64,000 bases of DNA from Treponema sp. Lineage in GTDB: Bacteria; Spirochaetota; Spirochaetia; Treponematales; Breznakiellaceae. The stretch covers positions 84,874 through 148,873 of the forward strand of contig WRMC01000004.1 of the NCBI GenBank assembly GCA_009777335.1, in the 5' to 3' direction. Made by a program: the position numbers and the translations under genes. Every line of letters starts with the position of its first letter. Within the stretch, counting starts at the first letter, position 1. The notes under the pieces are model-generated. The model was not told the origin of the DNA. It made no database searches and saw nothing but the letters and a program-made list of their open reading frames with translations. Positions 1 through 64,000 of this stretch are shown here, piece by piece.

Positions 1-76
1 CTCACGGCGGCACAGAGGACACGGAGGGGGGTAGCATAACTACCTCTTCCCTCTGTGCCTCTGCGAGCTCCGTGAG
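1..76. repeat. Large imperfect palindrome with degenerate CACGGAGG/CACAGAGG words
   Basis: CTCACGG (1-7) pairs with CCGTGAG (70-76); GGCACAGAGG (9-18) with CCTCTGTGCC (50-59); GGTA (30-33) with TACC (41-44). May be truncated by the window edge. Confidence 0.7.
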
Positions 77-90
77 AGCTAAGGTTCTTA

Positions 91-1431
91 TTAGGGCCCG
101 TCGGTGACGGTGATTACCGCGTCCGCACTCTCCCAATTAAATGCTATATCACTTGCGTCTCTTTCTGTGACTATCACTGTTATGGTATGGGATCCCACAA
201 TCATGAAGTCGATATGCTTGAAGTCCAGGGTGATGGAACTTCCGGTTTCCCCAGAAATAGCTGACCCATCTTCATAAAGCCACTCAAATGTCGGGTTTGC
301 ATAATCACCCGCATTGTCAATTGTGATAGTTACCGATATGGTGGCAGTATTCCGATCATAGGAGGTGACAAACCCTACTAATTGTGGTGGTTTGGGATCG
401 GTATAATCTAATTCTATTACTACCTTAAGTTCATCCACCGCTTTCCATTCTGCATAGAGGGAAGTATTACCGATGACCACATCGCCGCCAGTACCAAAGA
501 CCCATGCTGTTCCGTCCAACAGGGCATTCCTGAACCAACCATTTAAGAATAGGTTACTATTATCTCTGTTCACGATTCCAGTTGGTGCAGTTAAGGTACT
601 TCCGTGTATAATGTTGCCAGCGGTAGCTGCAACAGTGGTAGAATCGACTGCATCATTGTAATAATACGTTACAATGTATTCGTTAGCCTTCAAGACTGGC
701 AGTGCCTTATCGTATGAAGATATAAGACCTCCGTAAACATGGAGGATGAAAACCACCGTAACGCTTTTATACCCTGACCTGGCCAGATCTATTTCTACCC
801 GATAGAACCCTGCAACAAGGGTTCTTTCATCGTCTGCATTACCACCAGTACGTAAATCCACATCCACTTGGCTTTGCCCCTGGGCCCTTAATGGCATGAT
901 CCGCATGAAGGCGGTTGATAAGGCATCACCCCCAGTTGGTAAGGTAATGTCCCATTCAAAGGTTCCTGTACCGGTGCCGGTAACGATCTCCCGGAGGATC
1001 ACTGTGGTACTGCCCCCTGTCCCTCCCTGTACATTAACACCTTCTGTGATTCCATATGCCACTGCTTCGGTACCAATCATTGCTACGACCTCTACATCAT
1101 ATGTTCCTGGCGGCACTAAAATCGGATCGTTAGAGGTGTAACCGTTTTCTGTTATTGTTGTTGATGTGCCAGCAAGGGTAAGGATCACATTGAATGCATC
1201 AATTTCATTTATATCTGGGACATCCGGTCGTACGGTGGACCTGCCCACTGCATCCCTAAGGTTCAACCGTATATAGCCCATCCCGTTTAAGCCGTCTACC
1301 TGGTAGGAGCGGTTTTCTTGGTTCTCTATAACCAGGGTCCCGTCCTGGGGGTTTACGCAGCCCAGGATGAGGAGGGTCCCCAGGACCAGGGCGATGGTGC
1401 CCAGGGTGTAAAAGCCGAATTTCTTTTTCAT
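91..1431 (-). CDS. Putative lipoprotein with InlB B-repeat-like segment
   Basis: Signal peptide with lipobox LILGC; segment 'VTYYYNDAVDSTTVAATAG...FLNGWFRNALLDGTAWVFG...SLYAEWK' resembles Listeria-Bacteroides repeat. Confidence 0.75.
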   Translation of the reverse strand: MKKKFGFYTLGTIALVLGTLLILGCVNPQDGTLVIENQENRSYQVDGLNGMGYIRLNLRDAVGRSTVRPDVPDINEIDAFNVILTLAGTSTTITENGYTSNDPILVPPGTYDVEVVAMIGTEAVAYGITEGVNVQGGTGGSTTVILREIVTGTGTGTFEWDITLPTGGDALSTAFMRIMPLRAQGQSQVDVDLRTGGNADDERTLVAGFYRVEIDLARSGYKSVTVVFILHVYGGLISSYDKALPVLKANEYIVTYYYNDAVDSTTVAATAGNIIHGSTLTAPTGIVNRDNSNLFLNGWFRNALLDGTAWVFGTGGDVVIGNTSLYAEWKAVDELKVVIELDYTDPKPPQLVGFVTSYDRNTATISVTITIDNAGDYANPTFEWLYEDGSAISGETGSSITLDFKHIDFMIVGSHTITVIVTERDASDIAFNWESADAVITVTDGP

Positions 1432-1458
1432 GTTGTAATCTCCTTCTTGTTATATCCC

Positions 1459-2643
1459 CTAGGGGGAAACTGTTACTCTCATGGTGGTGGAGTAGGGTAC
1501 CCCGGCCCGGGAGGCGATGACTGTCAGGTCATAGACCCCTATCATCCCATAGGCTGGAAGGGCAAAGGACATGGCGAAGAACTCTCCTTCGGATGTCTTT
1601 TGTCCGTCTACATACCATTCTATCCCGTCGGTATCGAAGTTGTCAAACTCCACCGCATTGTTCACCATAAAATACAGGGTTCCTGGACCCTGTCCCGGGG
1701 TATGGTGCAGCCCCGTATAGCTGACCACCGGAGACCTGTCGCTGAAGTCAAACTCCACGTCCACCGATAGGGAGGTCCCGGTAATCTGGACTCCTAGATA
1801 CGCAAAGTTGCTCACTCCTCCTTCATTGTTATATTCTAATATAATATAGTCCCCGTTTCCATCGGCGGGCAGGAAGGGTACCAGGCTCATCCCCCCCAGA
1901 TAGGCTGGGTTGGGGGTCCCCCGGTACTGGTAGATCCCTACATCCTTGGATGGCACGGGAAAACTGTGCACATAATTGCTATTTATAATGGAAGTAAGGG
2001 TACCGCTCCCCCCGGCCAGGTTAAAATAGCCCGAGACCCGGGACATATAGCCCCAGTTTCGGGGCCCCTGCCGGGGGACCAGCATGACTTCGTAGCGCTT
2101 TTCCGGGTCTACCAGGGGGGCCAGGTTGATGTAGAGATCCTGGTCGGCCCTGGCCAGGTTGATGCGGCCCCCCATGACGGCGGAGGCACTGCCCGGCTGG
2201 GCCGCGGGGAGCAGGCCCCCGGGCTCCAGGGTGATATAGCTAATGCTGGTCCCATCGGGATAAAGGGCCCTGGCGGGTCTTACCCTATAGGTATGGTCGT
2301 TGTTCAGGTTGAGGATCAGCCCCGAAGCGGCCCGGTCTATGCCCCCCAGGTCCAAAAAACGGGTCCCCCCGGCGGTGACATAGCTATAGCCCAGGGAGAC
2401 CCCCGCGGGGTTTAGCTCTTCTACCATGTAGTAGCTGTCCCCCCTTAATCCCGTTATCCTGCCATTCCCCGCCCTTAGATGCCGGTCATCGCTTAGGTCT
2501 ATCAGGTTAACCTGTCCCTGTCTGGCGGTAATAATATCCTGCACTGCCTCGTCGTTCAGCAGGGGTTCCAGGTTTGCGGGCATTACACAGGCAGAGAGGA
2601 ATAGGATACATCCAGCCCAGGCTAGCGAGACGAGTTTGTGCAT
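1459..2643 (-). CDS. Putative lipoprotein, function unknown
   Basis: Signal peptide and lipobox LSAC; same strand as the neighbouring lipoprotein. Confidence 0.65.
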   Translation of the reverse strand: MHKLVSLAWAGCILFLSACVMPANLEPLLNDEAVQDIITARQGQVNLIDLSDDRHLRAGNGRITGLRGDSYYMVEELNPAGVSLGYSYVTAGGTRFLDLGGIDRAASGLILNLNNDHTYRVRPARALYPDGTSISYITLEPGGLLPAAQPGSASAVMGGRINLARADQDLYINLAPLVDPEKRYEVMLVPRQGPRNWGYMSRVSGYFNLAGGSGTLTSIINSNYVHSFPVPSKDVGIYQYRGTPNPAYLGGMSLVPFLPADGNGDYIILEYNNEGGVSNFAYLGVQITGTSLSVDVEFDFSDRSPVVSYTGLHHTPGQGPGTLYFMVNNAVEFDNFDTDGIEWYVDGQKTSEGEFFAMSFALPAYGMIGVYDLTVIASRAGVPYSTTMRVTVSP

Positions 2644-2734
2644 CTTAACTATAAATATACAACATTTTCATCGTATTGGCAAAAAGCCGAATCTTTTGTA
2701 CCCTCTTTTTTATGAATTCAACCCGGGAGGATCT

Positions 2735-4021
2735 ATGAGGCCCCCTTCTATACCCAAGATCCCTCTCTTCCTCCTCTTCTTGCTTTTTTTAGGGGCCCTC
2801 TCTACTCCCCTTGGGGCCCAGGACCAGTTTACCGGCCGGGGGGATGACCTGGTCTTACGGCTGGCGGTCATAGGCCCCGGGAACGAACTCTACTTTTGGT
2901 GGGGCCACATAGGCCTGGTGGTAGAGGATATGCGGACCGGGGAGGAGCTTTTCTTTGACTGGGGGGTCTTTTCCTTCGATAACGAGAATTTTTTTACCAA
3001 TTTTACCATGGGAAGGCTCATTTATAGCTGCTATGTGAGCCCCGCGGACTGGAATTACCGGGGTTATATTAATACCAACAGGGATATCACCCTCTATACC
3101 CTGGATTTAGACCCCGAACGGAAGGAAGAGGTCCTCCGCCGGGCGGCGATCAACATGCTCCCCGAAAACCGGGACTACAACTACCACCATTTTGATGATA
3201 ACTGCGCCACCCGGATTAGGGATCTTCTGGATATAGCCCTGGAGGGCCGCTTTTTCGAGGCCTATGGCCAGATGCCCAGCCAATTTACCCTGCGCCAGCA
3301 GGTCCGGCGCCACACCTGGTTTAACCCCCTGGTCGACTGGGCCCTGAGCTTCTGGATGGGCCAGAGGATAGACCGACCCATCACCGTCTGGGATGACATG
3401 TTCCTCCCCTCAGAAATAGGCAGAAGGGCCCTGGAGTTTTCCTACACCGATAATTCCGGCCGGCAGCGGCCCCTGGTAAGCTCTGTAGAGGTGATCTATG
3501 CCTCCCAGGGCCGTCCTGTGGTCCGGGAGATCCCCCGGCCCCAGGGGCCCCAGCAGCTCATCGGTAGCCTTGTCTTTTCGGCCCTCCTTCTGGGTTTTTA
3601 CAAGTACCGGGGGGGGACCCTGGCCTTTCGAAGGACCCTGGGCCTTACCCAGGCCAGCCTGGGGCTCTTCTTCGGTATCGCCGGGACCATGCTGGCCTTT
3701 ATGATGGCCCTTACCGACCATGACTACACCTACGAAAATGCCAATATCCTCTTTGTAAACCCCCTCTTTATTGCCTCCATCCCCTTAGGTTTACGCCTAG
3801 CCTTTAACAGGGACGAAGATAAACGGCAGGGGGCCCTTAAAATCTCCCTTGTTTTTTGGATCTATCTGGCCGCTGCGGGGCTCATCAGTATGCTGATACG
3901 GCTTTTTCCCCCCTTCTACCAACAGAACCAGGATAGCCAGGCCATGATCATCCCCGCTGCCCTGGCCCTGGCCCTGGTCTATTACTGGCTCACCAGGGGC
4001 CGGGAACCCCCTGAGCCCTAG
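2735..4021 (+). CDS. DUF4105 (Lnb N-terminal periplasmic-like) domain membrane protein
   Basis: 'GNELYFWWGHIGLVVEDMRTGEELFFDWGVFSF...NYRGYINTNRDITLYTLDL...NYHHFDDNCATRIRD' plus C-terminal TM helices; GGGAGG SD before ATG at 2735. Confidence 0.75.
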   Translation: MRPPSIPKIPLFLLFLLFLGALSTPLGAQDQFTGRGDDLVLRLAVIGPGNELYFWWGHIGLVVEDMRTGEELFFDWGVFSFDNENFFTNFTMGRLIYSCYVSPADWNYRGYINTNRDITLYTLDLDPERKEEVLRRAAINMLPENRDYNYHHFDDNCATRIRDLLDIALEGRFFEAYGQMPSQFTLRQQVRRHTWFNPLVDWALSFWMGQRIDRPITVWDDMFLPSEIGRRALEFSYTDNSGRQRPLVSSVEVIYASQGRPVVREIPRPQGPQQLIGSLVFSALLLGFYKYRGGTLAFRRTLGLTQASLGLFFGIAGTMLAFMMALTDHDYTYENANILFVNPLFIASIPLGLRLAFNRDEDKRQGALKISLVFWIYLAAAGLISMLIRLFPPFYQQNQDSQAMIIPAALALALVYYWLTRGREPPEP

Positions 4022-4053
4022 CAATGCGGCCCTCCTCTGGCTATACTGGTCCC

Positions 4054-5022
4054 ATGGGGCGCCGCCTTTTCTTCATTCTCTGTGTATGTTCCCTCTCCCA
4101 CCTTCCTGCCCAGGATGGTTTTTGGGAATGGACGCCCCTGGAACCGGGGGAGGGGATCATCCCCCTCTACCTGCTTCTGGAAGAGGCCGCTGAAGCCCAG
4201 GGGGGCCATAACCCCTGGCGGCCCGACTGGCCCCTGAGCCTCCCCCCCGACGCCTTTTCCCTGACGGTCCCCTTTAGCCGCATAGCCCTGGGGGGGGATG
4301 ATTATGTCCTGGAATTACGATTCGACAGCCTGGGAAGGCTCCTGGCCTTTCCCCTTAGCTTAAAGGGCCGGATGGCCCAGGTAAGCCTTGCTTACCGGGA
4401 CTATGCCGGGGAGATAGCAGATATCGAGGTTTTCTTTAGCTTCGAAGAAGAACCCTACTATTTTGAGTTCCTGGAGCACATAGCAGAGGTGGAGGCCTTG
4501 ATCAGGGTAGAGCAGGGGGATTACTGGTTTTTCGTTACCATCCATTGGGGCCTTAACGAGGTGATAGAAACCTGGTATGACGAAATCGGAAATGCCCTGG
4601 GGGCCTATCTTTATTCCCTGATAGAGGTCCAGGGAAGGCCCCGGCTGAGACAGCAGAGGGAACTCAACCCCCTTATGGAAGGCTCCCCCTTTACCCGTCA
4701 CTACGACAGCTGGGGTCTTATCTCAGAGCTCGAGGGACCCGGCGGGACCTCCCGGGTCCTTTATTATAGGGATAATCTCCCCCGGTTTTGGGAAGCCTCC
4801 GGCATCCCCCTTACCCTCCAGTGGGACGGGCAGGACCGGCTGGTGCGGCTCTGGTCCGATGCACCGGGGGTCCTGGGGGCCCTGGACTACCGCTATGAGT
4901 ACCGGGATGACCCCCGGGGAAACTGGTCAGAGCGCCGTGAAATTAGAATGATCCCCTCCATGGGGGTCCTGGTTCCCTCGGCGGGGCCGGTCCACTGGCG
5001 CATGGTGGAGTATGCCCCATGA
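4054..5022 (+). CDS. Secreted hypothetical protein with YD/RHS-like segments
   Basis: Signal peptide MGRRLFFILCVCSLSHLPAQ; 'YDSWGLISELEGPGGTSRVLYYRDN'. Upstream ATG at 4024 also possible. Confidence 0.6.
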   Translation: MGRRLFFILCVCSLSHLPAQDGFWEWTPLEPGEGIIPLYLLLEEAAEAQGGHNPWRPDWPLSLPPDAFSLTVPFSRIALGGDDYVLELRFDSLGRLLAFPLSLKGRMAQVSLAYRDYAGEIADIEVFFSFEEEPYYFEFLEHIAEVEALIRVEQGDYWFFVTIHWGLNEVIETWYDEIGNALGAYLYSLIEVQGRPRLRQQRELNPLMEGSPFTRHYDSWGLISELEGPGGTSRVLYYRDNLPRFWEASGIPLTLQWDGQDRLVRLWSDAPGVLGALDYRYEYRDDPRGNWSERREIRMIPSMGVLVPSAGPVHWRMVEYAP

Positions 5023-5297
5023 GCCTCTCAACCGATTGGAAGGAGATCACCTACCAAAAAACCTTTGACCAGGAACTGGCGGGTCTTGAGCGCCGCCGGG
5101 AGCGGGACCCCCGCTGTACCATCGAAGACATCCAGGGGGTCTTAAAGCATCTTTACATCAAAGACGGCGGAGACGGCCTGGGCCGGGGGGAAGTCCAGGA
5201 ACTTCAGATGGCCGCAACCCTGGCGGCCCATGAGTATTTTATTGCCCAATGGGAGGCAGAAATAAAAGAAGCCAAAGAAAAACCACATAAGGAGTAG
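5019..5297 (+). CDS. Small conserved-type hypothetical protein
   Basis: ATGA overlap with the upstream gene, followed closely by ppiC. Confidence 0.6.
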   Translation: MSLSTDWKEITYQKTFDQELAGLERRRERDPRCTIEDIQGVLKHLYIKDGGDGLGRGEVQELQMAATLAAHEYFIAQWEAEIKEAKEKPHKE

Positions 5298-5300
5298 GAC

Positions 5301-5579
5301 ATGGAATGGAGAGCAAGTCATATTTTAGTCAGCGACCGGGCCCTGGCGGCGGACTTATTGCAGAAGATTAAACAGGGAGCATCCTTTGAGGATCTGGCCC
5401 GGCAGCATTCAAGCTGTCCCTCCAAGTCTTCCGGGGGAGACCTGGGCTGGTTTGGCCCCGGCAAGATGGTGGCCCCCTTCGAAGCGGCGGTCAAGCAGCT
5501 TGGGGCCGGCTCGGTGGGGGACATAGTCCAGACCCAGTTTGGCTACCACCTGATTAAGTGCACCGGAAAAAGGGACTAA
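5301..5579 (+). CDS. Parvulin-type peptidyl-prolyl cis-trans isomerase
   Basis: 'ASHILVSDRALAADLLQKIKQGASFEDLARQHSSCPSKSSGGDLGWFGPGKMVAPFE...QTQFGYHLIK'. Confidence 0.9.
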   Translation: MEWRASHILVSDRALAADLLQKIKQGASFEDLARQHSSCPSKSSGGDLGWFGPGKMVAPFEAAVKQLGAGSVGDIVQTQFGYHLIKCTGKRD

Positions 5580-6037
5580 CCCTTTAAGAGCCGGCTTAGC
5601 TCCCGGTCCAGACCCTGGGCCAGGGCTTGCTGATCTTTTTTCTCGTAGGATGGGGTCCTCTCAAAATCCAGGCCCTGTTCTGCCAGGCCCACGGTAAAAT
5701 CCCGCAGGGACCTTAGCTGGCGGATATTCTCCCTCGTAAAAACCCGTCCCCGGTCATCCAGGACATCGACCCCCTGGTCTACCAGCCGCTCTGCCAGGGG
5801 CAGGTCCCTGGTGATAACCAGATCTCCGGGGCGGGCCAGCTCGACGATGCGGTCGTCGGCGCTTCCCTCCTGGGCGGAACAGTGTTCCATGCGAATCAGG
5901 TCCTTGGGGATAGAGTCGGGGTAGGGGATGGGCCGGTTGGCCGCATAGACCACGGGGACCTTTAATCGCACCGAGAACCGAAGGATCATGTCCCGGGCTA
6001 TCCGGGGACAGGAGTCTGCATCTAGGAGGATCTGCAT
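5576..6037 (-). CDS. YaiI/YqxD (DUF188) family protein
   Basis: 'MQILLDADSCPRIARDMI...VVYAANRPIP...DDRIVELARPGDLVITRDLPLAERLVDQGVDVLDDRGR'. Confidence 0.9.
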   Translation of the reverse strand: MQILLDADSCPRIARDMILRFSVRLKVPVVYAANRPIPYPDSIPKDLIRMEHCSAQEGSADDRIVELARPGDLVITRDLPLAERLVDQGVDVLDDRGRVFTRENIRQLRSLRDFTVGLAEQGLDFERTPSYEKKDQQALAQGLDRELSRLLKG

Positions 6038-7608
6038 GCGGCGAGGTGGGCCCTAAAGGTTCCAGATAAGCTAAGGCTCCCCTCCAGCCCCGCAGAGATA
6101 AAGAGGGATTCCCCGGTTTGAAGGTCCAGTTCTTCTTCGCCGTTTTTAAGCTTTGCCTGGCCGGCACTAAGGAAGAGGATGGCCGCCCCCTTCTCGGGAT
6201 AGGGAAGCTCTTCACCCTTATTATGGATCACCGAAAGCTTAAATTCCGTAGCCGGGCTGGGGTAGCTGTAGCAGCGGGGGGCCGGGCTGGGAAGCTTTAG
6301 GACCTCCGGTTTATCGGCAGAAAAATCGAGGATCGCCAGCAGCTCACCAGTGTTTATATATTTGGGACTAAGGCCCCCCCGGATTACCGAATCGGAATCG
6401 GCCATGAGTTCCATGCCCATGCCGTGGATAAAGGCATGAAGCATCCCCGGGGCGATAAAGAGGGCCTCCCCTGGGGCCAGTTCGATGATGTTTAAAAAGA
6501 GGGGGGCCAGGACCGCGGCCTCACCGGGGTGGAGCCCCGCAAAGTAGGAAGAAAGGACCCATTCGTTTTTGTGTTCCGGGTACTCCCGCTCTAAGAGGGG
6601 GAGTTGATTTTTGATAAAGGGAGCCAGGGCCCTCTTGGCATTTTCATCCATGGCAAAGAGGCCTTCCAGAAGGGCCCTATGGGGATCATTCCCCTCTAAG
6701 CTGGCCAGGATCTGGACTATGCTGTTTTTTACCGGCCCGTCGCTCTTATAGATGAGCTTTGTAAGAAGTACCTTTATTTCGTCGGTATCTCTAAAGCCGC
6801 AGAGGGCCGCAAAGGGCTCCAGGGCACAGATAATTTCTGGTTTATGGTTCGGGTCCTTATAGGACCGCTCCGGGGCATCCAGGGCTATGCCCTCCTGGTT
6901 CTCCCGGTCAAAGCCCAGCCGGGCCTTTTCGAGGTTAGGGTGCACCTGGAGCGAAAGGGGCTTGGCGGCAGCTATCACCTTAAACAGGAAGGGGAGGGTT
7001 TCGTAGGTTTCGGAAGTTTCCCTTCCTAAATAGGTTTCGCCATTTTCTTTAATCAGGTCCGACAAGAGGGGCCCTTCTTCAGCCCCGGTGGTGCTTAACC
7101 GGGAGGGCCCGGCGGGGTTCACCCCCATCCACATCTCTGCCCAGGGGATGCGGCTTAAGTTTTTTTCTCCCATCAGGGAGGGGATCCATTCAGGAGATCC
7201 CCATTCATAATTTTTTATGGAGTTGTGGAGCTTAAAAACCTTCTGCCCCAGGGAGGGGGGCTTGGGCTCTGGGCCCGAAGGTGCTTCCGGGCTTGCTTGT
7301 ACTACATCGGAGACTGCTATATCACCGGGGACTATGGAATCCAAGAGGGAGATCATCCCCAGGGTTAGGCGTTCGGCCTCGGAGTTCTGATTTCCCGATT
7401 GGGGCAGGGAACCGGCTTTCTCCAGATCATCACAGAGTAAAAAGCCCGTCAGGACCGCCACTTTTAGGGGATCCTTTAGGCCCGAAAGACGCTGGACTTT
7501 TTCTATGGTCCCCCGGTATTTTTCCAGGAGCATGGCCAGATACTCTGCGTCCTGATCGGTAGAAATGCTAAAGTCGGTTCCCAGTATATCTATATGGAGA
7601 TTACTCAT
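6022..7608 (-). CDS. manA: ZapA-like domain fused to type I mannose-6-phosphate isomerase
   Basis: N-terminus 'LHIDILGTDFSISTDQDAEYLAMLLEKYRGTIEKVQ...DPLKVAVLTGFLLCDDLEKA' is ZapA-like; from ~residue 127 'VFKLHNSIKNYEWGSPEWIPSLMG...PLSLQVHPN...HKPEIICALEPFAALCGFR' is ManA. Confidence 0.85.
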   Translation of the reverse strand: MSNLHIDILGTDFSISTDQDAEYLAMLLEKYRGTIEKVQRLSGLKDPLKVAVLTGFLLCDDLEKAGSLPQSGNQNSEAERLTLGMISLLDSIVPGDIAVSDVVQASPEAPSGPEPKPPSLGQKVFKLHNSIKNYEWGSPEWIPSLMGEKNLSRIPWAEMWMGVNPAGPSRLSTTGAEEGPLLSDLIKENGETYLGRETSETYETLPFLFKVIAAAKPLSLQVHPNLEKARLGFDRENQEGIALDAPERSYKDPNHKPEIICALEPFAALCGFRDTDEIKVLLTKLIYKSDGPVKNSIVQILASLEGNDPHRALLEGLFAMDENAKRALAPFIKNQLPLLEREYPEHKNEWVLSSYFAGLHPGEAAVLAPLFLNIIELAPGEALFIAPGMLHAFIHGMGMELMADSDSVIRGGLSPKYINTGELLAILDFSADKPEVLKLPSPAPRCYSYPSPATEFKLSVIHNKGEELPYPEKGAAILFLSAGQAKLKNGEEELDLQTGESLFISAGLEGSLSLSGTFRAHLAACRSS

Positions 7609-7614
7609 GGGCCT

Positions 7615-7989
7615 TTAAAAAATATCCAGTTCCCCATCTTCCTTCTCTTCGTCTTCGTCTTCCAGGAGCTCTAAAGGAGCTTCATCATCTTCTTCCAGGG
7701 GGGAAGGAGCCGAAGCAGCCTCTTCAAGAGAAGGGGATTCTTTTTGTGCAGTAGTATCCAGGGCGTCTTCGAACTGATTAAGGCGGGTCAGGGCCGAGAG
7801 GATTCCTTCCTCTATCCGGCTCTGCTCATCCTTAAAGCGCTGAATAAGGACCTCCAGTTCGCCGATCCGTTTTTGGTAGGAGTCGAGCCTTTCTTTTAAC
7901 TGTGAATTTTCGGCGGTAACTTTTTTTACATACTCAATGGTTCGGCTGACCTTTGATTCCAGCAGCTTTACCTGTTCGAGGCTTACCAT
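7615..7989 (-). CDS. Coiled-coil protein, ZapB-like
   Basis: Short coiled coil with acidic tail, directly upstream of the ZapA domain. Confidence 0.5.
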   Translation of the reverse strand: MVSLEQVKLLESKVSRTIEYVKKVTAENSQLKERLDSYQKRIGELEVLIQRFKDEQSRIEEGILSALTRLNQFEDALDTTAQKESPSLEEAASAPSPLEEDDEAPLELLEDEDEEKEDGELDIF

Positions 7990-7991
7990 TG

Positions 7992-8351
7992 TTAAGCTCC
8001 CAGGGCTGCTTTTGCCTGGGCGACCACGGCCTTAAAGGCCCCAGAGTCTTCTACGGCCAGGTGGGCCAGGGCCTTGCGGTTAATCGTAATCCCCGCCTTG
8101 CTGAGGCCGTTGATTAACCGTGAGTAGGTGAGCCCCTCGTCCCGGCAGGCCGCATTAATCCGGATGATCCAAAGGCGGCGGAAATTTCCCTTTCTGTCCT
8201 TTCGGTCCCGGTAGGCATGGGTAAGGGCATGGGTAACCGCATCTTTGGCGGCCTTATAGTTTGAATGCCTTCTGCCCCAGTAACCCTTGGCCAGTTTTAA
8301 TATTTTTTTGCGGCGGTTCTTTCGTTTTGAACTGTCTATTGCTCTTGCCAT
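7992..8351 (-). CDS. rplT: 50S ribosomal protein L20
   Basis: '[68 protein letters not shown]'. Confidence 0.98.
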
Positions 8352-8385
8352 TGTACTAACTCCTTAAAAGTCCCGGATAAAACCC

Positions 8386-8586
8386 CTACCTGTAGGGCAT
8401 GAGGGTCTTTTTTATCGCCGCCGTATTATCAGCGGAGAGTATCCCGCTCTTTCTTAGTCTCCGCTTTCTTTTCGTTGACTTCTTGGTAAGAATGTGGCGG
8501 AGGTTTTGTTTTTTATATTTAACCTTTCCGGTTCCGGTATAGGAAAAACGCTTTGAAGCACTTTTCTTGGTCTTCATTTTAGGCAT
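8386..8586 (-). CDS. rpmI: 50S ribosomal protein L35
   Basis: '[45 protein letters not shown]'. Confidence 0.98.
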
Positions 8587-8599
8587 GGTGCCGTCCTCG

Positions 8600-9121
8600 C
8601 TATTTCTTGGTTTTAGGACTAAGGATCATGGACATAAACCGGCCCTCCATGGCTGGGGCCCTGTCCATCACATAATCACCTTCTATCCTTGCTAGTACAT
8701 CCTTTAATACTTCCAAGCCAAGTTCAGTATGGGCCATTTCGCGGCCCCTAAAACGAACCGTTACTTTAACCTTATTTCCTTCGAGCAAAAAATCCTTTAC
8801 ATGCTTGGATTTAAAATCCAGATCATGGTCGTCAATTTTCGGCTGCATACGGATTTCTTTAAGCTTAATGAGCTTCTGTTTTTTCTTGGAATCCCGTACC
8901 TTCTTTTCATTTTCGAATTTGAACTTGCCGTAGTCCATGATTTTGACCACCGGCGGGGCCGCATTCGGTGCCACCTCTACCAGGTCCAGGCCTTGTTCTC
9001 TGGCAATGTCGAGGGCCTCCATGGTGGGAATTATTCCCTGTTGTTCTGCCCCATCATCACGGATAAGGCGGACCTCCCGCACCCGAATTTGCTCATTAAT
9101 TCGTAAATCCTTTTCCGACAA
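8600..9121 (-). CDS. infC: Translation initiation factor IF-3
   Basis: '[16 protein letters not shown]...[44 protein letters not shown]'; TTG start in the track. Confidence 0.97.
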
Positions 9122-9180
9122 CTGACCTCCTCGCTGTTCTTCAGAACCTGACTGCTAATGGTCATTATTAGCAAAAATAA

Positions 9181-9858
9181 ATGATTGTGTCCATAGCCCG
9201 GGTCAGCGGACATAGACAGCCCAGGGGCCTTTTGGTACCATGGGCCATGAGTCTCTTTTCCTTCCTCTGGATGCCCCTTTTTTATCTTTTCTGGCGTTCC
9301 CTGACGGGGACCAACGAAGCAGCAGGGGGTGTCTGGGGCCTCCTGGTGGGCAGCATAGTGGCCCTGGTGCACTTCTTTCTGGGGGACCTGGTCGATCCCG
9401 GGGGTTTTGGCTTTTCCCGCTGGGCCCATGCCTGGGTCGATGTAATCGCCCTTCCGGTCCTGCTCCCCCTCTTGATCTACCTGCTCCTGGTGCTTTTAAG
9501 GGTCATAGGGGGCACCATAAACTTTGCCAACTTTACCCTTCTCTGGCTCATCCCCGGGGGGGTCATCAAAGCCGCCAGCTGGAGTTCCCTCAATGACCCT
9601 TCCCTCTTAATCCTGGTACCCATCCTCTGGACTGCCATTGCGGTGGGGGTTCCCTTCTTTATCAATATCATTATGAACAGTCAACCCCTGGTCATCGTTT
9701 TTGCGTCCCTGGGGGTTTTGGTCGTCCCCCTGGCAGCGGCCAGCTCCTACTGGGCCTTTTTTTCCCAGAGGCAGCTCATGGGAGCCCTCTTTCTGGCCGC
9801 CGCTGCCATACCCCTTCTGGTCTCGATGGTCTTTTCCGGCCTCAGTGCCGGCGATTAG
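9181..9858 (+). CDS. Hypothetical membrane protein
   Basis: Multiple hydrophobic helices; start uncertain. Confidence 0.55.
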   Translation: MIVSIARVSGHRQPRGLLVPWAMSLFSFLWMPLFYLFWRSLTGTNEAAGGVWGLLVGSIVALVHFFLGDLVDPGGFGFSRWAHAWVDVIALPVLLPLLIYLLLVLLRVIGGTINFANFTLLWLIPGGVIKAASWSSLNDPSLLILVPILWTAIAVGVPFFINIIMNSQPLVIVFASLGVLVVPLAAASSYWAFFSQRQLMGALFLAAAAIPLLVSMVFSGLSAGD

Positions 9859-9875
9859 ACCAGGGGCAGACCCGC

Positions 9876-10874
9876 CTAGGCCTGGTTGGCCGAGCCCAGG
9901 ACCTTGATGTTCTTGTGGGCGTAGAGCTTCTTGAGCTCGTCCCGGGCGGGGCCCAGGATGCGCCGGGGGTCAAACTCGTCGGGTTTTTCCGAAAGGACCT
10001 GCCGGATAAGGGCCGTCATGGCGAGCCGCCCGTCGGAGTCTATGTTGATCTTGCAGACCGCACTTTTTGCCGCCCGGCGAAGCTGTTCCTCGGGGATCCC
10101 TACCGAGTCGGTTAACTTGCCCCCGTATTTTTCGATCATGTGGACATAGTCCATGGGCACCGAAGAGGAACCATGGAGGACGATGGGGAAGCCGGGGATC
10201 CGCTTTTCGATTTCTTCCAGGATTTCGAAGTGGAGGGGAGGGGGGATCAGGACCCCGTTGGCGTCCCGGGTGCACTGCTCGGGCTTAAACTTGGTCCGCC
10301 CGTGGCTGGTCCCTATGGAGATGGCCAGGCTGTCTACCCCGGTGCCCTTTACAAAGGCTTCGACCTCGTCGGGCTGGGTAAAGTGGCTGTGCTCCGAGGA
10401 GACATCGTCCTCTACCCCGGAAAGAACCCCCAGTTCGCCCTCGACGGTCACATAGTCCTTCCGGGAATGGGCAAACTCGCAGACCTTTTTGGTCAGGGCG
10501 ATGTTTTCTTCAAAGGGAAGGTGGGAGCCGTCGATCATGACCGAGGAAAAGCCGGTCTCTATGCAGTCCTTGCAGAGTTCAAAACTGTCCCCGTGGTCCA
10601 GATGGAGGACGATGGGGATGTCACAGCCCAGTTCGTGGGCGTATTCTACCGCCCCCTTGGCCATGTTTTTGAGGAGGTTCTGGTTGGCATACTTCCGGGC
10701 TCCGGCAGAAACCTGGAGGATTACCGGCGATTTGGTCTCCACACAGGCCTGAATGATGGCCTGAAGCTGCTCTAAATTGTTAAAATTGTAGGCCGGCAGG
10801 GCATATTTGTTCGCCATGGCCTTTTTGAATAGCTCAACGGTATTAACCAAGCCTAATTCGGTATAACTTATCAT
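9876..10874 (-). CDS. fba: Class II fructose-bisphosphate aldolase
   Basis: 'ALPAYNFNNLEQLQAIIQACVETKSPVILQVS...PIVLHLDHGDSFELCKDCIETGFSSVMIDGSHLPFEENI...PIVLHGSSSV'. Confidence 0.95.
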   Translation of the reverse strand: MISYTELGLVNTVELFKKAMANKYALPAYNFNNLEQLQAIIQACVETKSPVILQVSAGARKYANQNLLKNMAKGAVEYAHELGCDIPIVLHLDHGDSFELCKDCIETGFSSVMIDGSHLPFEENIALTKKVCEFAHSRKDYVTVEGELGVLSGVEDDVSSEHSHFTQPDEVEAFVKGTGVDSLAISIGTSHGRTKFKPEQCTRDANGVLIPPPLHFEILEEIEKRIPGFPIVLHGSSSVPMDYVHMIEKYGGKLTDSVGIPEEQLRRAAKSAVCKINIDSDGRLAMTALIRQVLSEKPDEFDPRRILGPARDELKKLYAHKNIKVLGSANQA

Positions 10875-10917
10875 TCCAATCTCCTTAGTTTATAGGTACC
10901 TTTATGGTAAGACATGC

Positions 10918-13470
10918 TTAGTCCCGGGTCAAGGGCAGGGTGATCAGCTTTCCTTCCCCGTCTCCCAGGACTCCCACCTGTAGCTGGAGGGCCTGCTTGG
11001 CTTTAGGTTCCAGTAAGACCGCCTCTATGGTTTTGGGCATGCCCCCTATCATGGGGAAATAATTATCGCTATAGAGGAGTTTTTGCTTGCTCTCCAGTTC
11101 TACCATCCGTATGGGGGCATCTGCTTCCAGATGGATGAGCCACCGGTTTGGGCCGGCCCTTTCGGTTTTCGCCCTCAGGGCATGGGCCTCCTGGACATAC
11201 TCCCTATAGGCGCAGAAAAAGAGCATGTCGTCGCTCACCACTTCTCCCTTTACCGAGGCAGAAACATGGATCACTTCGGCAGTCCGGTCCTCGACCTCGC
11301 CATAAAGATCCTTCAACCTAAAGACCTCTTCCAGGTCCCCCTCTTCTGCCCTGATTCTTCTGGACCAGTAGCCCAGGGGGCTTCCGTCATTGCGGAGGTG
11401 GAAGACCTCCAGGTCCGCCTGCACTGCCCCGGGGCTGTGCTTGGAAAGGAGGACCGATATATCGTTGAGGTCCCGGCGGGCCTTTACCGCCAGGGGAGCA
11501 AAGACCCGCTTTACTCCATAGTAGCTCATCAGGGGGCGGCCGCTGTAATCGACACAGCCAAACTGAAAGAGGGGTCCCCCCTTGGTAAAGGACCAGTAGA
11601 GGACCCCGTTGTTATTAGGGCACTCAAAACGGAAGAGCCCCAGGGCGCTGTAATCCGCCCGGAGCTGTTCTATCTCGAGGCTCCGCAGATAGAGCCGAAG
11701 GTTCCGGGTTTCGAACCAGTCGCTGTAGGGGTACTTGGTAAAGAGACCCAGGCTGGTCCGCTCCCTCCATTTGACCGCCCAGTTCTGGCCCTTAAAGGAA
11801 TCCACGTCCAGGTCCATGTGTTCTAACAGGGTTTCTGGCCGGGAGTAGCTTTCCTGGGTCCAGCAGGTTTCGGTCACAAAGGTGGGGTCCTTGGTGGCAT
11901 TGTAGAAGTTCCCCCAGTTGTGGGATTCCCCCTCCACCGGAGACTGGCAGTTTAGACCCCCATGTGGGGAATTAATAATATAGGGAAGCTCCGGGCAGAG
12001 TCTCTCGCTTATCAGGGGAAGGTCCTTCATGATGAGCCTTTCGCCGTTAAAGACCTTGGTGGCCTGGGGCCAGCCCCAGCCCTCCCAGCCCTCGAGGGTT
12101 TCGTTCCCCCCGCAGAGGATCACCAGGCAGGGGTGGCGGCGGATGACCTTAAGCATCTCTTCGGATTCGGCCAGGAATTCCTTGCGCCATACCGGGTCAT
12201 AATCCGGGTACTGGTTTGAGTGGAGAAAGAAGTCGGACCAGATCATGATGCCCCGGCGGTCGCATTCCCGGTAGTAGGATTCGTCCTCCACCATGCCGCC
12301 CCCCCAGATGCGGACCATGTTTACATGCTGGTTTTCCAAAAGCATAAAGAGCTGCTGGTAGGCTTCGGGTTCTCCGTAGGATTTTATATAATCCAGGGGG
12401 ACATGGTTCTGCCCATGGATGATCACCTTTCTTCCATTTATTTTAAAGTAAAAAGTGTTTCGTCCCCGCTCATCTTTTTTGACCAGTTCTACAGTCTTAA
12501 TGCCTATGTCCTGGCTTAGCTCGTCGCTGATCCTTCCCCCTTCTTCTATCCTTACCTTCAGGGTGTAAAGATGGGGCTCCCCGTATCCCCGGGGCCACCA
12601 GGTTTCGGGGTCCTGTATGGTCAGGGGAACCTCCCGCTCTATGAGGTTTTTCTGAGCCGGCAGGGGTATGTCCATGGCACAAACTTGGGCACCCCCCCGG
12701 TTGTGGAGGCTGATATGGGCCATGGTGGCGGCCCCGGCATTCCGTACCGCTAGAAGGATCTTGCACCTGGCTTGGTCAGAGCCAATACTCTGGGTCTTAA
12801 AGCAGAGGTCCTCCAGGTAGGGGCCTTCGTACATGACTAAGGAAATCTCCCGGATGATCCCCAGGCCCAGGACCCCGGTCCCCAGGTTGAGCAGGCTGGA
12901 CCCGGCGTAAAAGCTCCTCTGGTAGCGGCGGATCAGGGACTTTCCCAGGGTACCCTCGGGGGACCGGCCGTTTTGCAGATGCCTTTCGGTCTCGTCTATT
13001 TTTCCGGCGATCATCCTTTCGTGGGCCTTAATCCGGATCACCAGATCGTTTGTTCCCTTGGGTCTTAAGAGCGAAGGGTCCACCGTAAAATCGTAGACCC
13101 GGTAGGCATTGGCGGTCTCTCCCAATAGCCGGCCGTTCAGAAAGACCTCGCCATAGGTGTCTATGCTTGTACACCGTAGGAGGATGGTCTGCTTCTTGTC
13201 ATAGTCCGGAGGGCTTTCGAATTTGCAGTGATAGACCCAGTCGCTCCGGGCCACCCAGGCGGCATCAAAGGCGGCCTTGGTGCTCCTAAAGGGATTCTCC
13301 AGCTTCTTCTGGGCCACCAGGTCGTAGTGGATGGCCCCCGGCACCTTTGCAGGAAACCATTCGCCCTTAGGGTCCTTACCCTCGTTTGCCTCTGGGCACT
13401 TCCCATCGGGATAGGCGGTATCTAATTGCCGGGTCCTAAAGGGCAGATCGCTTAAGGTTAGTTGTTGCAT
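10918..13470 (-). CDS. Glycoside hydrolase family 2 / beta-mannosidase-like protein
   Basis: 'GIKTVELVKKDERGRNTFYFKINGRKVIIHGQNHVPLD...VNMVRIWGGGMVEDESYYRECDRRGIMIWSDFF...CGGNE'. Confidence 0.85.
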   Translation of the reverse strand: MQQLTLSDLPFRTRQLDTAYPDGKCPEANEGKDPKGEWFPAKVPGAIHYDLVAQKKLENPFRSTKAAFDAAWVARSDWVYHCKFESPPDYDKKQTILLRCTSIDTYGEVFLNGRLLGETANAYRVYDFTVDPSLLRPKGTNDLVIRIKAHERMIAGKIDETERHLQNGRSPEGTLGKSLIRRYQRSFYAGSSLLNLGTGVLGLGIIREISLVMYEGPYLEDLCFKTQSIGSDQARCKILLAVRNAGAATMAHISLHNRGGAQVCAMDIPLPAQKNLIEREVPLTIQDPETWWPRGYGEPHLYTLKVRIEEGGRISDELSQDIGIKTVELVKKDERGRNTFYFKINGRKVIIHGQNHVPLDYIKSYGEPEAYQQLFMLLENQHVNMVRIWGGGMVEDESYYRECDRRGIMIWSDFFLHSNQYPDYDPVWRKEFLAESEEMLKVIRRHPCLVILCGGNETLEGWEGWGWPQATKVFNGERLIMKDLPLISERLCPELPYIINSPHGGLNCQSPVEGESHNWGNFYNATKDPTFVTETCWTQESYSRPETLLEHMDLDVDSFKGQNWAVKWRERTSLGLFTKYPYSDWFETRNLRLYLRSLEIEQLRADYSALGLFRFECPNNNGVLYWSFTKGGPLFQFGCVDYSGRPLMSYYGVKRVFAPLAVKARRDLNDISVLLSKHSPGAVQADLEVFHLRNDGSPLGYWSRRIRAEEGDLEEVFRLKDLYGEVEDRTAEVIHVSASVKGEVVSDDMLFFCAYREYVQEAHALRAKTERAGPNRWLIHLEADAPIRMVELESKQKLLYSDNYFPMIGGMPKTIEAVLLEPKAKQALQLQVGVLGDGEGKLITLPLTRD

Positions 13471-13482
13471 GGTCCTTCCCCC

Positions 13483-14253
13483 TTAATACATCATAGCACC
13501 GCCGTCGGCCCTGATGGTGGACCCGGTGATGTACTGGCTCCGTTCGTCCGCCAGAAAGACGGCACAATAGGCCATATCGTATGGTAAGCCCCCCCGGCCC
13601 GATAAAAAGCCCTCGGGGGGAAAGTTCTGAAAGTCCAGGTCCCGCTCTATGGCCCGCTTGCTGATGGGGTTTCTGTAGCGTCTGGGGGCAACCTGGGTGG
13701 CCCCGGGGCTTAGGGTGTTTACGGTGATCCCGTAGCGGCCCAGGGCCAGGGCGGCCTCCCGGGTGAGCATCTTTATGCCCCCCTTGGAGGCCCCGTAGAT
13801 GGGGTCAAAGCCCGTGGGCCGCTTGGCGTGGATGGAGGCCACGTTGATGATCCGTCCGTAAGCTGCTTCTTTTAAATAGGGGAGGGCCTCCTGAATGCAG
13901 CGCCAATAGCCCTTAAGGTTTACCCCCATAACCCAGTCGTATTCATCTTCGGTGTATTCAAAGAAGAGTTTGTTAAGCTGGACCGCCGCATTGTTGACCA
14001 GGATGTCTATGCCCCCAAAGGCCCGCTTGGTTTCTTCCATTAGATTGCGGATGCTTTCCCGCTTTTGGACATCGGTCTGGATCGAAATGGCCCGGCCCCC
14101 GGCCTCATTAATAAGCTGCAGGGTGCCGTCCGGGGGGTCCCGGTTATAGGTCACCGCCACCTGGGCCCCCGCCTGAGCCAGGGCCAGAGCAATACCCTGG
14201 CCTATGCCGGTAGAAGACCCGGTGACCACTGCGGTTTTTCCTTCGAGGTTCAT
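13483..14253 (-). CDS. Short-chain dehydrogenase/reductase
   Basis: 'GKTAVVTGSSTGIGQGIALALAQAGAQVAVTYNRD...VNNAA...YGASKGGIKMLTREAALALGRYGITVNTLSPG'. Confidence 0.93.
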   Translation of the reverse strand: MNLEGKTAVVTGSSTGIGQGIALALAQAGAQVAVTYNRDPPDGTLQLINEAGGRAISIQTDVQKRESIRNLMEETKRAFGGIDILVNNAAVQLNKLFFEYTEDEYDWVMGVNLKGYWRCIQEALPYLKEAAYGRIINVASIHAKRPTGFDPIYGASKGGIKMLTREAALALGRYGITVNTLSPGATQVAPRRYRNPISKRAIERDLDFQNFPPEGFLSGRGGLPYDMAYCAVFLADERSQYITGSTIRADGGAMMY

Positions 14254-14963
14254 GGGGCCGTCCTTGGGGGCCGTCGCTTTACAAAGTAGCTGAGCAAAAA
14301 GCCCCTGTCCAGAGTAAGGCTGGCCCCGTTGGCCGAGGGGCAGTCATCGCCGGCGAAAAAGAGGGCCCCCCGGGCGATATCTTCGGGGGCCACATAGCTG
14401 AGGTCTGGAATCCGCTCCCGGGTAAACTCGTAAAGGGGGCTGAGGCTGCTCTTAAACCGCTCCCCGTCCCCCTCCATGGGGCCCGCGTTGATAATATTGG
14501 TCCTGACCCCATGGGGCCCCAGGTCCAGTACCAGCTCTTTGGCTAAAAGCTTAAGGGCCCCCTTGGCGAGGCTGTAGGAGAAGGCCGCTCCGCTGGGTTT
14601 TTCATCGTGGATGGAGCTGATAAAGATAATGTTCCCCCGGCCCGCCCTTTTCATGGAGCTCCCCAGGGCCTGAACAAAGAGGAAGGCGCTTTTTAGGTTG
14701 TAATCCAGGGCCTCATCGTAGCTATCATCGTCACAGTCCTCTAAAAGAGAGGGGATAAGCCGGTTGTTATTATGGATAAACACATCGATTCGGCCGTATG
14801 CAGCGAGGATCTTGTCCACCGCCCCATCTACCTCGGCCTTGCTGACCGGATTGACATGGTGCTCAGCCAGGATTGCCCCTTCCTCTTTACAAACCTTGGC
14901 TATTTCCAGGCCCAGGGCCGAGTCCCCCTCGCTTATAAGAACTATCTTATCTTTTAGCTTCAA
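14250..14963 (-). CDS. Short-chain dehydrogenase/reductase (divergent)
   Basis: SDR fold; 'ISSIHDEKPSGAAFSYSLAKGALKLLAKELVLDLGPHGVRTNIINAGPM'. Confidence 0.88.
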   Translation of the reverse strand: MKLKDKIVLISEGDSALGLEIAKVCKEEGAILAEHHVNPVSKAEVDGAVDKILAAYGRIDVFIHNNNRLIPSLLEDCDDDSYDEALDYNLKSAFLFVQALGSSMKRAGRGNIIFISSIHDEKPSGAAFSYSLAKGALKLLAKELVLDLGPHGVRTNIINAGPMEGDGERFKSSLSPLYEFTRERIPDLSYVAPEDIARGALFFAGDDCPSANGASLTLDRGFLLSYFVKRRPPRTAP

Positions 14964-14991
14964 GGACCCTCCTGTTGGACAATATTCAGGA

Positions 14992-15036
14992 TATCAGATC
15001 ATCCGATCTTAAGCAAGATTTTTCTTGCCAGATCGG
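14992..15036. promoter_or_regulatory. Candidate FadR/GntR operator and nested inverted repeat in divergent promoter region
   Basis: TATCAGATCATCCGATCTTA; CCGATCT (15003-15009) pairs with AGATCGG (15030-15036), CAAGA (15014-15018) with TCTTG (15023-15027). Confidence 0.5.
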
Positions 15037-15083
15037 CCCAGATGCCTTACAATGAACTATCGCTATGAACCCAGGAGGCTCCT

Positions 15084-16028
15084 ATGTTTTTTAGCTCAAG
15101 ACAGGAAGTAGAAATGCTGACCCCCCATTGGAAGGGGGAGCGTCTCGCCGATGGCCGCCCCAAGGTGGCCGAAAAGCTACTGGAAAGGATGAGAAAGCTT
15201 ACAATCGAAGAGGTTTGGAGCCTTCCCTGGAACAATAACTACGAATTCCAGGTAGAAACGGACTTTAAAACGACCCATTCCACCGACAAACCCCTGGTTG
15301 GCCGGGCCCTAACCATACAATGTATGCCCATACGGCCCGATTTAGATGAAGTTTGCATGAAAGAGGCCAGAGCTTTTGGCTTCGAGAGCCATTATAACAA
15401 ATCTGCGGTCAATCGGCTGGTAGAAGACGATGTAATGGTGGTAGATTTTTACGATAAAATTGAATATGGCACCTATTTTGGGGGAAACCTCTCTACTTCG
15501 GTGGCAGAAAAGACCAAAAGAGGCGGGGCGGTCATCTGGGGGGGCATCCGGGACGTCGATCAGGTAAAATTTATCCCCAATTTGCAGATCTACTACCGGG
15601 GAAGCCACCCCACGGCCATCCGGGATTACGTCATGACCGGCTATAACAGGCCCACTATGATAGGCCGGGCGGTGGCCCTGCCGGGGGACATCGTCTTTGG
15701 CAGCGCCGGGGGTATTGCTTTTATCCCCTGCCATCTGGCTGAGCAGTGCGCCGACCGGGCAGAAAAGATGCATGTCCGGGATGTCTTCGGCTTTGAACGG
15801 CTCAGGACCCAGACCTATACCCCCGCCCAGATCGACAATCCCTGGACCCGGGAGATGTGGGATGACTTTGTGGCCTGGTTTAAAACCGACAAGGAAACCG
15901 AAGAGTACCGTTACCTGGACTTTGGGGCCGACATAGAAAACCAGTTTAGTAATGACGGCACCAGGCGAAGAAGCCGGGGCCGGGACGGCCTGCCCTACAA
16001 TCCCGATGGATCGGGGGCCCACTTATGA
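15084..16028 (+). CDS. RraA-like family protein
   Basis: 'PLVGRALTIQCMP...VMVVDFYDKIEYGTYFGGNLSTSVAEKTKRGGAVIWGGIRDVDQ...PGDIVFGSAGGIAFIP'. Confidence 0.85.
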   Translation: MFFSSRQEVEMLTPHWKGERLADGRPKVAEKLLERMRKLTIEEVWSLPWNNNYEFQVETDFKTTHSTDKPLVGRALTIQCMPIRPDLDEVCMKEARAFGFESHYNKSAVNRLVEDDVMVVDFYDKIEYGTYFGGNLSTSVAEKTKRGGAVIWGGIRDVDQVKFIPNLQIYYRGSHPTAIRDYVMTGYNRPTMIGRAVALPGDIVFGSAGGIAFIPCHLAEQCADRAEKMHVRDVFGFERLRTQTYTPAQIDNPWTREMWDDFVAWFKTDKETEEYRYLDFGADIENQFSNDGTRRRSRGRDGLPYNPDGSGAHL

Positions 16029-17377
16029 GCGACCTGGCCCTGGGCAATTTTAACCGCCTCTCTGCTCCTTCGCAGCTAAAAATCACGGACCTCCGCTTCG
16101 CCAAGATCAGCGGGGCCCCCATGGACTGCGTGCTCCTTAAAATCTATACCAACAGCGAGCTAGTTGGGTTTGGGGAGGTCCGGGACTGGGCCTCTGAGAC
16201 CTATGCCCTTACCCTTAAGAGCCGGCTCCTGGGAGAAAACCCCTGCAACGTGGACAAGCTCTTCCGAAAGATCAAGCAGTTTGGGGGCATGTCCCGTCAG
16301 GCCGGCGGGGTTTCGGGGGTGGAGCTGGCCCTTTGGGATCTGGCCGGCAAGGCCTACGGGGTTCCCATCTACCAGATGCTGGGGGGGAAGTTTAGGGATA
16401 AGGTGCGGCTCTATTCGGACACCGATCAGGGGGGCCGTCCGGATGGAAAGAAGATGGGAGCCGCCCTCAAGGAAAGGCTGGACCTGGGTTTTACCTTTTT
16501 GAAAATGGACTGGGGGGTGGGGACCCTCATGGGTCTTGAGGAAGGGGGCTACCTCACGGCCCCCCTGGGCTTCCTGGATGAGCTAAAGGCCACCCGGGGG
16601 GTCCGGAGGCTCTACTACAGCGACCGGGAAAAATTCAACAAGTATAACGAGGTCCAGAACATAGCCCATTTTTTTACGGGCCTTCAGATCACCGAAAAGG
16701 GCCTGGACTTTCTCGAGAACTATCTGGCCGAGGTCCGTTCGGTCATAGGCTATGAGGTTCCCCTGGCCATAGACCACTGCGGCCACATAGGCTTGAATGA
16801 GTGCATCAAGCTGGGCCGCCGGGCAGAAAAATACAACATAGCCTGGCTCGAGGACCTCCTCCCCTGGCAGGCCACGGAGCAATGGAAGAAGCTCTCCCAG
16901 GCCATTGCTACCCCCCTGGGCACCGGGGAAGATATCTATCTCAAAGAAAATTTCCTGCCCCTCCTGGAATCGGGGGCCCTCTCTATAGTGCACCCGGACA
17001 TCCTCAGTACCGGGGGGATCCTGGAAACCAAGAAGATAGGGGACCTGGCCCAGAACTACGGGGCCGCCATGTGCATGCATATGGCCGAGACCCCCGTGGC
17101 AGCTTTGGCTTCCGCCCATGTAGCTACGGCCACCGAGAACTTCCTGGCCCTGGAGTTCCACTCCGTAGAGGTGGACTGGTGGGATGACATTGTTAAGGCC
17201 CCCCATAAACCCATCATCAAAAATGGATTTATAGAGCTAAGCGATGCTCCGGGGCTGGGCATAGATGATCTAAACGACGAGGTGATCCGGGCCCATCTGC
17301 ATAGCACCCAGAAGGATATCTGGCTCCCCACCCCCCAGTGGGACGACGACTACTCCAGCGACAGAACCTGGAGTTAA
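16025..17377 (+). CDS. Enolase superfamily (mandelate racemase/muconate lactonizing-like) protein
   Basis: 'GGVSGVELALWDLAGKAYGVPIYQMLGGKFRDKVRLYSD...AIDHCGHIG...WLEDLLPWQ...GTGEDIY...MHMAETPV'. Confidence 0.9.
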   Translation: MSDLALGNFNRLSAPSQLKITDLRFAKISGAPMDCVLLKIYTNSELVGFGEVRDWASETYALTLKSRLLGENPCNVDKLFRKIKQFGGMSRQAGGVSGVELALWDLAGKAYGVPIYQMLGGKFRDKVRLYSDTDQGGRPDGKKMGAALKERLDLGFTFLKMDWGVGTLMGLEEGGYLTAPLGFLDELKATRGVRRLYYSDREKFNKYNEVQNIAHFFTGLQITEKGLDFLENYLAEVRSVIGYEVPLAIDHCGHIGLNECIKLGRRAEKYNIAWLEDLLPWQATEQWKKLSQAIATPLGTGEDIYLKENFLPLLESGALSIVHPDILSTGGILETKKIGDLAQNYGAAMCMHMAETPVAALASAHVATATENFLALEFHSVEVDWWDDIVKAPHKPIIKNGFIELSDAPGLGIDDLNDEVIRAHLHSTQKDIWLPTPQWDDDYSSDRTWS

Positions 17378-18096
17378 GCTTCTAGGCCCGGCTCTTTAAA
17401 GCGAGTACTCCACCAGGTGAAGCTTTTTACAAAGACCCTTTGTAAGAGATCCTGGTCATGGTTCTTAATGGCCTCGTAAATGTTCCGGTGATCCTGCACG
17501 GCCTCGAGGATCCTCAGGGGTTCCAGCCGTTCTTGGAGGATGTTAAAAAAGAGGTCCAGGGCGACTTCGCCTATTTTAATGATATAGGGGTTGTGGGTGG
17601 CACTAAGGACCGCATAGTGAAAGGAAAGCTCATCCTCTGCGGCCATAAAGGCCTCGGAGCCCAGCCGGTCCATTTTATCTTCCAGGGCCAGGACGTGTTT
17701 TTCTATATTGATGAGATCCTCTTCGCTGGCATTATCCATGGCCAGGTGGGTATAGGCGGTTTCGTAGATCTTCCGAAACTCCACCAGGTAGTCGGCGGTC
17801 TGGGGCAGCAGGGCCATCTGGATGGCAAAGGCATTGGCCGCTCCGCCCTGGAGGGCATCGCAGACAAAGGTCCCCTCGCCCTGCCGGGACTCCAGGGCTC
17901 CCAGGCTCTCGAGCATCTTGAGGGCCTCCCGGACCGACGAGATCCCCACCTTCATCTTATCTGCCAGTTCCCTGGCCCCTGGGAGCCTATCCCCCGGTTT
18001 TAGCTCCCCCTTCATAAGGGCGTCTTTAATTTGCTCTAAAACCTGGTCGGTGATCTTTTCTTTTTTTTGAATCGATGCAAGGCTCATTTCGGCCAT
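17374..18096 (-). CDS. GntR family, FadR-type transcriptional regulator
   Basis: 'ITDQVLEQIKDALMKGELKPGDRLPGARELADKMKVGISSVREALKMLESLGALESRQGEGTFV'; likely start at 18096 overlapping the upstream stop. Confidence 0.92.
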   Translation of the reverse strand: MAEMSLASIQKKEKITDQVLEQIKDALMKGELKPGDRLPGARELADKMKVGISSVREALKMLESLGALESRQGEGTFVCDALQGGAANAFAIQMALLPQTADYLVEFRKIYETAYTHLAMDNASEEDLINIEKHVLALEDKMDRLGSEAFMAAEDELSFHYAVLSATHNPYIIKIGEVALDLFFNILQERLEPLRILEAVQDHRNIYEAIKNHDQDLLQRVFVKSFTWWSTRFKEPGLEA

Positions 18097-19100
18097 TATC
18101 TTACTCCCTTGGTATAGACATCCCTGGAGCTCTGGCAATTCAACAGGGCTGTTCCTTCCTTATAACGTGAAATATTTTCGCAGATTATATTGAGGCCGTT
18201 GAGGGCCAGATCGGGGACCTCCGGGGTGCAGTGGGGGGTGATGATAAAATTGGGGAGGTCCCAGAGGGGGCTGTCCTTACCCAGAGGTTCGGTCTCGAAG
18301 ACATCGCTGGCGGCGGCAGCTATGGTACCCTCTGTCAGGGCCTTATGGAGGGCCCCTTCGTCCACCACCGAACCCCGGGCCATATTGATAAGAAAGGCCG
18401 TGGGCTTCATGATCTTAAATGCTTTTTCGTCAATTAAATGGTAGGTTTCATCCGAAAGGCTGAGGCAGAGGACCACGATGTCGCTCTCCTTTAAGAGCTG
18501 ATCTATCCTGTCCCCCTGGTCCGCGAACCAGGCCTTCTCTACCCCCTCCGGGGCGGGAACCGCCTTTCGGCTGTAGGCCAGGACCCTCATGCCAAAGGCC
18601 CTGGCCCGGGGGATAAGAGCCAGGCCCGTATGCCCCAGGCCCACTATGCCCAGGGTCTTCGTAAAGAGCCCCCGCCTATCCCTATAGAGGTTGGCCCAGA
18701 GGTGGTCCCGTTGCTGCTGCTCCAGTTTCCGGGAATCGTAAATAAGGGAAAGTATAAGGAAGAAAATGTGTTCCGCCAGGACCGGAGCGGAGCGGCCCGC
18801 AGAGGAAGTCAAGAGGATGCCCCTTTCGAAGATCTCCGGGTGGGCCGAATTATTTACCCCCGCATGATCGCAGTGGACCCACCTAAGCTTTTCTGCGGCT
18901 CCCAGGACTTCCCGGGAAATATCCCCGGCCAGGATGGCCACATCGGCATCCTTAATCCCCGCCTTCATGGCTTCGGGATCCGACTGGGAGGCCCGGACTA
19001 TCTCGACCCCGGGACCCAGGGCCTTTACAAGCATATCCCAGTGCCAATCGGTATAGGGCTCGGTGGTAAAAACTTTTTCGATGGGCCGCCCTAGGTTCAT
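18096..19100 (-). CDS. D-isomer specific 2-hydroxyacid dehydrogenase
   Basis: 'KTLGIVGLGHTGLALIPRARAFGMRVLAYSRK...INMARGSVVDEGALHKALTEGTIAAAASDVFETEPL'. Confidence 0.93.
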   Translation of the reverse strand: MNLGRPIEKVFTTEPYTDWHWDMLVKALGPGVEIVRASQSDPEAMKAGIKDADVAILAGDISREVLGAAEKLRWVHCDHAGVNNSAHPEIFERGILLTSSAGRSAPVLAEHIFFLILSLIYDSRKLEQQQRDHLWANLYRDRRGLFTKTLGIVGLGHTGLALIPRARAFGMRVLAYSRKAVPAPEGVEKAWFADQGDRIDQLLKESDIVVLCLSLSDETYHLIDEKAFKIMKPTAFLINMARGSVVDEGALHKALTEGTIAAAASDVFETEPLGKDSPLWDLPNFIITPHCTPEVPDLALNGLNIICENISRYKEGTALLNCQSSRDVYTKGVR

Positions 19101-19116
19101 GGTACTCTCCGGGATG

Positions 19117-19135
19117 TAAGATCGGTGATCAGATA
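19117..19135. promoter_or_regulatory. Candidate second FadR/GntR operator
   Basis: Reverse complement TATCTGATCACCGATCTTA matches 14992-15011 except one substitution and one 1-nt gap. Confidence 0.45.
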
Positions 19136-19249
19136 AATTCTTTCCCCATGGTATCCTAATTGCCCATTCATAGCAAGGGAAGGAAAAAGAATTCCCATTG
19201 AATTGTCATTTATATAGAAAGTTTTAGTTTATTTTTGTATCATGCCAGG

Positions 19250-20143
19250 ATGAACAGGGGTCTTAAATGGGGCATTCTATTTCTCTTAGTCCTTCTTCTC
19301 CTCTGTTCTGCCCTGGGAGCTTGGTTTCTTTCCCGTCCTCCGGTCCTCATGGTCATGGACCCCGGGTTTGTCCAGATCTACGGAGAAGAGCGGATTCAGA
19401 CCCAGGCCCGGGCGACTTCTTTTAAACTCCTTCGCCGGATTATCCCGGTGGTCCTGGCCGATACCGCCGGTCCCGATCTCTATGCCATCGCCATAGAAGC
19501 TGCCTCTGGGCGGCCCTGGGCGGTGTTTTTCCTGGCCGCCTATGACGAGGCCGCCCGGTATTACCAGAACCTCCGCCCCGAGATCCCCGTTTTTCTTATA
19601 GGCCCCGGGGACCCAAGAAGGAATACCGAAGCCCTGCTGCATATAAGCCCCCATCGGAGCCTGGATCTCTACAGGGCCGGGGCGGCGGCGGCCATCTTTT
19701 CGGAAGGGGAGGGGATCCTTTTTTTTGGCATAGATCTGGCCTCCCCGGATGAACAGGCGGCCTTTACCCAGGGGCTGAGATCCCAGGGCTATAGCGACGA
19801 TCCCCTCTTTACCCTGGCCTCGGAAGAGTTTTCCTACCGCGAAGGGGTGGGGGCCATAGTTCTGGCTGGGGGGAACGCCCGGGTTCTCGAGGCCTATCCC
19901 GGGGTTCCGGTGCTGCTTTTTTCCTGGGCCAATCCTTCCTGGACCCCCGGATCGGTAAAAATTATCTTTGATGATTCCCCCTGGGGTCTCCTCCTGGATG
20001 CTCTTAGCTACCGGGACCATGCCCAGCCCCTTCCCCATATCTCTTCGGGCCTGATTATTCTCGAAGAGAGGATAGAAGACCCCCTGGTCTCCCAGCGCCT
20101 AAGGGAAGCCCTTCTCGAGGCATCAGATGGGGGCCCATTTTAG
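19250..20143 (+). CDS. Hypothetical membrane-anchored exported protein
   Basis: N-terminal TM segment followed by periplasmic-like domain. Confidence 0.55.
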   Translation: MNRGLKWGILFLLVLLLLCSALGAWFLSRPPVLMVMDPGFVQIYGEERIQTQARATSFKLLRRIIPVVLADTAGPDLYAIAIEAASGRPWAVFFLAAYDEAARYYQNLRPEIPVFLIGPGDPRRNTEALLHISPHRSLDLYRAGAAAAIFSEGEGILFFGIDLASPDEQAAFTQGLRSQGYSDDPLFTLASEEFSYREGVGAIVLAGGNARVLEAYPGVPVLLFSWANPSWTPGSVKIIFDDSPWGLLLDALSYRDHAQPLPHISSGLIILEERIEDPLVSQRLREALLEASDGGPF

Positions 20144-20329
20144 GGGAGGCCCTTAAAAAAAGTTAAAAAAAGTGGGTCAAATAGGAAGAATCGGCCGATA
20201 ATGCAATAGACCATCTTCGGCAGATCCGGCCATGGGACCGGGTAGGGCGTATGTGGTTTGACAAAACGGTATCTAGGAAATATAATGATCATATCCGCAT
20301 TTCCCAAAAGTCGGAGAAAGGAGTAATGG

Positions 20330-21124
20330 ATGAAACAGGGTGGTTTCAGGGCGGTGCGCCTGGCAATTTTCCTGCTTGTTATGCTGGGTTTAACGGGGTT
20401 TCTGGTCTTTGCAGACGAAAACACCGTTAATATAGAAACAATAGTACTGGAAGATTTTAATGGGGGGGCCAACAACGAATGGTTTGTAGGGGGCAGACTC
20501 CATAGTTATAACTTTGAATGGAGGGCGGATGCTTCCCGGTTCGCCACGGTAGTAGGGGAAGAGCGGTTTCCCCGGCTTTCATTTGTCGAAGCCTGGCCCC
20601 AGGCGGCCTTTGGGGTCAACCGGGACGGGCTGGATCTTCGGAGCCTTGGCATTTGGGCCCGCTTCGATCGCCGGGGCTATAACTGGGTAGATGTCTACCC
20701 CGTAGCCGCCGGTACCGGCCAGGACGGAGACTATCCGGAACCCTTCGAAATTCCCCTCCCCGGCCGCCTTCAGACCATGGACATGTGGGTCTGGGGCATG
20801 AACCAAAACCTCACCCTGGAAGCTTATTTTAGGGATCATAACGGGGTGGTCCATGCGGTACCCATGGGCAGCCTGGCCTTCATAGGCTGGAGAAACCTCA
20901 ACATCCGGATCCCCAACCATATACCCCAGTCCAGGCGGACCCTGCCTCGGCTTGCGGGACTTACCTTCGTAAAATTCCGGATCTGGACCATGCCCACCGA
21001 AAGGGTAGACAACATTTTTGTCTACTTTAAACAATTAAAGATAGTCACCGACACCTTCGAGTCCCTATTCGACGGCAGTGATCTTTCCGATCCCGAAAGG
21101 ATCTTGGAACTCTGGGCCCAGTAG
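20330..21124 (+). CDS. flaA: Flagellar filament outer layer (sheath) protein FlaA
   Basis: 'VLEDFNGGANNEWFVGG...RLSFVEAWPQAAFG...LGIWARFDRRGYNWVDVYP'; spirochaete FlaA-like with paralogue next door. Confidence 0.85.
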   Translation: MKQGGFRAVRLAIFLLVMLGLTGFLVFADENTVNIETIVLEDFNGGANNEWFVGGRLHSYNFEWRADASRFATVVGEERFPRLSFVEAWPQAAFGVNRDGLDLRSLGIWARFDRRGYNWVDVYPVAAGTGQDGDYPEPFEIPLPGRLQTMDMWVWGMNQNLTLEAYFRDHNGVVHAVPMGSLAFIGWRNLNIRIPNHIPQSRRTLPRLAGLTFVKFRIWTMPTERVDNIFVYFKQLKIVTDTFESLFDGSDLSDPERILELWAQ

Positions 21125-21153
21125 GCCATAAACGGGATCAAGGAGGCCCACGT

Positions 21154-21876
21154 ATGAAACGTTTACTTGTTATACTTATAATGTTGTCAGTTGCCGCCGG
21201 TGCTTTTGCCCAATGGCAGGAAATTGGTGCGCCCGATCCTTCCCGTCTGGGGATCGATGCGGCTCAGCAGTTCTTAAAAGAAGTGTCGGTCGAAAAGTTT
21301 GAAAGGGAAGGTTTTTGGAGATCCTACATGTCTCCGGACTTTGGTTATGTCACCTCCAGGCTCTTTATTGGGAGCCCCATGGGCAAGACCACCATTCCGG
21401 ACGAAGAGGGGCTCAACATCCCCGATATCCATGTCTTTGGTACCAGGGTAGACTTCCTTCGCCGGGGACACAGCAGCTTCGAGGTCTTCCCCCTCAGACC
21501 CATCCCCATAGAGGGGATCACCAAGACCGTTTCGGTCTGGGTAGCGGGGCGGAATTTTAACCACGAACTCATCCTCCTCATCGAAGACTTCTTTGGCCGC
21601 CACTATGAATTAAACATGGGCCGGCTTAACTTCCAGGGCTGGAAGCGCCTTACGGTGGCCATTCCTCCCCAGGGCGAAGACGGCCGGATGGGCATAGTCC
21701 AGAGGAACTACCACTATAACAACCAGATGGGAATTAAAATCCGGGGCTTCCGGATCGATGTGTCCCCCATGGAAGCTTATGGCAGTTACTACATCTACTT
21801 TGATGACCTGAGGGCGGTGACCGACCTCTTTGCCGAATATGACAGGGACATAGACGACCTGCCCGACGGCTGGTAA
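21154..21876 (+). CDS. flaA: Flagellar filament outer layer (sheath) protein FlaA paralogue
   Basis: Similar architecture to upstream ORF; 'GITKTVSVWVAGRNFNHELILLIEDFFGRHYELNMGRLNFQGWKRLTVAIP'. Confidence 0.85.
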   Translation: MKRLLVILIMLSVAAGAFAQWQEIGAPDPSRLGIDAAQQFLKEVSVEKFEREGFWRSYMSPDFGYVTSRLFIGSPMGKTTIPDEEGLNIPDIHVFGTRVDFLRRGHSSFEVFPLRPIPIEGITKTVSVWVAGRNFNHELILLIEDFFGRHYELNMGRLNFQGWKRLTVAIPPQGEDGRMGIVQRNYHYNNQMGIKIRGFRIDVSPMEAYGSYYIYFDDLRAVTDLFAEYDRDIDDLPDGW

Positions 21877-21892
21877 AAAACTATCGTGTAAT

Positions 21893-21919
21893 AAAGCAGG
21901 GCCTGGCCCTGCTTTTTTT
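21893..21919 (+). terminator. Intrinsic terminator after flaA genes
   Basis: AGCAGGG-CCTGG-CCCTGCT followed by T-run. Confidence 0.85.
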
Positions 21920-22616
21920 ATGTCCGCTTATAAAGGAAGGAACGGCCCTGCTTGCCCGTGTTTTTTATAAGCCCCATCTTGGTCAGGGTGTAGAGGGTTT
22001 TCTGGGCCAGATCCCGGTCTATTCCTGCCTTTTCTGATAAATCCAGGGCCGTGAAGGCTTCCTTTTTTTTGAAGGGGATAAATTGGAGGTAGTCTTCCAG
22101 GCCCCCTAGGATAAGGGAATGGCTCCAGGTTTCCAGGACCCGGTCTTGTATACGGACCCCTTTTCGCCGCCAGGAACCCTTGCCATCGTTGATCCGCCTC
22201 TCGGTCACCTCCACATGGGGCAGCTCTATCCGTAGATTTTCCAGGGCCGGCAGCTCCGGGGCATAGATAAGGGCCCTAAAAAGATCCCAGGTCTTCCCCT
22301 TTTTGGGGCTCCTTCGGCGGTGCATGAGGGTTCCGTCCAGATTATACAGTTCTATATAGGTATGGAGGATGATGGGATGGATGATCCTAAGCCTGTGTTC
22401 TTCGCAGAGGGCCCTTACCTTCTTTTTTAGGGGCCCAAAACTGCTGGTCTGTACCTCAATGAGTTCTCCATCGGAGGTGCAGGCATCGCAGACATAGGCT
22501 CCGGCCAGGGTTTCTGTCTTCCCCGCCCCGGAATATTGGAACTTTAGGCTCCTATGAAGGCTGCTCTCGTTGTGGGTTCCTATGGATCTGGGGGGGCTTT
22601 GGACCTTATCCGACAT
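21918..22616 (-). CDS. Hypothetical protein, possible PD-(D/E)XK-like core with C-terminal winged helix
   Basis: 'YVCDACTSDGELIEVQTSSFGPLKKKVRALCEEHRLRIIHPI' and 'KKEAFTALDLSEKAGIDRDLAQKTLYTLTKMGLIKNTGKQGRSFLY'. Confidence 0.6.
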   Translation of the reverse strand: MSDKVQSPPRSIGTHNESSLHRSLKFQYSGAGKTETLAGAYVCDACTSDGELIEVQTSSFGPLKKKVRALCEEHRLRIIHPIILHTYIELYNLDGTLMHRRRSPKKGKTWDLFRALIYAPELPALENLRIELPHVEVTERRINDGKGSWRRKGVRIQDRVLETWSHSLILGGLEDYLQFIPFKKKEAFTALDLSEKAGIDRDLAQKTLYTLTKMGLIKNTGKQGRSFLYKRT

Positions 22617-22848
22617 GCTCCGCCAGTTCCTGGGCGCTTACCTGTTCCAGGAAATGGTAGGTCTGGGCCCCCCCCTTGTACTCGTTGGTCTTTATCTTCA
22701 TCACCTGAAAAACGATCATCCTATTGGTGGGAAGGGGCAGGTCCAGGGGGTTCCCATTCATATCCACCAGCTGGTTCAGCATCAGGCGGCCATGGATCTC
22801 CTGGCTGTCCCCTTCGGGAAAAACGATGAAGTATTCACGGATGTACAT
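22606..22848 (-). CDS. Small hypothetical protein
   Basis: Likely start MYIREYF; overlaps downstream gene start. Confidence 0.55.
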   Translation of the reverse strand: MYIREYFIVFPEGDSQEIHGRLMLNQLVDMNGNPLDLPLPTNRMIVFQVMKIKTNEYKGGAQTYHFLEQVSAQELAEHVG

Positions 22849-22989
22849 GGGTCCAGCATATCCGGTCTTACTCAAATTGACAAGATGAAAGCCCCAGCAA
22901 AAACCCCTCAAAAATGCCACTACTATATATTTGTATAGTATAAATCGGGAAAAAAAGAGAACTATTCATAATTTTTTCTGGTTTTTCTA

Positions 22990-23056
22990 TTGACGGGACC
23001 CTGGTTTTTATGGATACTTAGTGTAGATTCGTGGTAAAAATTGGGAATTGGTGGGA
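22990..23056 (+). promoter_or_regulatory. mraZ promoter with 10-bp-spaced MraZ boxes
   Basis: TTGACG-17 bp-GATACT; TGGTA (23032), TGGGA (23042), TGGGA (23052) at 10-bp period before ATG 23059. Confidence 0.65.
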
Positions 23057-23058
23057 TA

Positions 23059-23511
23059 ATGGAGTTAAAAACGGGATCTGCAGACAGTACCCTGGATGAC
23101 AAAGGCCGGGTTAGTATTCCCATACGATTTAGAGACCAATTCCAGGGTGACCTGATCATTAGCTGGGGCATGGAGCAATGCGTCTGGATCATGAAGCCCG
23201 CCACCTGGGAGGCCTTTGAGCAGAGGATGCGGAGCTCCGATGCTTTTAACCAGGAAGAGTGGCGCTACTTTGAGTACACCGTCCTGGCCCAGAAGCAGCC
23301 GGCCGAACTGGACAGGGCCGGCCGTTTGGCCATCCCCTCTTCCTTTCGCCGTTATGCCAATATGACCAGGGAATGTCTAGTTATATGCTCCGAAGACCGG
23401 CTTTCAATTTGGGACGTGGATACCTTTTTTGAGTATAGGAGGAGTAAGGATTCCATGGGCCAGGCGGCGATGAACAAGCTTGGCACCCCCGATATCTTTA
23501 GGGCCGGATAG
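23059..23511 (+). CDS. mraZ: Transcriptional regulator MraZ
   Basis: 'STLDDKGRVSIPIRFRDQF...YTVLAQKQPAELDRAGRLAIPSSFRRYANM'. Confidence 0.95.
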   Translation: MELKTGSADSTLDDKGRVSIPIRFRDQFQGDLIISWGMEQCVWIMKPATWEAFEQRMRSSDAFNQEEWRYFEYTVLAQKQPAELDRAGRLAIPSSFRRYANMTRECLVICSEDRLSIWDVDTFFEYRRSKDSMGQAAMNKLGTPDIFRAG

Positions 23512-23521
23512 GGTTTTTGAC

Positions 23522-24469
23522 ATGGAAATAATCCATGAACCTGTTCTAAAAGAGGAGGTCCTGTATTTTTTGGCCCCCCCCAAGGCAGGGGCGCTTTTAA
23601 TCGATGCCACCCAGGGGGAAGGGGGGCATAGTCTGGCCTTTTTAAGCCAGTTTCCGGATCTAAAACTCATAGGAATAGATGCGGATCCGGACATTCAGGC
23701 CAAAGCCAGGGAGCGCCTGGCACCATACGGCGAGAGGGTTCAGTTTTACCGGGGCTGGTCCCATGATTTTTTCGCCGAATACCCGGGGGAAGAAAAGCGT
23801 CCGGATCTTATTTTGATGGATCTGGGGGTGAGTCTTTTTCATTATGAGTCGGGCCGCCGGGGTTTTAGCTTCCGTTATCATGAACCCCTGGATATGAGGA
23901 TAGACCAATCTTCGGGGCTCAGTGCGGCGGAGCTGATACAGCGGCTCCCCGAGAATGAACTGGCGGACCTTATCTTCGCCTATGGCGAGGAGCGCTATTC
24001 CAGGCGAATAGCCAGGGCCATTAAAGAAGCCCAGGGGGTTCTGGAAGATTCGGCCCACCTGGCGGAGCTTATTACCGGGGCCGTGCCTGCCCCCTACCGG
24101 CATGGGCCCATACATCCGGCCACCAGGACCTTCCAGGCCCTGCGGATTGCGGTGAATGGGGAATTAAGCCGCCTGGAGGACCTGTTGGAAGCGGCCTTTA
24201 GGGTTCTGGAAGTGGGCGGAAGGCTGGGGGTGATTAGTTTTCATTCCCTGGAAGACAGGATAGTAAAAAACTTCTTCCGGGAGAAGAACAGGGACTGTAT
24301 ATGCCCCCCAAATGCGCCGATATGTAAATGCAGGGGTCAAAGAACCCTCAATATATTGGCAAAAAAGGGAATTAAAGCCAGTGAGGAAGAGATTCAAAGG
24401 AATCCTCCTTCCCGGAGTGCCCGCTTACGGGTGATAGAAAAACTTTTAGATGAGGCGGCAGATGATTAG
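23522..24469 (+). CDS. rsmH: 16S rRNA m4C1402 methyltransferase
   Basis: 'HEPVLKEEVLYFLAPPKAGALLIDATQGEGGHS...DLILMDLGVS...VISFHSLEDRIVKNFF'. Confidence 0.97.
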   Translation: MEIIHEPVLKEEVLYFLAPPKAGALLIDATQGEGGHSLAFLSQFPDLKLIGIDADPDIQAKARERLAPYGERVQFYRGWSHDFFAEYPGEEKRPDLILMDLGVSLFHYESGRRGFSFRYHEPLDMRIDQSSGLSAAELIQRLPENELADLIFAYGEERYSRRIARAIKEAQGVLEDSAHLAELITGAVPAPYRHGPIHPATRTFQALRIAVNGELSRLEDLLEAAFRVLEVGGRLGVISFHSLEDRIVKNFFREKNRDCICPPNAPICKCRGQRTLNILAKKGIKASEEEIQRNPPSRSARLRVIEKLLDEAADD

Positions 24470-24740
24470 ACGTTATGTTTTTCTTTATTTTTTAGTACTC
24501 AGTATTCCATGTTTCCTGGGTATAGTGACCTGGCAATCGGTCCGTTACACGCAACTGGACAGGAATGTCAGGCACCTTGAGGCAGTCCAGGAAGGATGGA
24601 TAGAGACCAATAGGAGGCTGATAGCGGGAATAGCAGTTCTTACTTCATCGGAAAGGATAGTCCATGTGGCTACCCAGGATATGGGCCTGGGGCCCATACA
24701 GCCCGAAAGGGTAATCCAAATTCGGATAGAAGGGGAATAG
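24450..24740 (+). CDS. ftsL: FtsL-like cell division protein
   Basis: Short single-TM coiled-coil protein between rsmH and murF; identity mainly from context. Confidence 0.65.
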   Translation: MRRQMIRRYVFLYFLVLSIPCFLGIVTWQSVRYTQLDRNVRHLEAVQEGWIETNRRLIAGIAVLTSSERIVHVATQDMGLGPIQPERVIQIRIEGE

Positions 24741-24748
24741 ACGGATCC

Positions 24749-26164
24749 ATGGAAATGCTCATGAGTTTTTCCGGGCTATCCCAGGCTCTAGGGGTACCTC
24801 TGTTAACCGGGGAGGGGAGACAGACAGATACCCAGGGCTTTAGCTCCGTGTCTCTAGATTCCAGGGAGATATCCCCGGGGGGCCTCTTTGTGGCCCTCCG
24901 GGGCAGTCTTCATGACGGCCACCGTTATGTGGAAGCCGCCTTTGCGGCGGGAGCCCGGGGGGCCATGGTAGCCGCCTCGGCCATGGAAGATCCGTCCCTG
25001 GGCCTTTTGGGGGCGGCGCAGAAATGGAAGGGCTTTTTACTGGTGGTAGAAGACACCCTTAAGGGCCTCCAGGATGCGGCGGGAGCTTACCTAAAACAGT
25101 TTACCAATTTATTAACCATAGGGATCACCGGCTCAGCCGGGAAGACCACCACCAAGGAGATCAGCGCCGCCATCATAGGTCAGGAAAAATCGGTGGTGAT
25201 GAACCAGGGAAATCTGAACTCCGAAACAGGGCTGCCCCTGTCGGTCTTTAATGTCCGATCCCATCATGAGGTGGGCATCTTCGAAGCCGGCATGAATCGA
25301 AGGGGGGAGATTTCCGAATTGGCCAAGGTCCTTAATCCTCGCCTTGCTTTAATCACCAACATCGGTACTGCCCATATCGGTATTCTCGGCACAAAGGACG
25401 CCATAGCTGAAGAAAAAAAGCAAATTTTTTCCCAGTTTACTCATAACAATACGGCCCTTATCCCCGCCGAGGATCCCTACCGGGATTTCCTCGCCGCCGG
25501 GCTTCCGGGCCGGGTGGTCTTCTACGGGCCTTCAAGCTTGAAGGGCCTGGGGGCCTGCCGGGACCTGGGGCTCCTGGGGACCGAAATCACCTGGGAGTCC
25601 AAGACGGCCCGCTTTGGCCTCCCTGGCCCTGCGATGCTCCAGAATGCCCTGGCTGCGGCGGCCCTGGCCTCTGAGATGGGGCTGGGGCCTGACTCCATCC
25701 GCCGGGGCCTCGAATCGGTAAAGCCCCTCTTCGGCCGGGGAGAGATCTTCCAGGGCCGCACTACCTTGATCCGGGACTGCTACAATTCCAGCCCCGAGAG
25801 TGCCCGCTCTGCCCTGGACTTCTGTGACAGTCTTGACTGGCCGGGCCGCCGGATCTATGTCATCGGCTCCATGCTGGAACTGGGGGACTCCTCTGCCGAG
25901 GCCCATGGGGCCCTGGGCAGACGCCTTGTCTCTTCCAAGGGGGACATGGTCTACCTTTTTGGCGAAGAAACCAAGGCAGCGGCAGAAATTTTTGAATCCG
26001 AAGAAAAGGGCATCCCCTTTTTCCACACCCAGGATATGGAACATTTATCCCGTGCCTTGAATGAATACATACAGCCCGGTGACCTCGTCTTGTTAAAGGG
26101 TTCCCGGGGTTGTGCATTAGAATCATTAACAAAAATATGTCTGGGGGAAGACCATGTTTTATGA
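24749..26164 (+). CDS. murF: UDP-N-acetylmuramoyl-tripeptide--D-alanyl-D-alanine ligase
   Basis: 'ITGSAGKTTTKEISAAII...NQGNLNSETGLPLSVF...EAGMNRRGEISELAKVLNP'. Confidence 0.95.
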   Translation: MEMLMSFSGLSQALGVPLLTGEGRQTDTQGFSSVSLDSREISPGGLFVALRGSLHDGHRYVEAAFAAGARGAMVAASAMEDPSLGLLGAAQKWKGFLLVVEDTLKGLQDAAGAYLKQFTNLLTIGITGSAGKTTTKEISAAIIGQEKSVVMNQGNLNSETGLPLSVFNVRSHHEVGIFEAGMNRRGEISELAKVLNPRLALITNIGTAHIGILGTKDAIAEEKKQIFSQFTHNNTALIPAEDPYRDFLAAGLPGRVVFYGPSSLKGLGACRDLGLLGTEITWESKTARFGLPGPAMLQNALAAAALASEMGLGPDSIRRGLESVKPLFGRGEIFQGRTTLIRDCYNSSPESARSALDFCDSLDWPGRRIYVIGSMLELGDSSAEAHGALGRRLVSSKGDMVYLFGEETKAAAEIFESEEKGIPFFHTQDMEHLSRALNEYIQPGDLVLLKGSRGCALESLTKICLGEDHVL

Positions 26165-27230
26165 GTTTGTGTACCCGCTAGTAAGATATTTTACTCCCTT
26201 TAATGTGTTCCAATACTTAAGTTTTCGCGGAGCCTATGCGGCCATTACCACCCTGTTTCTCTGTTATATCTTTGGGCCCCGGGTTATCGAAGCCCTCAGG
26301 CGGCTCAAGGTTGGTCAGGTGGTCAGGGAGGAATTGCCGGGCCATTCATCCAAGGCCGGAACCCCCACCATGGGGGGCATCTTTGTAATTATCTCGATCC
26401 TCATTTCCATGTTTTTATGGACCGACTTTAGGAGCCCCATGATATGGATCACCCTGGGGTCCTTTGTGGCCTTTGGCTTTGTGGGCTTCCTGGATGATTA
26501 CCTAAAAATTACGAAAAAATCTTCCGGCGGCCTTTCGCCCAAGAAAAAGCTCATAGGGCAGTTCCTTATTTCATTGGCGGTGATGCTTTTTCTTTACTTC
26601 ACCGGGAACGAAGAAATTTCAGTAATATATATACCCTTTTTTAAAGATCCGGTTATCAATTTGGGCTTTCTATGGATTCCCTTTGGGATCCTTCTTATCA
26701 TGGGTACCTCCAACGCGGTTAACTTTGGAGACGGTCTGGACGGCCTTTTGGCGGGCCTCTTGATCTTCGCCTTTGTGACCCTGGCCATCCTGGCCTATCT
26801 TTCCGGCCATGCGGAGTTTTCTTCCTACCTGGGGATTCCCTTTATTTCCGGGGCAGGGGAGCTCATGATTTTCTGTGTGGCCGTTACCGGAGCCTGTGTG
26901 GGCTTTCTTTGGTTTAATTCCCACCCCGCCGAAGTATTCATCGGAGATGTGGGTTCCCTTTCTTTGGGGGGAGTAATGGCAGTAATCGCCCTGATCATTA
27001 AAAAGGAGATTCTTCTTTTTATCATAGGGGGCGTTTTTGTAATTGAAATTGTGTCGGTTATTATTCAAGTTACTTCATTTAAAAAAAGAGGGAAGAGGGT
27101 GTTTTTAAAAACCCCCATTCATCATCATTTTGAAGAACTGGGCTGGGCAGAATCTAAAATTGTTACCCGGTTCTGGATTTTGGGAGGCTTGTTTGCGGTC
27201 ATCGCGTTGTCGACGCTGAAGATTCAATAA
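26154..27230 (+). CDS. mraY: Phospho-N-acetylmuramoyl-pentapeptide transferase
   Basis: 'HSSKAGTPTMGGIFVI...FLDDYLKI...NFGDGLDGLLAGL...TPIHHHFEELGWAESKIVTRFWI'. Confidence 0.97.
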   Translation: MFYEFVYPLVRYFTPFNVFQYLSFRGAYAAITTLFLCYIFGPRVIEALRRLKVGQVVREELPGHSSKAGTPTMGGIFVIISILISMFLWTDFRSPMIWITLGSFVAFGFVGFLDDYLKITKKSSGGLSPKKKLIGQFLISLAVMLFLYFTGNEEISVIYIPFFKDPVINLGFLWIPFGILLIMGTSNAVNFGDGLDGLLAGLLIFAFVTLAILAYLSGHAEFSSYLGIPFISGAGELMIFCVAVTGACVGFLWFNSHPAEVFIGDVGSLSLGGVMAVIALIIKKEILLFIIGGVFVIEIVSVIIQVTSFKKRGKRVFLKTPIHHHFEELGWAESKIVTRFWILGGLFAVIALSTLKIQ

Positions 27231-27240
27231 CATGTAAAGT

Positions 27241-28392
27241 ATGGATATAAGACTCAATGACCCCCATAAACAGGGGGCGGATCATCTATTTATCGCCACG
27301 GTCTTACTCTTAACTGGTCTGGGTCTTGTTACCCTCTATTCAGCTTCCTTCTCTTTTGCCCAGCGCTTCTTTGGCGGGGATGGCATGTACCTGGTTACCC
27401 GGCAATTACACCTGGGCCTGGCAGGGCTGGCCCTCTTTTTTATTGCCTCCGTAATCAATCTGGACTTTATCCGTAAGTTTATCATGCCCCTGGTTCTGGG
27501 TAGTCTGATCCTCTGCATCCTCACCTTCGTACCGGGCATAGGGGTGATAAAAAACGGCGCAGCCCGGTGGATAGGGATAGGCTCCAATACCTTCCAGCCT
27601 TCGGAGCTGGTTAAACTGGTCCTTCCCCTTTACCTGGCCCATATCTTCGACAAAAAGAAAGAAAATATTGATGTCCTGTCATCGGGGATCATTCCCCCGG
27701 CCCTTGTTACCGGAGTTTTTGTGGGGTTAATTTTTTTGCAGAATAATTTTTCCACCGCCGTATTCATTGCGTGTAACGCCCTCTTTATTTTCTTCCTGGC
27801 GGGGGTGAGGTTCCGCTATTTCTTCAGCGCCATTTTTATGTTTGTGCCCACGGCGACCCTTTTAGTCTTGCAGAAAGAACACCGGATCCGCCGCTTTCTT
27901 AGTTACATACAGCCCGAATTTGAACCCCTGGGTGCGGGCTTCCAGGTTAATTCTTCGATCCTGTCCATCATGTCCGGAGGCTTTTGGGGCAAGGGCATAG
28001 GCCAGGGGACCCGGAAGATTTCCAGCGTTCCGGAGATCCACTCGGACTTTATTTTTTCTGCCTACGCAGAAGAATCCGGCTTTATTGGGGTCCTTCTTTT
28101 TTGCCTCCTCTTTGCGGTCTTTGCCCTCCGGGGTTACAGCGCTTCCATGAAAAACGAAAACCCCTTTAACCGTTTATTTGGCTGTGCCCTGGTAACCATG
28201 ATAGTTTCCCAGGTCCTCTTAAACATTGCAGTGGTGGCCGGAGCTCTTCCTGCCACCGGAGTACCTCTGCCCTTCTTTTCGGCCGGGGGTTCTTCCTTAG
28301 CCATGACCCTTATCATGGCAGGGTTCATCGTCAACATTTCCCGGACTTCCAGAGCCAGGACTTCATCTTATTATGACCGGGGAGGGATCTGA
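27241..28392 (+). CDS. ftsW: FtsW/RodA/SpoVE family protein (FtsW)
   Basis: 'GAARWIGIGSNTFQPSELVKLVLPLYLA...HSDFIFSAYAEESGFIGVLL...TGVPLPFFSAGGSSL'. Confidence 0.95.
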   Translation: MDIRLNDPHKQGADHLFIATVLLLTGLGLVTLYSASFSFAQRFFGGDGMYLVTRQLHLGLAGLALFFIASVINLDFIRKFIMPLVLGSLILCILTFVPGIGVIKNGAARWIGIGSNTFQPSELVKLVLPLYLAHIFDKKKENIDVLSSGIIPPALVTGVFVGLIFLQNNFSTAVFIACNALFIFFLAGVRFRYFFSAIFMFVPTATLLVLQKEHRIRRFLSYIQPEFEPLGAGFQVNSSILSIMSGGFWGKGIGQGTRKISSVPEIHSDFIFSAYAEESGFIGVLLFCLLFAVFALRGYSASMKNENPFNRLFGCALVTMIVSQVLLNIAVVAGALPATGVPLPFFSAGGSSLAMTLIMAGFIVNISRTSRARTSSYYDRGGI

Positions 28393-29219
28393 TGGCAGAA
28401 CAGATTTACTTCGACGATGAAGTAGAAGCCGAAGCCGAAGCCCCAAAGGCGATCCGGTCAAAGAAACTTCTAAAATGGCTCATCATTGTGGCGGTCCTCT
28501 TTTTGGCCGCCGAACTGGTCTGGCTCTTTGGCATTAGTCCCTTTAGGCCCTTTTCCCGGATAGAGATCACGGGCTACGAGGGCATAGAAAGGGCAGAGAT
28601 CATCGCCCGATCGGGGCTTCAGCGGAACTCTTCCTATGTATCCACCGACCCGGCGGCCATAGAACAGGCCCTTATGGGGTTTAGCTCCCTGGAATCGGTG
28701 CGGGTCATAAAAAGCTTCCCCGATAGGCTTTCCATCGATCTTCAGGGCCGCCGTCCCGTGGCCTTTACCCTGGCCTTTTTGGATAGTAGGACCGTTCCGG
28801 TCTTCTTTGACAGCCAGGGCGTTATTTTCCAGATAGGCCAGGATTCTAAAAACCTCTTCCTCCAGCAGAGGCTTCCGGCTATTTCGGGCCTGGTGATAGA
28901 AAACCCCTACCTGGGCATGCAGCTTCCCCTGGTGTTCGAACCCCTTTTATGGGAACTGGAAAAAATTACCCTTTCGGCCCCGGAATTAATTTCCGCCATC
29001 TCTGAGTTTCGGATTAACCGGCGGCCCTATGATGGCTTTGATCTTATTTTATATCTCATGCATTCCCAGATTAGGGTAAGGCTCTCTGAGTTGAATGAAG
29101 ATCTTTTACGGTATACCCTTTTAATGGTAGATGTGCTTGCATCGGCGGAAGAAGGAATCCATACCCTGGACTTCCGTTCCGGTATAGCTTCCTATGTTCC
29201 TCAAGGAGGTTCCCTTTGA
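28392..29219 (+). CDS. ftsQ: Cell division protein FtsQ/DivIB (POTRA)
   Basis: N-terminal TM, POTRA-like region, position between ftsW and ftsA. Confidence 0.85.
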   Translation: MAEQIYFDDEVEAEAEAPKAIRSKKLLKWLIIVAVLFLAAELVWLFGISPFRPFSRIEITGYEGIERAEIIARSGLQRNSSYVSTDPAAIEQALMGFSSLESVRVIKSFPDRLSIDLQGRRPVAFTLAFLDSRTVPVFFDSQGVIFQIGQDSKNLFLQQRLPAISGLVIENPYLGMQLPLVFEPLLWELEKITLSAPELISAISEFRINRRPYDGFDLILYLMHSQIRVRLSELNEDLLRYTLLMVDVLASAEEGIHTLDFRSGIASYVPQGGSL

Positions 29220-30472
29220 GCAATGAAGTATTGGTAGTTGGCCTGGACATAGGCACAACCAAGGTCTGCGCCGTCATTGGCGAGGTAAATGAACAGGGTT
29301 CCCTTGAGATTACCGGGGTAGGGACCTGCCCTTCTACGGGTCTGCGCAAGGGAGTGGTGGTAAACATCGAATCCACCCTTCGGTCCATCACCCAGGCCAT
29401 AGAAGCCGCAGAGATGATGAGCGGCCGGGAGGTCCACGAAGTATGGACCGGCATAGGGGGGAGCCATATCGACGGGATCAATTCCCGGGGAGTGGTGGCG
29501 GTTACGGGGAAAAACCGGGAAACCAGGGAGATAGCCGGGGACGATATCAAGCGGGTCCTGGAAGCCGCCCAGGCGGTACTTATTCCCATGGACCGAAAGG
29601 TCCTGGAGGTAATCCCCCAGAGCTTTATCGTGGACGATCAAAAAGGAATTTTAGATCCCCTAAACATGATAGGGGTGCGTCTGGAAGCAGAGGTCCACAT
29701 TATTACCTGCTCCACCACGGGGGCCCAGAACTTAATTAAATGTGTTAACCGTTCCGGATTTAGGGTGAAGGATCTGATCCTTCAGACCCTGGCGGCGGGC
29801 CGTTCGGTCCTGACCCCCGAAGAAAAGGAACTGGGGGTAGCCCTGGTGGACCTGGGAGGCGGAACCTCCAATGTCCTGGTCTATTCCGGGGGGGCTCCCT
29901 ATTCCATCAGTACCATCCCCGCGGGGGGTACTCAAGTTACCAGCGATATATCGATCATTAAAAACATATCCTTCGAGACGGCAGAGACGATCAAGCTTGA
30001 CGCGGGCTGCTGCTGGGATCCTTTCCTGGAGATCGATGATGAAATCATAGTCCCCGGGGTAGGGGGAAGACCCCCCCAGGCGATTCCAAAATCAGAGATC
30101 CTGGCAATCATACGCCCCAGGATGGAAGAGACCTTTAAACTGATAAAAGAAAAAATCGACAAGCTCTCCTTTTCCCGGCCCCTGGGGGGCGGAGTGGTCC
30201 TTACCGGCGGGGGAGCGCAATTACTGGGGGCCCCCGAGCTGGCCTCATATGTTTTTAATCTCCCTGTAAGGGTGGGGTCCCCCCTGCCCCTGGGCGGCCT
30301 GGTGGAGGACTACCACAGTCCCGCCTTTGCCACCGCCGTAGGGCTGGTCCTGGAGGGCTACGAAAGGCAGGTGGTAAAAACCGGCCAGGGCCCGGCGGGG
30401 GAGAGCAGGGGCCAGGGTGATCCTACCATGGTGGGGAAGCTGGTGGACTGGTTACGGAAGGAATTTTTTTAG
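29216..30472 (+). CDS. ftsA: Cell division protein FtsA
   Basis: 'VVGLDIGTTKVCAVIGE...VDLGGGTSNVLVYSGGAPYSISTIPAGGTQVTSDIS'. Confidence 0.97.
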   Translation: MSNEVLVVGLDIGTTKVCAVIGEVNEQGSLEITGVGTCPSTGLRKGVVVNIESTLRSITQAIEAAEMMSGREVHEVWTGIGGSHIDGINSRGVVAVTGKNRETREIAGDDIKRVLEAAQAVLIPMDRKVLEVIPQSFIVDDQKGILDPLNMIGVRLEAEVHIITCSTTGAQNLIKCVNRSGFRVKDLILQTLAAGRSVLTPEEKELGVALVDLGGGTSNVLVYSGGAPYSISTIPAGGTQVTSDISIIKNISFETAETIKLDAGCCWDPFLEIDDEIIVPGVGGRPPQAIPKSEILAIIRPRMEETFKLIKEKIDKLSFSRPLGGGVVLTGGGAQLLGAPELASYVFNLPVRVGSPLPLGGLVEDYHSPAFATAVGLVLEGYERQVVKTGQGPAGESRGQGDPTMVGKLVDWLRKEFF

Positions 30473-30552
30473 TAGAGAGGGTGCATTAACTCCTATCTTT
30501 GGAATATACATCCGGGGAAGGGGAAAAAATAAAAGTGACCTGGGAGGGGATC

Positions 30553-31752
30553 ATGAATTTTGAGATACTTAGTGAGACTGGAAGATCTGAAGAACCCGTA
30601 TCAATTGTAGTAATAGGAGCCGGAGGAGGAGGATCTAACGCCGTAGACGGCATGATTGCCTGCGGCATTAGGGGTGTTAAATTTATTGCCGTAAATACGG
30701 ATGCCCAAGCTCTAAGGAACAGTAAGGCGGACGTGAAGCTCCAGATTGGTTCCCAGATAACCTCTGGGCGGGGTGCCGGGGGCATGCCCGAGATAGGCGA
30801 AAAAGCTGCCCTGGAAGACAAGGAGAAAATAGCCAAGGCCCTGGAAGGGGCTGACATGGTCTTTGTCACCGCCGGCATGGGCGGGGGTACCGGAACCGGA
30901 TCTGCTCCCATCATTGCCGAAATTGCCAAGAAGCAGGGAGCCCTGACGGTGGGGGTAGTAACCAGGCCCTTCGAGTTTGAAAAAAACTACCGGATGGAAC
31001 TGGCCGAAAAGGGCATAGCCCGCCTTAAAGATGCGGTAGATACTCTTATCGTCATTCCTAACCAGAAGCTCCTGGCCAACGTGGATCGAAAAACAAGCAT
31101 CCCCGAGGCCTTCCGCAAGGCCGATGACATACTCCGTCAGGGTGTTCAGGGGATCTCCGACAGCATCGTAGAAACTGGACTCATCAATATTGATTTCGCC
31201 GATGCCGTGACGGTTATGAAAGATCAGGGCGATGCCCTCATGGCCATAGGCTACGGGGCCGGTGAAAACCGGGTAGAAGAAGCGGTGTCCAGCGTTCTGG
31301 ATAATCCCCTTCTGGAAGATACCTCTATCCGCGGGGCCACCAGGGCTCTGGTCTATGTGGCCGGTGGAAACGATCTTCCCCTGGTGGAGTATGACGAGGT
31401 GATCAAGCGGCTTACGGTGGACATAGACAAGGATGCCATTATTATTCCGGGGATGTATCTGGATCCCAGCCTGGAAGACAAGATCCGCGTAACCGTCATC
31501 GCCACAGGCTTTGAGGGCCGCCGGGATTCCCATAAGCTGGAAGTAGTTAAGGCCCAGAAGAGTGAGATCCTCTCCGAAAAAGAATTTGACAAGATCATTG
31601 GCAACAGCTCCAGCGCCGATTTTTTAATTCCCCGGGGTAAGCGAGATGATTTCCGCTATGCCGACGAGGACCTGGATGTGCCAACGGTCATACGGGATAG
31701 ACGCTTTGTAAGCTTTCCCGGAGATCCCCTGGGGAATGCCCAGTCCAATTAG
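30553..31752 (+). CDS. ftsZ: Cell division protein FtsZ
   Basis: '[14 protein letters not shown]...[37 protein letters not shown]'. Confidence 0.98.
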
Positions 31753-31760
31753 GAACATAC

Positions 31761-32705
31761 ATGGACAAGCAGACCCTTCTTAAGCGTTATGGTTCTCATC
31801 TTTTGGCCCTGGAGCGAAAATCGCTTTTGACCGCCGAAACCTATAAATTTGAGATAGGCCGTTTCCTTGACTGGCTCGAAGAAGAAGATCTTCCTCTGAC
31901 CGGTGCTTTCGAAGGGAAGGGACATGCTGTGGGGCTCTCAGATCTTACCCGTTACCTCACCCGCCGGCGCATGGTCGACGGGATTGATTCCCGGTCCGTA
32001 GCCAAGGCAATTTCTGCCCTCCGTTCCTTCTTCCGCTTCCTCGAAGATCAGGGGCATAATAATTCCAGCGGCCTCTCGTCCCTTTTACAAGTACCCCGCC
32101 GCTCCGATCATCTGCCGGAGGTCCATAATAAGGAAGATGTGGAACAGCTCCTCTCCTTGTTAAATACCAAAACAGCCCTGGGCCTTAGAAACCGGGCCCT
32201 CTATGAATTGATCTATTCGGCGGGCCTAAGGATCTCCGAGGCGGTGGGGCTTAGCACGGATAACCTTTTTCTCGACAAGAACCTTGCCAGGGTAAGGGGC
32301 AAGGGAGATAAGGAAAGGCTCGTGGTCTTTGGCGATGAAGCTGCCCTTTGGCTTAAGCAGTATCTCAAAGAATCCCGGCCGGTCTTATTGGGCCATAACA
32401 GAAGCCGGGCCCTTTTTATCAGCCGCCTGGGCAAGAGGCTCTCCCGTAAGGGGATCTGGAAAAATTATGCAAAGCTGGCCTTTCAGGCGGGATTAAGCAG
32501 CAAGCTCCATACCTTAAGACATACCTTTGCCACCGAGCTATTGGCAGGGGGGGCCGATCTGCGTTCGGTCCAGGAACTCCTGGGGCATGCGGATCTGAGC
32601 ACCACCCAGATCTACACCCACATAGACTCGGGCCGCCTTAGGGATAACCACCGCAAGTACCTGCCCAATCTTAAGGCCTGGCAGACCGAAGGGGAATCGT
32701 CATGA
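31761..32705 (+). CDS. Tyrosine recombinase, XerC/XerD family
   Basis: '[16 protein letters not shown]...HTLRHTFATELLAGGADLRSVQELLGHADLSTTQIYTH'. Confidence 0.93.
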   Translation: MDKQTLLKRYGSHLLALERKSLLTAETYKFEIGRFLDWLEEEDLPLTGAFEGKGHAVGLSDLTRYLTRRRMVDGIDSRSVAKAISALRSFFRFLEDQGHNNSSGLSSLLQVPRRSDHLPEVHNKEDVEQLLSLLNTKTALGLRNRALYELIYSAGLRISEAVGLSTDNLFLDKNLARVRGKGDKERLVVFGDEAALWLKQYLKESRPVLLGHNRSRALFISRLGKRLSRKGIWKNYAKLAFQAGLSSKLHTLRHTFATELLAGGADLRSVQELLGHADLSTTQIYTHIDSGRLRDNHRKYLPNLKAWQTEGESS

Positions 32706-33673
32706 AGGATCTCCTGGACCTGATCATCTGCCGAATTCCCGGTCTTAAGACGAAAGAGAGAATTGAACTGTCCATGCGGTTTGACATGGAAGGGGATTTT
32801 ACGGTACTTTCCAAGGGCGACCTGGAGCATATAATAGGAAGGGAACTGGGAGAAGAACCCTGGGATATGCACCATTACCGGTCCCTGGCAGAAAAAGATG
32901 ATTCCAGGGCCCGCAAAATGGGGATCCAGTGCATTTCGTGGAGGGATCCTTCGTACCCGCCCCTCCTCCGGGAGATCTTTGACCCCCCGGTGCTTCTTTT
33001 TTACCGGGGCCACCTGAGTGACCCCGGCCAGCCCCTGGTGGGCATGGTAGGGACCAGGCGGCCTTCTGCCATAGGGGCCGCCCGGGCTTATACCCTGGGC
33101 AGGGAACTGGGTGAATCGGGCCTTCCGGTAGTTTCCGGCCTGGCCCTGGGAATTGATGCCCTCTCCCATAAGGGCAATCTGGAGGGCAATGGTAAGACCC
33201 TGGCAGTCCTGGGTTCCAGCCCCGACATGGTCTACCCCACGGGGAACCGCTTTCTTGCCCGGCGTATCTTAGAGACCGGAGGCTGCATCCTTTCCGAGTA
33301 TCCGCCGGAAACGGGGCCCTTTAAGTGGAATTTCCCCGAGCGGAACCGGATTATTTCGGCCCTTAGCCGGGGCCTCGTGGTGGTGGAAGCTCCCGCCAAG
33401 TCCGGGGCCCTTATTACAGCGGCCTTTGCCTTGGAGCATGGCCGGGACCTCTGGGTGGACCAGGGGGTCCTTGATAGCCCCCAGAGTCTGGGCACCAAGC
33501 GTCTTGCCGAAGAGGGAGCAAAAGTTATATCTTCCGCAAGGGATATTTTACGGGAATGGAACCTGCCTGGGATACCAACCAGGGAGTGCCAGGATAAAGA
33601 TGCCGGTATAGAGGGGGCGAGTTCTAAAGACCTGGCTTCTTCTCTGGCAAAGCAGCTTGATATTAAGTTATGA
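32702..33673 (+). CDS. dprA: DNA-processing protein DprA (Smf)
   Basis: 'GMVGTRRPSAIGAARAYTLGRELGESGLPVVSGLALGIDALSHKGNLE...FPERNRIISALSRGLVVVEAPAKSGALITA'. Confidence 0.96.
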   Translation: MKDLLDLIICRIPGLKTKERIELSMRFDMEGDFTVLSKGDLEHIIGRELGEEPWDMHHYRSLAEKDDSRARKMGIQCISWRDPSYPPLLREIFDPPVLLFYRGHLSDPGQPLVGMVGTRRPSAIGAARAYTLGRELGESGLPVVSGLALGIDALSHKGNLEGNGKTLAVLGSSPDMVYPTGNRFLARRILETGGCILSEYPPETGPFKWNFPERNRIISALSRGLVVVEAPAKSGALITAAFALEHGRDLWVDQGVLDSPQSLGTKRLAEEGAKVISSARDILREWNLPGIPTRECQDKDAGIEGASSKDLASSLAKQLDIKL

Positions 33674-33685
33674 GGAATGAGCATC

Positions 33686-35851
33686 ATGGCGGTTAAAACG
33701 AAAAAGACGGCAGCGAAAAAGACAGAAGAAAAAAAGACCCTCGTCATAGTTGAATCTCCGGCCAAGGCCAAGACCATCGAAAAATACCTGGGCAATGATT
33801 ACAACGTAAAGGCCTCCATGGGGCACCTTATCGATCTGCCGAAATCCCGGCTGGCCATAAACGTGGAGAGCAATTTTGAACCCGAATATATCACCGTCCG
33901 CGGAAGGGCCAAGCTTTTAAAGGAGCTTCAAGGGGATGCAAAAAAAGCTAATTCGGTCCTCCTGGCCAGTGATAATGACCGGGAAGGGGAAGCTATAGCC
34001 TGGCATTTAAAAAACGCCATCTCGGCAAAATTCGATCAGGTTCCCATTAAACGGATTAGCTTTAACGAGATAACCCCCGCGGCCATCAAAGAGGCCGTCG
34101 CCAGTCCCACCGAAATAGACGAATCCAAGGTGAATGCCCAGAAGGCCCGAAGGGTCCTGGATCGCCTGGTGGGGTACAACCTTTCTCCCCTGCTCTGGAA
34201 GAAGGTAAAAAACGGCCTTTCGGCTGGTAGGGTCCAGTCGGTGGCTCTGCGCCTTATCTGCGAACGGGAAAAGGAAGTGGAATCATTTATCCCCGAAGAA
34301 TTTTGGACCCTGGAGGCAGACTTTAAGGTGGGTAAGACCTCCTACACGGCCCAACTTGTTTCCTGGAACGATGAAAAGCCGGTCTTAAAAAACGAAGCAG
34401 AGGTGAGGGCTATCATAGGCATGATAGAAAACGGGGTTTGCCAGGTATCGGAGGTCCGGGAAGTAGAACGAACCATCAGGCCCAGACCCCCCTTTACCAC
34501 CTCCCAGCTCCAGCAGACCGCAGCAAACCGCCTGGGTTTCACCAGCCGCAAGACCATGCAGATCGCCCAGCAGCTCTACGAAGGGGTAAACCTGGGGGAG
34601 TCCAGGGTGGGTCTTATTACCTACATGAGGACCGACTCGGTGCGGATCTCCGCCACTGCCCTGGAAGAGGTCCGGCGCTGGATTGCAGACAAGTATCCCA
34701 AGGACCTCCCAGCTGAAGCTCTTGAGTACTCCACCGGAAGGCGTTCCCAGGATGCCCACGAGGCCATCCGTCCTACCTTTGTAGAATATACCCCGGATAA
34801 CATTAAAGAATTTCTTACCCGGGATCAGTTAAGGATCTACACCATCATTTGGGAACGGTTCGTTTCTTCCCAGATGAACAATGCCCGTTCCAGAACCGTC
34901 AGCGTAGACATATCGGTGGGGGAGGAGGGCTCTTCCGGGATCTTCCGGATCACCGGGACCAAAATTATCGAAAAGGGTTTTTACCAGGTCATGAAGCTCC
35001 TGGCATCCAAGGACGAAAAAGGAAAACCCTACCCGGCCTTAAAAAAAGGAAGCAAGGTAAGCGTCGATACCTTCCGTCCCGAGCAGCATTTTACCCAGGG
35101 TCCGGCCCGTTTTACCGACGCTTCCATCGTAAAGACCCTGGAAGAAAAGGGTATAGGCCGCCCTTCTACCTATGTTCCCATTATTTCGGTTTTATTGGAT
35201 CGCTACTATGTGACCCGTTCCAATAAGCAGCTGGTCCCCACCATCCTGGGCCGGATGATAAACGAACTATTAGTCGAGAATTTCCCCCAGGTGATAGATG
35301 CGGGCTTTACGGCTTTTATGGAAACCAAACTCGACGAGGTCGAAGAGAGCCATGCCTACTGGCCCGACATGATCCGGGAGTTCTGGGACCCCTTTAAAGA
35401 TCAGGTAGAGGAGGTGGGTAAGTCCCTGGAATCCTACAAGGGATCCTTAGATGAAGTAACCGATTATATCTGCGAAAAATGCGGAAAGAATCTGATAAAG
35501 AAGCTGGGGCGTTTTGGCTTCTTCTTGGCCTGTTCGGGGTTTCCTGACTGCCGCAATACCCGGTCCATCCCCCTGGCAAAGTGCCCCAAGTGTGAGGGAG
35601 ACATAGTGTCCCGAAAAACCAAGGGCCGGGGCAAGGAGTTCTACGGCTGCACCAGATACCCGGACTGCGATTTTATCAGCCACTTTAAGCCCCTTAACCA
35701 GGACTGTCCCAACTGCGGGCATTTTCTGGTAGAAAAGACCGACAAGAAAAACGGCAGCCATAAGGCCTGCATAAATCCGGACTGCGATTACCTGCGCTCC
35801 GCCGACATCGAAGCAGAAACCCTGCCCATGGAAGAAGAAAGGGATGACTAA
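33686..35851 (+). CDS. topA: DNA topoisomerase I
   Basis: 'TLVIVESPAKAKTIEKYLG...LASDNDREGEAIAWHL...LITYMRTDS'; C-terminal zinc-ribbon repeats. Confidence 0.98.
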   Translation: MAVKTKKTAAKKTEEKKTLVIVESPAKAKTIEKYLGNDYNVKASMGHLIDLPKSRLAINVESNFEPEYITVRGRAKLLKELQGDAKKANSVLLASDNDREGEAIAWHLKNAISAKFDQVPIKRISFNEITPAAIKEAVASPTEIDESKVNAQKARRVLDRLVGYNLSPLLWKKVKNGLSAGRVQSVALRLICEREKEVESFIPEEFWTLEADFKVGKTSYTAQLVSWNDEKPVLKNEAEVRAIIGMIENGVCQVSEVREVERTIRPRPPFTTSQLQQTAANRLGFTSRKTMQIAQQLYEGVNLGESRVGLITYMRTDSVRISATALEEVRRWIADKYPKDLPAEALEYSTGRRSQDAHEAIRPTFVEYTPDNIKEFLTRDQLRIYTIIWERFVSSQMNNARSRTVSVDISVGEEGSSGIFRITGTKIIEKGFYQVMKLLASKDEKGKPYPALKKGSKVSVDTFRPEQHFTQGPARFTDASIVKTLEEKGIGRPSTYVPIISVLLDRYYVTRSNKQLVPTILGRMINELLVENFPQVIDAGFTAFMETKLDEVEESHAYWPDMIREFWDPFKDQVEEVGKSLESYKGSLDEVTDYICEKCGKNLIKKLGRFGFFLACSGFPDCRNTRSIPLAKCPKCEGDIVSRKTKGRGKEFYGCTRYPDCDFISHFKPLNQDCPNCGHFLVEKTDKKNGSHKACINPDCDYLRSADIEAETLPMEEERDD

Positions 35852-36782
35852 AACCAAAAGTGCCGAAGCGCCTACCCTGGGAAACACCCATGTCAGGGAA
35901 TATTTAGATTACCTCTCTGCCGTCCGGGGAGTTTCGGAGCGCACCCTTTCGGCCTATGGCCAGGACTTAAGCCACTTTTGCAATTACTGCCATAACCATG
36001 GCATAGAGCCCGAAAAGGCCACCCCCGAAGAGGTCCGCCTTTTTATCGGCGATCTCTCTGCCGATGGAAACGCCTCGGTCAGCGTGAACCGCCGGCTCTC
36101 TTCTATCCGGGGCTACTACCGCTGGCTCCAGAGGTTTTCCTTCCGTACTGACGATCCCTCTTCGCCCATTAAAAATCTCAAGACCCCCAAGACCCTTCCT
36201 GCCTTTTTATGGGAAGCCGAGATGGCCCACTTTTCCGAGCTCCCCGACAAGGCGGGGATCCTCTGGCCCGAGCGTGATAAGGCCCTCATCCTGGTCATGT
36301 ACTCGGCGGGGCTCCGGATCTCAGAGACCGCTTCCTTAAGCCTCCCGAAGCTCGAAAAGGATATAAGCGGGGCCAGGATCATGGGAAAGGGGAATAAAGA
36401 GAGGCAGGTCTTCTTTTCCGAAGAGGCCCGCCTGGCCCTGATTAGTTACCTGGAGGCCCGGCAGGAAAAAATAAAGGCCGAAAGGCCCACCGACAGACTC
36501 TTTATCAGCCTCAAAGGGGCCCCCCTCTCGGTGCCGGGCCTGCGATGGATCATCAACAAGTACGGCGAAAGATCCGGCCTGGGCAAGAATGTAAATCCCC
36601 ATTCCCTGCGGCATAGTTTTGCCACCCATCTGGTTAATTCGGGCTGCGATGTCCGGGTGGTTCAGGAACTGCTGGGCCATTCCAGCATCAGCACCACCCA
36701 GCGCTACACCCATGTCAATATTGAAGGCCTGCGTAAGGTATATACAAAAGCCCATCCCCATGGGGGGCAAAGGAAACAATAG
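35844..36782 (+). CDS. xerC: Tyrosine recombinase, XerC/CodV-like
   Basis: '[14 protein letters not shown]...[41 protein letters not shown]'. Confidence 0.9.
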
Positions 36783-37327
36783 TGGAAAAACTTGAAGTCC
36801 GGGCAACCACGGTTCTGGCGGTAAGACGGAATGGCCAGGTTGCCATGGCCGCAGACGGCCAGGTTAGTTTTGGCCCCACGGTGATGAAGAACAATGCCCG
36901 AAAGGTCCGGAGGCTCATGGACGGCAAGATCCTCTGCGGATTCGCCGGGGCCACCGCCGATGTCTTTGCCCTCTTTGATCGCTTCGAGGCCAAGCTAAAG
37001 GAGTACTCGGGGGATCTGCTCCGTTCAGCGGTGGAGCTTGCCCGGGAATGGCGGACCGACCGGGCCCTGCGCCGCCTGGAGGCCATGCTCTTGGCGGCGG
37101 ATCTCCATAAGACCCTTTTGATCTCCGGCACCGGAGATGTCATAGAGCCCGCCAACGATGCCCTGGCCATAGGTTCGGGGGGCAATTTTGCCTATGCAGC
37201 GGCCCTGGCTTTTCTGGACGGTTCAGATTTAAGCGCCCGGGAAATAGCTCTGCGGAGCTTAAAAATTGCCGGAGATATCTGTGTCTACACCAACGATCAG
37301 ATAACCCTGGAAGAACTGAACCCATAA
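36782..37327 (+). CDS. hslV: ATP-dependent protease subunit HslV
   Basis: '[65 protein letters not shown]'; GTG start. Confidence 0.98.
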
Positions 37328-37339
37328 AGGAGGGGAGCC

Positions 37340-38884
37340 ATGAATGATCAATATGATAACCTAAATCGACTTACCCCCAGAGAAATCGTTTCCGAACTGG
37401 ATAAATATATTGTGGGTCAGAAGAAGGCTAAACGGGCGGTGGCGGTAGCTCTGCGCAACCGGATCCGCCGCTTAAAAATAAGCGACGACATGAGGGAAGA
37501 CATCACCCCGAAAAACATTCTTATGATAGGCCCCACGGGGGTGGGAAAAACCGAGATCGCCCGGCGCCTAGCCAAGCTTACGGGCTCCCCTTTTATCAAG
37601 GTAGAGGCAACCAAGTATACCGAAGTTGGCTATGTGGGCCGGGATGTGGAATCCATGATCCGGGATCTCATGTCCGCGGGGGTCCAGATGGTTAAACAGG
37701 AGATGCAGGAGACCGTTACCCTGGAAGCCGAAAAGAGGGCCGAAGAAGCCCTGCTGGATCTCTTGCTTCCAGGGACGGGCAAGAAGACCAAGAAAAAGGC
37801 CCCCAGTTCTCCGGTGGTCCGGCCCATGGGCACCTTTTCCATCCCCGGAGGGGGGAACTCCGGCTCTTCCCTCATGGGGACGGCCATACAGATAGGGATC
37901 CCCGCCAAGAAGGGGGCTCCCCCGTCCAACGAAGGAGATGATACCCAGGCCCTTCCTGTCGAAGAGGCAGAGGAGCCCGCAGCCAAGGAAGCTGCAGAAG
38001 GGGCAGCCCAGACCAGGGAGAAATTCCGGGCCATGTTACGGGCAGGGAAGCTCGAAGACAGGACGGTAGAAGTTACCATTAGCCAGAGCCCCCAATTCCC
38101 GGCCTTCGAAATGATGGGGGCCAATATGGAAGACATAGAATCCAGCCTCTCAGGCATCGCCGGGTTCTTTGGGGGGGGAAAAAAGAAAAAGGTGGTCACC
38201 GTAAAAAGGGCCCGGGACATCCTTATCGCCGAAGAATCGGAAAAGCTCATCGACCGGGACCGGGTTAACGACGAGGCCCGCCAGAGGGTAGAACAGACGG
38301 GGATAGTCTTTATCGACGAGATGGACAAGATCGCTGTGAAGAACGACCGGGGCAGCGGGCCCGATGTTTCCCGCGAAGGGGTCCAGCGGGACATTCTGCC
38401 CATCGTAGAAGGGGCCATCGTTAACACCAAATGGGGGCCCGTAAATACCGAGCACATCCTCTTTATAGCTGCCGGGGCTTTTAACCTGGCCAAGCCATCG
38501 GACCTCATCCCCGAACTCCAGGGCCGCTTTCCCCTCAGGGTAGAGCTGGACTCCCTGGGCAAAGATGACTTCCTCCGCATCCTGACGGAGCCAAAGAACG
38601 CCCTTACCAAGCAGTATGTGGAGCTCATGGCCACCGAAGAGGTAGAAATTGAGTTCACCCCCGATGCGATAGAACACCTGGCGGCCCTGGCGGCGGAGGT
38701 TAACTCCCGGCTGGAAAACATAGGGGCCCGGCGGCTCCATACCATCATGGAGGCCCTTCTCGAAGAGCTCTCCTTTGAAGCTCCCGATATTAGCCCCGCC
38801 AAGGTGCCCATTACGGTGGATTACGTGAACGAAAAGCTCAGCACCCTCGTAAAAGATCAGGATCTGGGGAGATATATTTTGTGA
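37340..38884 (+). CDS. hslU: ATP-dependent protease ATPase subunit HslU
   Basis: 'LTPREIVSELDKYIVGQKKAKRAVAVALRNRIRR...NILMIGPTGVGKTEIARRLAKLTGSPFIKVEATKYTEVGYVGRDVESMIRDL'. Confidence 0.98.
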   Translation: MNDQYDNLNRLTPREIVSELDKYIVGQKKAKRAVAVALRNRIRRLKISDDMREDITPKNILMIGPTGVGKTEIARRLAKLTGSPFIKVEATKYTEVGYVGRDVESMIRDLMSAGVQMVKQEMQETVTLEAEKRAEEALLDLLLPGTGKKTKKKAPSSPVVRPMGTFSIPGGGNSGSSLMGTAIQIGIPAKKGAPPSNEGDDTQALPVEEAEEPAAKEAAEGAAQTREKFRAMLRAGKLEDRTVEVTISQSPQFPAFEMMGANMEDIESSLSGIAGFFGGGKKKKVVTVKRARDILIAEESEKLIDRDRVNDEARQRVEQTGIVFIDEMDKIAVKNDRGSGPDVSREGVQRDILPIVEGAIVNTKWGPVNTEHILFIAAGAFNLAKPSDLIPELQGRFPLRVELDSLGKDDFLRILTEPKNALTKQYVELMATEEVEIEFTPDAIEHLAALAAEVNSRLENIGARRLHTIMEALLEELSFEAPDISPAKVPITVDYVNEKLSTLVKDQDLGRYIL

Positions 38885-38932
38885 TAAAGATAAAATTTTG
38901 CCTGCCGATGATTGAAATAGGGAGAATTTCCA

Positions 38933-39355
38933 ATGGTAGTGAATAACAATTTTAGTCAGACCATAGACCTCATACACCGGGGAATGAGCGCCTCATCCTT
39001 GCGGCAGGCGGTGATCGCAAACAATCTGGCCAATGCGGATGTGCCCAATTTTAAGCGCACCGACGTAAACTTCGAAAGCGAGCTGGCCCGGGCCCTTAAC
39101 ACCGAGCGGCAAAGGCCCGTATTGGAGCTGCGGCAGACCAATCCCATGCACATCTCCAATTGGCAGCCCAGGAACTACCAGGATGTGGAACCCCGCCGGG
39201 TACTGGATTACCTTACCCAGTCGGATAACAACGGAAACAATGTGGATGCAGAGGCGGAGTTTAACCTCCTCTTAAAGAACCAGCTGCGCTACATGCTGCT
39301 GGCCCAGATGGCTACCTACGAGTACAGCCAGATAAACATGGTCCTCCGGGGCTAA
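38933..39355 (+). CDS. flgB: Flagellar basal-body rod protein FlgB
   Basis: 'GMSASSLRQAVIANNLANADVPNFKRTDVNFESEL'. Confidence 0.95.
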   Translation: MVVNNNFSQTIDLIHRGMSASSLRQAVIANNLANADVPNFKRTDVNFESELARALNTERQRPVLELRQTNPMHISNWQPRNYQDVEPRRVLDYLTQSDNNGNNVDAEAEFNLLLKNQLRYMLLAQMATYEYSQINMVLRG

Positions 39356-39366
39356 GGAGTTAATTC

Positions 39367-39828
39367 ATGGGAATTTTTACCGCCATTAATATAGCTTCAT
39401 CGGGGATGTCGGCCCAAAGAACCAGGGCCGATGTGATTGCCGATAACATCGCCAATGTTAACACCACCCGGACCAACGAGGGCGGGGCCTACCGGCGGAG
39501 CCGGGTCATCATGAGACCCCGGGTAGACAGTCCCTATTGGCGCTCCCCCTTTCTGCCCGATGGCTTGGACAACGGGCTTGGACAGGGAGTGAGGATCCAG
39601 GAAATCCAGAAGGACTATAAAACCGAAAACACCTATGTCTACGATCCCAGCCATCCTGATGCCATCCTTACGGGCCCCAGGGCAGGGTATGTAGAAATGC
39701 CCAACGTAGATATCGTCACCGAAATGGTAGATATGATCGCCGCTTCCAGGGCCTACGAAGCCAATGCAGCGGTAGTAGACGGAGCCAAGGCCATGTTCCA
39801 AAGAGCATTGGACATAGGCTCCAGGTAA
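39367..39828 (+). CDS. flgC: Flagellar basal-body rod protein FlgC
   Basis: 'INIASSGMSAQRTRADVIADNIANVNTTRTNEGGAYRR...GYVEMPNVDIVTEMVDMIAASRAYEANAAV'. Confidence 0.97.
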   Translation: MGIFTAINIASSGMSAQRTRADVIADNIANVNTTRTNEGGAYRRSRVIMRPRVDSPYWRSPFLPDGLDNGLGQGVRIQEIQKDYKTENTYVYDPSHPDAILTGPRAGYVEMPNVDIVTEMVDMIAASRAYEANAAVVDGAKAMFQRALDIGSR

Positions 39829-39850
39829 TAAACATTAAGGGGAGGGAAGT

Positions 39851-40237
39851 ATGTCTTTAATTAATCCTACATTATTTAATCTGGGCAATGTCCAGGAAAT
39901 GGCCCTAAGGATCACCCATCCGGATCACCGCCAGACAGGGCGGGAGCAGTTCCAGGCCCAGGGCCAGGGGATGATCGAAACCGGAAGAACCCTGGGAGCC
40001 GATATGTCGATCCGTTCAGGGACCTTTAGCGAAGCAATGCTTCACGCCCTGGATCAGGTAAGCGCCTATCAGCAAATTGCCAGTGCCACCAATCAGGCGG
40101 CCCTTTTGGACCCGGATTCCATCAACGTAGAAGACGTTACCATGGCCCAGGCTCAGGCAAGTATTTCTTTGAATATAACCCGGAATGTGCTGAACCGGCT
40201 GGTTCAGGGCTGGAGGGATTTAATTAACACCAGGTAA
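39851..40237 (+). CDS. fliE: Flagellar hook-basal body protein FliE
   Basis: 'FSEAMLHALDQVSAYQQIAS...INVEDVTMAQAQASISLNITRNVLNRLVQGWRDLINTR' and position. Confidence 0.9.
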   Translation: MSLINPTLFNLGNVQEMALRITHPDHRQTGREQFQAQGQGMIETGRTLGADMSIRSGTFSEAMLHALDQVSAYQQIASATNQAALLDPDSINVEDVTMAQAQASISLNITRNVLNRLVQGWRDLINTR

Positions 40238-40261
40238 ACGCCTTTTATAGGGGGGGGAAAA

Positions 40262-41965
40262 ATGGAATGGTTTAGAAGAATATTATCACAGGTAATGGCC
40301 CTGTGGGGCAGATGGAGCATGGTCCAAAAGCTCGTGCTCGTCGGCATTGTCGGTATCACCATAGTGGGGCTCGTGGTCCTGGTAACAGTGTCCTCCACAC
40401 CCACCCTGGTTCCAGTCATCGATGCACCTATCCGGGACGAAGTGGCCCGGGACAGGATAGTCCTTAGGCTTAATCAAGAGGGGGTGCGGGCTACCGTAAG
40501 CCCCGCAGGGGTCATCATGGTAAGCGACCTGGTGACAGCCCAGAGGATGCGGGGCATCCTGATCCGGGAAGACCTCATTCCCACGGGCATAGATCCCTGG
40601 AACATCTTTGACCGGGAACGGTGGACCATCACCGATTTTGAAAGGAACGTCAACCTCAGGCGGGCCATAACCCAAATGGTAAGCGATCATATCCGGGCCC
40701 TGGACGATGTGGACAATGTGAATGTGATCATCGCCTTCCCCGAGGACCGGCTTTTTGCCTCCGAGCAGAACCCCATTACCGCCTCGGTATCGCTTACTCC
40801 CAAGCCCGGCAGCGACATTAACACCAACCGCCGGAAAATCGAGGGGATCCAGAAGCTTTTAAGGCTCGCCGTTGAGGGCCTGCAGGATGAAAACATCGTT
40901 ATCACCGATCATACCGGGCTGGTCTTAAACGATTTTGAGGGCCTGGCCGAATGGGATAGGCTGAGCCGGATAGAACGGGAAACCCGGATGATCCAGCGCC
41001 TGGAGGCCCAGTACCGGGCCAAGATCCTGTCTTCCCTCCAGAGCACCTATGGGACCGACCGGGTCCGGGATCTGGATATACGGATCACCATGGACATGTC
41101 CCAGAGGACCGTATCTACCGAAGAATTTTTCCCCTTTGTAGAGCGGGCCCGGACCCCTGGGCTTCCCTATGACGACTCTATCGTACATACCTCGGTAACC
41201 CGGTCCAGGGCCGAATCTACTACCTCCTGGGAGGGCACGGGCTTTAATCCCCAGGGGCCCGCAGGGGTAGAAGGGCAGGTTCCTCCTGTTTATGCGGATA
41301 TGTCCAACCTTTGGGGCAGGACTGCCCAGGAAACCCTGACCATTAACGAAGAGATAAATTCCCGGCGTACCCAGGAAGAACGGAGCCCCGAAATTAACAG
41401 GGTTACCGTGTCGGTCAACATCGACGGCACCTGGCGTCTCCGCTACGATGAAAAAAGAAACCCCATCGTTACCGATGAAGGCTCCCTGGAGCGGGTCTAT
41501 ACCCCCATCGAAGCCCGGGAACTGGAGTATACCCGGCAGCTCATTCGGGATGCCATCGGTTATAGTGCCGCCCGGGGCGACTCGGTGACGGTGACCAACA
41601 TCCGTTTTGACCGGACCCAGCAGTTCATAGAAGAAGATCAGGCCTTTTTCAGACAGAGGCAGATGCAGACCACCATTATTATCTTCCTCGTAGGGCTTGC
41701 GGTTCTATTGATTTCCTTTATACTGTTTAGAACAGTATCCAGGGAAATTGAAAGGCGTAAAAGGATGGAAGCTGAAGAGAGGGCCCGCAGAGAGGAAGCT
41801 CTCCGCCAGCAGGCTCTGCTCCAGGCAGAAGAAGAGGGCATGGATGTCTCCATTTCTGTGGAAGAAAGGACCCGTCTGGAACTGCAGGAGTCTGTGGCCA
41901 GCATGACCCGGGACCACCCGGAAGATGCGGCCCAGCTTATCCGCACCTGGCTTTTGGAGGACTAG
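40262..41965 (+). CDS. fliF: Flagellar M-ring protein FliF
   Basis: M-ring architecture; 'RRAITQMVSDHIRALDDVDNVNVIIAFPEDRLFASEQNPITASVSLTPKPG'. Confidence 0.95.
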   Translation: MEWFRRILSQVMALWGRWSMVQKLVLVGIVGITIVGLVVLVTVSSTPTLVPVIDAPIRDEVARDRIVLRLNQEGVRATVSPAGVIMVSDLVTAQRMRGILIREDLIPTGIDPWNIFDRERWTITDFERNVNLRRAITQMVSDHIRALDDVDNVNVIIAFPEDRLFASEQNPITASVSLTPKPGSDINTNRRKIEGIQKLLRLAVEGLQDENIVITDHTGLVLNDFEGLAEWDRLSRIERETRMIQRLEAQYRAKILSSLQSTYGTDRVRDLDIRITMDMSQRTVSTEEFFPFVERARTPGLPYDDSIVHTSVTRSRAESTTSWEGTGFNPQGPAGVEGQVPPVYADMSNLWGRTAQETLTINEEINSRRTQEERSPEINRVTVSVNIDGTWRLRYDEKRNPIVTDEGSLERVYTPIEARELEYTRQLIRDAIGYSAARGDSVTVTNIRFDRTQQFIEEDQAFFRQRQMQTTIIIFLVGLAVLLISFILFRTVSREIERRKRMEAEERARREEALRQQALLQAEEEGMDVSISVEERTRLELQESVASMTRDHPEDAAQLIRTWLLED

Positions 41966-41968
41966 GAT

Positions 41969-43018
41969 ATGGCAAAAGCAAGTACCGGCGCCGCTGGACA
42001 GGGCAAGAAGAAGGGGCAAAAAGATTTCTCCGGACGTCAGAAGGCCGCTATTTTTCTCGTCACCATAGGGTCCGAAATATCTTCCGAAATCTTCAAGTAC
42101 CTTAGGGAAGATGAAATCGAAACCCTCACCTTCGAGATAGCCCGGCTAGAGACGGTGGATCCCGAAATGAAGGATTCCATCCTGGCAGAGTTCCAGGAAC
42201 TCATGATGGCGAACCAGTTTATCTCCCAGGGGGGCATAGACTTTGCCCGGGAGCTTCTGGAGAAATCTCTGGGGAGCCAAAAGGCCATAGATATTATCAA
42301 CCGCCTTACCTCGAGTTTACAGGTCCGGCCCTTCGATTTTATCCGTAGGACCGATCCGGCCCATCTTTTGAACTTTATCCAGCAAGAGCACCCGCAGACC
42401 ATAGCCCTTATTTTAGCCTATCTGGAACCCAATAAAGCTTCGGTCATTTTACAGAACCTGCCCCATGAGGTTCAAAGTGATGTGGCCCGGCGCATAGCCA
42501 CCATGGACAGAACCAGCCCGGAAGTTCTTCGGGAAGTAGAACGGGTTTTGGAAAAGAAACTTTCTACCCTTTCCAGCGAAGATTATTCCGCCGCCGGGGG
42601 GGTCGAAAACATTGTTGAAATCCTCAACCTGGTTGACCGGGCCTCGGAGAAGCAGATCATCGAACAGCTCGAAGACGAAGATCCCGAACTGGCCGAAGAG
42701 ATTAAAAAGCGCATGTTCGTGTTCGAAGACATCGTCATGCTCGACGACCGGTCCATTCAAAAGGTTATGCGGGAAGTGGATTCCCAGGAACTTGCCAAGG
42801 CCCTTAAGAGCGTAGATACGGAGGTCCAGGACAAGATCTTCCGGAACATGAGTAAGCGGGCTGCGGGGATGCTTAAAGAAGACATGGAATACATGGGCCC
42901 GGTACGCTTAAAGGATGTAGAAGAGGCCCAGCAAAAGATAGTTTCCATCATCAGGCACTTGGAAGACACCGGTGAAATCGTCATCGCCCGGGCCGGCGAA
43001 GAAGAGATGGTTGTCTAA
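41969..43018 (+). CDS. fliG: Flagellar motor switch protein FliG
   Basis: 'HPQTIALILAYLEPNKASVILQNLPHEVQSDVARRIATMDRTSPEVLREVERVLEKKL'. Confidence 0.97.
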   Translation: MAKASTGAAGQGKKKGQKDFSGRQKAAIFLVTIGSEISSEIFKYLREDEIETLTFEIARLETVDPEMKDSILAEFQELMMANQFISQGGIDFARELLEKSLGSQKAIDIINRLTSSLQVRPFDFIRRTDPAHLLNFIQQEHPQTIALILAYLEPNKASVILQNLPHEVQSDVARRIATMDRTSPEVLREVERVLEKKLSTLSSEDYSAAGGVENIVEILNLVDRASEKQIIEQLEDEDPELAEEIKKRMFVFEDIVMLDDRSIQKVMREVDSQELAKALKSVDTEVQDKIFRNMSKRAAGMLKEDMEYMGPVRLKDVEEAQQKIVSIIRHLEDTGEIVIARAGEEEMVV

Positions 43019-43027
43019 GGACCTGCC

Positions 43028-44026
43028 ATGAGTTTAAACAAGGCCGTTTTTAGGCCCATTGAACTGGCCGAAATGGTAGAAAAGGTGGTCCTTGATCCCC
43101 CTACCATGTTCCCCGAGCTCTCCCATCTGGTACAGCAAGATAACGAGATGGAAGAGATCGCCGCTCCCCTGGATCTCTATACGGGCCCCACTGCCGAGGA
43201 TCTCCGCCGCGAGGCCGCCGAGTTTATGATCAAGTGGGAGGCTGAAAAGGAAGCCATGCTCGAAGCCGCCAGGGCCGAGGCAGAAGCTATCCTAAATGAG
43301 GCCAAAGATAAGGCCCAGGAGATCCTCACCCGGGGCGGCGAAGAAAGCGAGGCCTCCAAAGCAGAAGCGCAAAGCCAGGGGGAACAGATCATCGCCGAGG
43401 CCCAGGAAAAGGCCAAGGAGATAGAAGCCGAATGCCGGGCTGCCATGGAACTGGCCCATAAAGAGAAAGAAGAAGAGGGCCTGGCCCTGGGGAAAGAACA
43501 GGGTTTTATTGAGGGCCATGCGGAGGTAGAACGCCTGGTGGCCCGCACCAGGACTGTCCTCGAACGGGCCCAGGCCAAGCGGGGCGATATCCTCCTGGAA
43601 ACCGAGCAGGAAATTGTAAACCTGGTCCTTCTTATTTCCAGGAAGGTGGTAAAAATCATCTCCGAAAACCAGCGGGAGGTGATCAAGGCCAATGTGGTCC
43701 AAGCCCTCCGAAAGGTAAAGGGTAAGGGTAATATTACTATCAGGGTAAACACCGCTGATTTACAATTGAGCACCGAGCACACCAAAAACTTTATCGCCCT
43801 AGTGGAGGGGAGCCCGGATATTCAAATTCAGGAAGATTCTTCGGTTGACGCCGGGGGCTGTATAATCGAAACCGATTTCGGCGAAATCGATGCCCGCATT
43901 GCCAGTCAGCTGGCCGAACTGGAAGCTAAAATCCTGGAAATTTCTCCTATCCGGAGCAGGGCCAAACCAGCGCCAAGTAACGGCCTGGGGGGCTTAACGG
44001 GCCAGAACGGCAATAACGGAAAATAA
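43028..44026 (+). CDS. fliH: Flagellar assembly protein FliH
   Basis: Charged coiled coil then FliH C-terminal region; between fliG and fliI. Confidence 0.9.
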   Translation: MSLNKAVFRPIELAEMVEKVVLDPPTMFPELSHLVQQDNEMEEIAAPLDLYTGPTAEDLRREAAEFMIKWEAEKEAMLEAARAEAEAILNEAKDKAQEILTRGGEESEASKAEAQSQGEQIIAEAQEKAKEIEAECRAAMELAHKEKEEEGLALGKEQGFIEGHAEVERLVARTRTVLERAQAKRGDILLETEQEIVNLVLLISRKVVKIISENQREVIKANVVQALRKVKGKGNITIRVNTADLQLSTEHTKNFIALVEGSPDIQIQEDSSVDAGGCIIETDFGEIDARIASQLAELEAKILEISPIRSRAKPAPSNGLGGLTGQNGNNGK

Positions 44027-44028
44027 TC

Positions 44029-45465
44029 ATGGGCAGTATCTTTAGTAAGTACCTGGATACAGCTCAGAAGACAGACCCCATAAAAAGCGTAGGGCATGTC
44101 AGCCGGGTCCAGGGGCTCTTGATAGAAAGCAGGGGTCCCCAGGCCGAGGTGGGAGAGATCTGCCGGATCGAACTGCGCAAGAAAGATTCCAAGGGAAATC
44201 CTCATATCATCCTCTGCGAAGTGGTGGGCCTGCGGGACGAGACTGTCCAGCTCATGGCCTATGACGAAACCGAGGGCATAGAGATAGGCTGCCGGGTTAT
44301 AGCCACCGGTGCCCACCTGGATGTGGCGGTTTCAAAAAAACTCCTGGGCCGGGTCCTTAACCCCCTGGGCAGGCCCGTAGACGGTAAGGGAGAGATAGAT
44401 TCCCCCCTCCGTTACCCTGCCATGGCCTCCCCCCCCGATGCTTACAATCGCCCCCGGATTAAAGAAAGAATCAGCACCGGCATTCGGGCCATAGACGGCC
44501 TTTTGGCGGTGGGCCGGGGGCAGAGGCTGGGGATCTTCTCCGGTTCGGGGGTGGGAAAGTCCACCCTCCTGGGGATGATCGCCCGGTATACCACCGCCGA
44601 TGTGAATGTGGTGGCCCTCATAGGCGAGCGGAGCAGGGAAGTAAACGAGTTTATTGCCAGTGATCTGGGCCCCCAGGGGCTGGAACGGAGCGTCATCATC
44701 GTTACCCCCTCGAGCTCCCCCCCCCTGGCCCGGCTGAGGGGGGCCTACGTGGCCACCGCCATTGCCGAATTTTTCAGGGACCAGGGCATGGATGTGATGC
44801 TCCTCTTTGATTCCCTGACCCGCTTTGCCCGGGCTCAGCGTGAAATTGGCCTCTCCACCGGCGAACCCCCGGCCACAAGGGGTTATCCTCCCTCCATGTT
44901 CGATTCCATGCCCAAGCTTTTGGAACGCAGCGGTACTTCCCAAAAGGGCAGTATTACGGGTTTTTACACCATCCTCGTCGATGGGGACGACATGGATGAA
45001 CCGGTGGCCGATACGGTCCGGGGGATCATCGACGGTCATGTTATTCTGTCCAGGGATCTGGCGGAACGCTACCATTTCCCGGCCATAGATATCCTGTCCA
45101 GCGTGTCCCGCCTGGCCAACATTGTGTCCGGGGAAGAAACCAAAAAAGCGGTGGAACAGTTCCGCCGTCTTATGGCCGATTATGCCGGTTCGGAGGATCT
45201 GATCACCGTGGGGGCCTACAGACAGGGATCAAACCCCCGGATAGATCTGGCGATTTCCAAACGGGAAGAAATCGAAGAGTTCCTTAATCAGGCGGTAGAA
45301 GAACCTTCCCCCCTGGCGGAGACCCTTAGACGAATGGGAGAGATCGTAGGCATAGAGATTCCCCAATCAGAAATAGGGGCTCTAGCTGCAATGGATGAAG
45401 AAGTTCCTGAACAGGCTGTCCCTGAGCATTCAGATCAAGAAGCGGTATCCCAAGAGGTGATCTAG
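44029..45465 (+). CDS. fliI: Flagellum-specific ATPase FliI
   Basis: 'GRGQRLGIFSGSGVGKSTLLGMIARYTTADVNVVALIGERSREV'. Confidence 0.97.
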   Translation: MGSIFSKYLDTAQKTDPIKSVGHVSRVQGLLIESRGPQAEVGEICRIELRKKDSKGNPHIILCEVVGLRDETVQLMAYDETEGIEIGCRVIATGAHLDVAVSKKLLGRVLNPLGRPVDGKGEIDSPLRYPAMASPPDAYNRPRIKERISTGIRAIDGLLAVGRGQRLGIFSGSGVGKSTLLGMIARYTTADVNVVALIGERSREVNEFIASDLGPQGLERSVIIVTPSSSPPLARLRGAYVATAIAEFFRDQGMDVMLLFDSLTRFARAQREIGLSTGEPPATRGYPPSMFDSMPKLLERSGTSQKGSITGFYTILVDGDDMDEPVADTVRGIIDGHVILSRDLAERYHFPAIDILSSVSRLANIVSGEETKKAVEQFRRLMADYAGSEDLITVGAYRQGSNPRIDLAISKREEIEEFLNQAVEEPSPLAETLRRMGEIVGIEIPQSEIGALAAMDEEVPEQAVPEHSDQEAVSQEVI

Positions 45466-45890
45466 TGCGTCCCTTCCGATTTAACTTGCAAAAAATTCTC
45501 GATCTGCGGATTTATGACGAAGAAGAAGCTAAAATTGAACTGGGCCGGGCCACGGGGGTTCTGGTAGATCTGGAAAACCGGATTAAAGCCCTGGCAGCCG
45601 AGAGGGCCCGGACAGCGGCATCCCAATTCGACGGAGCTAACTCGGCCGCCATGATTCAGCAGTACATGTACTACCTTCTTAGGCTGGATAACCTAAAGGA
45701 GGAGCTGCTCTCAGAGGCAGCCCAGGCCGAGTTAAAGGTAGAAGAGGCCCGGGAAGCCTACCTGGCGGCCTCCAGGGAACGAAAGGTCCTGGATATGTTA
45801 AAAGAGAGAAAGCAAAAAGAACACCGGAAAGAAATGCTTTTAGAAGAGACTAAGGTCCTCGATGATGTCCCCCTAATCAAGGGATTGTAA
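45465..45890 (+). CDS. fliJ: Flagellar FliJ protein
   Basis: 'FRFNLQKILDLRIYDEEEAKIELGRA'; position after fliI. Confidence 0.9.
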   Translation: MRPFRFNLQKILDLRIYDEEEAKIELGRATGVLVDLENRIKALAAERARTAASQFDGANSAAMIQQYMYYLLRLDNLKEELLSEAAQAELKVEEAREAYLAASRERKVLDMLKERKQKEHRKEMLLEETKVLDDVPLIKGL

Positions 45891-46421
45891 ATATTTAACA
45901 AGGTCTTCTATGTATTCACTGTCTGTATGGTTGCTGGTTTTCCCGTAGGTCTCCAAAAATTTTTTATCCCTTTCCGTTAGGTCATCTTCATTTTTTTCTT
46001 TTACAGAACGGTAAAGCTGATCCATCATTAACTTGTGTACAAACGATAATTTTTTGTAATTTATCCCCCCCTGAAAATTATATATAGGTACCTGGGAAAC
46101 AAGGGAGGGGGGGATCTTTTCTTTCACCATGGTATTAACTTCTTCCATGCTGGAGGGATCCGAAACATCGGCGATGCCGCAGGTAAAGAGGACCAGATGC
46201 TTTTTTGCTGCCTCTTTTTGGTTCTTAAAGAGGGTCTCTGTCCCCTTTATGGTCCCCCCGTAGATGGCACTCCCCAGGACTATGGTCCCATAAGATGAAA
46301 GTTTTCTTTGGCTCACCCTTTGCAGGGGCAGAAGGTCTGCCTGGAGCTCCGCCGCAATCCACTGGGCATAGAGCTTCGTCGTGCCGTACTTGGAATAATA
46401 GATCACCAGGGTTTTTGACAT
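45873..46421 (-). CDS. Flavodoxin-domain protein
   Basis: 'MSKTLVIYYSKYGTTKLYAQWIAAEL...YGTIVLGSAIYGGTIKGTE'; likely start at 46421. Confidence 0.88.
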   Translation of the reverse strand: MSKTLVIYYSKYGTTKLYAQWIAAELQADLLPLQRVSQRKLSSYGTIVLGSAIYGGTIKGTETLFKNQKEAAKKHLVLFTCGIADVSDPSSMEEVNTMVKEKIPPSLVSQVPIYNFQGGINYKKLSFVHKLMMDQLYRSVKEKNEDDLTERDKKFLETYGKTSNHTDSEYIEDLVKYLQSLD

Positions 46422-47458
46422 TACCTCTCCTTGGCCAGGTTTTTCACCAGGCTGCGGACCTGATCGGTAAAGCGCATGGTGGGGATGCAATCCTCAATGG
46501 TGCAGGAAAATGTTCCCTCCCCAAGGGCGGCTTTTACGAATTCATCTAGGGCCGCTTCAAAGCCCATATAGCTAAAAATTCCCCGGCCTATTCCATAACC
46601 CCCGGCGGGGTGCCAGGAGAGGGAGTCCCCCTGGCGATCCAGGGGCAGGGAATAGTCCATGTCCCGCCCGGGACCGGTTCTATCCCAATGGAAGTCCCGC
46701 CAGTTATCGGCCGTCAGGTTTCCCCTGGTCCCGGCCAGGTCCAGCCTTTCCATGGGATAGGCCTCATCCTGTTCGGTGGCGGACTGGATGGTGCAGAGGG
46801 CTCCGCTTTCCAGGGCCCGGCAATGGATCTCTAAAGCTCCGCTCCTTTCACCCAGGACCAGGGCCTGCAGGGCGGGGGAAGAAAGTTCCCCGGCAATAAA
46901 CACCGTCAGGTCTATCATATGAATGATGTGGTTATACACAAAAAAATCTATGTCCTTATAGGCCTTGGTGTTAAATTTTGAATAGATCATGGTGAGCTTT
47001 CCCAGGTCCCCTCTAGCCGCCACCTCCTTGGCCAGGGTATAGGCGGTCCCCCAGCGCCGGTTAAAGAGGACCCCATGAAATTTCCCGCTCTTTTTTTGTA
47101 GGGCCGAAAGCTCTTCAGCTTGATCGGCATTCTGGCATGGAGCTTTTTCGGTTAAGATGTTGATCCCCCTTTCGAGGCAGTATTTCGCGGCCTCGTAATG
47201 GGTATCCAGATTGGTGACACAGAGCACCGCTTCGGGCTTCTCCTGGTCTATCATCTCCTTAAAATCCCCATAAGCCCTGGGGGCCCGGTAAAAATTACTG
47301 AACCGTTCGGTCATGGCAGGGTTTAGATCGCAGATCCCTGCCAGTTCTATCGGCAGGTTTCGTAACATGGGGTAGAGGGTGTTATAGGGGAAGGCTCCGC
47401 AGCCTATAAGGGCCAGGCGAAGCTTCCTTGGGTCAGTGACTGTCCTTGGGTTGCTCAT
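46421..47458 (-). CDS. Gfo/Idh/MocA family oxidoreductase
   Basis: 'LRLALIGCGAFPYNTLYPMLRNLP...EAVLCVTNLDTHYEAAKYCLERGINILTEKAPCQNADQAEEL'. Confidence 0.92.
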   Translation of the reverse strand: MSNPRTVTDPRKLRLALIGCGAFPYNTLYPMLRNLPIELAGICDLNPAMTERFSNFYRAPRAYGDFKEMIDQEKPEAVLCVTNLDTHYEAAKYCLERGINILTEKAPCQNADQAEELSALQKKSGKFHGVLFNRRWGTAYTLAKEVAARGDLGKLTMIYSKFNTKAYKDIDFFVYNHIIHMIDLTVFIAGELSSPALQALVLGERSGALEIHCRALESGALCTIQSATEQDEAYPMERLDLAGTRGNLTADNWRDFHWDRTGPGRDMDYSLPLDRQGDSLSWHPAGGYGIGRGIFSYMGFEAALDEFVKAALGEGTFSCTIEDCIPTMRFTDQVRSLVKNLAKER

Positions 47459-47546
47459 CTTCTCCTCCAGTTAGAGTATGCCACAGTAGCTCAGTCCCGG
47501 CAATGAGATGCTAGCATAGCCCTTTTTTTTCTGTTAGAGTCAAGGA

Positions 47547-48218
47547 ATGCGTGTGCCGCTCACCAGATACGGCTTACCCCAGGTAGTGATCTTTCCCCTC
47601 ATCGTCCTCCTCTTGCAAGGGGGTCTTTTTTTCTTTCCCCTGGGGCTTCCCGCCCTTATCATTGCCAGGGTCTTTTTATGTATCATCTTAATATGGCTCC
47701 TCTCTTTTTTCCGGGACCCAAGGCGTACGATAGTTCCCGATGATGCGGTCCTTTATTCCCCCGCCGACGCCACCATTACTGATATTACTATCGAAGAAGA
47801 CAGTCCCCTGGGCCAGGGGGCCCTTAAAATAGGCATGTTTTTAAGCATCTTCAATGTTCACATAAACCGGGTTCCCTGCAGGGCCCAGATTGTCAGGGTC
47901 CATTACAAGAAGGGGCAATTTAAGAATGCCATGGCCGCCGATTCCGGCAGGGTCAACGAGTCCAATGAGGTCTACATGCGGCGCCTTAAAACTCCCATGG
48001 ATGAGATCATGGTCAAGCAGGTAACCGGTGCCATAGCCAGGCATATCGTCTGCGAAGCCAAAGAGGGCAGCCTTTACGAGCAGGGCCAACCCTTTGGGAT
48101 GATGAAGTTTGGATCCCGGGCCGAGGTCTACATACCCCAGGGTTCCCATTATCAGGTCTGTGTGGAGATAGGCCAGAAGGTCAGGGCGGGCCTAAGCCCC
48201 CTTATTAGGTACCACTGA
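47547..48218 (+). CDS. psd: Phosphatidylserine decarboxylase
   Basis: 'YSPADATITDITIEED...GMFLSIFNVHINRVPCRAQI...GQPFGMMKFGSRAEVYIP'. Confidence 0.95.
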   Translation: MRVPLTRYGLPQVVIFPLIVLLLQGGLFFFPLGLPALIIARVFLCIILIWLLSFFRDPRRTIVPDDAVLYSPADATITDITIEEDSPLGQGALKIGMFLSIFNVHINRVPCRAQIVRVHYKKGQFKNAMAADSGRVNESNEVYMRRLKTPMDEIMVKQVTGAIARHIVCEAKEGSLYEQGQPFGMMKFGSRAEVYIPQGSHYQVCVEIGQKVRAGLSPLIRYH

Positions 48219-49141
48219 TGAAGATCCAGCCCCTGGGGAAGGGTAAAACCAAGGTATCCAAGCTGCTTCAAAAGGCGGGCCGTAAAAAACGCCGCCTCAA
48301 ATACATTGCGGTGCTTCCCTCTTTTATTACCCTCATGAATGGGGCCTGCGGCTTTATTGCCATCGTCTTTGCCAGCCGCAGCCTGGGCCCCGACTGGGCT
48401 TTTTTGTTTTCCCGGGGCTCCAACATGACCTCCTTCGCCCTGGCCGGGTATATGATCTGCCTCGCCATGGCCGCCGATGTCCTGGACGGCCGGGTGGCCC
48501 GCCTTACCCGAACCACCTCGAGTTTTGGAGGGCAGCTGGACAGCCTCTGCGATGCTGTAAGTTTTGGGGTAGCTCCCGCCTTTCTGATGGTAAAGCTGGT
48601 GGAGTACCACCTGGAGCATCTTCACTATGTGGACAGGAGCTTTTCCATCCCCATAGAAAGGGTGGTGTTCTTTTCGGCCATCATCTACGCCATGTGTGCG
48701 GTGGTACGGCTGGCTCGCTTTAATGTGGAGAACGAAGAAGATGCCACCGCCCACATGCACTTTGCGGGGCTCCCTTCTCCGGCTGCCGCAGGGGTGGTGG
48801 TAAGCTTGATTATTTTTCACCAGCAGCTGCTCCCCTGGGTGGCATCCCGCTCCCAGGAGAGTCACCAAACCTTGGAGGTAATTACGGTCTTTGCCTTTCC
48901 GGTGATCACCCTTCTTACGGGGGTTCTTATGGTAAGCCGCATTAGGTATCCCCATCTGGCCAATCAGCTTTTACGAAGCAAGAAGACCCTGCCATCTCTC
49001 TTGGCTATCTTTGCGACGGGTATTATCGTGGTGTGGAATATTCAGTTTGCCCTGTTTATAGGCTTTTGCAGTTTCGCCCTCTATGGTTTAATCCGCTGGT
49101 TTTTGACAGGAATCCTAAAAAAACCTAGGTCCGGCTCATAG
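48218..49141 (+). CDS. pssA: CDP-diacylglycerol--serine O-phosphatidyltransferase
   Basis: CDP-alcohol motif 'DVLDGRVARLTRTTSSFGGQLDSLCD'. Confidence 0.95.
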   Translation: MKIQPLGKGKTKVSKLLQKAGRKKRRLKYIAVLPSFITLMNGACGFIAIVFASRSLGPDWAFLFSRGSNMTSFALAGYMICLAMAADVLDGRVARLTRTTSSFGGQLDSLCDAVSFGVAPAFLMVKLVEYHLEHLHYVDRSFSIPIERVVFFSAIIYAMCAVVRLARFNVENEEDATAHMHFAGLPSPAAAGVVVSLIIFHQQLLPWVASRSQESHQTLEVITVFAFPVITLLTGVLMVSRIRYPHLANQLLRSKKTLPSLLAIFATGIIVVWNIQFALFIGFCSFALYGLIRWFLTGILKKPRSGS

Positions 49142-49158
49142 GACCCCCCTTAGAACAG

Positions 49159-49974
49159 CTATCGTAAGAGGAACTCTACCCGGCGGTTTTTCCACCAGTT
49201 GTCCGTATCTTCCCAGGCAGCCACCGGGTGGAGGCCCCCCATGCCAAAGAAGCTTAAGCGGCCCCTGTCTATACCCAGGTTAATAAGCTCGTTTACTATG
49301 GTCCTGGCCCTTCCCTCGCTTAGGGGCTGAAGCTCCTGGCTTTCTTCGTATTGACGGCCCGCGGTGTTCCTGGGGTTGATGGTCGGGTTTGCGTGGCCCT
49401 CAACCCGGACCTGGTATTCCCCATGGGCCTCGAGGGTCAGGGCTATCCTGGATAAGATCCATTCATTGTTGGCCAGGGTCTGGGCATCAAGGCCCTCAAA
49501 GGAGGCCGAGTTGGGGGCAAATACTATGGAAGGAACCAGGATGCGCATCCCCTGGGGTTCCCGGATGACGAAGGCATCGACCGTAAGGGTCGCCTCGTAG
49601 GTTCTGGTATTTCCCCGGTTGTCATAGGCCGAGTAGATTACGGGGTAATCAGAAACTGAGTGGACCCATTCACCCTGGGTATTCCTGCCGTCCCAGACGA
49701 GCTCCGCCGGAGGGTTCCCCGTTCCCACCCACTGGTGAAAGATCAAGTAAGGGGGTTCCGGTTCCCGGACCTCCAGCTGCCAGCTCGAGGGGTTTATATC
49801 CAGGGCGGGAAGGATTATCCGGAGGTCCTCTTCATCGGGGTTAAAGTAAACAGCAGAAAAGGTTAGAGCATTGGCGTTTTCCCGAGGCGGAGGGGGACAG
49901 GCACAGGCGGAAATAAAGAAAACGAAAAGGCCGGCAAACAATAGGGGGGCAAAATAAGTAGCTGTTTTTTTCAT
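49159..49974 (-). CDS. OmpA-family lipoprotein
   Basis: Signal peptide and lipobox-like FFISAC; 'QVRVEGHANPTIN...LSEGRARTIVNELINLGIDRGRLSFFGMGGLHPVA...NRRVEFLLR'. Confidence 0.9.
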   Translation of the reverse strand: MKKTATYFAPLLFAGLFVFFISACACPPPPRENANALTFSAVYFNPDEEDLRIILPALDINPSSWQLEVREPEPPYLIFHQWVGTGNPPAELVWDGRNTQGEWVHSVSDYPVIYSAYDNRGNTRTYEATLTVDAFVIREPQGMRILVPSIVFAPNSASFEGLDAQTLANNEWILSRIALTLEAHGEYQVRVEGHANPTINPRNTAGRQYEESQELQPLSEGRARTIVNELINLGIDRGRLSFFGMGGLHPVAAWEDTDNWWKNRRVEFLLR

Positions 49975-50016
49975 AATGACTCCTCTGCTCGTTTAAGGAC
50001 AGACACCGTTAGTATT

Positions 50017-52545
50017 CTATAGAATAGCCCTCTCTTTGGCAATGCGGATGAGATCCGGGGTATTCCCCGCTCCCAGGCGGCTAAAGATCCGGTTAATGAG
50101 CATCTTTATGGTGTTAACCGAAAGATTCCTGTTTATGGCTATCTCTGCCCGGGACAGCCCATGGGAAAGATCCGTCAGGATCTCCGATTCCTTGGGCGAA
50201 AGGTAGACCGTATCCTCTATGCCATGGGCCATGCGGAAGGCGGCGCTAACCTGGACCCGCCGCTTGGCATAGGATGCAGATTTCCGGTTGATCAGTTCCA
50301 GCCAGTCCGGAGCTATGCCCGCAACCTTGCTCTTCATGGCGCAGGCGCTCAGGGTGCGCATATCCTTTCCAAGCTCTATAAAGGGCATAATAAGATTATT
50401 GGGCTCCGCAGTTTCATATGCTTCCCGCAGGGTACTGTGGGCCAGGTCCTTGTTCTTCATCTTGTGGTGCACGCAGGCCCCCAGGGCCAGCATGGACAGC
50501 CGTCCGTAAAGGTAGGATTCCCTCTGCTTCATGTCTTCCAGGTAAGAGAGGATGGGAGGGTAGTTCCTGCATAGATAACAGTACCGGGCCTTTACGAGGT
50601 TCTCGAAATTTTCGATATAGCTGGCATGGTAGTAGGGGGACATTTCTTCTTTAAACCAGTCGGGAATCTGATCCACCTCGCCCATGGCGTAATAATATAT
50701 TGCCTGAGCGATATCATAATTTAAGAACCGGTTTCCGTAATCTTCATCTTCTAACTGGGCCTTCATTTCTTTAAGGGCCTGTTCTACCCTTGGAAAGTTT
50801 CCCTGGGCCAGCCCCAGACGCATGGAGTAATGCTGGGCCCGGTTAAAAATTTCGTATTGCCGGTGTTCCCTGGATTTTTGGATAGCCTGGTTTATCCAGG
50901 AATCGGCTTCTATTAAATCGGCCTGGAAAAATTTTAACTCCCCCTTTACCAGTTCTTCTTCTCCCCCCATAAAACCGCTGAATGCACCGGGCATATACAC
51001 AGAGGCCCGCTCAACGGCTTTAATATATTCCTCTGGGGCTCCCTTTTTGGATGAGCTATTGGCATTGGCCCAGGGCCCCAAAAACCGTACCCTGGAATAA
51101 TGATTGCTTAAAAGCTGGGGGGTCTTGCTGTCGCTGATGAACTTTGCCAGATAGCTGTCAAAGTCAAAGACCCCATCTAGGAGCCCCATGCAGATCCGCA
51201 TATAACTTTTTAATAGGTATAGACCCCCCAGGTTGATGATCCTAAAGGTGTTGGTTTTTGGCAGCTTTAAAAATTTCTGTTCGTAGAGATCAAAAAGCTC
51301 TTCTGCCTTCTCCCACTGGCCGGTCCGCATATAACAGCGAACATGGGTAATGGCCAGGAACATGACAGAATTAAACGCCTCTGGGGCAGCACGTTCACAA
51401 ATGGCTATGCAGTAGTTGGCTATATCATAGGGAATCTGGCCAGGGTAGTCATACCAAAGATCAATTATTGTTTCGTAGTCCCCCAGCTTTTCATAATAGG
51501 ATAGGGCGTCGATTTTAAATCCATTTTTATTGCACCAGCGGCCGGCGATGGTGTAGGTCTCCTTTATATCCTCCTGGCTTAGAAGATGCTGTTTGGCGGC
51601 CAAAAATTCCAAGAACAAAGGCTGGATAACATAGGCGTGAATGTAGGTATCCCGGCGCATATAAATATTTTGCTTTTCCATCTCCTGGATAAGGTCTAAG
51701 TCCCCCCCTGCCAGGAGTTCTATGAGCTCAAATGACAGGTGGCCTATGAGGGAGAGGCGGACCAGGAAAATTTGCACCCTTCTGGCCATAGTATCCCAGG
51801 CTTCTGTTTCCATGAGCCGGAAGATGCTGGACTTCATGGCACTGCGAAGATAGCCCGAATAGCCCGGTGCCTGCAGGAAAGTCCGGGCGATGAGGTTAAT
51901 TGCAAAGGTCCAGCCCTGGGAATCCTGCATGATGTCCCTAAGGGTCTCGGTGCTGCTGTTAATTTCCAGCCGCTTTAAAAACTGGGATACCTCATTTTCG
52001 TTAAAGCAGAGATCCTTTTCGGTGACATTAAAAACCCCGCCCTTGGAGACGAGGCCGGCTATATTAAGGGGAGGGGTAGAGCGGGATATGAGGATCATGG
52101 TGGTGCCTATGGATGCATGGGCGATGAGACGTTCCATAAAACGGATGACCCCGCTGTTTTCCAAATAATGGAGGTCGTCAAAAACGAGGATTCTCTTTTC
52201 CAAAGCAGGGAGGAGTTTGCTTACCATGACCTCAAACTGCCTATAGGAGTCTTCGGTATCGGGAAAATCCAGCTTACTTACCGCTTTTACGATCTGGGGA
52301 TCAACCTGGCCCATGGTGTGAATAAAGTTATCCCAAAACCGGGCAGCCACATTGTCCCTTTCAGAGAACTGCAGCCAGGCGGTTTTTGCCTGGTATTCCT
52401 CGGCGAAATCATGGACAGCGGTGGTTTTACCGCAGTTGGCGGCGGCAGAGACCACCACCAAAGGGTACCGCGATACGGCTTCCCGGAAGAGCTGATGTAG
52501 CCGGGGCCGCTTATAATGGTATAATGAGCGTGTGTCGGCATTCAT
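50017..52545 (-). CDS. MalT-like LuxR-family transcriptional regulator with N-terminal ATPase
   Basis: 'VVVSAAANCGKTTAV' P-loop-like; C-terminal HTH 'LSPKESEILTDLSHGLSRAEIAINRNLSVNTIKMLINRIFSRLG'. Confidence 0.92.
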   Translation of the reverse strand: MNADTRSLYHYKRPRLHQLFREAVSRYPLVVVSAAANCGKTTAVHDFAEEYQAKTAWLQFSERDNVAARFWDNFIHTMGQVDPQIVKAVSKLDFPDTEDSYRQFEVMVSKLLPALEKRILVFDDLHYLENSGVIRFMERLIAHASIGTTMILISRSTPPLNIAGLVSKGGVFNVTEKDLCFNENEVSQFLKRLEINSSTETLRDIMQDSQGWTFAINLIARTFLQAPGYSGYLRSAMKSSIFRLMETEAWDTMARRVQIFLVRLSLIGHLSFELIELLAGGDLDLIQEMEKQNIYMRRDTYIHAYVIQPLFLEFLAAKQHLLSQEDIKETYTIAGRWCNKNGFKIDALSYYEKLGDYETIIDLWYDYPGQIPYDIANYCIAICERAAPEAFNSVMFLAITHVRCYMRTGQWEKAEELFDLYEQKFLKLPKTNTFRIINLGGLYLLKSYMRICMGLLDGVFDFDSYLAKFISDSKTPQLLSNHYSRVRFLGPWANANSSSKKGAPEEYIKAVERASVYMPGAFSGFMGGEEELVKGELKFFQADLIEADSWINQAIQKSREHRQYEIFNRAQHYSMRLGLAQGNFPRVEQALKEMKAQLEDEDYGNRFLNYDIAQAIYYYAMGEVDQIPDWFKEEMSPYYHASYIENFENLVKARYCYLCRNYPPILSYLEDMKQRESYLYGRLSMLALGACVHHKMKNKDLAHSTLREAYETAEPNNLIMPFIELGKDMRTLSACAMKSKVAGIAPDWLELINRKSASYAKRRVQVSAAFRMAHGIEDTVYLSPKESEILTDLSHGLSRAEIAINRNLSVNTIKMLINRIFSRLGAGNTPDLIRIAKERAIL

Positions 52546-52564
52546 AATATCCTAAGTCTAACAA

Positions 52565-52580
52565 ACTAACGCAAGTTAGT
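52565..52580. promoter_or_regulatory. Candidate operator in LuxR/TetR divergent promoter
   Basis: Perfect inverted repeat ACTAAC-GCAA-GTTAGT. Confidence 0.55.
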
Positions 52581-52694
52581 CAACTCTTTTTTCTTCTTAT
52601 ATTGCTATTTAATAGTCCAAATTTCTCTAAAAATGCTGGTTTTCCCTTTATTTTACCCCCCATTTATGCTATAATGGAGGGTAGGATCCATATC

Positions 52695-53339
52695 ATGAGC
52701 AGTGAACTGGAAAAAACTACCACAAAGCAAAGAATTCTTAATTGTGCCATAGACCTCTTTGCCCAGAGGGGCTATACCGAAACCACCATCCGGGAACTCG
52801 CCCTGGCGGTGGGTCTTAAGGAAGCTTCAATCTATAATCATTTTCCCTCAAAAAATGCCATCTTAGAATATATTCTGGAAGAATTTACCAATGTTACCAG
52901 GGCTGGTTTTAACCAGATTAATCTGGGGAGGTTAAAGGATGATCCTACCGTGGACGGGATCCTCTCCTGTATGTTCCTCGAGTATGAAGAAGGAAAGGTG
53001 GAGTATTACTTAAAGGAACTCTATGTCATTTTACAGGAGCAGCATCGGAATCCCCTGATGGGAAAGCTCATCTCTGAACATTACATTTTGGGAAACGAAG
53101 AGGTCATAAAAACCATAATTAATGCCCTCATCGAAAATGGAATCCTCCGGTCCGATACCGATCCTGATTACTGGGCCAAGCTCCACTCCTGTATGCTCTA
53201 CACCTTTGCGAGCCGCCTCTTATTGGGCATAGGGGATCAGGCCCCAGGCTACGTAGGAAAAAACATGGCCCAGATGCTCCGGAGCACCTACGAGATGCTG
53301 CTCCAGATCCACGGAACCGCTCAAAGCCCTAGTACTTAA
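52695..53339 (+). CDS. TetR/AcrR family regulator
   Basis: 'TKQRILNCAIDLFAQRGYTETTIRELALAVGLKEASIYNHFPSKNAILEYIL'. Confidence 0.95.
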   Translation: MSSELEKTTTKQRILNCAIDLFAQRGYTETTIRELALAVGLKEASIYNHFPSKNAILEYILEEFTNVTRAGFNQINLGRLKDDPTVDGILSCMFLEYEEGKVEYYLKELYVILQEQHRNPLMGKLISEHYILGNEEVIKTIINALIENGILRSDTDPDYWAKLHSCMLYTFASRLLLGIGDQAPGYVGKNMAQMLRSTYEMLLQIHGTAQSPST

Positions 53340-55002
53340 ACTCGGACCCGCCGATAAACTCCCGCAAGATGCTCGTACCCGGAACCAGGTCTGATGATAT
53401 GGGAGCAAAGTTACTCAAAAAAGATAAGAGCCTTGAGGCCTCGTTAAAATCTTTCATCTCTGGTTTGATAGTCCTCAGCAGGGGCTCGGCGTAAAACTTT
53501 AAGACCGCCAGCTCATAATCCAGGGCGGTGTTTAGGGCCGCGTCTGCGGAGTTCTGGAAGGGGAAGATATGCTTCCGTTCGCCCCTCATGACGCTGGGCC
53601 ACATGCCAAAGGTTCGTGAGGCGCTGGCCCCCCGGAACTGGTTATCCCTGACCATGCGGCGGAGGAGCCGGTTATCGGTGGTGGGAATCCGGTTATGATC
53701 GTCCAAGTTAAGCTGGGTCAGGGCCGAGATGTAGACCTTAAACTTCATCTCTTTTTTCAACTGGGGGGTCAGGGCATCGTTAAGCCCGTGTATGCCCTCG
53801 ATGATCAGCATGGTCCTGCGGCCCAGCCGAATCTTCTGGCCCCCCTCTTCCCTCCGCCGTCCTGTCCTAAAATCGTAGACCGGCAGGGTGATCTCTTCAC
53901 CCTTTAAGAGGGCCAATAATTGCTCGTTTAGGTAGGGCACATCCAGAGCTTCCAGGGCCTCGTAATCGGGCTCGCCCTTTTCGTCCTTGGGGGTCTTGTC
54001 GGTTCCCACATAATAGTTATCCAGCCCTATGGCGATGGGTTCTATACCCAGGACTTTAAGGGCTATAGAGAGCCTCTTGGCGGTGGTCGTTTTCCCCGAA
54101 CTCGAGGGACCTGCGATGAGCACCGCCTTGACATCATCTCGCCGGGCATAGACCTGGTCTGCAATCTCGGCCAGCTTCTTTTCCTGAAAGGCCTCGGCAA
54201 TGTGAATATAATCGGCGATTTCTTTTTTGGTGATGAGATCATTTAAGTGTCCTACCGACTGGACCCCCACGATGCGTCCCCAGCGTTTGTATTCTTCGTA
54301 GACCGCAAAGATCTTGGGGCTGTCTTCGAAGGGTGCCACCTGCTGCCCCCCCCCTGTGGCGGGGAAACGCAGCAAGAAGCCCTCCCCATAGGGCATAAGC
54401 TCAAAGGCCTGCAATAAGCCGGTCCGGCTCACCAGGGGGGACATATAGAGATCCACAAAGCCGGCACATTCATTGACCTTAACCTTGGGTTCACTCCTCT
54501 CGTTTAGAAGGAGGGCCGTGTCTTCCTGTCGGTTATTTTTAAAGACCTCCATGGCCTGGGCATAGGCCATGTAGTAGCAATTAATGGGAAGATCCTGGGC
54601 GACCAGTTCCCTCATCCGGTCTTGGAGCTGGGAAACTTCAGCTTCTTCGGGTTTGTTCCCCTCCAGGAAGGTATAGTAGTAGCTCCGCCCCAGGGAGTGG
54701 CCTATGTACAGGCTCCGTTCAGGGAAAAGATCCCTGGCTGCCAGGGCCAGTAAAAAGGCCAGGGAGTAACGGTAGACCGCCACCCCTTCGGGGCTTTCCA
54801 GGGTCACCGGCTCAATCAGGGCGTCGATTTCCAGCTTCTCAAAGAGGGGAAGGATTTCGCTGTTTACCTTTACCGCCGCCAGGTGCGAGGCCAGGGGCCC
54901 AAAGTGGTGGGCAAAGGTGTCTAACCTGGTCCCTATGGGGCAGGCAAAACTGGTTCCCGGTCCCTCGCCATTTTTAATCGTTACCTGTACTTCGTTTTTC
55001 AT
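53329..55002 (-). CDS. TGS-like N-terminal domain plus uridine kinase/nucleoside kinase
   Basis: 'VLIAGPSSSGKTTTAKRLSIALKVLGIEPIAIGLDNYYVG...LIIEGIHGLND'. Confidence 0.9.
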   Translation of the reverse strand: MKNEVQVTIKNGEGPGTSFACPIGTRLDTFAHHFGPLASHLAAVKVNSEILPLFEKLEIDALIEPVTLESPEGVAVYRYSLAFLLALAARDLFPERSLYIGHSLGRSYYYTFLEGNKPEEAEVSQLQDRMRELVAQDLPINCYYMAYAQAMEVFKNNRQEDTALLLNERSEPKVKVNECAGFVDLYMSPLVSRTGLLQAFELMPYGEGFLLRFPATGGGQQVAPFEDSPKIFAVYEEYKRWGRIVGVQSVGHLNDLITKKEIADYIHIAEAFQEKKLAEIADQVYARRDDVKAVLIAGPSSSGKTTTAKRLSIALKVLGIEPIAIGLDNYYVGTDKTPKDEKGEPDYEALEALDVPYLNEQLLALLKGEEITLPVYDFRTGRRREEGGQKIRLGRRTMLIIEGIHGLNDALTPQLKKEMKFKVYISALTQLNLDDHNRIPTTDNRLLRRMVRDNQFRGASASRTFGMWPSVMRGERKHIFPFQNSADAALNTALDYELAVLKFYAEPLLRTIKPEMKDFNEASRLLSFLSNFAPISSDLVPGTSILREFIGGSEFKY

Positions 55003-55005
55003 GGT

Positions 55006-56460
55006 TTATAGCTCTCCCAAAAAGTTTTTTATGAGGTCCAGCTTGAGGGCCCGGAGCCGTTCGGTGATTGACACCTTGTAGATATGGGGGTTAAGCATAC
55101 GCTTGTAGCTTTGGTCCAGGGAATCAAGATCTTGCAAAAGACCCTGGCGCAGGTCATGCAAAGAAGGGGGAGGGTGAAGGGGTTTGCCATCCCTAAGGTG
55201 CTCTTTTAGGAGGGGGATAGCTTTGCCTTCCAGGCGGTGCTGAAATCGACGATAATCAACCTGGGGGTGCCAGAAGGTGTAGTCCTGGCCCTCTTCGATA
55301 ACTTCCCCATCGTTCTTGTCATCCAGGGCCAGCACATCGGCCAGAAACATCCCCTCTTGATCGCAGATCCGCCAGACCTGTTTAACCCCCGGGTTGGTGG
55401 TCTTTTCCGGGTTGTCCGAAAACTTTATTCGGGCCGAAAGCTCCCCTTCCTGGTTACAGCTGGCCGCCAGCTTATAGACCCCCGTAAAGGCCGCTTCGGT
55501 TCCGCCGGTAATCATCTGGGTACCAACTCCCCAGATATTTATGGGGGCCCCCGCATCAACCAGAGTTTTAATGATCAGCTCGTCGAGATCGTTGGAGACC
55601 GTTATGCGGGCATCATGTAAGCCCTCGGCATCGAGGCCCTTACGAACTTCCATGGAGAGGTAGTGGATATCCCCCGAATCGAGGCGTACCCCAAAGGGCT
55701 TGCCCTGGGCTTTTAATTTTTTCCCGACCTTAATAGCATGAATCAGGCCGCTCTTTAAGGTGTCGTAGGTATCGATAAGAAAGATGCTCCGGTCGGGGTA
55801 AAGATCCGCGTAGGCCTGAAAAGCCTCTTCTTCGCCGGGGAAGGCCATGATCCAGGAGTGGGCCATGGTGCCCAGGACGGGGATTCCAAATTCCTTCCCT
55901 GCCAGGACATTGGAGGTCCCCATGGCCCCCCCTATGTAGGCCGCCCTAGAGGCGGACATGGCCCCATCGGGCCCCTGGGCCCGGCGGAGGCCGAACTCCA
56001 TTACTGAGCCCTTCCCCGAGGCAAGCAGTACCCGGGCCGTCTTGGTAGCGATTAGGCTTTGAAAGTTGATGGTATTTAAGAGCATCCCCTCGATAAGCTG
56101 GCACTCGATAAGCCCCCCCTCTATTCGAATGAGGGGTTCGTTGGGGAACACCACGGTTCCCTCATTCATGGCCCAGAGGGACCCGGAAAAACGAAAGGAC
56201 TTGAGGTATTCGAGGAAGTCTTCGTCAAAGGTCCCCAGGCCTGCCAGGTAGGCCATGTCCTGGGGGGAAAATACAAAGGCCTGGATCCGCTCAAGGAGGG
56301 TTTGGAGCCCGGCAAAGACCGAAAAGCCCCCCCCAAAGGGCTGGCGGCGGAAAAACATCTCGAAGACCGCCTGGGAGTTCATCCCCTTTTTCCAAAAACC
56401 CTGGGCCATGGTAAGGGAATAGAAATCCATGAAGAGGGCGGAGCTATATTGGCTGTTCAT
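55006..56460 (-). CDS. pncB: Nicotinate phosphoribosyltransferase
   Basis: 'SALFMDFYSLTMAQGFWKKGMNSQAVFEMFFRRQPFGGGFSVFAG...EFGLRRAQGPDGAMSASRAAYIGG'. Confidence 0.95.
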   Translation of the reverse strand: MNSQYSSALFMDFYSLTMAQGFWKKGMNSQAVFEMFFRRQPFGGGFSVFAGLQTLLERIQAFVFSPQDMAYLAGLGTFDEDFLEYLKSFRFSGSLWAMNEGTVVFPNEPLIRIEGGLIECQLIEGMLLNTINFQSLIATKTARVLLASGKGSVMEFGLRRAQGPDGAMSASRAAYIGGAMGTSNVLAGKEFGIPVLGTMAHSWIMAFPGEEEAFQAYADLYPDRSIFLIDTYDTLKSGLIHAIKVGKKLKAQGKPFGVRLDSGDIHYLSMEVRKGLDAEGLHDARITVSNDLDELIIKTLVDAGAPINIWGVGTQMITGGTEAAFTGVYKLAASCNQEGELSARIKFSDNPEKTTNPGVKQVWRICDQEGMFLADVLALDDKNDGEVIEEGQDYTFWHPQVDYRRFQHRLEGKAIPLLKEHLRDGKPLHPPPSLHDLRQGLLQDLDSLDQSYKRMLNPHIYKVSITERLRALKLDLIKNFLGEL

Positions 56461-57113
56461 AGGATCCCGCTGGACGGACAGAGAAGGGCACCGGCTTCTT
56501 TGAGGGAACCCAGGGCCCTTTCTATGGAACCCTCCGGCTGCCCAACCCCCCGAACCGCATCTTCCAGGATGATGACCCGGTACTGGAGGCCCAGGGCATC
56601 CAAGGCACTATAGTATACGCAGTAATCCGTAGCCAGGCCCCCCATTAGGAGGGTAGTGACCCCTAGCTCTTGCAAAAAACCATGGAGGCCCGTTTGGGTG
56701 CAGCGGTCGTTTTCCAGAAAGGCCGAATAGGAATCCAGGCCAGGTCTAAAGCCCTTGCGAAGGATAAGACAGGAGGAATCCAGGTCCAGGTTCTGATGAA
56801 ACTGGGCCCCCTTACTGCCCTGGACACAGTGATCGGGCCAGAGAACCTGCCCCTTTAGGTCCTGCAGGTCTATGGTTTCCCCCGGGTTCTTCCCCGGATG
56901 GGATGAGGCAAAAGAGACATGGCCCCCCGGATGCCAGTCCTGGGTAGCAATGACCTTGCCTCCGGAAGCGCTAAGCCGGGCACTGAGCCGGTTGAGGGGT
57001 TCAATGACCTCATCCCCCCCCTCTACCGCCAGGGCACCCCCGGGGCAAAAATCATTCTGAACATCGATAATTATAAGGGCCGAAAGGGCAGGATCTACAG
57101 TAAGGCTCGCCAT
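56457..57113 (-). CDS. pncA: Nicotinamidase
   Basis: 'ALIIIDVQNDFCPGGALAVEGGDEVI...TQDWHPGGHVSFAS...GGLATDYCVYYSALDALGL'. Confidence 0.95.
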   Translation of the reverse strand: MASLTVDPALSALIIIDVQNDFCPGGALAVEGGDEVIEPLNRLSARLSASGGKVIATQDWHPGGHVSFASSHPGKNPGETIDLQDLKGQVLWPDHCVQGSKGAQFHQNLDLDSSCLILRKGFRPGLDSYSAFLENDRCTQTGLHGFLQELGVTTLLMGGLATDYCVYYSALDALGLQYRVIILEDAVRGVGQPEGSIERALGSLKEAGALLCPSSGIL

Positions 57114-57221
57114 GCCCCCATTTTACCGGGATAAGCCCAATGAAACAAGGCCAGGAGGGCCATGGAGGTTGCATAAACAACCCATTTTTTGTAAGATTGA
57201 TTGAACTATTTAATGGTTCTA

Positions 57222-57295
<74 letters not shown>

Positions 57296-57299
57296 TGTG

Positions 57300-57326
57300 C
57301 TAATTCCTTGTAATATAAGGAATTAG
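57300..57326. repeat. Perfect inverted repeat next to tRNA 3' end (attL region)
   Basis: CTAATTCCTT-gtaatat-AAGGAATTAG. Confidence 0.8.
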
Positions 57327-57340
57327 TAAAACTGTATTTT

Positions 57341-57396
57341 AACGAAATAGGAAGGAAGAGCCAATCGTGCACGCATCGTGCACGCATTATTTCGTT
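57341..57396. repeat. Nested inverted/direct repeats upstream of integrase
   Basis: AACGAAAT (57341) pairs with ATTTCGTT (57389); tandem ATCGTGCACGC x2 (57364-57385). Confidence 0.75.
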
Positions 57397-57451
57397 AGGT
57401 GTTAAGTTAGAGGTAAAAACTCTCTCTTTTTCCCTAACCCGGAGTGTGATT

Positions 57452-58684
57452 ATGGCCCTTCCAAAATCCCCATTTAATATCCAAAAAAGGAAAGATTCAA
57501 AGACCTTTCTGCTCACATTAAACAACACCTCGGGGTTGCCTGAGAAGGTATGCAGGAAGTGGCAACGGAGAAGTTACCAGAACCTCCCTCGGGACCTTAT
57601 TCTGTTTTCTCAGCCAAAGAGCTACCAAGCCGCTCAGGCTGGGGCCTTTGCCCTGATAAACTATCTGAAAAACAACCTCAAGAATGAGAGAGCCCAGAAA
57701 GTGGATATAGACGATATAACCGTAGGCGAATGGGTCAAGAAGTTCACGTCCATGGAAACCAGCCCGAGGGCTGCTATAAATGCCTCCCGCAATAGGCCCT
57801 ATTCCATAACCACCATAGAGGGCTATTTATATTATTTCAACCACTATATTAAGAAAGATGCTTTGTCTGCCCTTCTCATGGATGAATTAGAGGAAGAGGA
57901 CATACTGGAATATACCACCAGGTTATCGGGTAGGAAGAATTATAAGGGCCTCCCCCTTGTAGGAACCCGGACCTTTGCGGGGGTGATTATCTTCCTCCGC
58001 ATGGCCTTCAAAGAGTACCAGAAACGGAACAAGCAATGGGTTAACCCTTTCTTGGCTCTGTCCCCGCCTAAGTATCACAACAAAGTCAGAGATGCCCTTA
58101 CCGAAGAAGAGGTTATAAAGCTCTTTATGCCGGGGGTATTGCTTGACCGTATGGAACAGGCGGTATGCTCTGCCATGTTTCTAGCTGGCCTTCGGCGGGC
58201 TGAGATATTCGCCCTAACCCCGGACTGCTTAGACTGGGATACTCCAAAGATAACGGTAAAACAGGCATGGCAGAACTTTGGGAATCGTAATGCTGTGCTA
58301 GGTCCTACCAAGGGTAAGAAGGAACGTGTGGCCCCTTTTAATGACGTATTACAGCAAGCCATCAAGGCCCTCTGGGAAGAGAACGGACAGCATCAATATG
58401 TGTTTTCTTTCGAGAATGGAAAAACCCCAAAATCAGAGTGGTTCAAGCAAAGATTCAAAATATGGTTGAAACGGGCCGGTATAGAACTTAACGGGCGTAA
58501 GATCGTGCCCCATAGTAGCCGTCATTCCTTGGCTTCTATGCTGGAAACAGGCGGGGTTCCACTTAGGCAGATTCAAGAGTTCCTCGGTCATTCGGACCTG
58601 TCAACTACTAAGATCTACCTGCACACCACTGATAAGGCTATACGAGACATTGGGGCTCAGATAAGCACGGCAATAGATGGGTAA
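57452..58684 (+). CDS. int: Phage-type tyrosine integrase
   Basis: 'MFLAGLRRAEIFALTPDCLDWD...VPHSSRHSLASMLETGGVPLRQIQEFLGHSDLSTTKIYLHT'; SD GGAG before ATG 57452. Confidence 0.94.
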   Translation: MALPKSPFNIQKRKDSKTFLLTLNNTSGLPEKVCRKWQRRSYQNLPRDLILFSQPKSYQAAQAGAFALINYLKNNLKNERAQKVDIDDITVGEWVKKFTSMETSPRAAINASRNRPYSITTIEGYLYYFNHYIKKDALSALLMDELEEEDILEYTTRLSGRKNYKGLPLVGTRTFAGVIIFLRMAFKEYQKRNKQWVNPFLALSPPKYHNKVRDALTEEEVIKLFMPGVLLDRMEQAVCSAMFLAGLRRAEIFALTPDCLDWDTPKITVKQAWQNFGNRNAVLGPTKGKKERVAPFNDVLQQAIKALWEENGQHQYVFSFENGKTPKSEWFKQRFKIWLKRAGIELNGRKIVPHSSRHSLASMLETGGVPLRQIQEFLGHSDLSTTKIYLHTTDKAIRDIGAQISTAIDG

Positions 58685-58710
58685 AAGCACCCTACTTATA
58701 TAGAAGAAAA

Positions 58711-58814
58711 CAAGCAAAATCAAGCAACTTCAACCTAAATCAACCTATTTCAACCAAAATCAACCAAGCATTCAACCCATTCAACCAAACTTCAACCTAA
58801 ATTTTGTTTCAACC
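58711..58814. repeat. Helically phased CAACC/CAAGC repeat array (iteron-like)
   Basis: CAAGC/CAACC at 58711, 58721, 58731, 58741, 58751, 58761, 58773, 58782, 58793, 58810. Confidence 0.85.
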
Positions 58815-58906
58815 TAATTGCGTAATAATAATACTAATTATAATTATAAATATAATAATAATGGTAATGGTAAAGCTAGCTTGAAAAAACCACTTTGAAA
58901 ACTTAA

Positions 58907-58928
58907 TGTGGAAAACTTTTGTGGAAAA
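58907..58928. promoter_or_regulatory. Two DnaA-box-like 9-mers
   Basis: TGTGGAAAA at 58907-58915 and 58920-58928 (reverse complement TTTTCCACA fits TTWTNCACA). Confidence 0.5.
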
Positions 58929-59041
58929 CCTAAACCACCACGTTTTTTATTACTCATTAAGATAAACAGAGCGTATATATAGGATTTTGAACCTGAGAGA
59001 GCGTGGGTTTCATGGGTGTATTAAGGCAGTCACCGACCCCT

Positions 59042-59074
59042 AAAAAAAAGGCCCCTATTTGCATAATAAAGGCC
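59042..59074 (-). terminator. Probable terminator for the repressor-nuclease operon (reverse strand)
   Basis: Reverse strand GGCC...ATT...AAT...GGCC hairpin followed by T8. Confidence 0.5.
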
Positions 59075-59156
59075 CTCTGCGGGGTTTTATGCCACGGGGT
59101 AGTGTCATTCACCAAGAAGGGCTTTAGCGGGTCTCTGTGGGGCGTTTTGGGTGTCA

Positions 59157-60194
59157 TTATACGTTTTCCAAGCCATTGAAAATTGTCTTAATTGAATGGG
59201 TGATATCTGAAATGATCACATCTTCCACTACCCCAATTTTAGGAACCAGGGCCATAAAGAGGTAGTTGTTATTTATACCCTGATAAGTTCTGATATTGAG
59301 ATGGGTGGTGATATTTTTAAGTCTTGATTTTAACTCTTCCGGCTGTGACCATGACTTCCCTCCGTATTGCCAGTTAAGCCATAAGGGGGTGTCTGCTCTT
59401 AGTTCCCACATTTTGGTATTTACATCCAAAGCAATGCCATATTTCCCGATTGTCATGTACTTGGTATATCCATATTTTTGTGGGGTAGAACGATAGCCAG
59501 ACATAGTTGAACCGTAATCCGCTTTCAGCCTATCAGCTATTTTGTCCACCAGATCAACATATGAATTACTCCTACGGGCTATTGACGGGTCTAGGTCCCC
59601 ATCCCTAAGCGGCATGAATGAGTAGTTATCAATGACTTCGCAAAAGCCGATTAACTGGTCTACGTCAGATACCAGCAGCCTTTCGTCCCCGTCTGAGAGG
59701 CTATTCCTCAGCGTGGCGAGGATATCCGCCCAGTTAGCGATGAGTATGTATTTATTATGGTCTGTCTTATAAACCCTGTTGCTTAGGTCATACTTTATCC
59801 CGGCACTTCGTAGGCGGGCCTCTATTTCATCCCCCAAAGAATCCATGCGTAGCGTAGGGCAGATGAAGAGCAAGACAGAATCGTCAACGAGCCTTTTCAG
59901 ATATTTATTTGGCTGGTTTTTTGTTAGAGATGACCAGAACTTCGCTTCGATGATAACTTTCTCAGCCCTGTTTGGGTCTATTCCCGATATATCAGGCCGT
60001 TCTTTTTCGTCACCACTGGATTGCGTGATATAGTTTATATTGTCAATCGTGAGCCCAGTTTGGCTGTAATAGAGCCCGCTTAATACCTTTTTAGCAGTAG
60101 CAGAGGCGTTAAGAATATAGACCAAGCCCTCAGAAGCAATATCCTCCTGGGAGCCGATAATTCGTGAAAAGTATTGCCCTAACAATGATGCCAT
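59157..60194 (-). CDS. PD-(D/E)XK-like nuclease-family protein in repressor operon
   Basis: 'KERPDISGIDPNRAEKVIIEAKFWSSLTKNQPNKYLKRLVDDSVLLFICP': PD...EAK signature; same strand as and 29 bp after the XRE gene. Confidence 0.65.
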   Translation of the reverse strand: MASLLGQYFSRIIGSQEDIASEGLVYILNASATAKKVLSGLYYSQTGLTIDNINYITQSSGDEKERPDISGIDPNRAEKVIIEAKFWSSLTKNQPNKYLKRLVDDSVLLFICPTLRMDSLGDEIEARLRSAGIKYDLSNRVYKTDHNKYILIANWADILATLRNSLSDGDERLLVSDVDQLIGFCEVIDNYSFMPLRDGDLDPSIARRSNSYVDLVDKIADRLKADYGSTMSGYRSTPQKYGYTKYMTIGKYGIALDVNTKMWELRADTPLWLNWQYGGKSWSQPEELKSRLKNITTHLNIRTYQGINNNYLFMALVPKIGVVEDVIISDITHSIKTIFNGLENV

Positions 60195-60223
60195 GGGAGC
60201 CTCCGAGTTTTAGTCTCTGTAGA

Positions 60224-60580
60224 TTATGCGGTTTCCGAGCTTGATGAAATGTCGCCCTTTTTTGTGTTATTGAGCTTTAATTGTACGATACCAAGGATTT
60301 CATTTTGATCCCGATTGTCTAAGACCCGGAACCCAGTAAGCAGGTTTCGTTCATCCTCAGATAGATCATCAGCATTTTTACCCGTCAATAAATAATCAAC
60401 CGATACGCCAAGGAACACCGCTACTTTATGCAGGGTGTATGCACTCGGCTCTCTGCCTCTGTTCTTCCAGTTTGATAAAGTACCCGAAGGAACGATCTTA
60501 TAAAGGTCGATTCTCTTAAGGCCCTTCCCGTCAATTTCCCTCCCTATTCTAGCCACCAATTCAGTACCTAAAATAGCCAT
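60224..60580 (-). CDS. XRE-family HTH (CI-like) repressor
   Basis: 'DLYKIVPSGTLSNWKNRGREPSAYTLHKVAVFLGVSVDYLLTGK'. Confidence 0.9.
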   Translation of the reverse strand: MAILGTELVARIGREIDGKGLKRIDLYKIVPSGTLSNWKNRGREPSAYTLHKVAVFLGVSVDYLLTGKNADDLSEDERNLLTGFRVLDNRDQNEILGIVQLKLNNTKKGDISSSSETA

Positions 60581-60645
60581 GTTCTAAGTATCGGCTATTA
60601 TCTTCGGAAAAGCAAAGTTTTTTGTTAAAAAATCTAAAAAAAGGC

Positions 60646-60674
60646 TTGACAATCTTTATATATTAAGATATAAT
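60646..60674 (+). promoter_or_regulatory. Perfect sigma70 consensus promoter
   Basis: TTGACA-17 bp-TATAAT. Confidence 0.9.
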
Positions 60675-60682
60675 AAAGCATG

Positions 60683-60702
60683 AACCTTAATTTATTAAGG
60701 TT
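60683..60702. promoter_or_regulatory. Candidate operator / 5' UTR hairpin
   Basis: Perfect inverted repeat AACCTTAAT-TT-ATTAAGGTT just after the -10. Confidence 0.65.
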
Positions 60703-60717
60703 TCTATATAGATTTTT

Positions 60718-60818
60718 CCAGCGGGAAGCTGGAGAACCCCTGCCACCAAGGGGGCAAGAAGAGGGCAGAAATAGCCGGATCCTTTGGTGGAGGTGAAGGC
60801 TATTCCTGCTCTTTTTTT
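60718..60818 (+). ncRNA. Structured leader RNA ending in intrinsic terminator
   Basis: CCAGC-gggaa-GCTGG; CCCCT-gccacca-AGGGG; AGAGGGCAGAAATAGCC.../GGCTATTCCTGCTCT + T7; loop CCACCA complementary to TGGTGG in terminator loop. Confidence 0.6.
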
Positions 60819-60832
60819 CGGAGGTAAAAGCA

Positions 60833-61102
60833 ATGCCAATGGACATGAGGTACAGCCAAGGATACAAAGACGCTCTATTCGATGTGATGCAGTGGTTTGA
60901 GGGAGCCTCCCAAGATACGCTGGTGTTCCCCAAAAAGACAGCCCGGATGCTCATGGTGATATTGCGGAGGATCTATCAAGACCGAAACCTGTTCGCCGTG
61001 CAAAAGCTCGATTACGAATTCACCTACACGGTTTTTGAAAAAGAGGAAATCAAGGGAGGGGAGAAAAAAGAAAAAAATCAAAAAAAAAGAATAAAAAAAT
61101 AA
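60833..61102 (+). CDS. Hypothetical phage early protein with Lys-rich tail
   Basis: SD CGGAGG 60819-60824; ATG 60833. Confidence 0.65.
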   Translation: MPMDMRYSQGYKDALFDVMQWFEGASQDTLVFPKKTARMLMVILRRIYQDRNLFAVQKLDYEFTYTVFEKEEIKGGEKKEKNQKKRIKK

Positions 61103-61109
61103 ACTTTTT

Positions 61110-61194
61110 TTATAAAAAAGACTTGACAAACTATAACGGGTACGATATAATAAAACATATAGGAAATTGAAAATCCTATAAAAAAACATGAAGG
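61110..61194 (+). repeat. 85-bp direct repeat, copy 1, carrying a promoter
   Basis: Identical to 63916-64000; contains TTGACA (61123)-17 bp-TATAAT (61146) and ATAGGA...TCCTAT inverted repeat. Confidence 0.97.
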
Positions 61195-61204
61195 AAGGAA
61201 GAAC

Positions 61205-61423
61205 ATGGAGAAAGCAATTACGATTAACGGAACCGAGTTTTCTTACACCCTAACCAAGAAAAAGTATTCTACGCACATAGCATACGAAAACAATGGAGTA
61301 AGTGGAGAATCACTCCTTCGCCGAGGTGCGGATGATTTTGATGCTTACAAACTCTTTCGGGGAATCCTGGGGATATATACAACCAGTGATTTTAACAACC
61401 TAGGAAAAAGAGGAAGAATATGA
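61205..61423 (+). CDS. Hypothetical protein
   Basis: SD GAAGGAAGG, downstream of consensus promoter. Confidence 0.7.
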   Translation: MEKAITINGTEFSYTLTKKKYSTHIAYENNGVSGESLLRRGADDFDAYKLFRGILGIYTTSDFNNLGKRGRI

Positions 61424-61851
61424 GCAACCACATACCATTTGAAGTTCAACCGAAAGCAGGGGATAAAGCAAGGATGTATTCATGGGATACCGGGGATGTT
61501 ACAGAAATTGGAACCGTGATCGTGAGAGGTGATCAATCCATTGAAGGCCACACCGGGCTATTACTTCCTGATGGGGAAGCAATATGGGAAGGCGACAGGC
61601 AAGGCTTAGTTGAAGCAGAACTCATTAACTGGTTAGACGAAGAGTGGGACCAGGATTATGAAGAGATGGTCAAGTACCTGCCAGCAAAAGGTGAAGAAGT
61701 AATATGCAATATCTTTGGGACCCTCCAAGTGGGAACCGTTGAAGAAATAAAAGCAGACAAAATAACCGTCAGCCTGGAGAACGGAATCAAGACGGATGTT
61801 GAACATTACATGAAGCGGAAATACCAGCTAGAAAGGGAGGCCGTTGAGTGA
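61420..61851 (+). CDS. Hypothetical protein
   Basis: ATGA-coupled to upstream ORF. Confidence 0.7.
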   Translation: MSNHIPFEVQPKAGDKARMYSWDTGDVTEIGTVIVRGDQSIEGHTGLLLPDGEAIWEGDRQGLVEAELINWLDEEWDQDYEEMVKYLPAKGEEVICNIFGTLQVGTVEEIKADKITVSLENGIKTDVEHYMKRKYQLEREAVE

Positions 61852-62063
61852 TCACTAAAGAATGGCTTAAAGACCAAATTGAACGCCTTACAATCCTTGA
61901 AATAGATGCAGAACAGCAATTGAAAGAAGCAGAGCGTGAATCAATGTGTGCCAAGGTAAATTTACGGGTTGCTGGAGCTAGAGTAAAGGAATTGGAATGC
62001 GTGAAGCAGGAATTGACGTGGCAGTTGGAACGTATGTCTAAGGAGGGTTCGACTGAAGCATGA
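61848..62063 (+). CDS. Small coiled-coil hypothetical protein
   Basis: Overlaps upstream stop; 'QIERLTILEIDAEQQLKEAERESMCAKVNLRVAGARVKELE'. Confidence 0.65.
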   Translation: MITKEWLKDQIERLTILEIDAEQQLKEAERESMCAKVNLRVAGARVKELECVKQELTWQLERMSKEGSTEA

Positions 62064-62206
62064 AATCAGAGTATTGCGAGATTAGCCTTAATGAAAGGGT
62101 GGGTGTCGTCCCAAATGAAGATTGTCAGGTCTTCCGAACGTACTCAGCGGTACGGATCTCGCTACCTACACAAAAAAGATGCAAGCCTGTGAGTAGGACG
62201 CTATGA
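62060..62206 (+). CDS. 48-aa hypothetical protein (below ORF-track cutoff)
   Basis: ATGA overlap with previous stop; translates MKSEYCEISLNERVGVVPNEDCQVFRTYSAVRISLPTQKRCKPVSRTL. Confidence 0.45.
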   Translation: MKSEYCEISLNERVGVVPNEDCQVFRTYSAVRISLPTQKRCKPVSRTL

Positions 62207-62298
62207 GAGCAGGGCACTGAGTTGTCGCACTGGTGCAGGGGATGTTGAGCCCCTCAAGTGGCATTGTAGGTATCAATTGGTTGGAAAGAGAGGGGAGT

Positions 62299-62565
62299 AT
62301 GAGTAGTCAAGTGACTGGAAGTGAACTAGGAATTGGTAACATTCGTGGTCATCTCGTCAGCGTTAAAGATGTCGCAGAGCTGTTGAATATCAGCAAGCGA
62401 CTGGTTTACAGGAGGTTGAAAGAGAACAAGTTCCCCATCCCTATCTACGTTATAGGCCCCCGGAACAGGGGCGTTGATTCTGCGGATCTTGATGAATGGC
62501 TGGGGAAAGTCAGCGGTAAAGAGAATGTGGAGAAACCACGAAAGACAGTTCGGCGTAAAAAGTAG
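62299..62565 (+). CDS. Excisionase/MerR-like HTH protein
   Basis: 'HLVSVKDVAELLNISKRLVYRRLKENKFPIPIYVIGPRNRGVDSADLDEWLGK'; SD GAGGGGAG before ATG 62299. Confidence 0.8.
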   Translation: MSSQVTGSELGIGNIRGHLVSVKDVAELLNISKRLVYRRLKENKFPIPIYVIGPRNRGVDSADLDEWLGKVSGKENVEKPRKTVRRKK

Positions 62566-62588
62566 ATGGAATTGGCTGGGAGGACATA

Positions 62589-63005
62589 TTGAGGACAGTG
62601 TTAGATATCTTTGTAGAAGGAATCCCGAAAGCCCAGCCAAGACATCGCACTACGAAAACGGGTCATATCTATACCCCTAACACCGCCAAAGAGTGGAAGG
62701 ATGCTATAGCAATGACAATCTATGAACAGGGGTATGGGTCCCTTGTATTGGATGAACCAGTGAAGTTGTTTGCGTGTTTCTATTTTCCTATGCCAAAAAA
62801 GTATGGGAAAAGGTTTAAGGAAGGGTTACCCCATATCGTGAAGCCTGATAGTGACAATTTGTTAAAGGCCGTAATGGATTGCATGACCCAGGCTCGGGTA
62901 TGGCGTGACGATTCAATTGTTTTTGATTCGAGGGCTACCAAGTGGTACACCCATGGTGCAACTGGGGCAAGGATTAAAGCCGAAGTGTGGGAGGGAAGTG
63001 GATGA
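62589..63005 (+). CDS. rusA: RusA-family Holliday junction resolvase
   Basis: 'IFVEGIPKAQPRHRTTKTGHIYTPNTAKEWKDAI...PHIVKPDSDNLLKAVMDCMTQARVWRDDSIV'; TTG start. Confidence 0.9.
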   Translation: MRTVLDIFVEGIPKAQPRHRTTKTGHIYTPNTAKEWKDAIAMTIYEQGYGSLVLDEPVKLFACFYFPMPKKYGKRFKEGLPHIVKPDSDNLLKAVMDCMTQARVWRDDSIVFDSRATKWYTHGATGARIKAEVWEGSG

Positions 63006-63112
63006 AGTATCTTGTCGGCGGTTTAATTATCGCCGGAATTATTTGGCTGGTATGTGTCTGGCTTTTTAACAATGTTAAGCGGTGGAGATTCATGAAGCGT
63101 AAAAAAAAGTGA
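63002..63112 (+). CDS. 36-aa single-pass membrane protein
   Basis: ATGA overlap with rusA; MKYLVGGLIIAGIIWLVCVWLFNNVKRWRFMKRKKK. Confidence 0.55.
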   Translation: MKYLVGGLIIAGIIWLVCVWLFNNVKRWRFMKRKKK

Positions 63113-63122
63113 TGGGTGTTAA

Positions 63123-63591
63123 ACGGTGACTTACTAACACTTAAAAATAGTAACGGCACCGTGACAGCCTGGAGAGACAGGCAACTTGGAACGGGCCTAG
63201 TAGGTAGGACAGTGGGCTTATCTTCCTTTCCCCGCTGGGCAGGTCATGCTGTCCCGTTCCCCGACCCGTGCAGGGATAGGCTCTGGATGGGTTAGGTACC
63301 ATGGTCCCCTCCCAATCAAATCAGGGCCATGGTGCTTAGGTTCAAATTACTAGAAGTCGAAAGCAACGCCAAGGGATGTGAATGTATTCCTTTGGGGTTA
63401 TCCGTTGACTGATGCACGAATTCCAGGTTAGGCATCAGCCCAGGTTGCAACAGGTCGCAAGTTATTGCAATTAAGTTGCAACCCAGGTGCGGAACTGGTG
63501 CGAGTAGGTGCAGACAAATGGTTTAGGCGGTTTGCCCGTTGGGTCTTCCGCCTCGCAGGTTCAATTCCTGCGGGTCTGCATATCTTTTTTT
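63123..63591 (+). ncRNA. Candidate large structured noncoding RNA
   Basis: Chain of hairpins with no convincing ORF: ACGGTG/CACCGT, GCCTG/CAGGC, GGAACGGG/CCCGTTCC, ACCATGG(t)CCC/GGGCCATGGT, CTGATGC/GCATCAG, GGTTGCAAC/GTTGCAACC, ending in tRNA-like fold and T7. Confidence 0.55.
63509..63580 (+). tRNA. tRNA-like structure / degenerate tRNA, isotype undetermined
   Basis: TGCAGAC/GTCTGCA acceptor-like stem and canonical T-arm GCAGG-TTCAATT-CCTGC; no standard anticodon arm (GGCGG/CCGCC with 17-nt interior). Confidence 0.45.
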
Positions 63592-63605
63592 AGTGGAGGG
63601 ATGTT

Positions 63606-63887
63606 ATGGAATCATCTATTTTCGGAGCAGTAAGAAAGACCTTTGATATGTACCCCATGAATCATGAGTTTAGTTTGTGGGACTTAAAAGGCAATGTGTT
63701 CCGGCTTTACCCCAAGTCGAAGCATACCCATGGCGATACGATATGTCGCCGATTGCGGGAGGCCCGGCATGGTGATGGGTATGAGATTGTCTGCATCAAG
63801 AGACCGATTGGCAGATATAAAAAAATCAAGGTTGCCAAATTAGCAGACCACGAAAAAAAGTTAGATTCGAAAAGAAAAAACCAGTAA
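63606..63887 (+). CDS. Hypothetical, winged-helix-like small protein
   Basis: SD GGAGGG; 'FSLWDLKGNVFRLYPKSKHTHGDTICRRLREARHGDGYEIVCIKRPIGRYKKI'. Confidence 0.6.
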   Translation: MESSIFGAVRKTFDMYPMNHEFSLWDLKGNVFRLYPKSKHTHGDTICRRLREARHGDGYEIVCIKRPIGRYKKIKVAKLADHEKKLDSKRKNQ

Positions 63888-63915
63888 AAAAACTTTACAA
63901 AAAAATTAAAAAAAA

Positions 63916-64000
63916 TTATAAAAAAGACTTGACAAACTATAACGGGTACGATATAATAAAACATATAGGAAATTGAAAATCCTATAAAAAAACATGAAGG
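63916..64000 (+). repeat. 85-bp direct repeat, copy 2, carrying a promoter
   Basis: Identical to 61110-61194; may extend past window end. Confidence 0.97.

What the first reader, a model, noticed from the sequence alone, without database searches (positions are those of the whole stretch)
63123..63591. ~470-nt gene-free, hairpin-dense locus: candidate large phage-borne noncoding RNA ending in a tRNA-like structure
Seen: consecutive stems ACGGTG/CACCGT, GCCTG/CAGGC, GGAACGGG (63188)/CCCGTTCC (63253) enclosing ACAG/CTGT, ACCATGG-CCC (63298)/GGG-CCATGGT (63324), CTGATGC (63409)/GCATCAG (63432) and GGTTGCAAC/GTTGCAACC, then a tRNA-like domain and T7. No credible CDS covers it in a region that is otherwise packed with small genes. 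Established: phages and prophages carry large ornate RNAs (GOLLD, ROOL), often near tRNAs. Inference: this is a member of, or analogous to, such a class.
Basis: partly seen in the sequence, partly recalled or inferred. Interest (0 to 1): 0.75.

Follow-up and report, generated by a model that had tools for sequence, protein, structure and literature searches.

The report
Spirochaete prophage RNA with tRNA-like end
A gene-free stretch of about 470 bases in the early region of a spirochaete prophage encodes a new, evolutionarily conserved structured RNA that carries a tRNA-shaped fold without an anticodon; it belongs to no catalogued RNA family and its function is unknown.

Summary
Window 63113-63591 is free of credible genes, contains every stem named, and is the most over-folded of 134 windows of its length (z -4.5). 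The decisive evidence is a homologue: a covariance model built from the window sequence alone finds one in a prophage of Treponema sp. MAG Gx481_bin92 (50 bits, E 4.6e-11). The two RNAs share six motifs in the same order and follow the same small-protein gene. In the core alignment 7 of 25 pairs changed on both sides and stayed paired, against 0-2 when partners are slid. The 3' module has a canonical T-loop and an acceptor/T-arm stack but no anticodon loop; it is neither tRNA nor tmRNA. No Rfam family matches, GOLLD, ROOL, HEARO and OLE included. Genes downstream are unrelated in the two prophages, which argues against a dedicated leader. Most likely this is a new family of trans-acting phage RNA, cut out of the early transcript at its tRNA-like end. 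Transcription and function are untested, and only two members are known.

The parts
57222..57295 (+). tRNA-Met, left attachment site of the prophage; a near-identical copy lies at the right end (G000:C3:54064-54137)
   Evidence: (86 bp, 95%)
57446..58684 (+). tyrosine integrase of the prophage
61123..61151 (+). perfect TTGACA-17-TATAAT promoter, the nearest strong promoter upstream of the RNA (early operon)
   Evidence: consensus match only
62302..62562 (+). excisionase-like HTH protein, homologue in the Gx481 prophage (36%, E 1e-15)
62589..63005 (+). RusA-like Holliday junction resolvase (a NinG protein takes this place in the Gx481 prophage)
62987..63112 (+). 41-aa membrane protein directly upstream of the RNA, homologue in the same place in the Gx481 prophage (44%, E 1e-5)
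63113..63591 (+). structured RNA locus (transcript ends not determined)
63123..63182 (+). 5' hairpins ACGGTG/CACCGT and GCCTG/CAGGC, not recognised in the homologue
63188..63260 (+). P1 GGAACGGG/CCCGTTCC enclosing P2a (CCTA/TAGG), P2b CAGTGGG/CCCGCTG with conserved TAGGACAG and a CCTTT-bearing loop, and a GCAG/CTGT hairpin
   Evidence: P1 one and P2b two double changes
63300..63331 (+). P3 hairpin CATGGTCC/GGGCCATG with conserved loop CCTCCCAA
   Evidence: four double changes in eight pairs
63357..63392 (+). conserved TCGAAAGC and P4 hairpin AAGGGAT/ATTCCTT
   Evidence: four double changes in seven pairs
63402..63406 (+). conserved CCGTT, possible partner of GCGGA at 63489-63493 (inferred, invariant)
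63409..63438 (+). P5 hairpin CTGATGC/GCATCAG with conserved loop ACGAAnTCCAGGTYAG
   Evidence: three double changes
63443..63483 (+). hairpin GGTTGCAAC/GTTGCAACC, specific to this member (absent from the homologue)
63487..63511 (+). most conserved stretch GTGCGGAAnTGG..GAGTAGGTGC just before the tRNA-like domain
63509..63580 (+). tRNA-like domain: acceptor TGCAGAC/GTCTGCA, D-loop-like AAATGGTTT without stem, extended arm AGGCGG..CCGCCT in place of the anticodon arm, T-arm CGCAGG-TTCAATT-CCTGCG
   Evidence: no ARAGORN call (3)
63585..63591 (+). T7 tract after the tRNA-like domain, possible weak terminator (not scored as a terminator)
63606..63887 (+). 93-aa protein of unknown family downstream, no homologue in the Gx481 prophage

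Best explanation
Shown: the locus encodes a structured RNA under selection for base pairing, present in at least two prophages of different spirochaete genera, with a 3' module that has the acceptor/T-arm half of a tRNA but no anticodon loop. Inferred: it is transcribed in the prophage's early operon (promoter at 61123), its tRNA-like module folds as an elbow that host RNase P (and perhaps RNase Z and the CCA enzyme) recognises, and cleavage or end-protection there releases and stabilises the RNA body, which then acts in trans as a free RNA during prophage induction. What the body binds is not known; ribosomes or the tRNA machinery are the first candidates because of the tRNA mimicry. Rough probabilities: real conserved structured RNA 0.93; acts as an RNA separate from its neighbours 0.65; tRNA-like module serves processing or stability 0.45.
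For: Folding excess, best of 134 windows, sense strand favoured. A model built from the window alone finds the Gx481 prophage locus with E 4.6e-11 among 170 kb, and as the only other hit in 203 genomes of the family. Six motifs in the same order in both. 7 of 25 pairs with compensatory changes, at least one in each of four helices, against 0-2 when partners are slid; 18 of 57 when five hand-matched 5' helices are added. Same position: after an excisionase-like gene, a Holliday junction resolvase gene (RusA or NinG) and a homologous small membrane protein. Downstream genes not homologous, so no fixed cis target. T-loop TTCAATT/TTCGATC and a GG-bearing D-loop-like segment in both.
Against: Only two members; no transcript data. 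The homologue's tRNA-like domain is not the minimum-energy fold on its own (z +1.0), and its whole locus has z of only -1.9. CM E-values are rough, the A7 alignment used trimmed sequences, and the 5' helices were matched by hand. RNase P processing rests on shape only. No promoter of its own was found.
Confidence: 0.6

Rival explanations
1. Cis-acting element of the early operon: a long leader, attenuator or put-like antitermination RNA that controls transcription into the genes downstream; the tRNA-like domain plus T7 would be the switchable terminator.
For: It sits inside an operon with a T7 tract at its end and no promoter of its own before the next gene. In the homologue a hairpin with T6/A6 follows it.
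Against: The genes just downstream are unrelated in the two prophages. It is far larger than known phage antitermination RNAs (general knowledge) and lies about 2 kb behind the promoter.
Confidence: 0.22
2. Remains of a phage tRNA cluster: decayed tRNA genes with chance hairpins between them.
For: The T-arm half is a good tRNA T-arm, weak BLAST similarity is to phage tRNA-Ser/Leu T-arms, and the homologue has a second tRNA-like fold at its 5' end.
Against: Decay does not keep pairs through so many double changes, nor long identical loops outside the tRNA-like part. No D stem or anticodon loop remains, though acceptor and T-stem are maintained.
Confidence: 0.07
3. A DNA-level element such as a replication origin, operator array or recombination site, read as hairpins by chance of its palindromes.
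For: GTTGCAAC is its own complement and near-copies recur about every 10-11 nt at 63443-63483 (sequence).
Against: That hairpin is absent from the homologue. Conserved loops, G-T pairs kept in stems, and a stronger fold on one strand point to RNA.
Confidence: 0.05
4. An overlooked small protein gene.
For: ORFs of 59 aa (63116) and 142 aa (L059) exist in or across the loci.
Against: No Pfam match above cut-off, no consistent shared frame between the two loci (best E 0.009 in a 26-residue stretch), and stops in every frame.
Confidence: 0.02

Closest known systems
GOLLD RNA (Rfam; PMC12286853)
   Same: Large structured RNA of phages and prophages; associated with tRNAs, some members carry a tRNA in a linker.
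   Different: No Rfam match at E 5; about 480 nt instead of often over 800; here the tRNA-like module lacks an anticodon loop and lies at the 3' end.
ROOL RNA (Rfam; PMC12286853)
   Same: Phage and prophage RNA of several hundred nt, often near tRNA islands, function unknown.
   Different: No Rfam match at E 5; the prophage has no tRNA island.
tmRNA tRNA-like domain (RF00023)
   Same: Acceptor and T-arm with a D-loop that has no stem, and a long helix in place of the anticodon arm (from general knowledge of tmRNA).
   Different: No match for this locus in Rfam or ARAGORN; the two halves of the tRNA-like domain are adjacent here, with no tag reading frame or pseudoknot chain between them.
tRNA-Sec (RF01852)
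   Same: Best, though sub-threshold, Rfam resemblance of the tRNA-like domains: 22.5 bits here, 20.5 and 16.8 bits in the homologue.
   Different: Far below the gathering score of 47; no anticodon loop.
T4 stable RNAs C and D; MALAT1-type tRNA-like 3' ends (from memory, leads only)
   Same: Non-tRNA RNAs made or stabilised with a tRNA-like processing signal.
   Different: Not compared by sequence here.

Membership tests
GOLLD | match to the family's covariance model (conserved 3' region) | tested here: not met
   Searches (gathering; E up to 5), for the homologue
GOLLD | encoded in phage or prophage, often beside tRNAs | tested here: met
   prophage shown by att repeats and integrase; only a tRNA-like domain and the att tRNA-Met, no tRNA island
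GOLLD | forms homo-oligomeric nanocages | not testable with these tools
   needs cryo-EM or native gels
ROOL | match to the family's covariance model | tested here: not met
HEARO / OLE | match to the family's covariance model | tested here: not met
tRNA | cloverleaf with anticodon loop, found by ARAGORN or RF00005 | tested here: not met
tRNA | acceptor stem, T-arm with T-loop consensus | tested here: met
tmRNA | tRNA-like domain split by a tag-coding domain; Rfam/ARAGORN match | tested here: not met
tRNA-Sec | RF01852 score at or above 47 bits | tested here: not met
   22.5 bits
new family (this RNA plus the Gx481 homologue) | six ordered motifs and covarying P1-P5 and tRNA-like stems | tested here: met
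   two members only
structured RNA conserved by R-scape-type statistics | significant covariation over many homologues | tested here: inconclusive
   two sequences only; 7 of 25 double changes, slid control 0-2, 3 of 500 shuffles as high

The most novel reading that the evidence does not exclude
A new class of spirochaete-phage RNA whose tRNA-like modules (one or two per RNA) mimic tRNA without an anticodon to capture host tRNA-handling machinery or to evade tRNA-targeting phage defences, with the conserved body forming an RNA-only or ribosome-bound particle in the manner of GOLLD/ROOL.
Probability: 0.12. Interest if true: 0.85.

Novelty: new variant of a known kind. Interest (0 to 1): 0.56.

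Why it matters
Large structured phage RNAs are few and their functions are open questions. This adds a family that is absent from Rfam, comes from spirochaete prophages, and is built around a tRNA-like module without an anticodon. That module gives a concrete handle (RNase P, CCA addition, ribosome or tRNA-nuclease binding) for testing what such RNAs do.

Tried and rejected
DNA similarity: phages, plasmids, and 101, 297 and 395 related genomes gave only chance matches. Model R1 on 151 genomes: weak hits; the ones inspected lie in coding or unrelated DNA, and all were rejected. Pattern scans of viral contigs with tRNA-like loops and with the conserved motifs: all chance or coding. Weak CM hits L157-L161 (17-21 bits): L157 seems to be an intergenic stretch before a ribosomal protein gene without the motifs, and L158's alignment lacks the tRNA-like part; L159-L161 were judged by score only. 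The flanking protein as bait in viral contigs and relatives: none. A shared 8-mer chain test between the two loci was not decisive (54 identical bases; mean 24 and largest 59 in 1000 shuffles), so homology rests on the CM score, motif order, synteny and compensatory changes. Considered and dropped: a hammerhead-like CUGAUG..GAA in the window (not kept in the homologue); group I intron and RNase P RNA (no Rfam match). A supposed 1-kb gene-free gap on C3 (7280-8300) turned out to hold small ORFs.

Full report
What is there. The window is G000:C4:84874-148873 and ends at the contig end. From 57222 on it is a prophage: tRNA-Met, integrase, repressor-like gene and small genes behind perfect sigma-70-type promoters at 60646, 61123 and 63929. 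The contig breaks in a 149-nt promoter repeat. The first 88 bases of C3 match the C4 end at 98.9%, and a second copy of tRNA-Met lies at C3:54064-54137. The prophage is therefore about 61 kb and apparently complete; the C4-C3 join is inferred from the repeat. Its terminase is closest, among phage records, to those of Leptospira phages LE3/LE4 (37%). A related prophage lies in a genome whose record is titled Treponema sp. and which belongs to the same family as the window's genome, so the host is most likely a spirochaete.

The observation. All named stems are present. The 479-nt stretch folds far better than shuffles (z -4.5) and its excess is larger than that of every other window of this length in the 64 kb. 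The sense strand folds better than its complement relative to shuffles. No reading frame crosses it and no protein family matches.

The homologue. Searches at DNA level found nothing in phages, plasmids or several hundred related genomes. The route that worked was to take prophages with a related Sak4-like ATPase, fetch the DNA around it and look again. On the minus strand of L059 (G293:C120; contig length and sequence agree with JAISCR010000192.1, MAG Treponema sp. Gx481_bin92) the motifs TAGGACAG, CCTCCCAA, TCGAAAGC, ACGAAnTCCAGGTnAG, GTGCGGAAnTGG and GAGTAGGTGC occur in the same order as in the window. A model made from the window alone (R2, 63402-63580 without one hairpin) scores this locus at 50 bits, E 4.6e-11, and finds no other in 203 genomes of the family. 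Surveys of 197 genomes of a sister family, 23 of another, and 231 across the phylum found no further convincing member.

Compensatory changes. In the ungapped core alignment (61% identical) all 25 pairs form in the window and 21 in the homologue, and 7 pairs differ on both sides yet still pair; sliding the partners gives 0-2. Five more helices in the 5' part (P1, P2a, P2b, P3, P4), matched by hand, bring the count to 53 of 57 pairs held in the homologue and 18 double changes. The hand matching is a selection and inflates that second figure; the first is safer, though it too rests on trimmed sequences. The two loci also share position: excisionase-like gene (36%), Holliday junction resolvase (RusA in one, NinG in the other), a small membrane protein (44%), then the RNA. 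The genes directly after the RNA are not related.

The tRNA-like module. 63509-63580 has a 7-bp acceptor stem, a D-loop-like AAATGGTTT with two G but no stem, an extended arm where the anticodon arm should be, and a 6-bp T-arm with the loop TTCAATT. The homologue keeps the T-arm, the AATGGT segment and a weaker acceptor, and has a longer middle arm. Neither is a tRNA for ARAGORN or Rfam. The best sub-threshold resemblance is tRNA-Sec. In the homologue there is a second tRNA-like fold at the 5' end (6692-6629), and the RNA seems to run about 100 nt past the module to a T6 tract. A third related prophage (L061) has a gene-free, hairpin-rich stretch that begins with a tRNA-like fold with a GAAA tetraloop in place of the anticodon loop, but has none of the six motifs; it may be the same idea with a different RNA.

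How it may work. Shown: a structured RNA under selection for pairing. Inferred: transcription in the early operon, release at the tRNA-like module by host tRNA-processing enzymes, and action in trans. A cis-acting role is less likely because the downstream genes are not conserved, but it is not excluded. The target of the RNA is unknown.

Placing. It resembles GOLLD and ROOL in being a large, ornate prophage RNA with a tRNA connection (PMC12286853), but fails their sequence-structure models. It is best filed as a new family of the known kind 'large structured phage RNA', not as a member of either.

Noticed in passing
window 57222 to 64000, and G000:C3:1-54137: Apparently complete ~61-kb spirochaete prophage integrated at tRNA-Met with duplicated tRNA; split over two contigs at a promoter repeat.
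   Followed up: partly
window 61046-61194 and 63852-64000; G000:C3:1-88 and 9219-9338: A promoter block with perfect TTGACA-17-TATAAT repeated nearly identically (83-99%) at three or four places in one prophage, each before a new gene set.
   Followed up: partly
L059 6692-6629 (minus strand): Second tRNA-like fold, GGGGAGC..GCTCCCC with a TTCGATT T-loop, at the 5' end of the homologous RNA locus; no counterpart found in the window.
   Followed up: partly
L061 5690-6035: Related prophage with a gene-free hairpin-rich stretch (z -2.2) starting with a tRNA-like fold that has a GAAA tetraloop instead of an anticodon loop; its T-arm matches tmRNA at 16.7 bits (below cut-off).
   Followed up: partly
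L003 3024-3094: IMG/VR phage contig with a RusA relative carries a tRNA for which ARAGORN gives a four-base anticodon (cgta), i.e. an enlarged anticodon loop.
   Followed up: no
window 60681-60840: Leader between the promoter at 60646 and the gene at 60833 folds well (z about -4) and may be another regulatory RNA.
   Followed up: no
window 58707-58802: Array of short TCAACCT-type repeats just after the integrase gene.
   Followed up: no
window 63443-63483: Self-complementary GTTGCAAC and near-copies spaced about one helical turn apart; could also be a protein-binding array in DNA.
   Followed up: no
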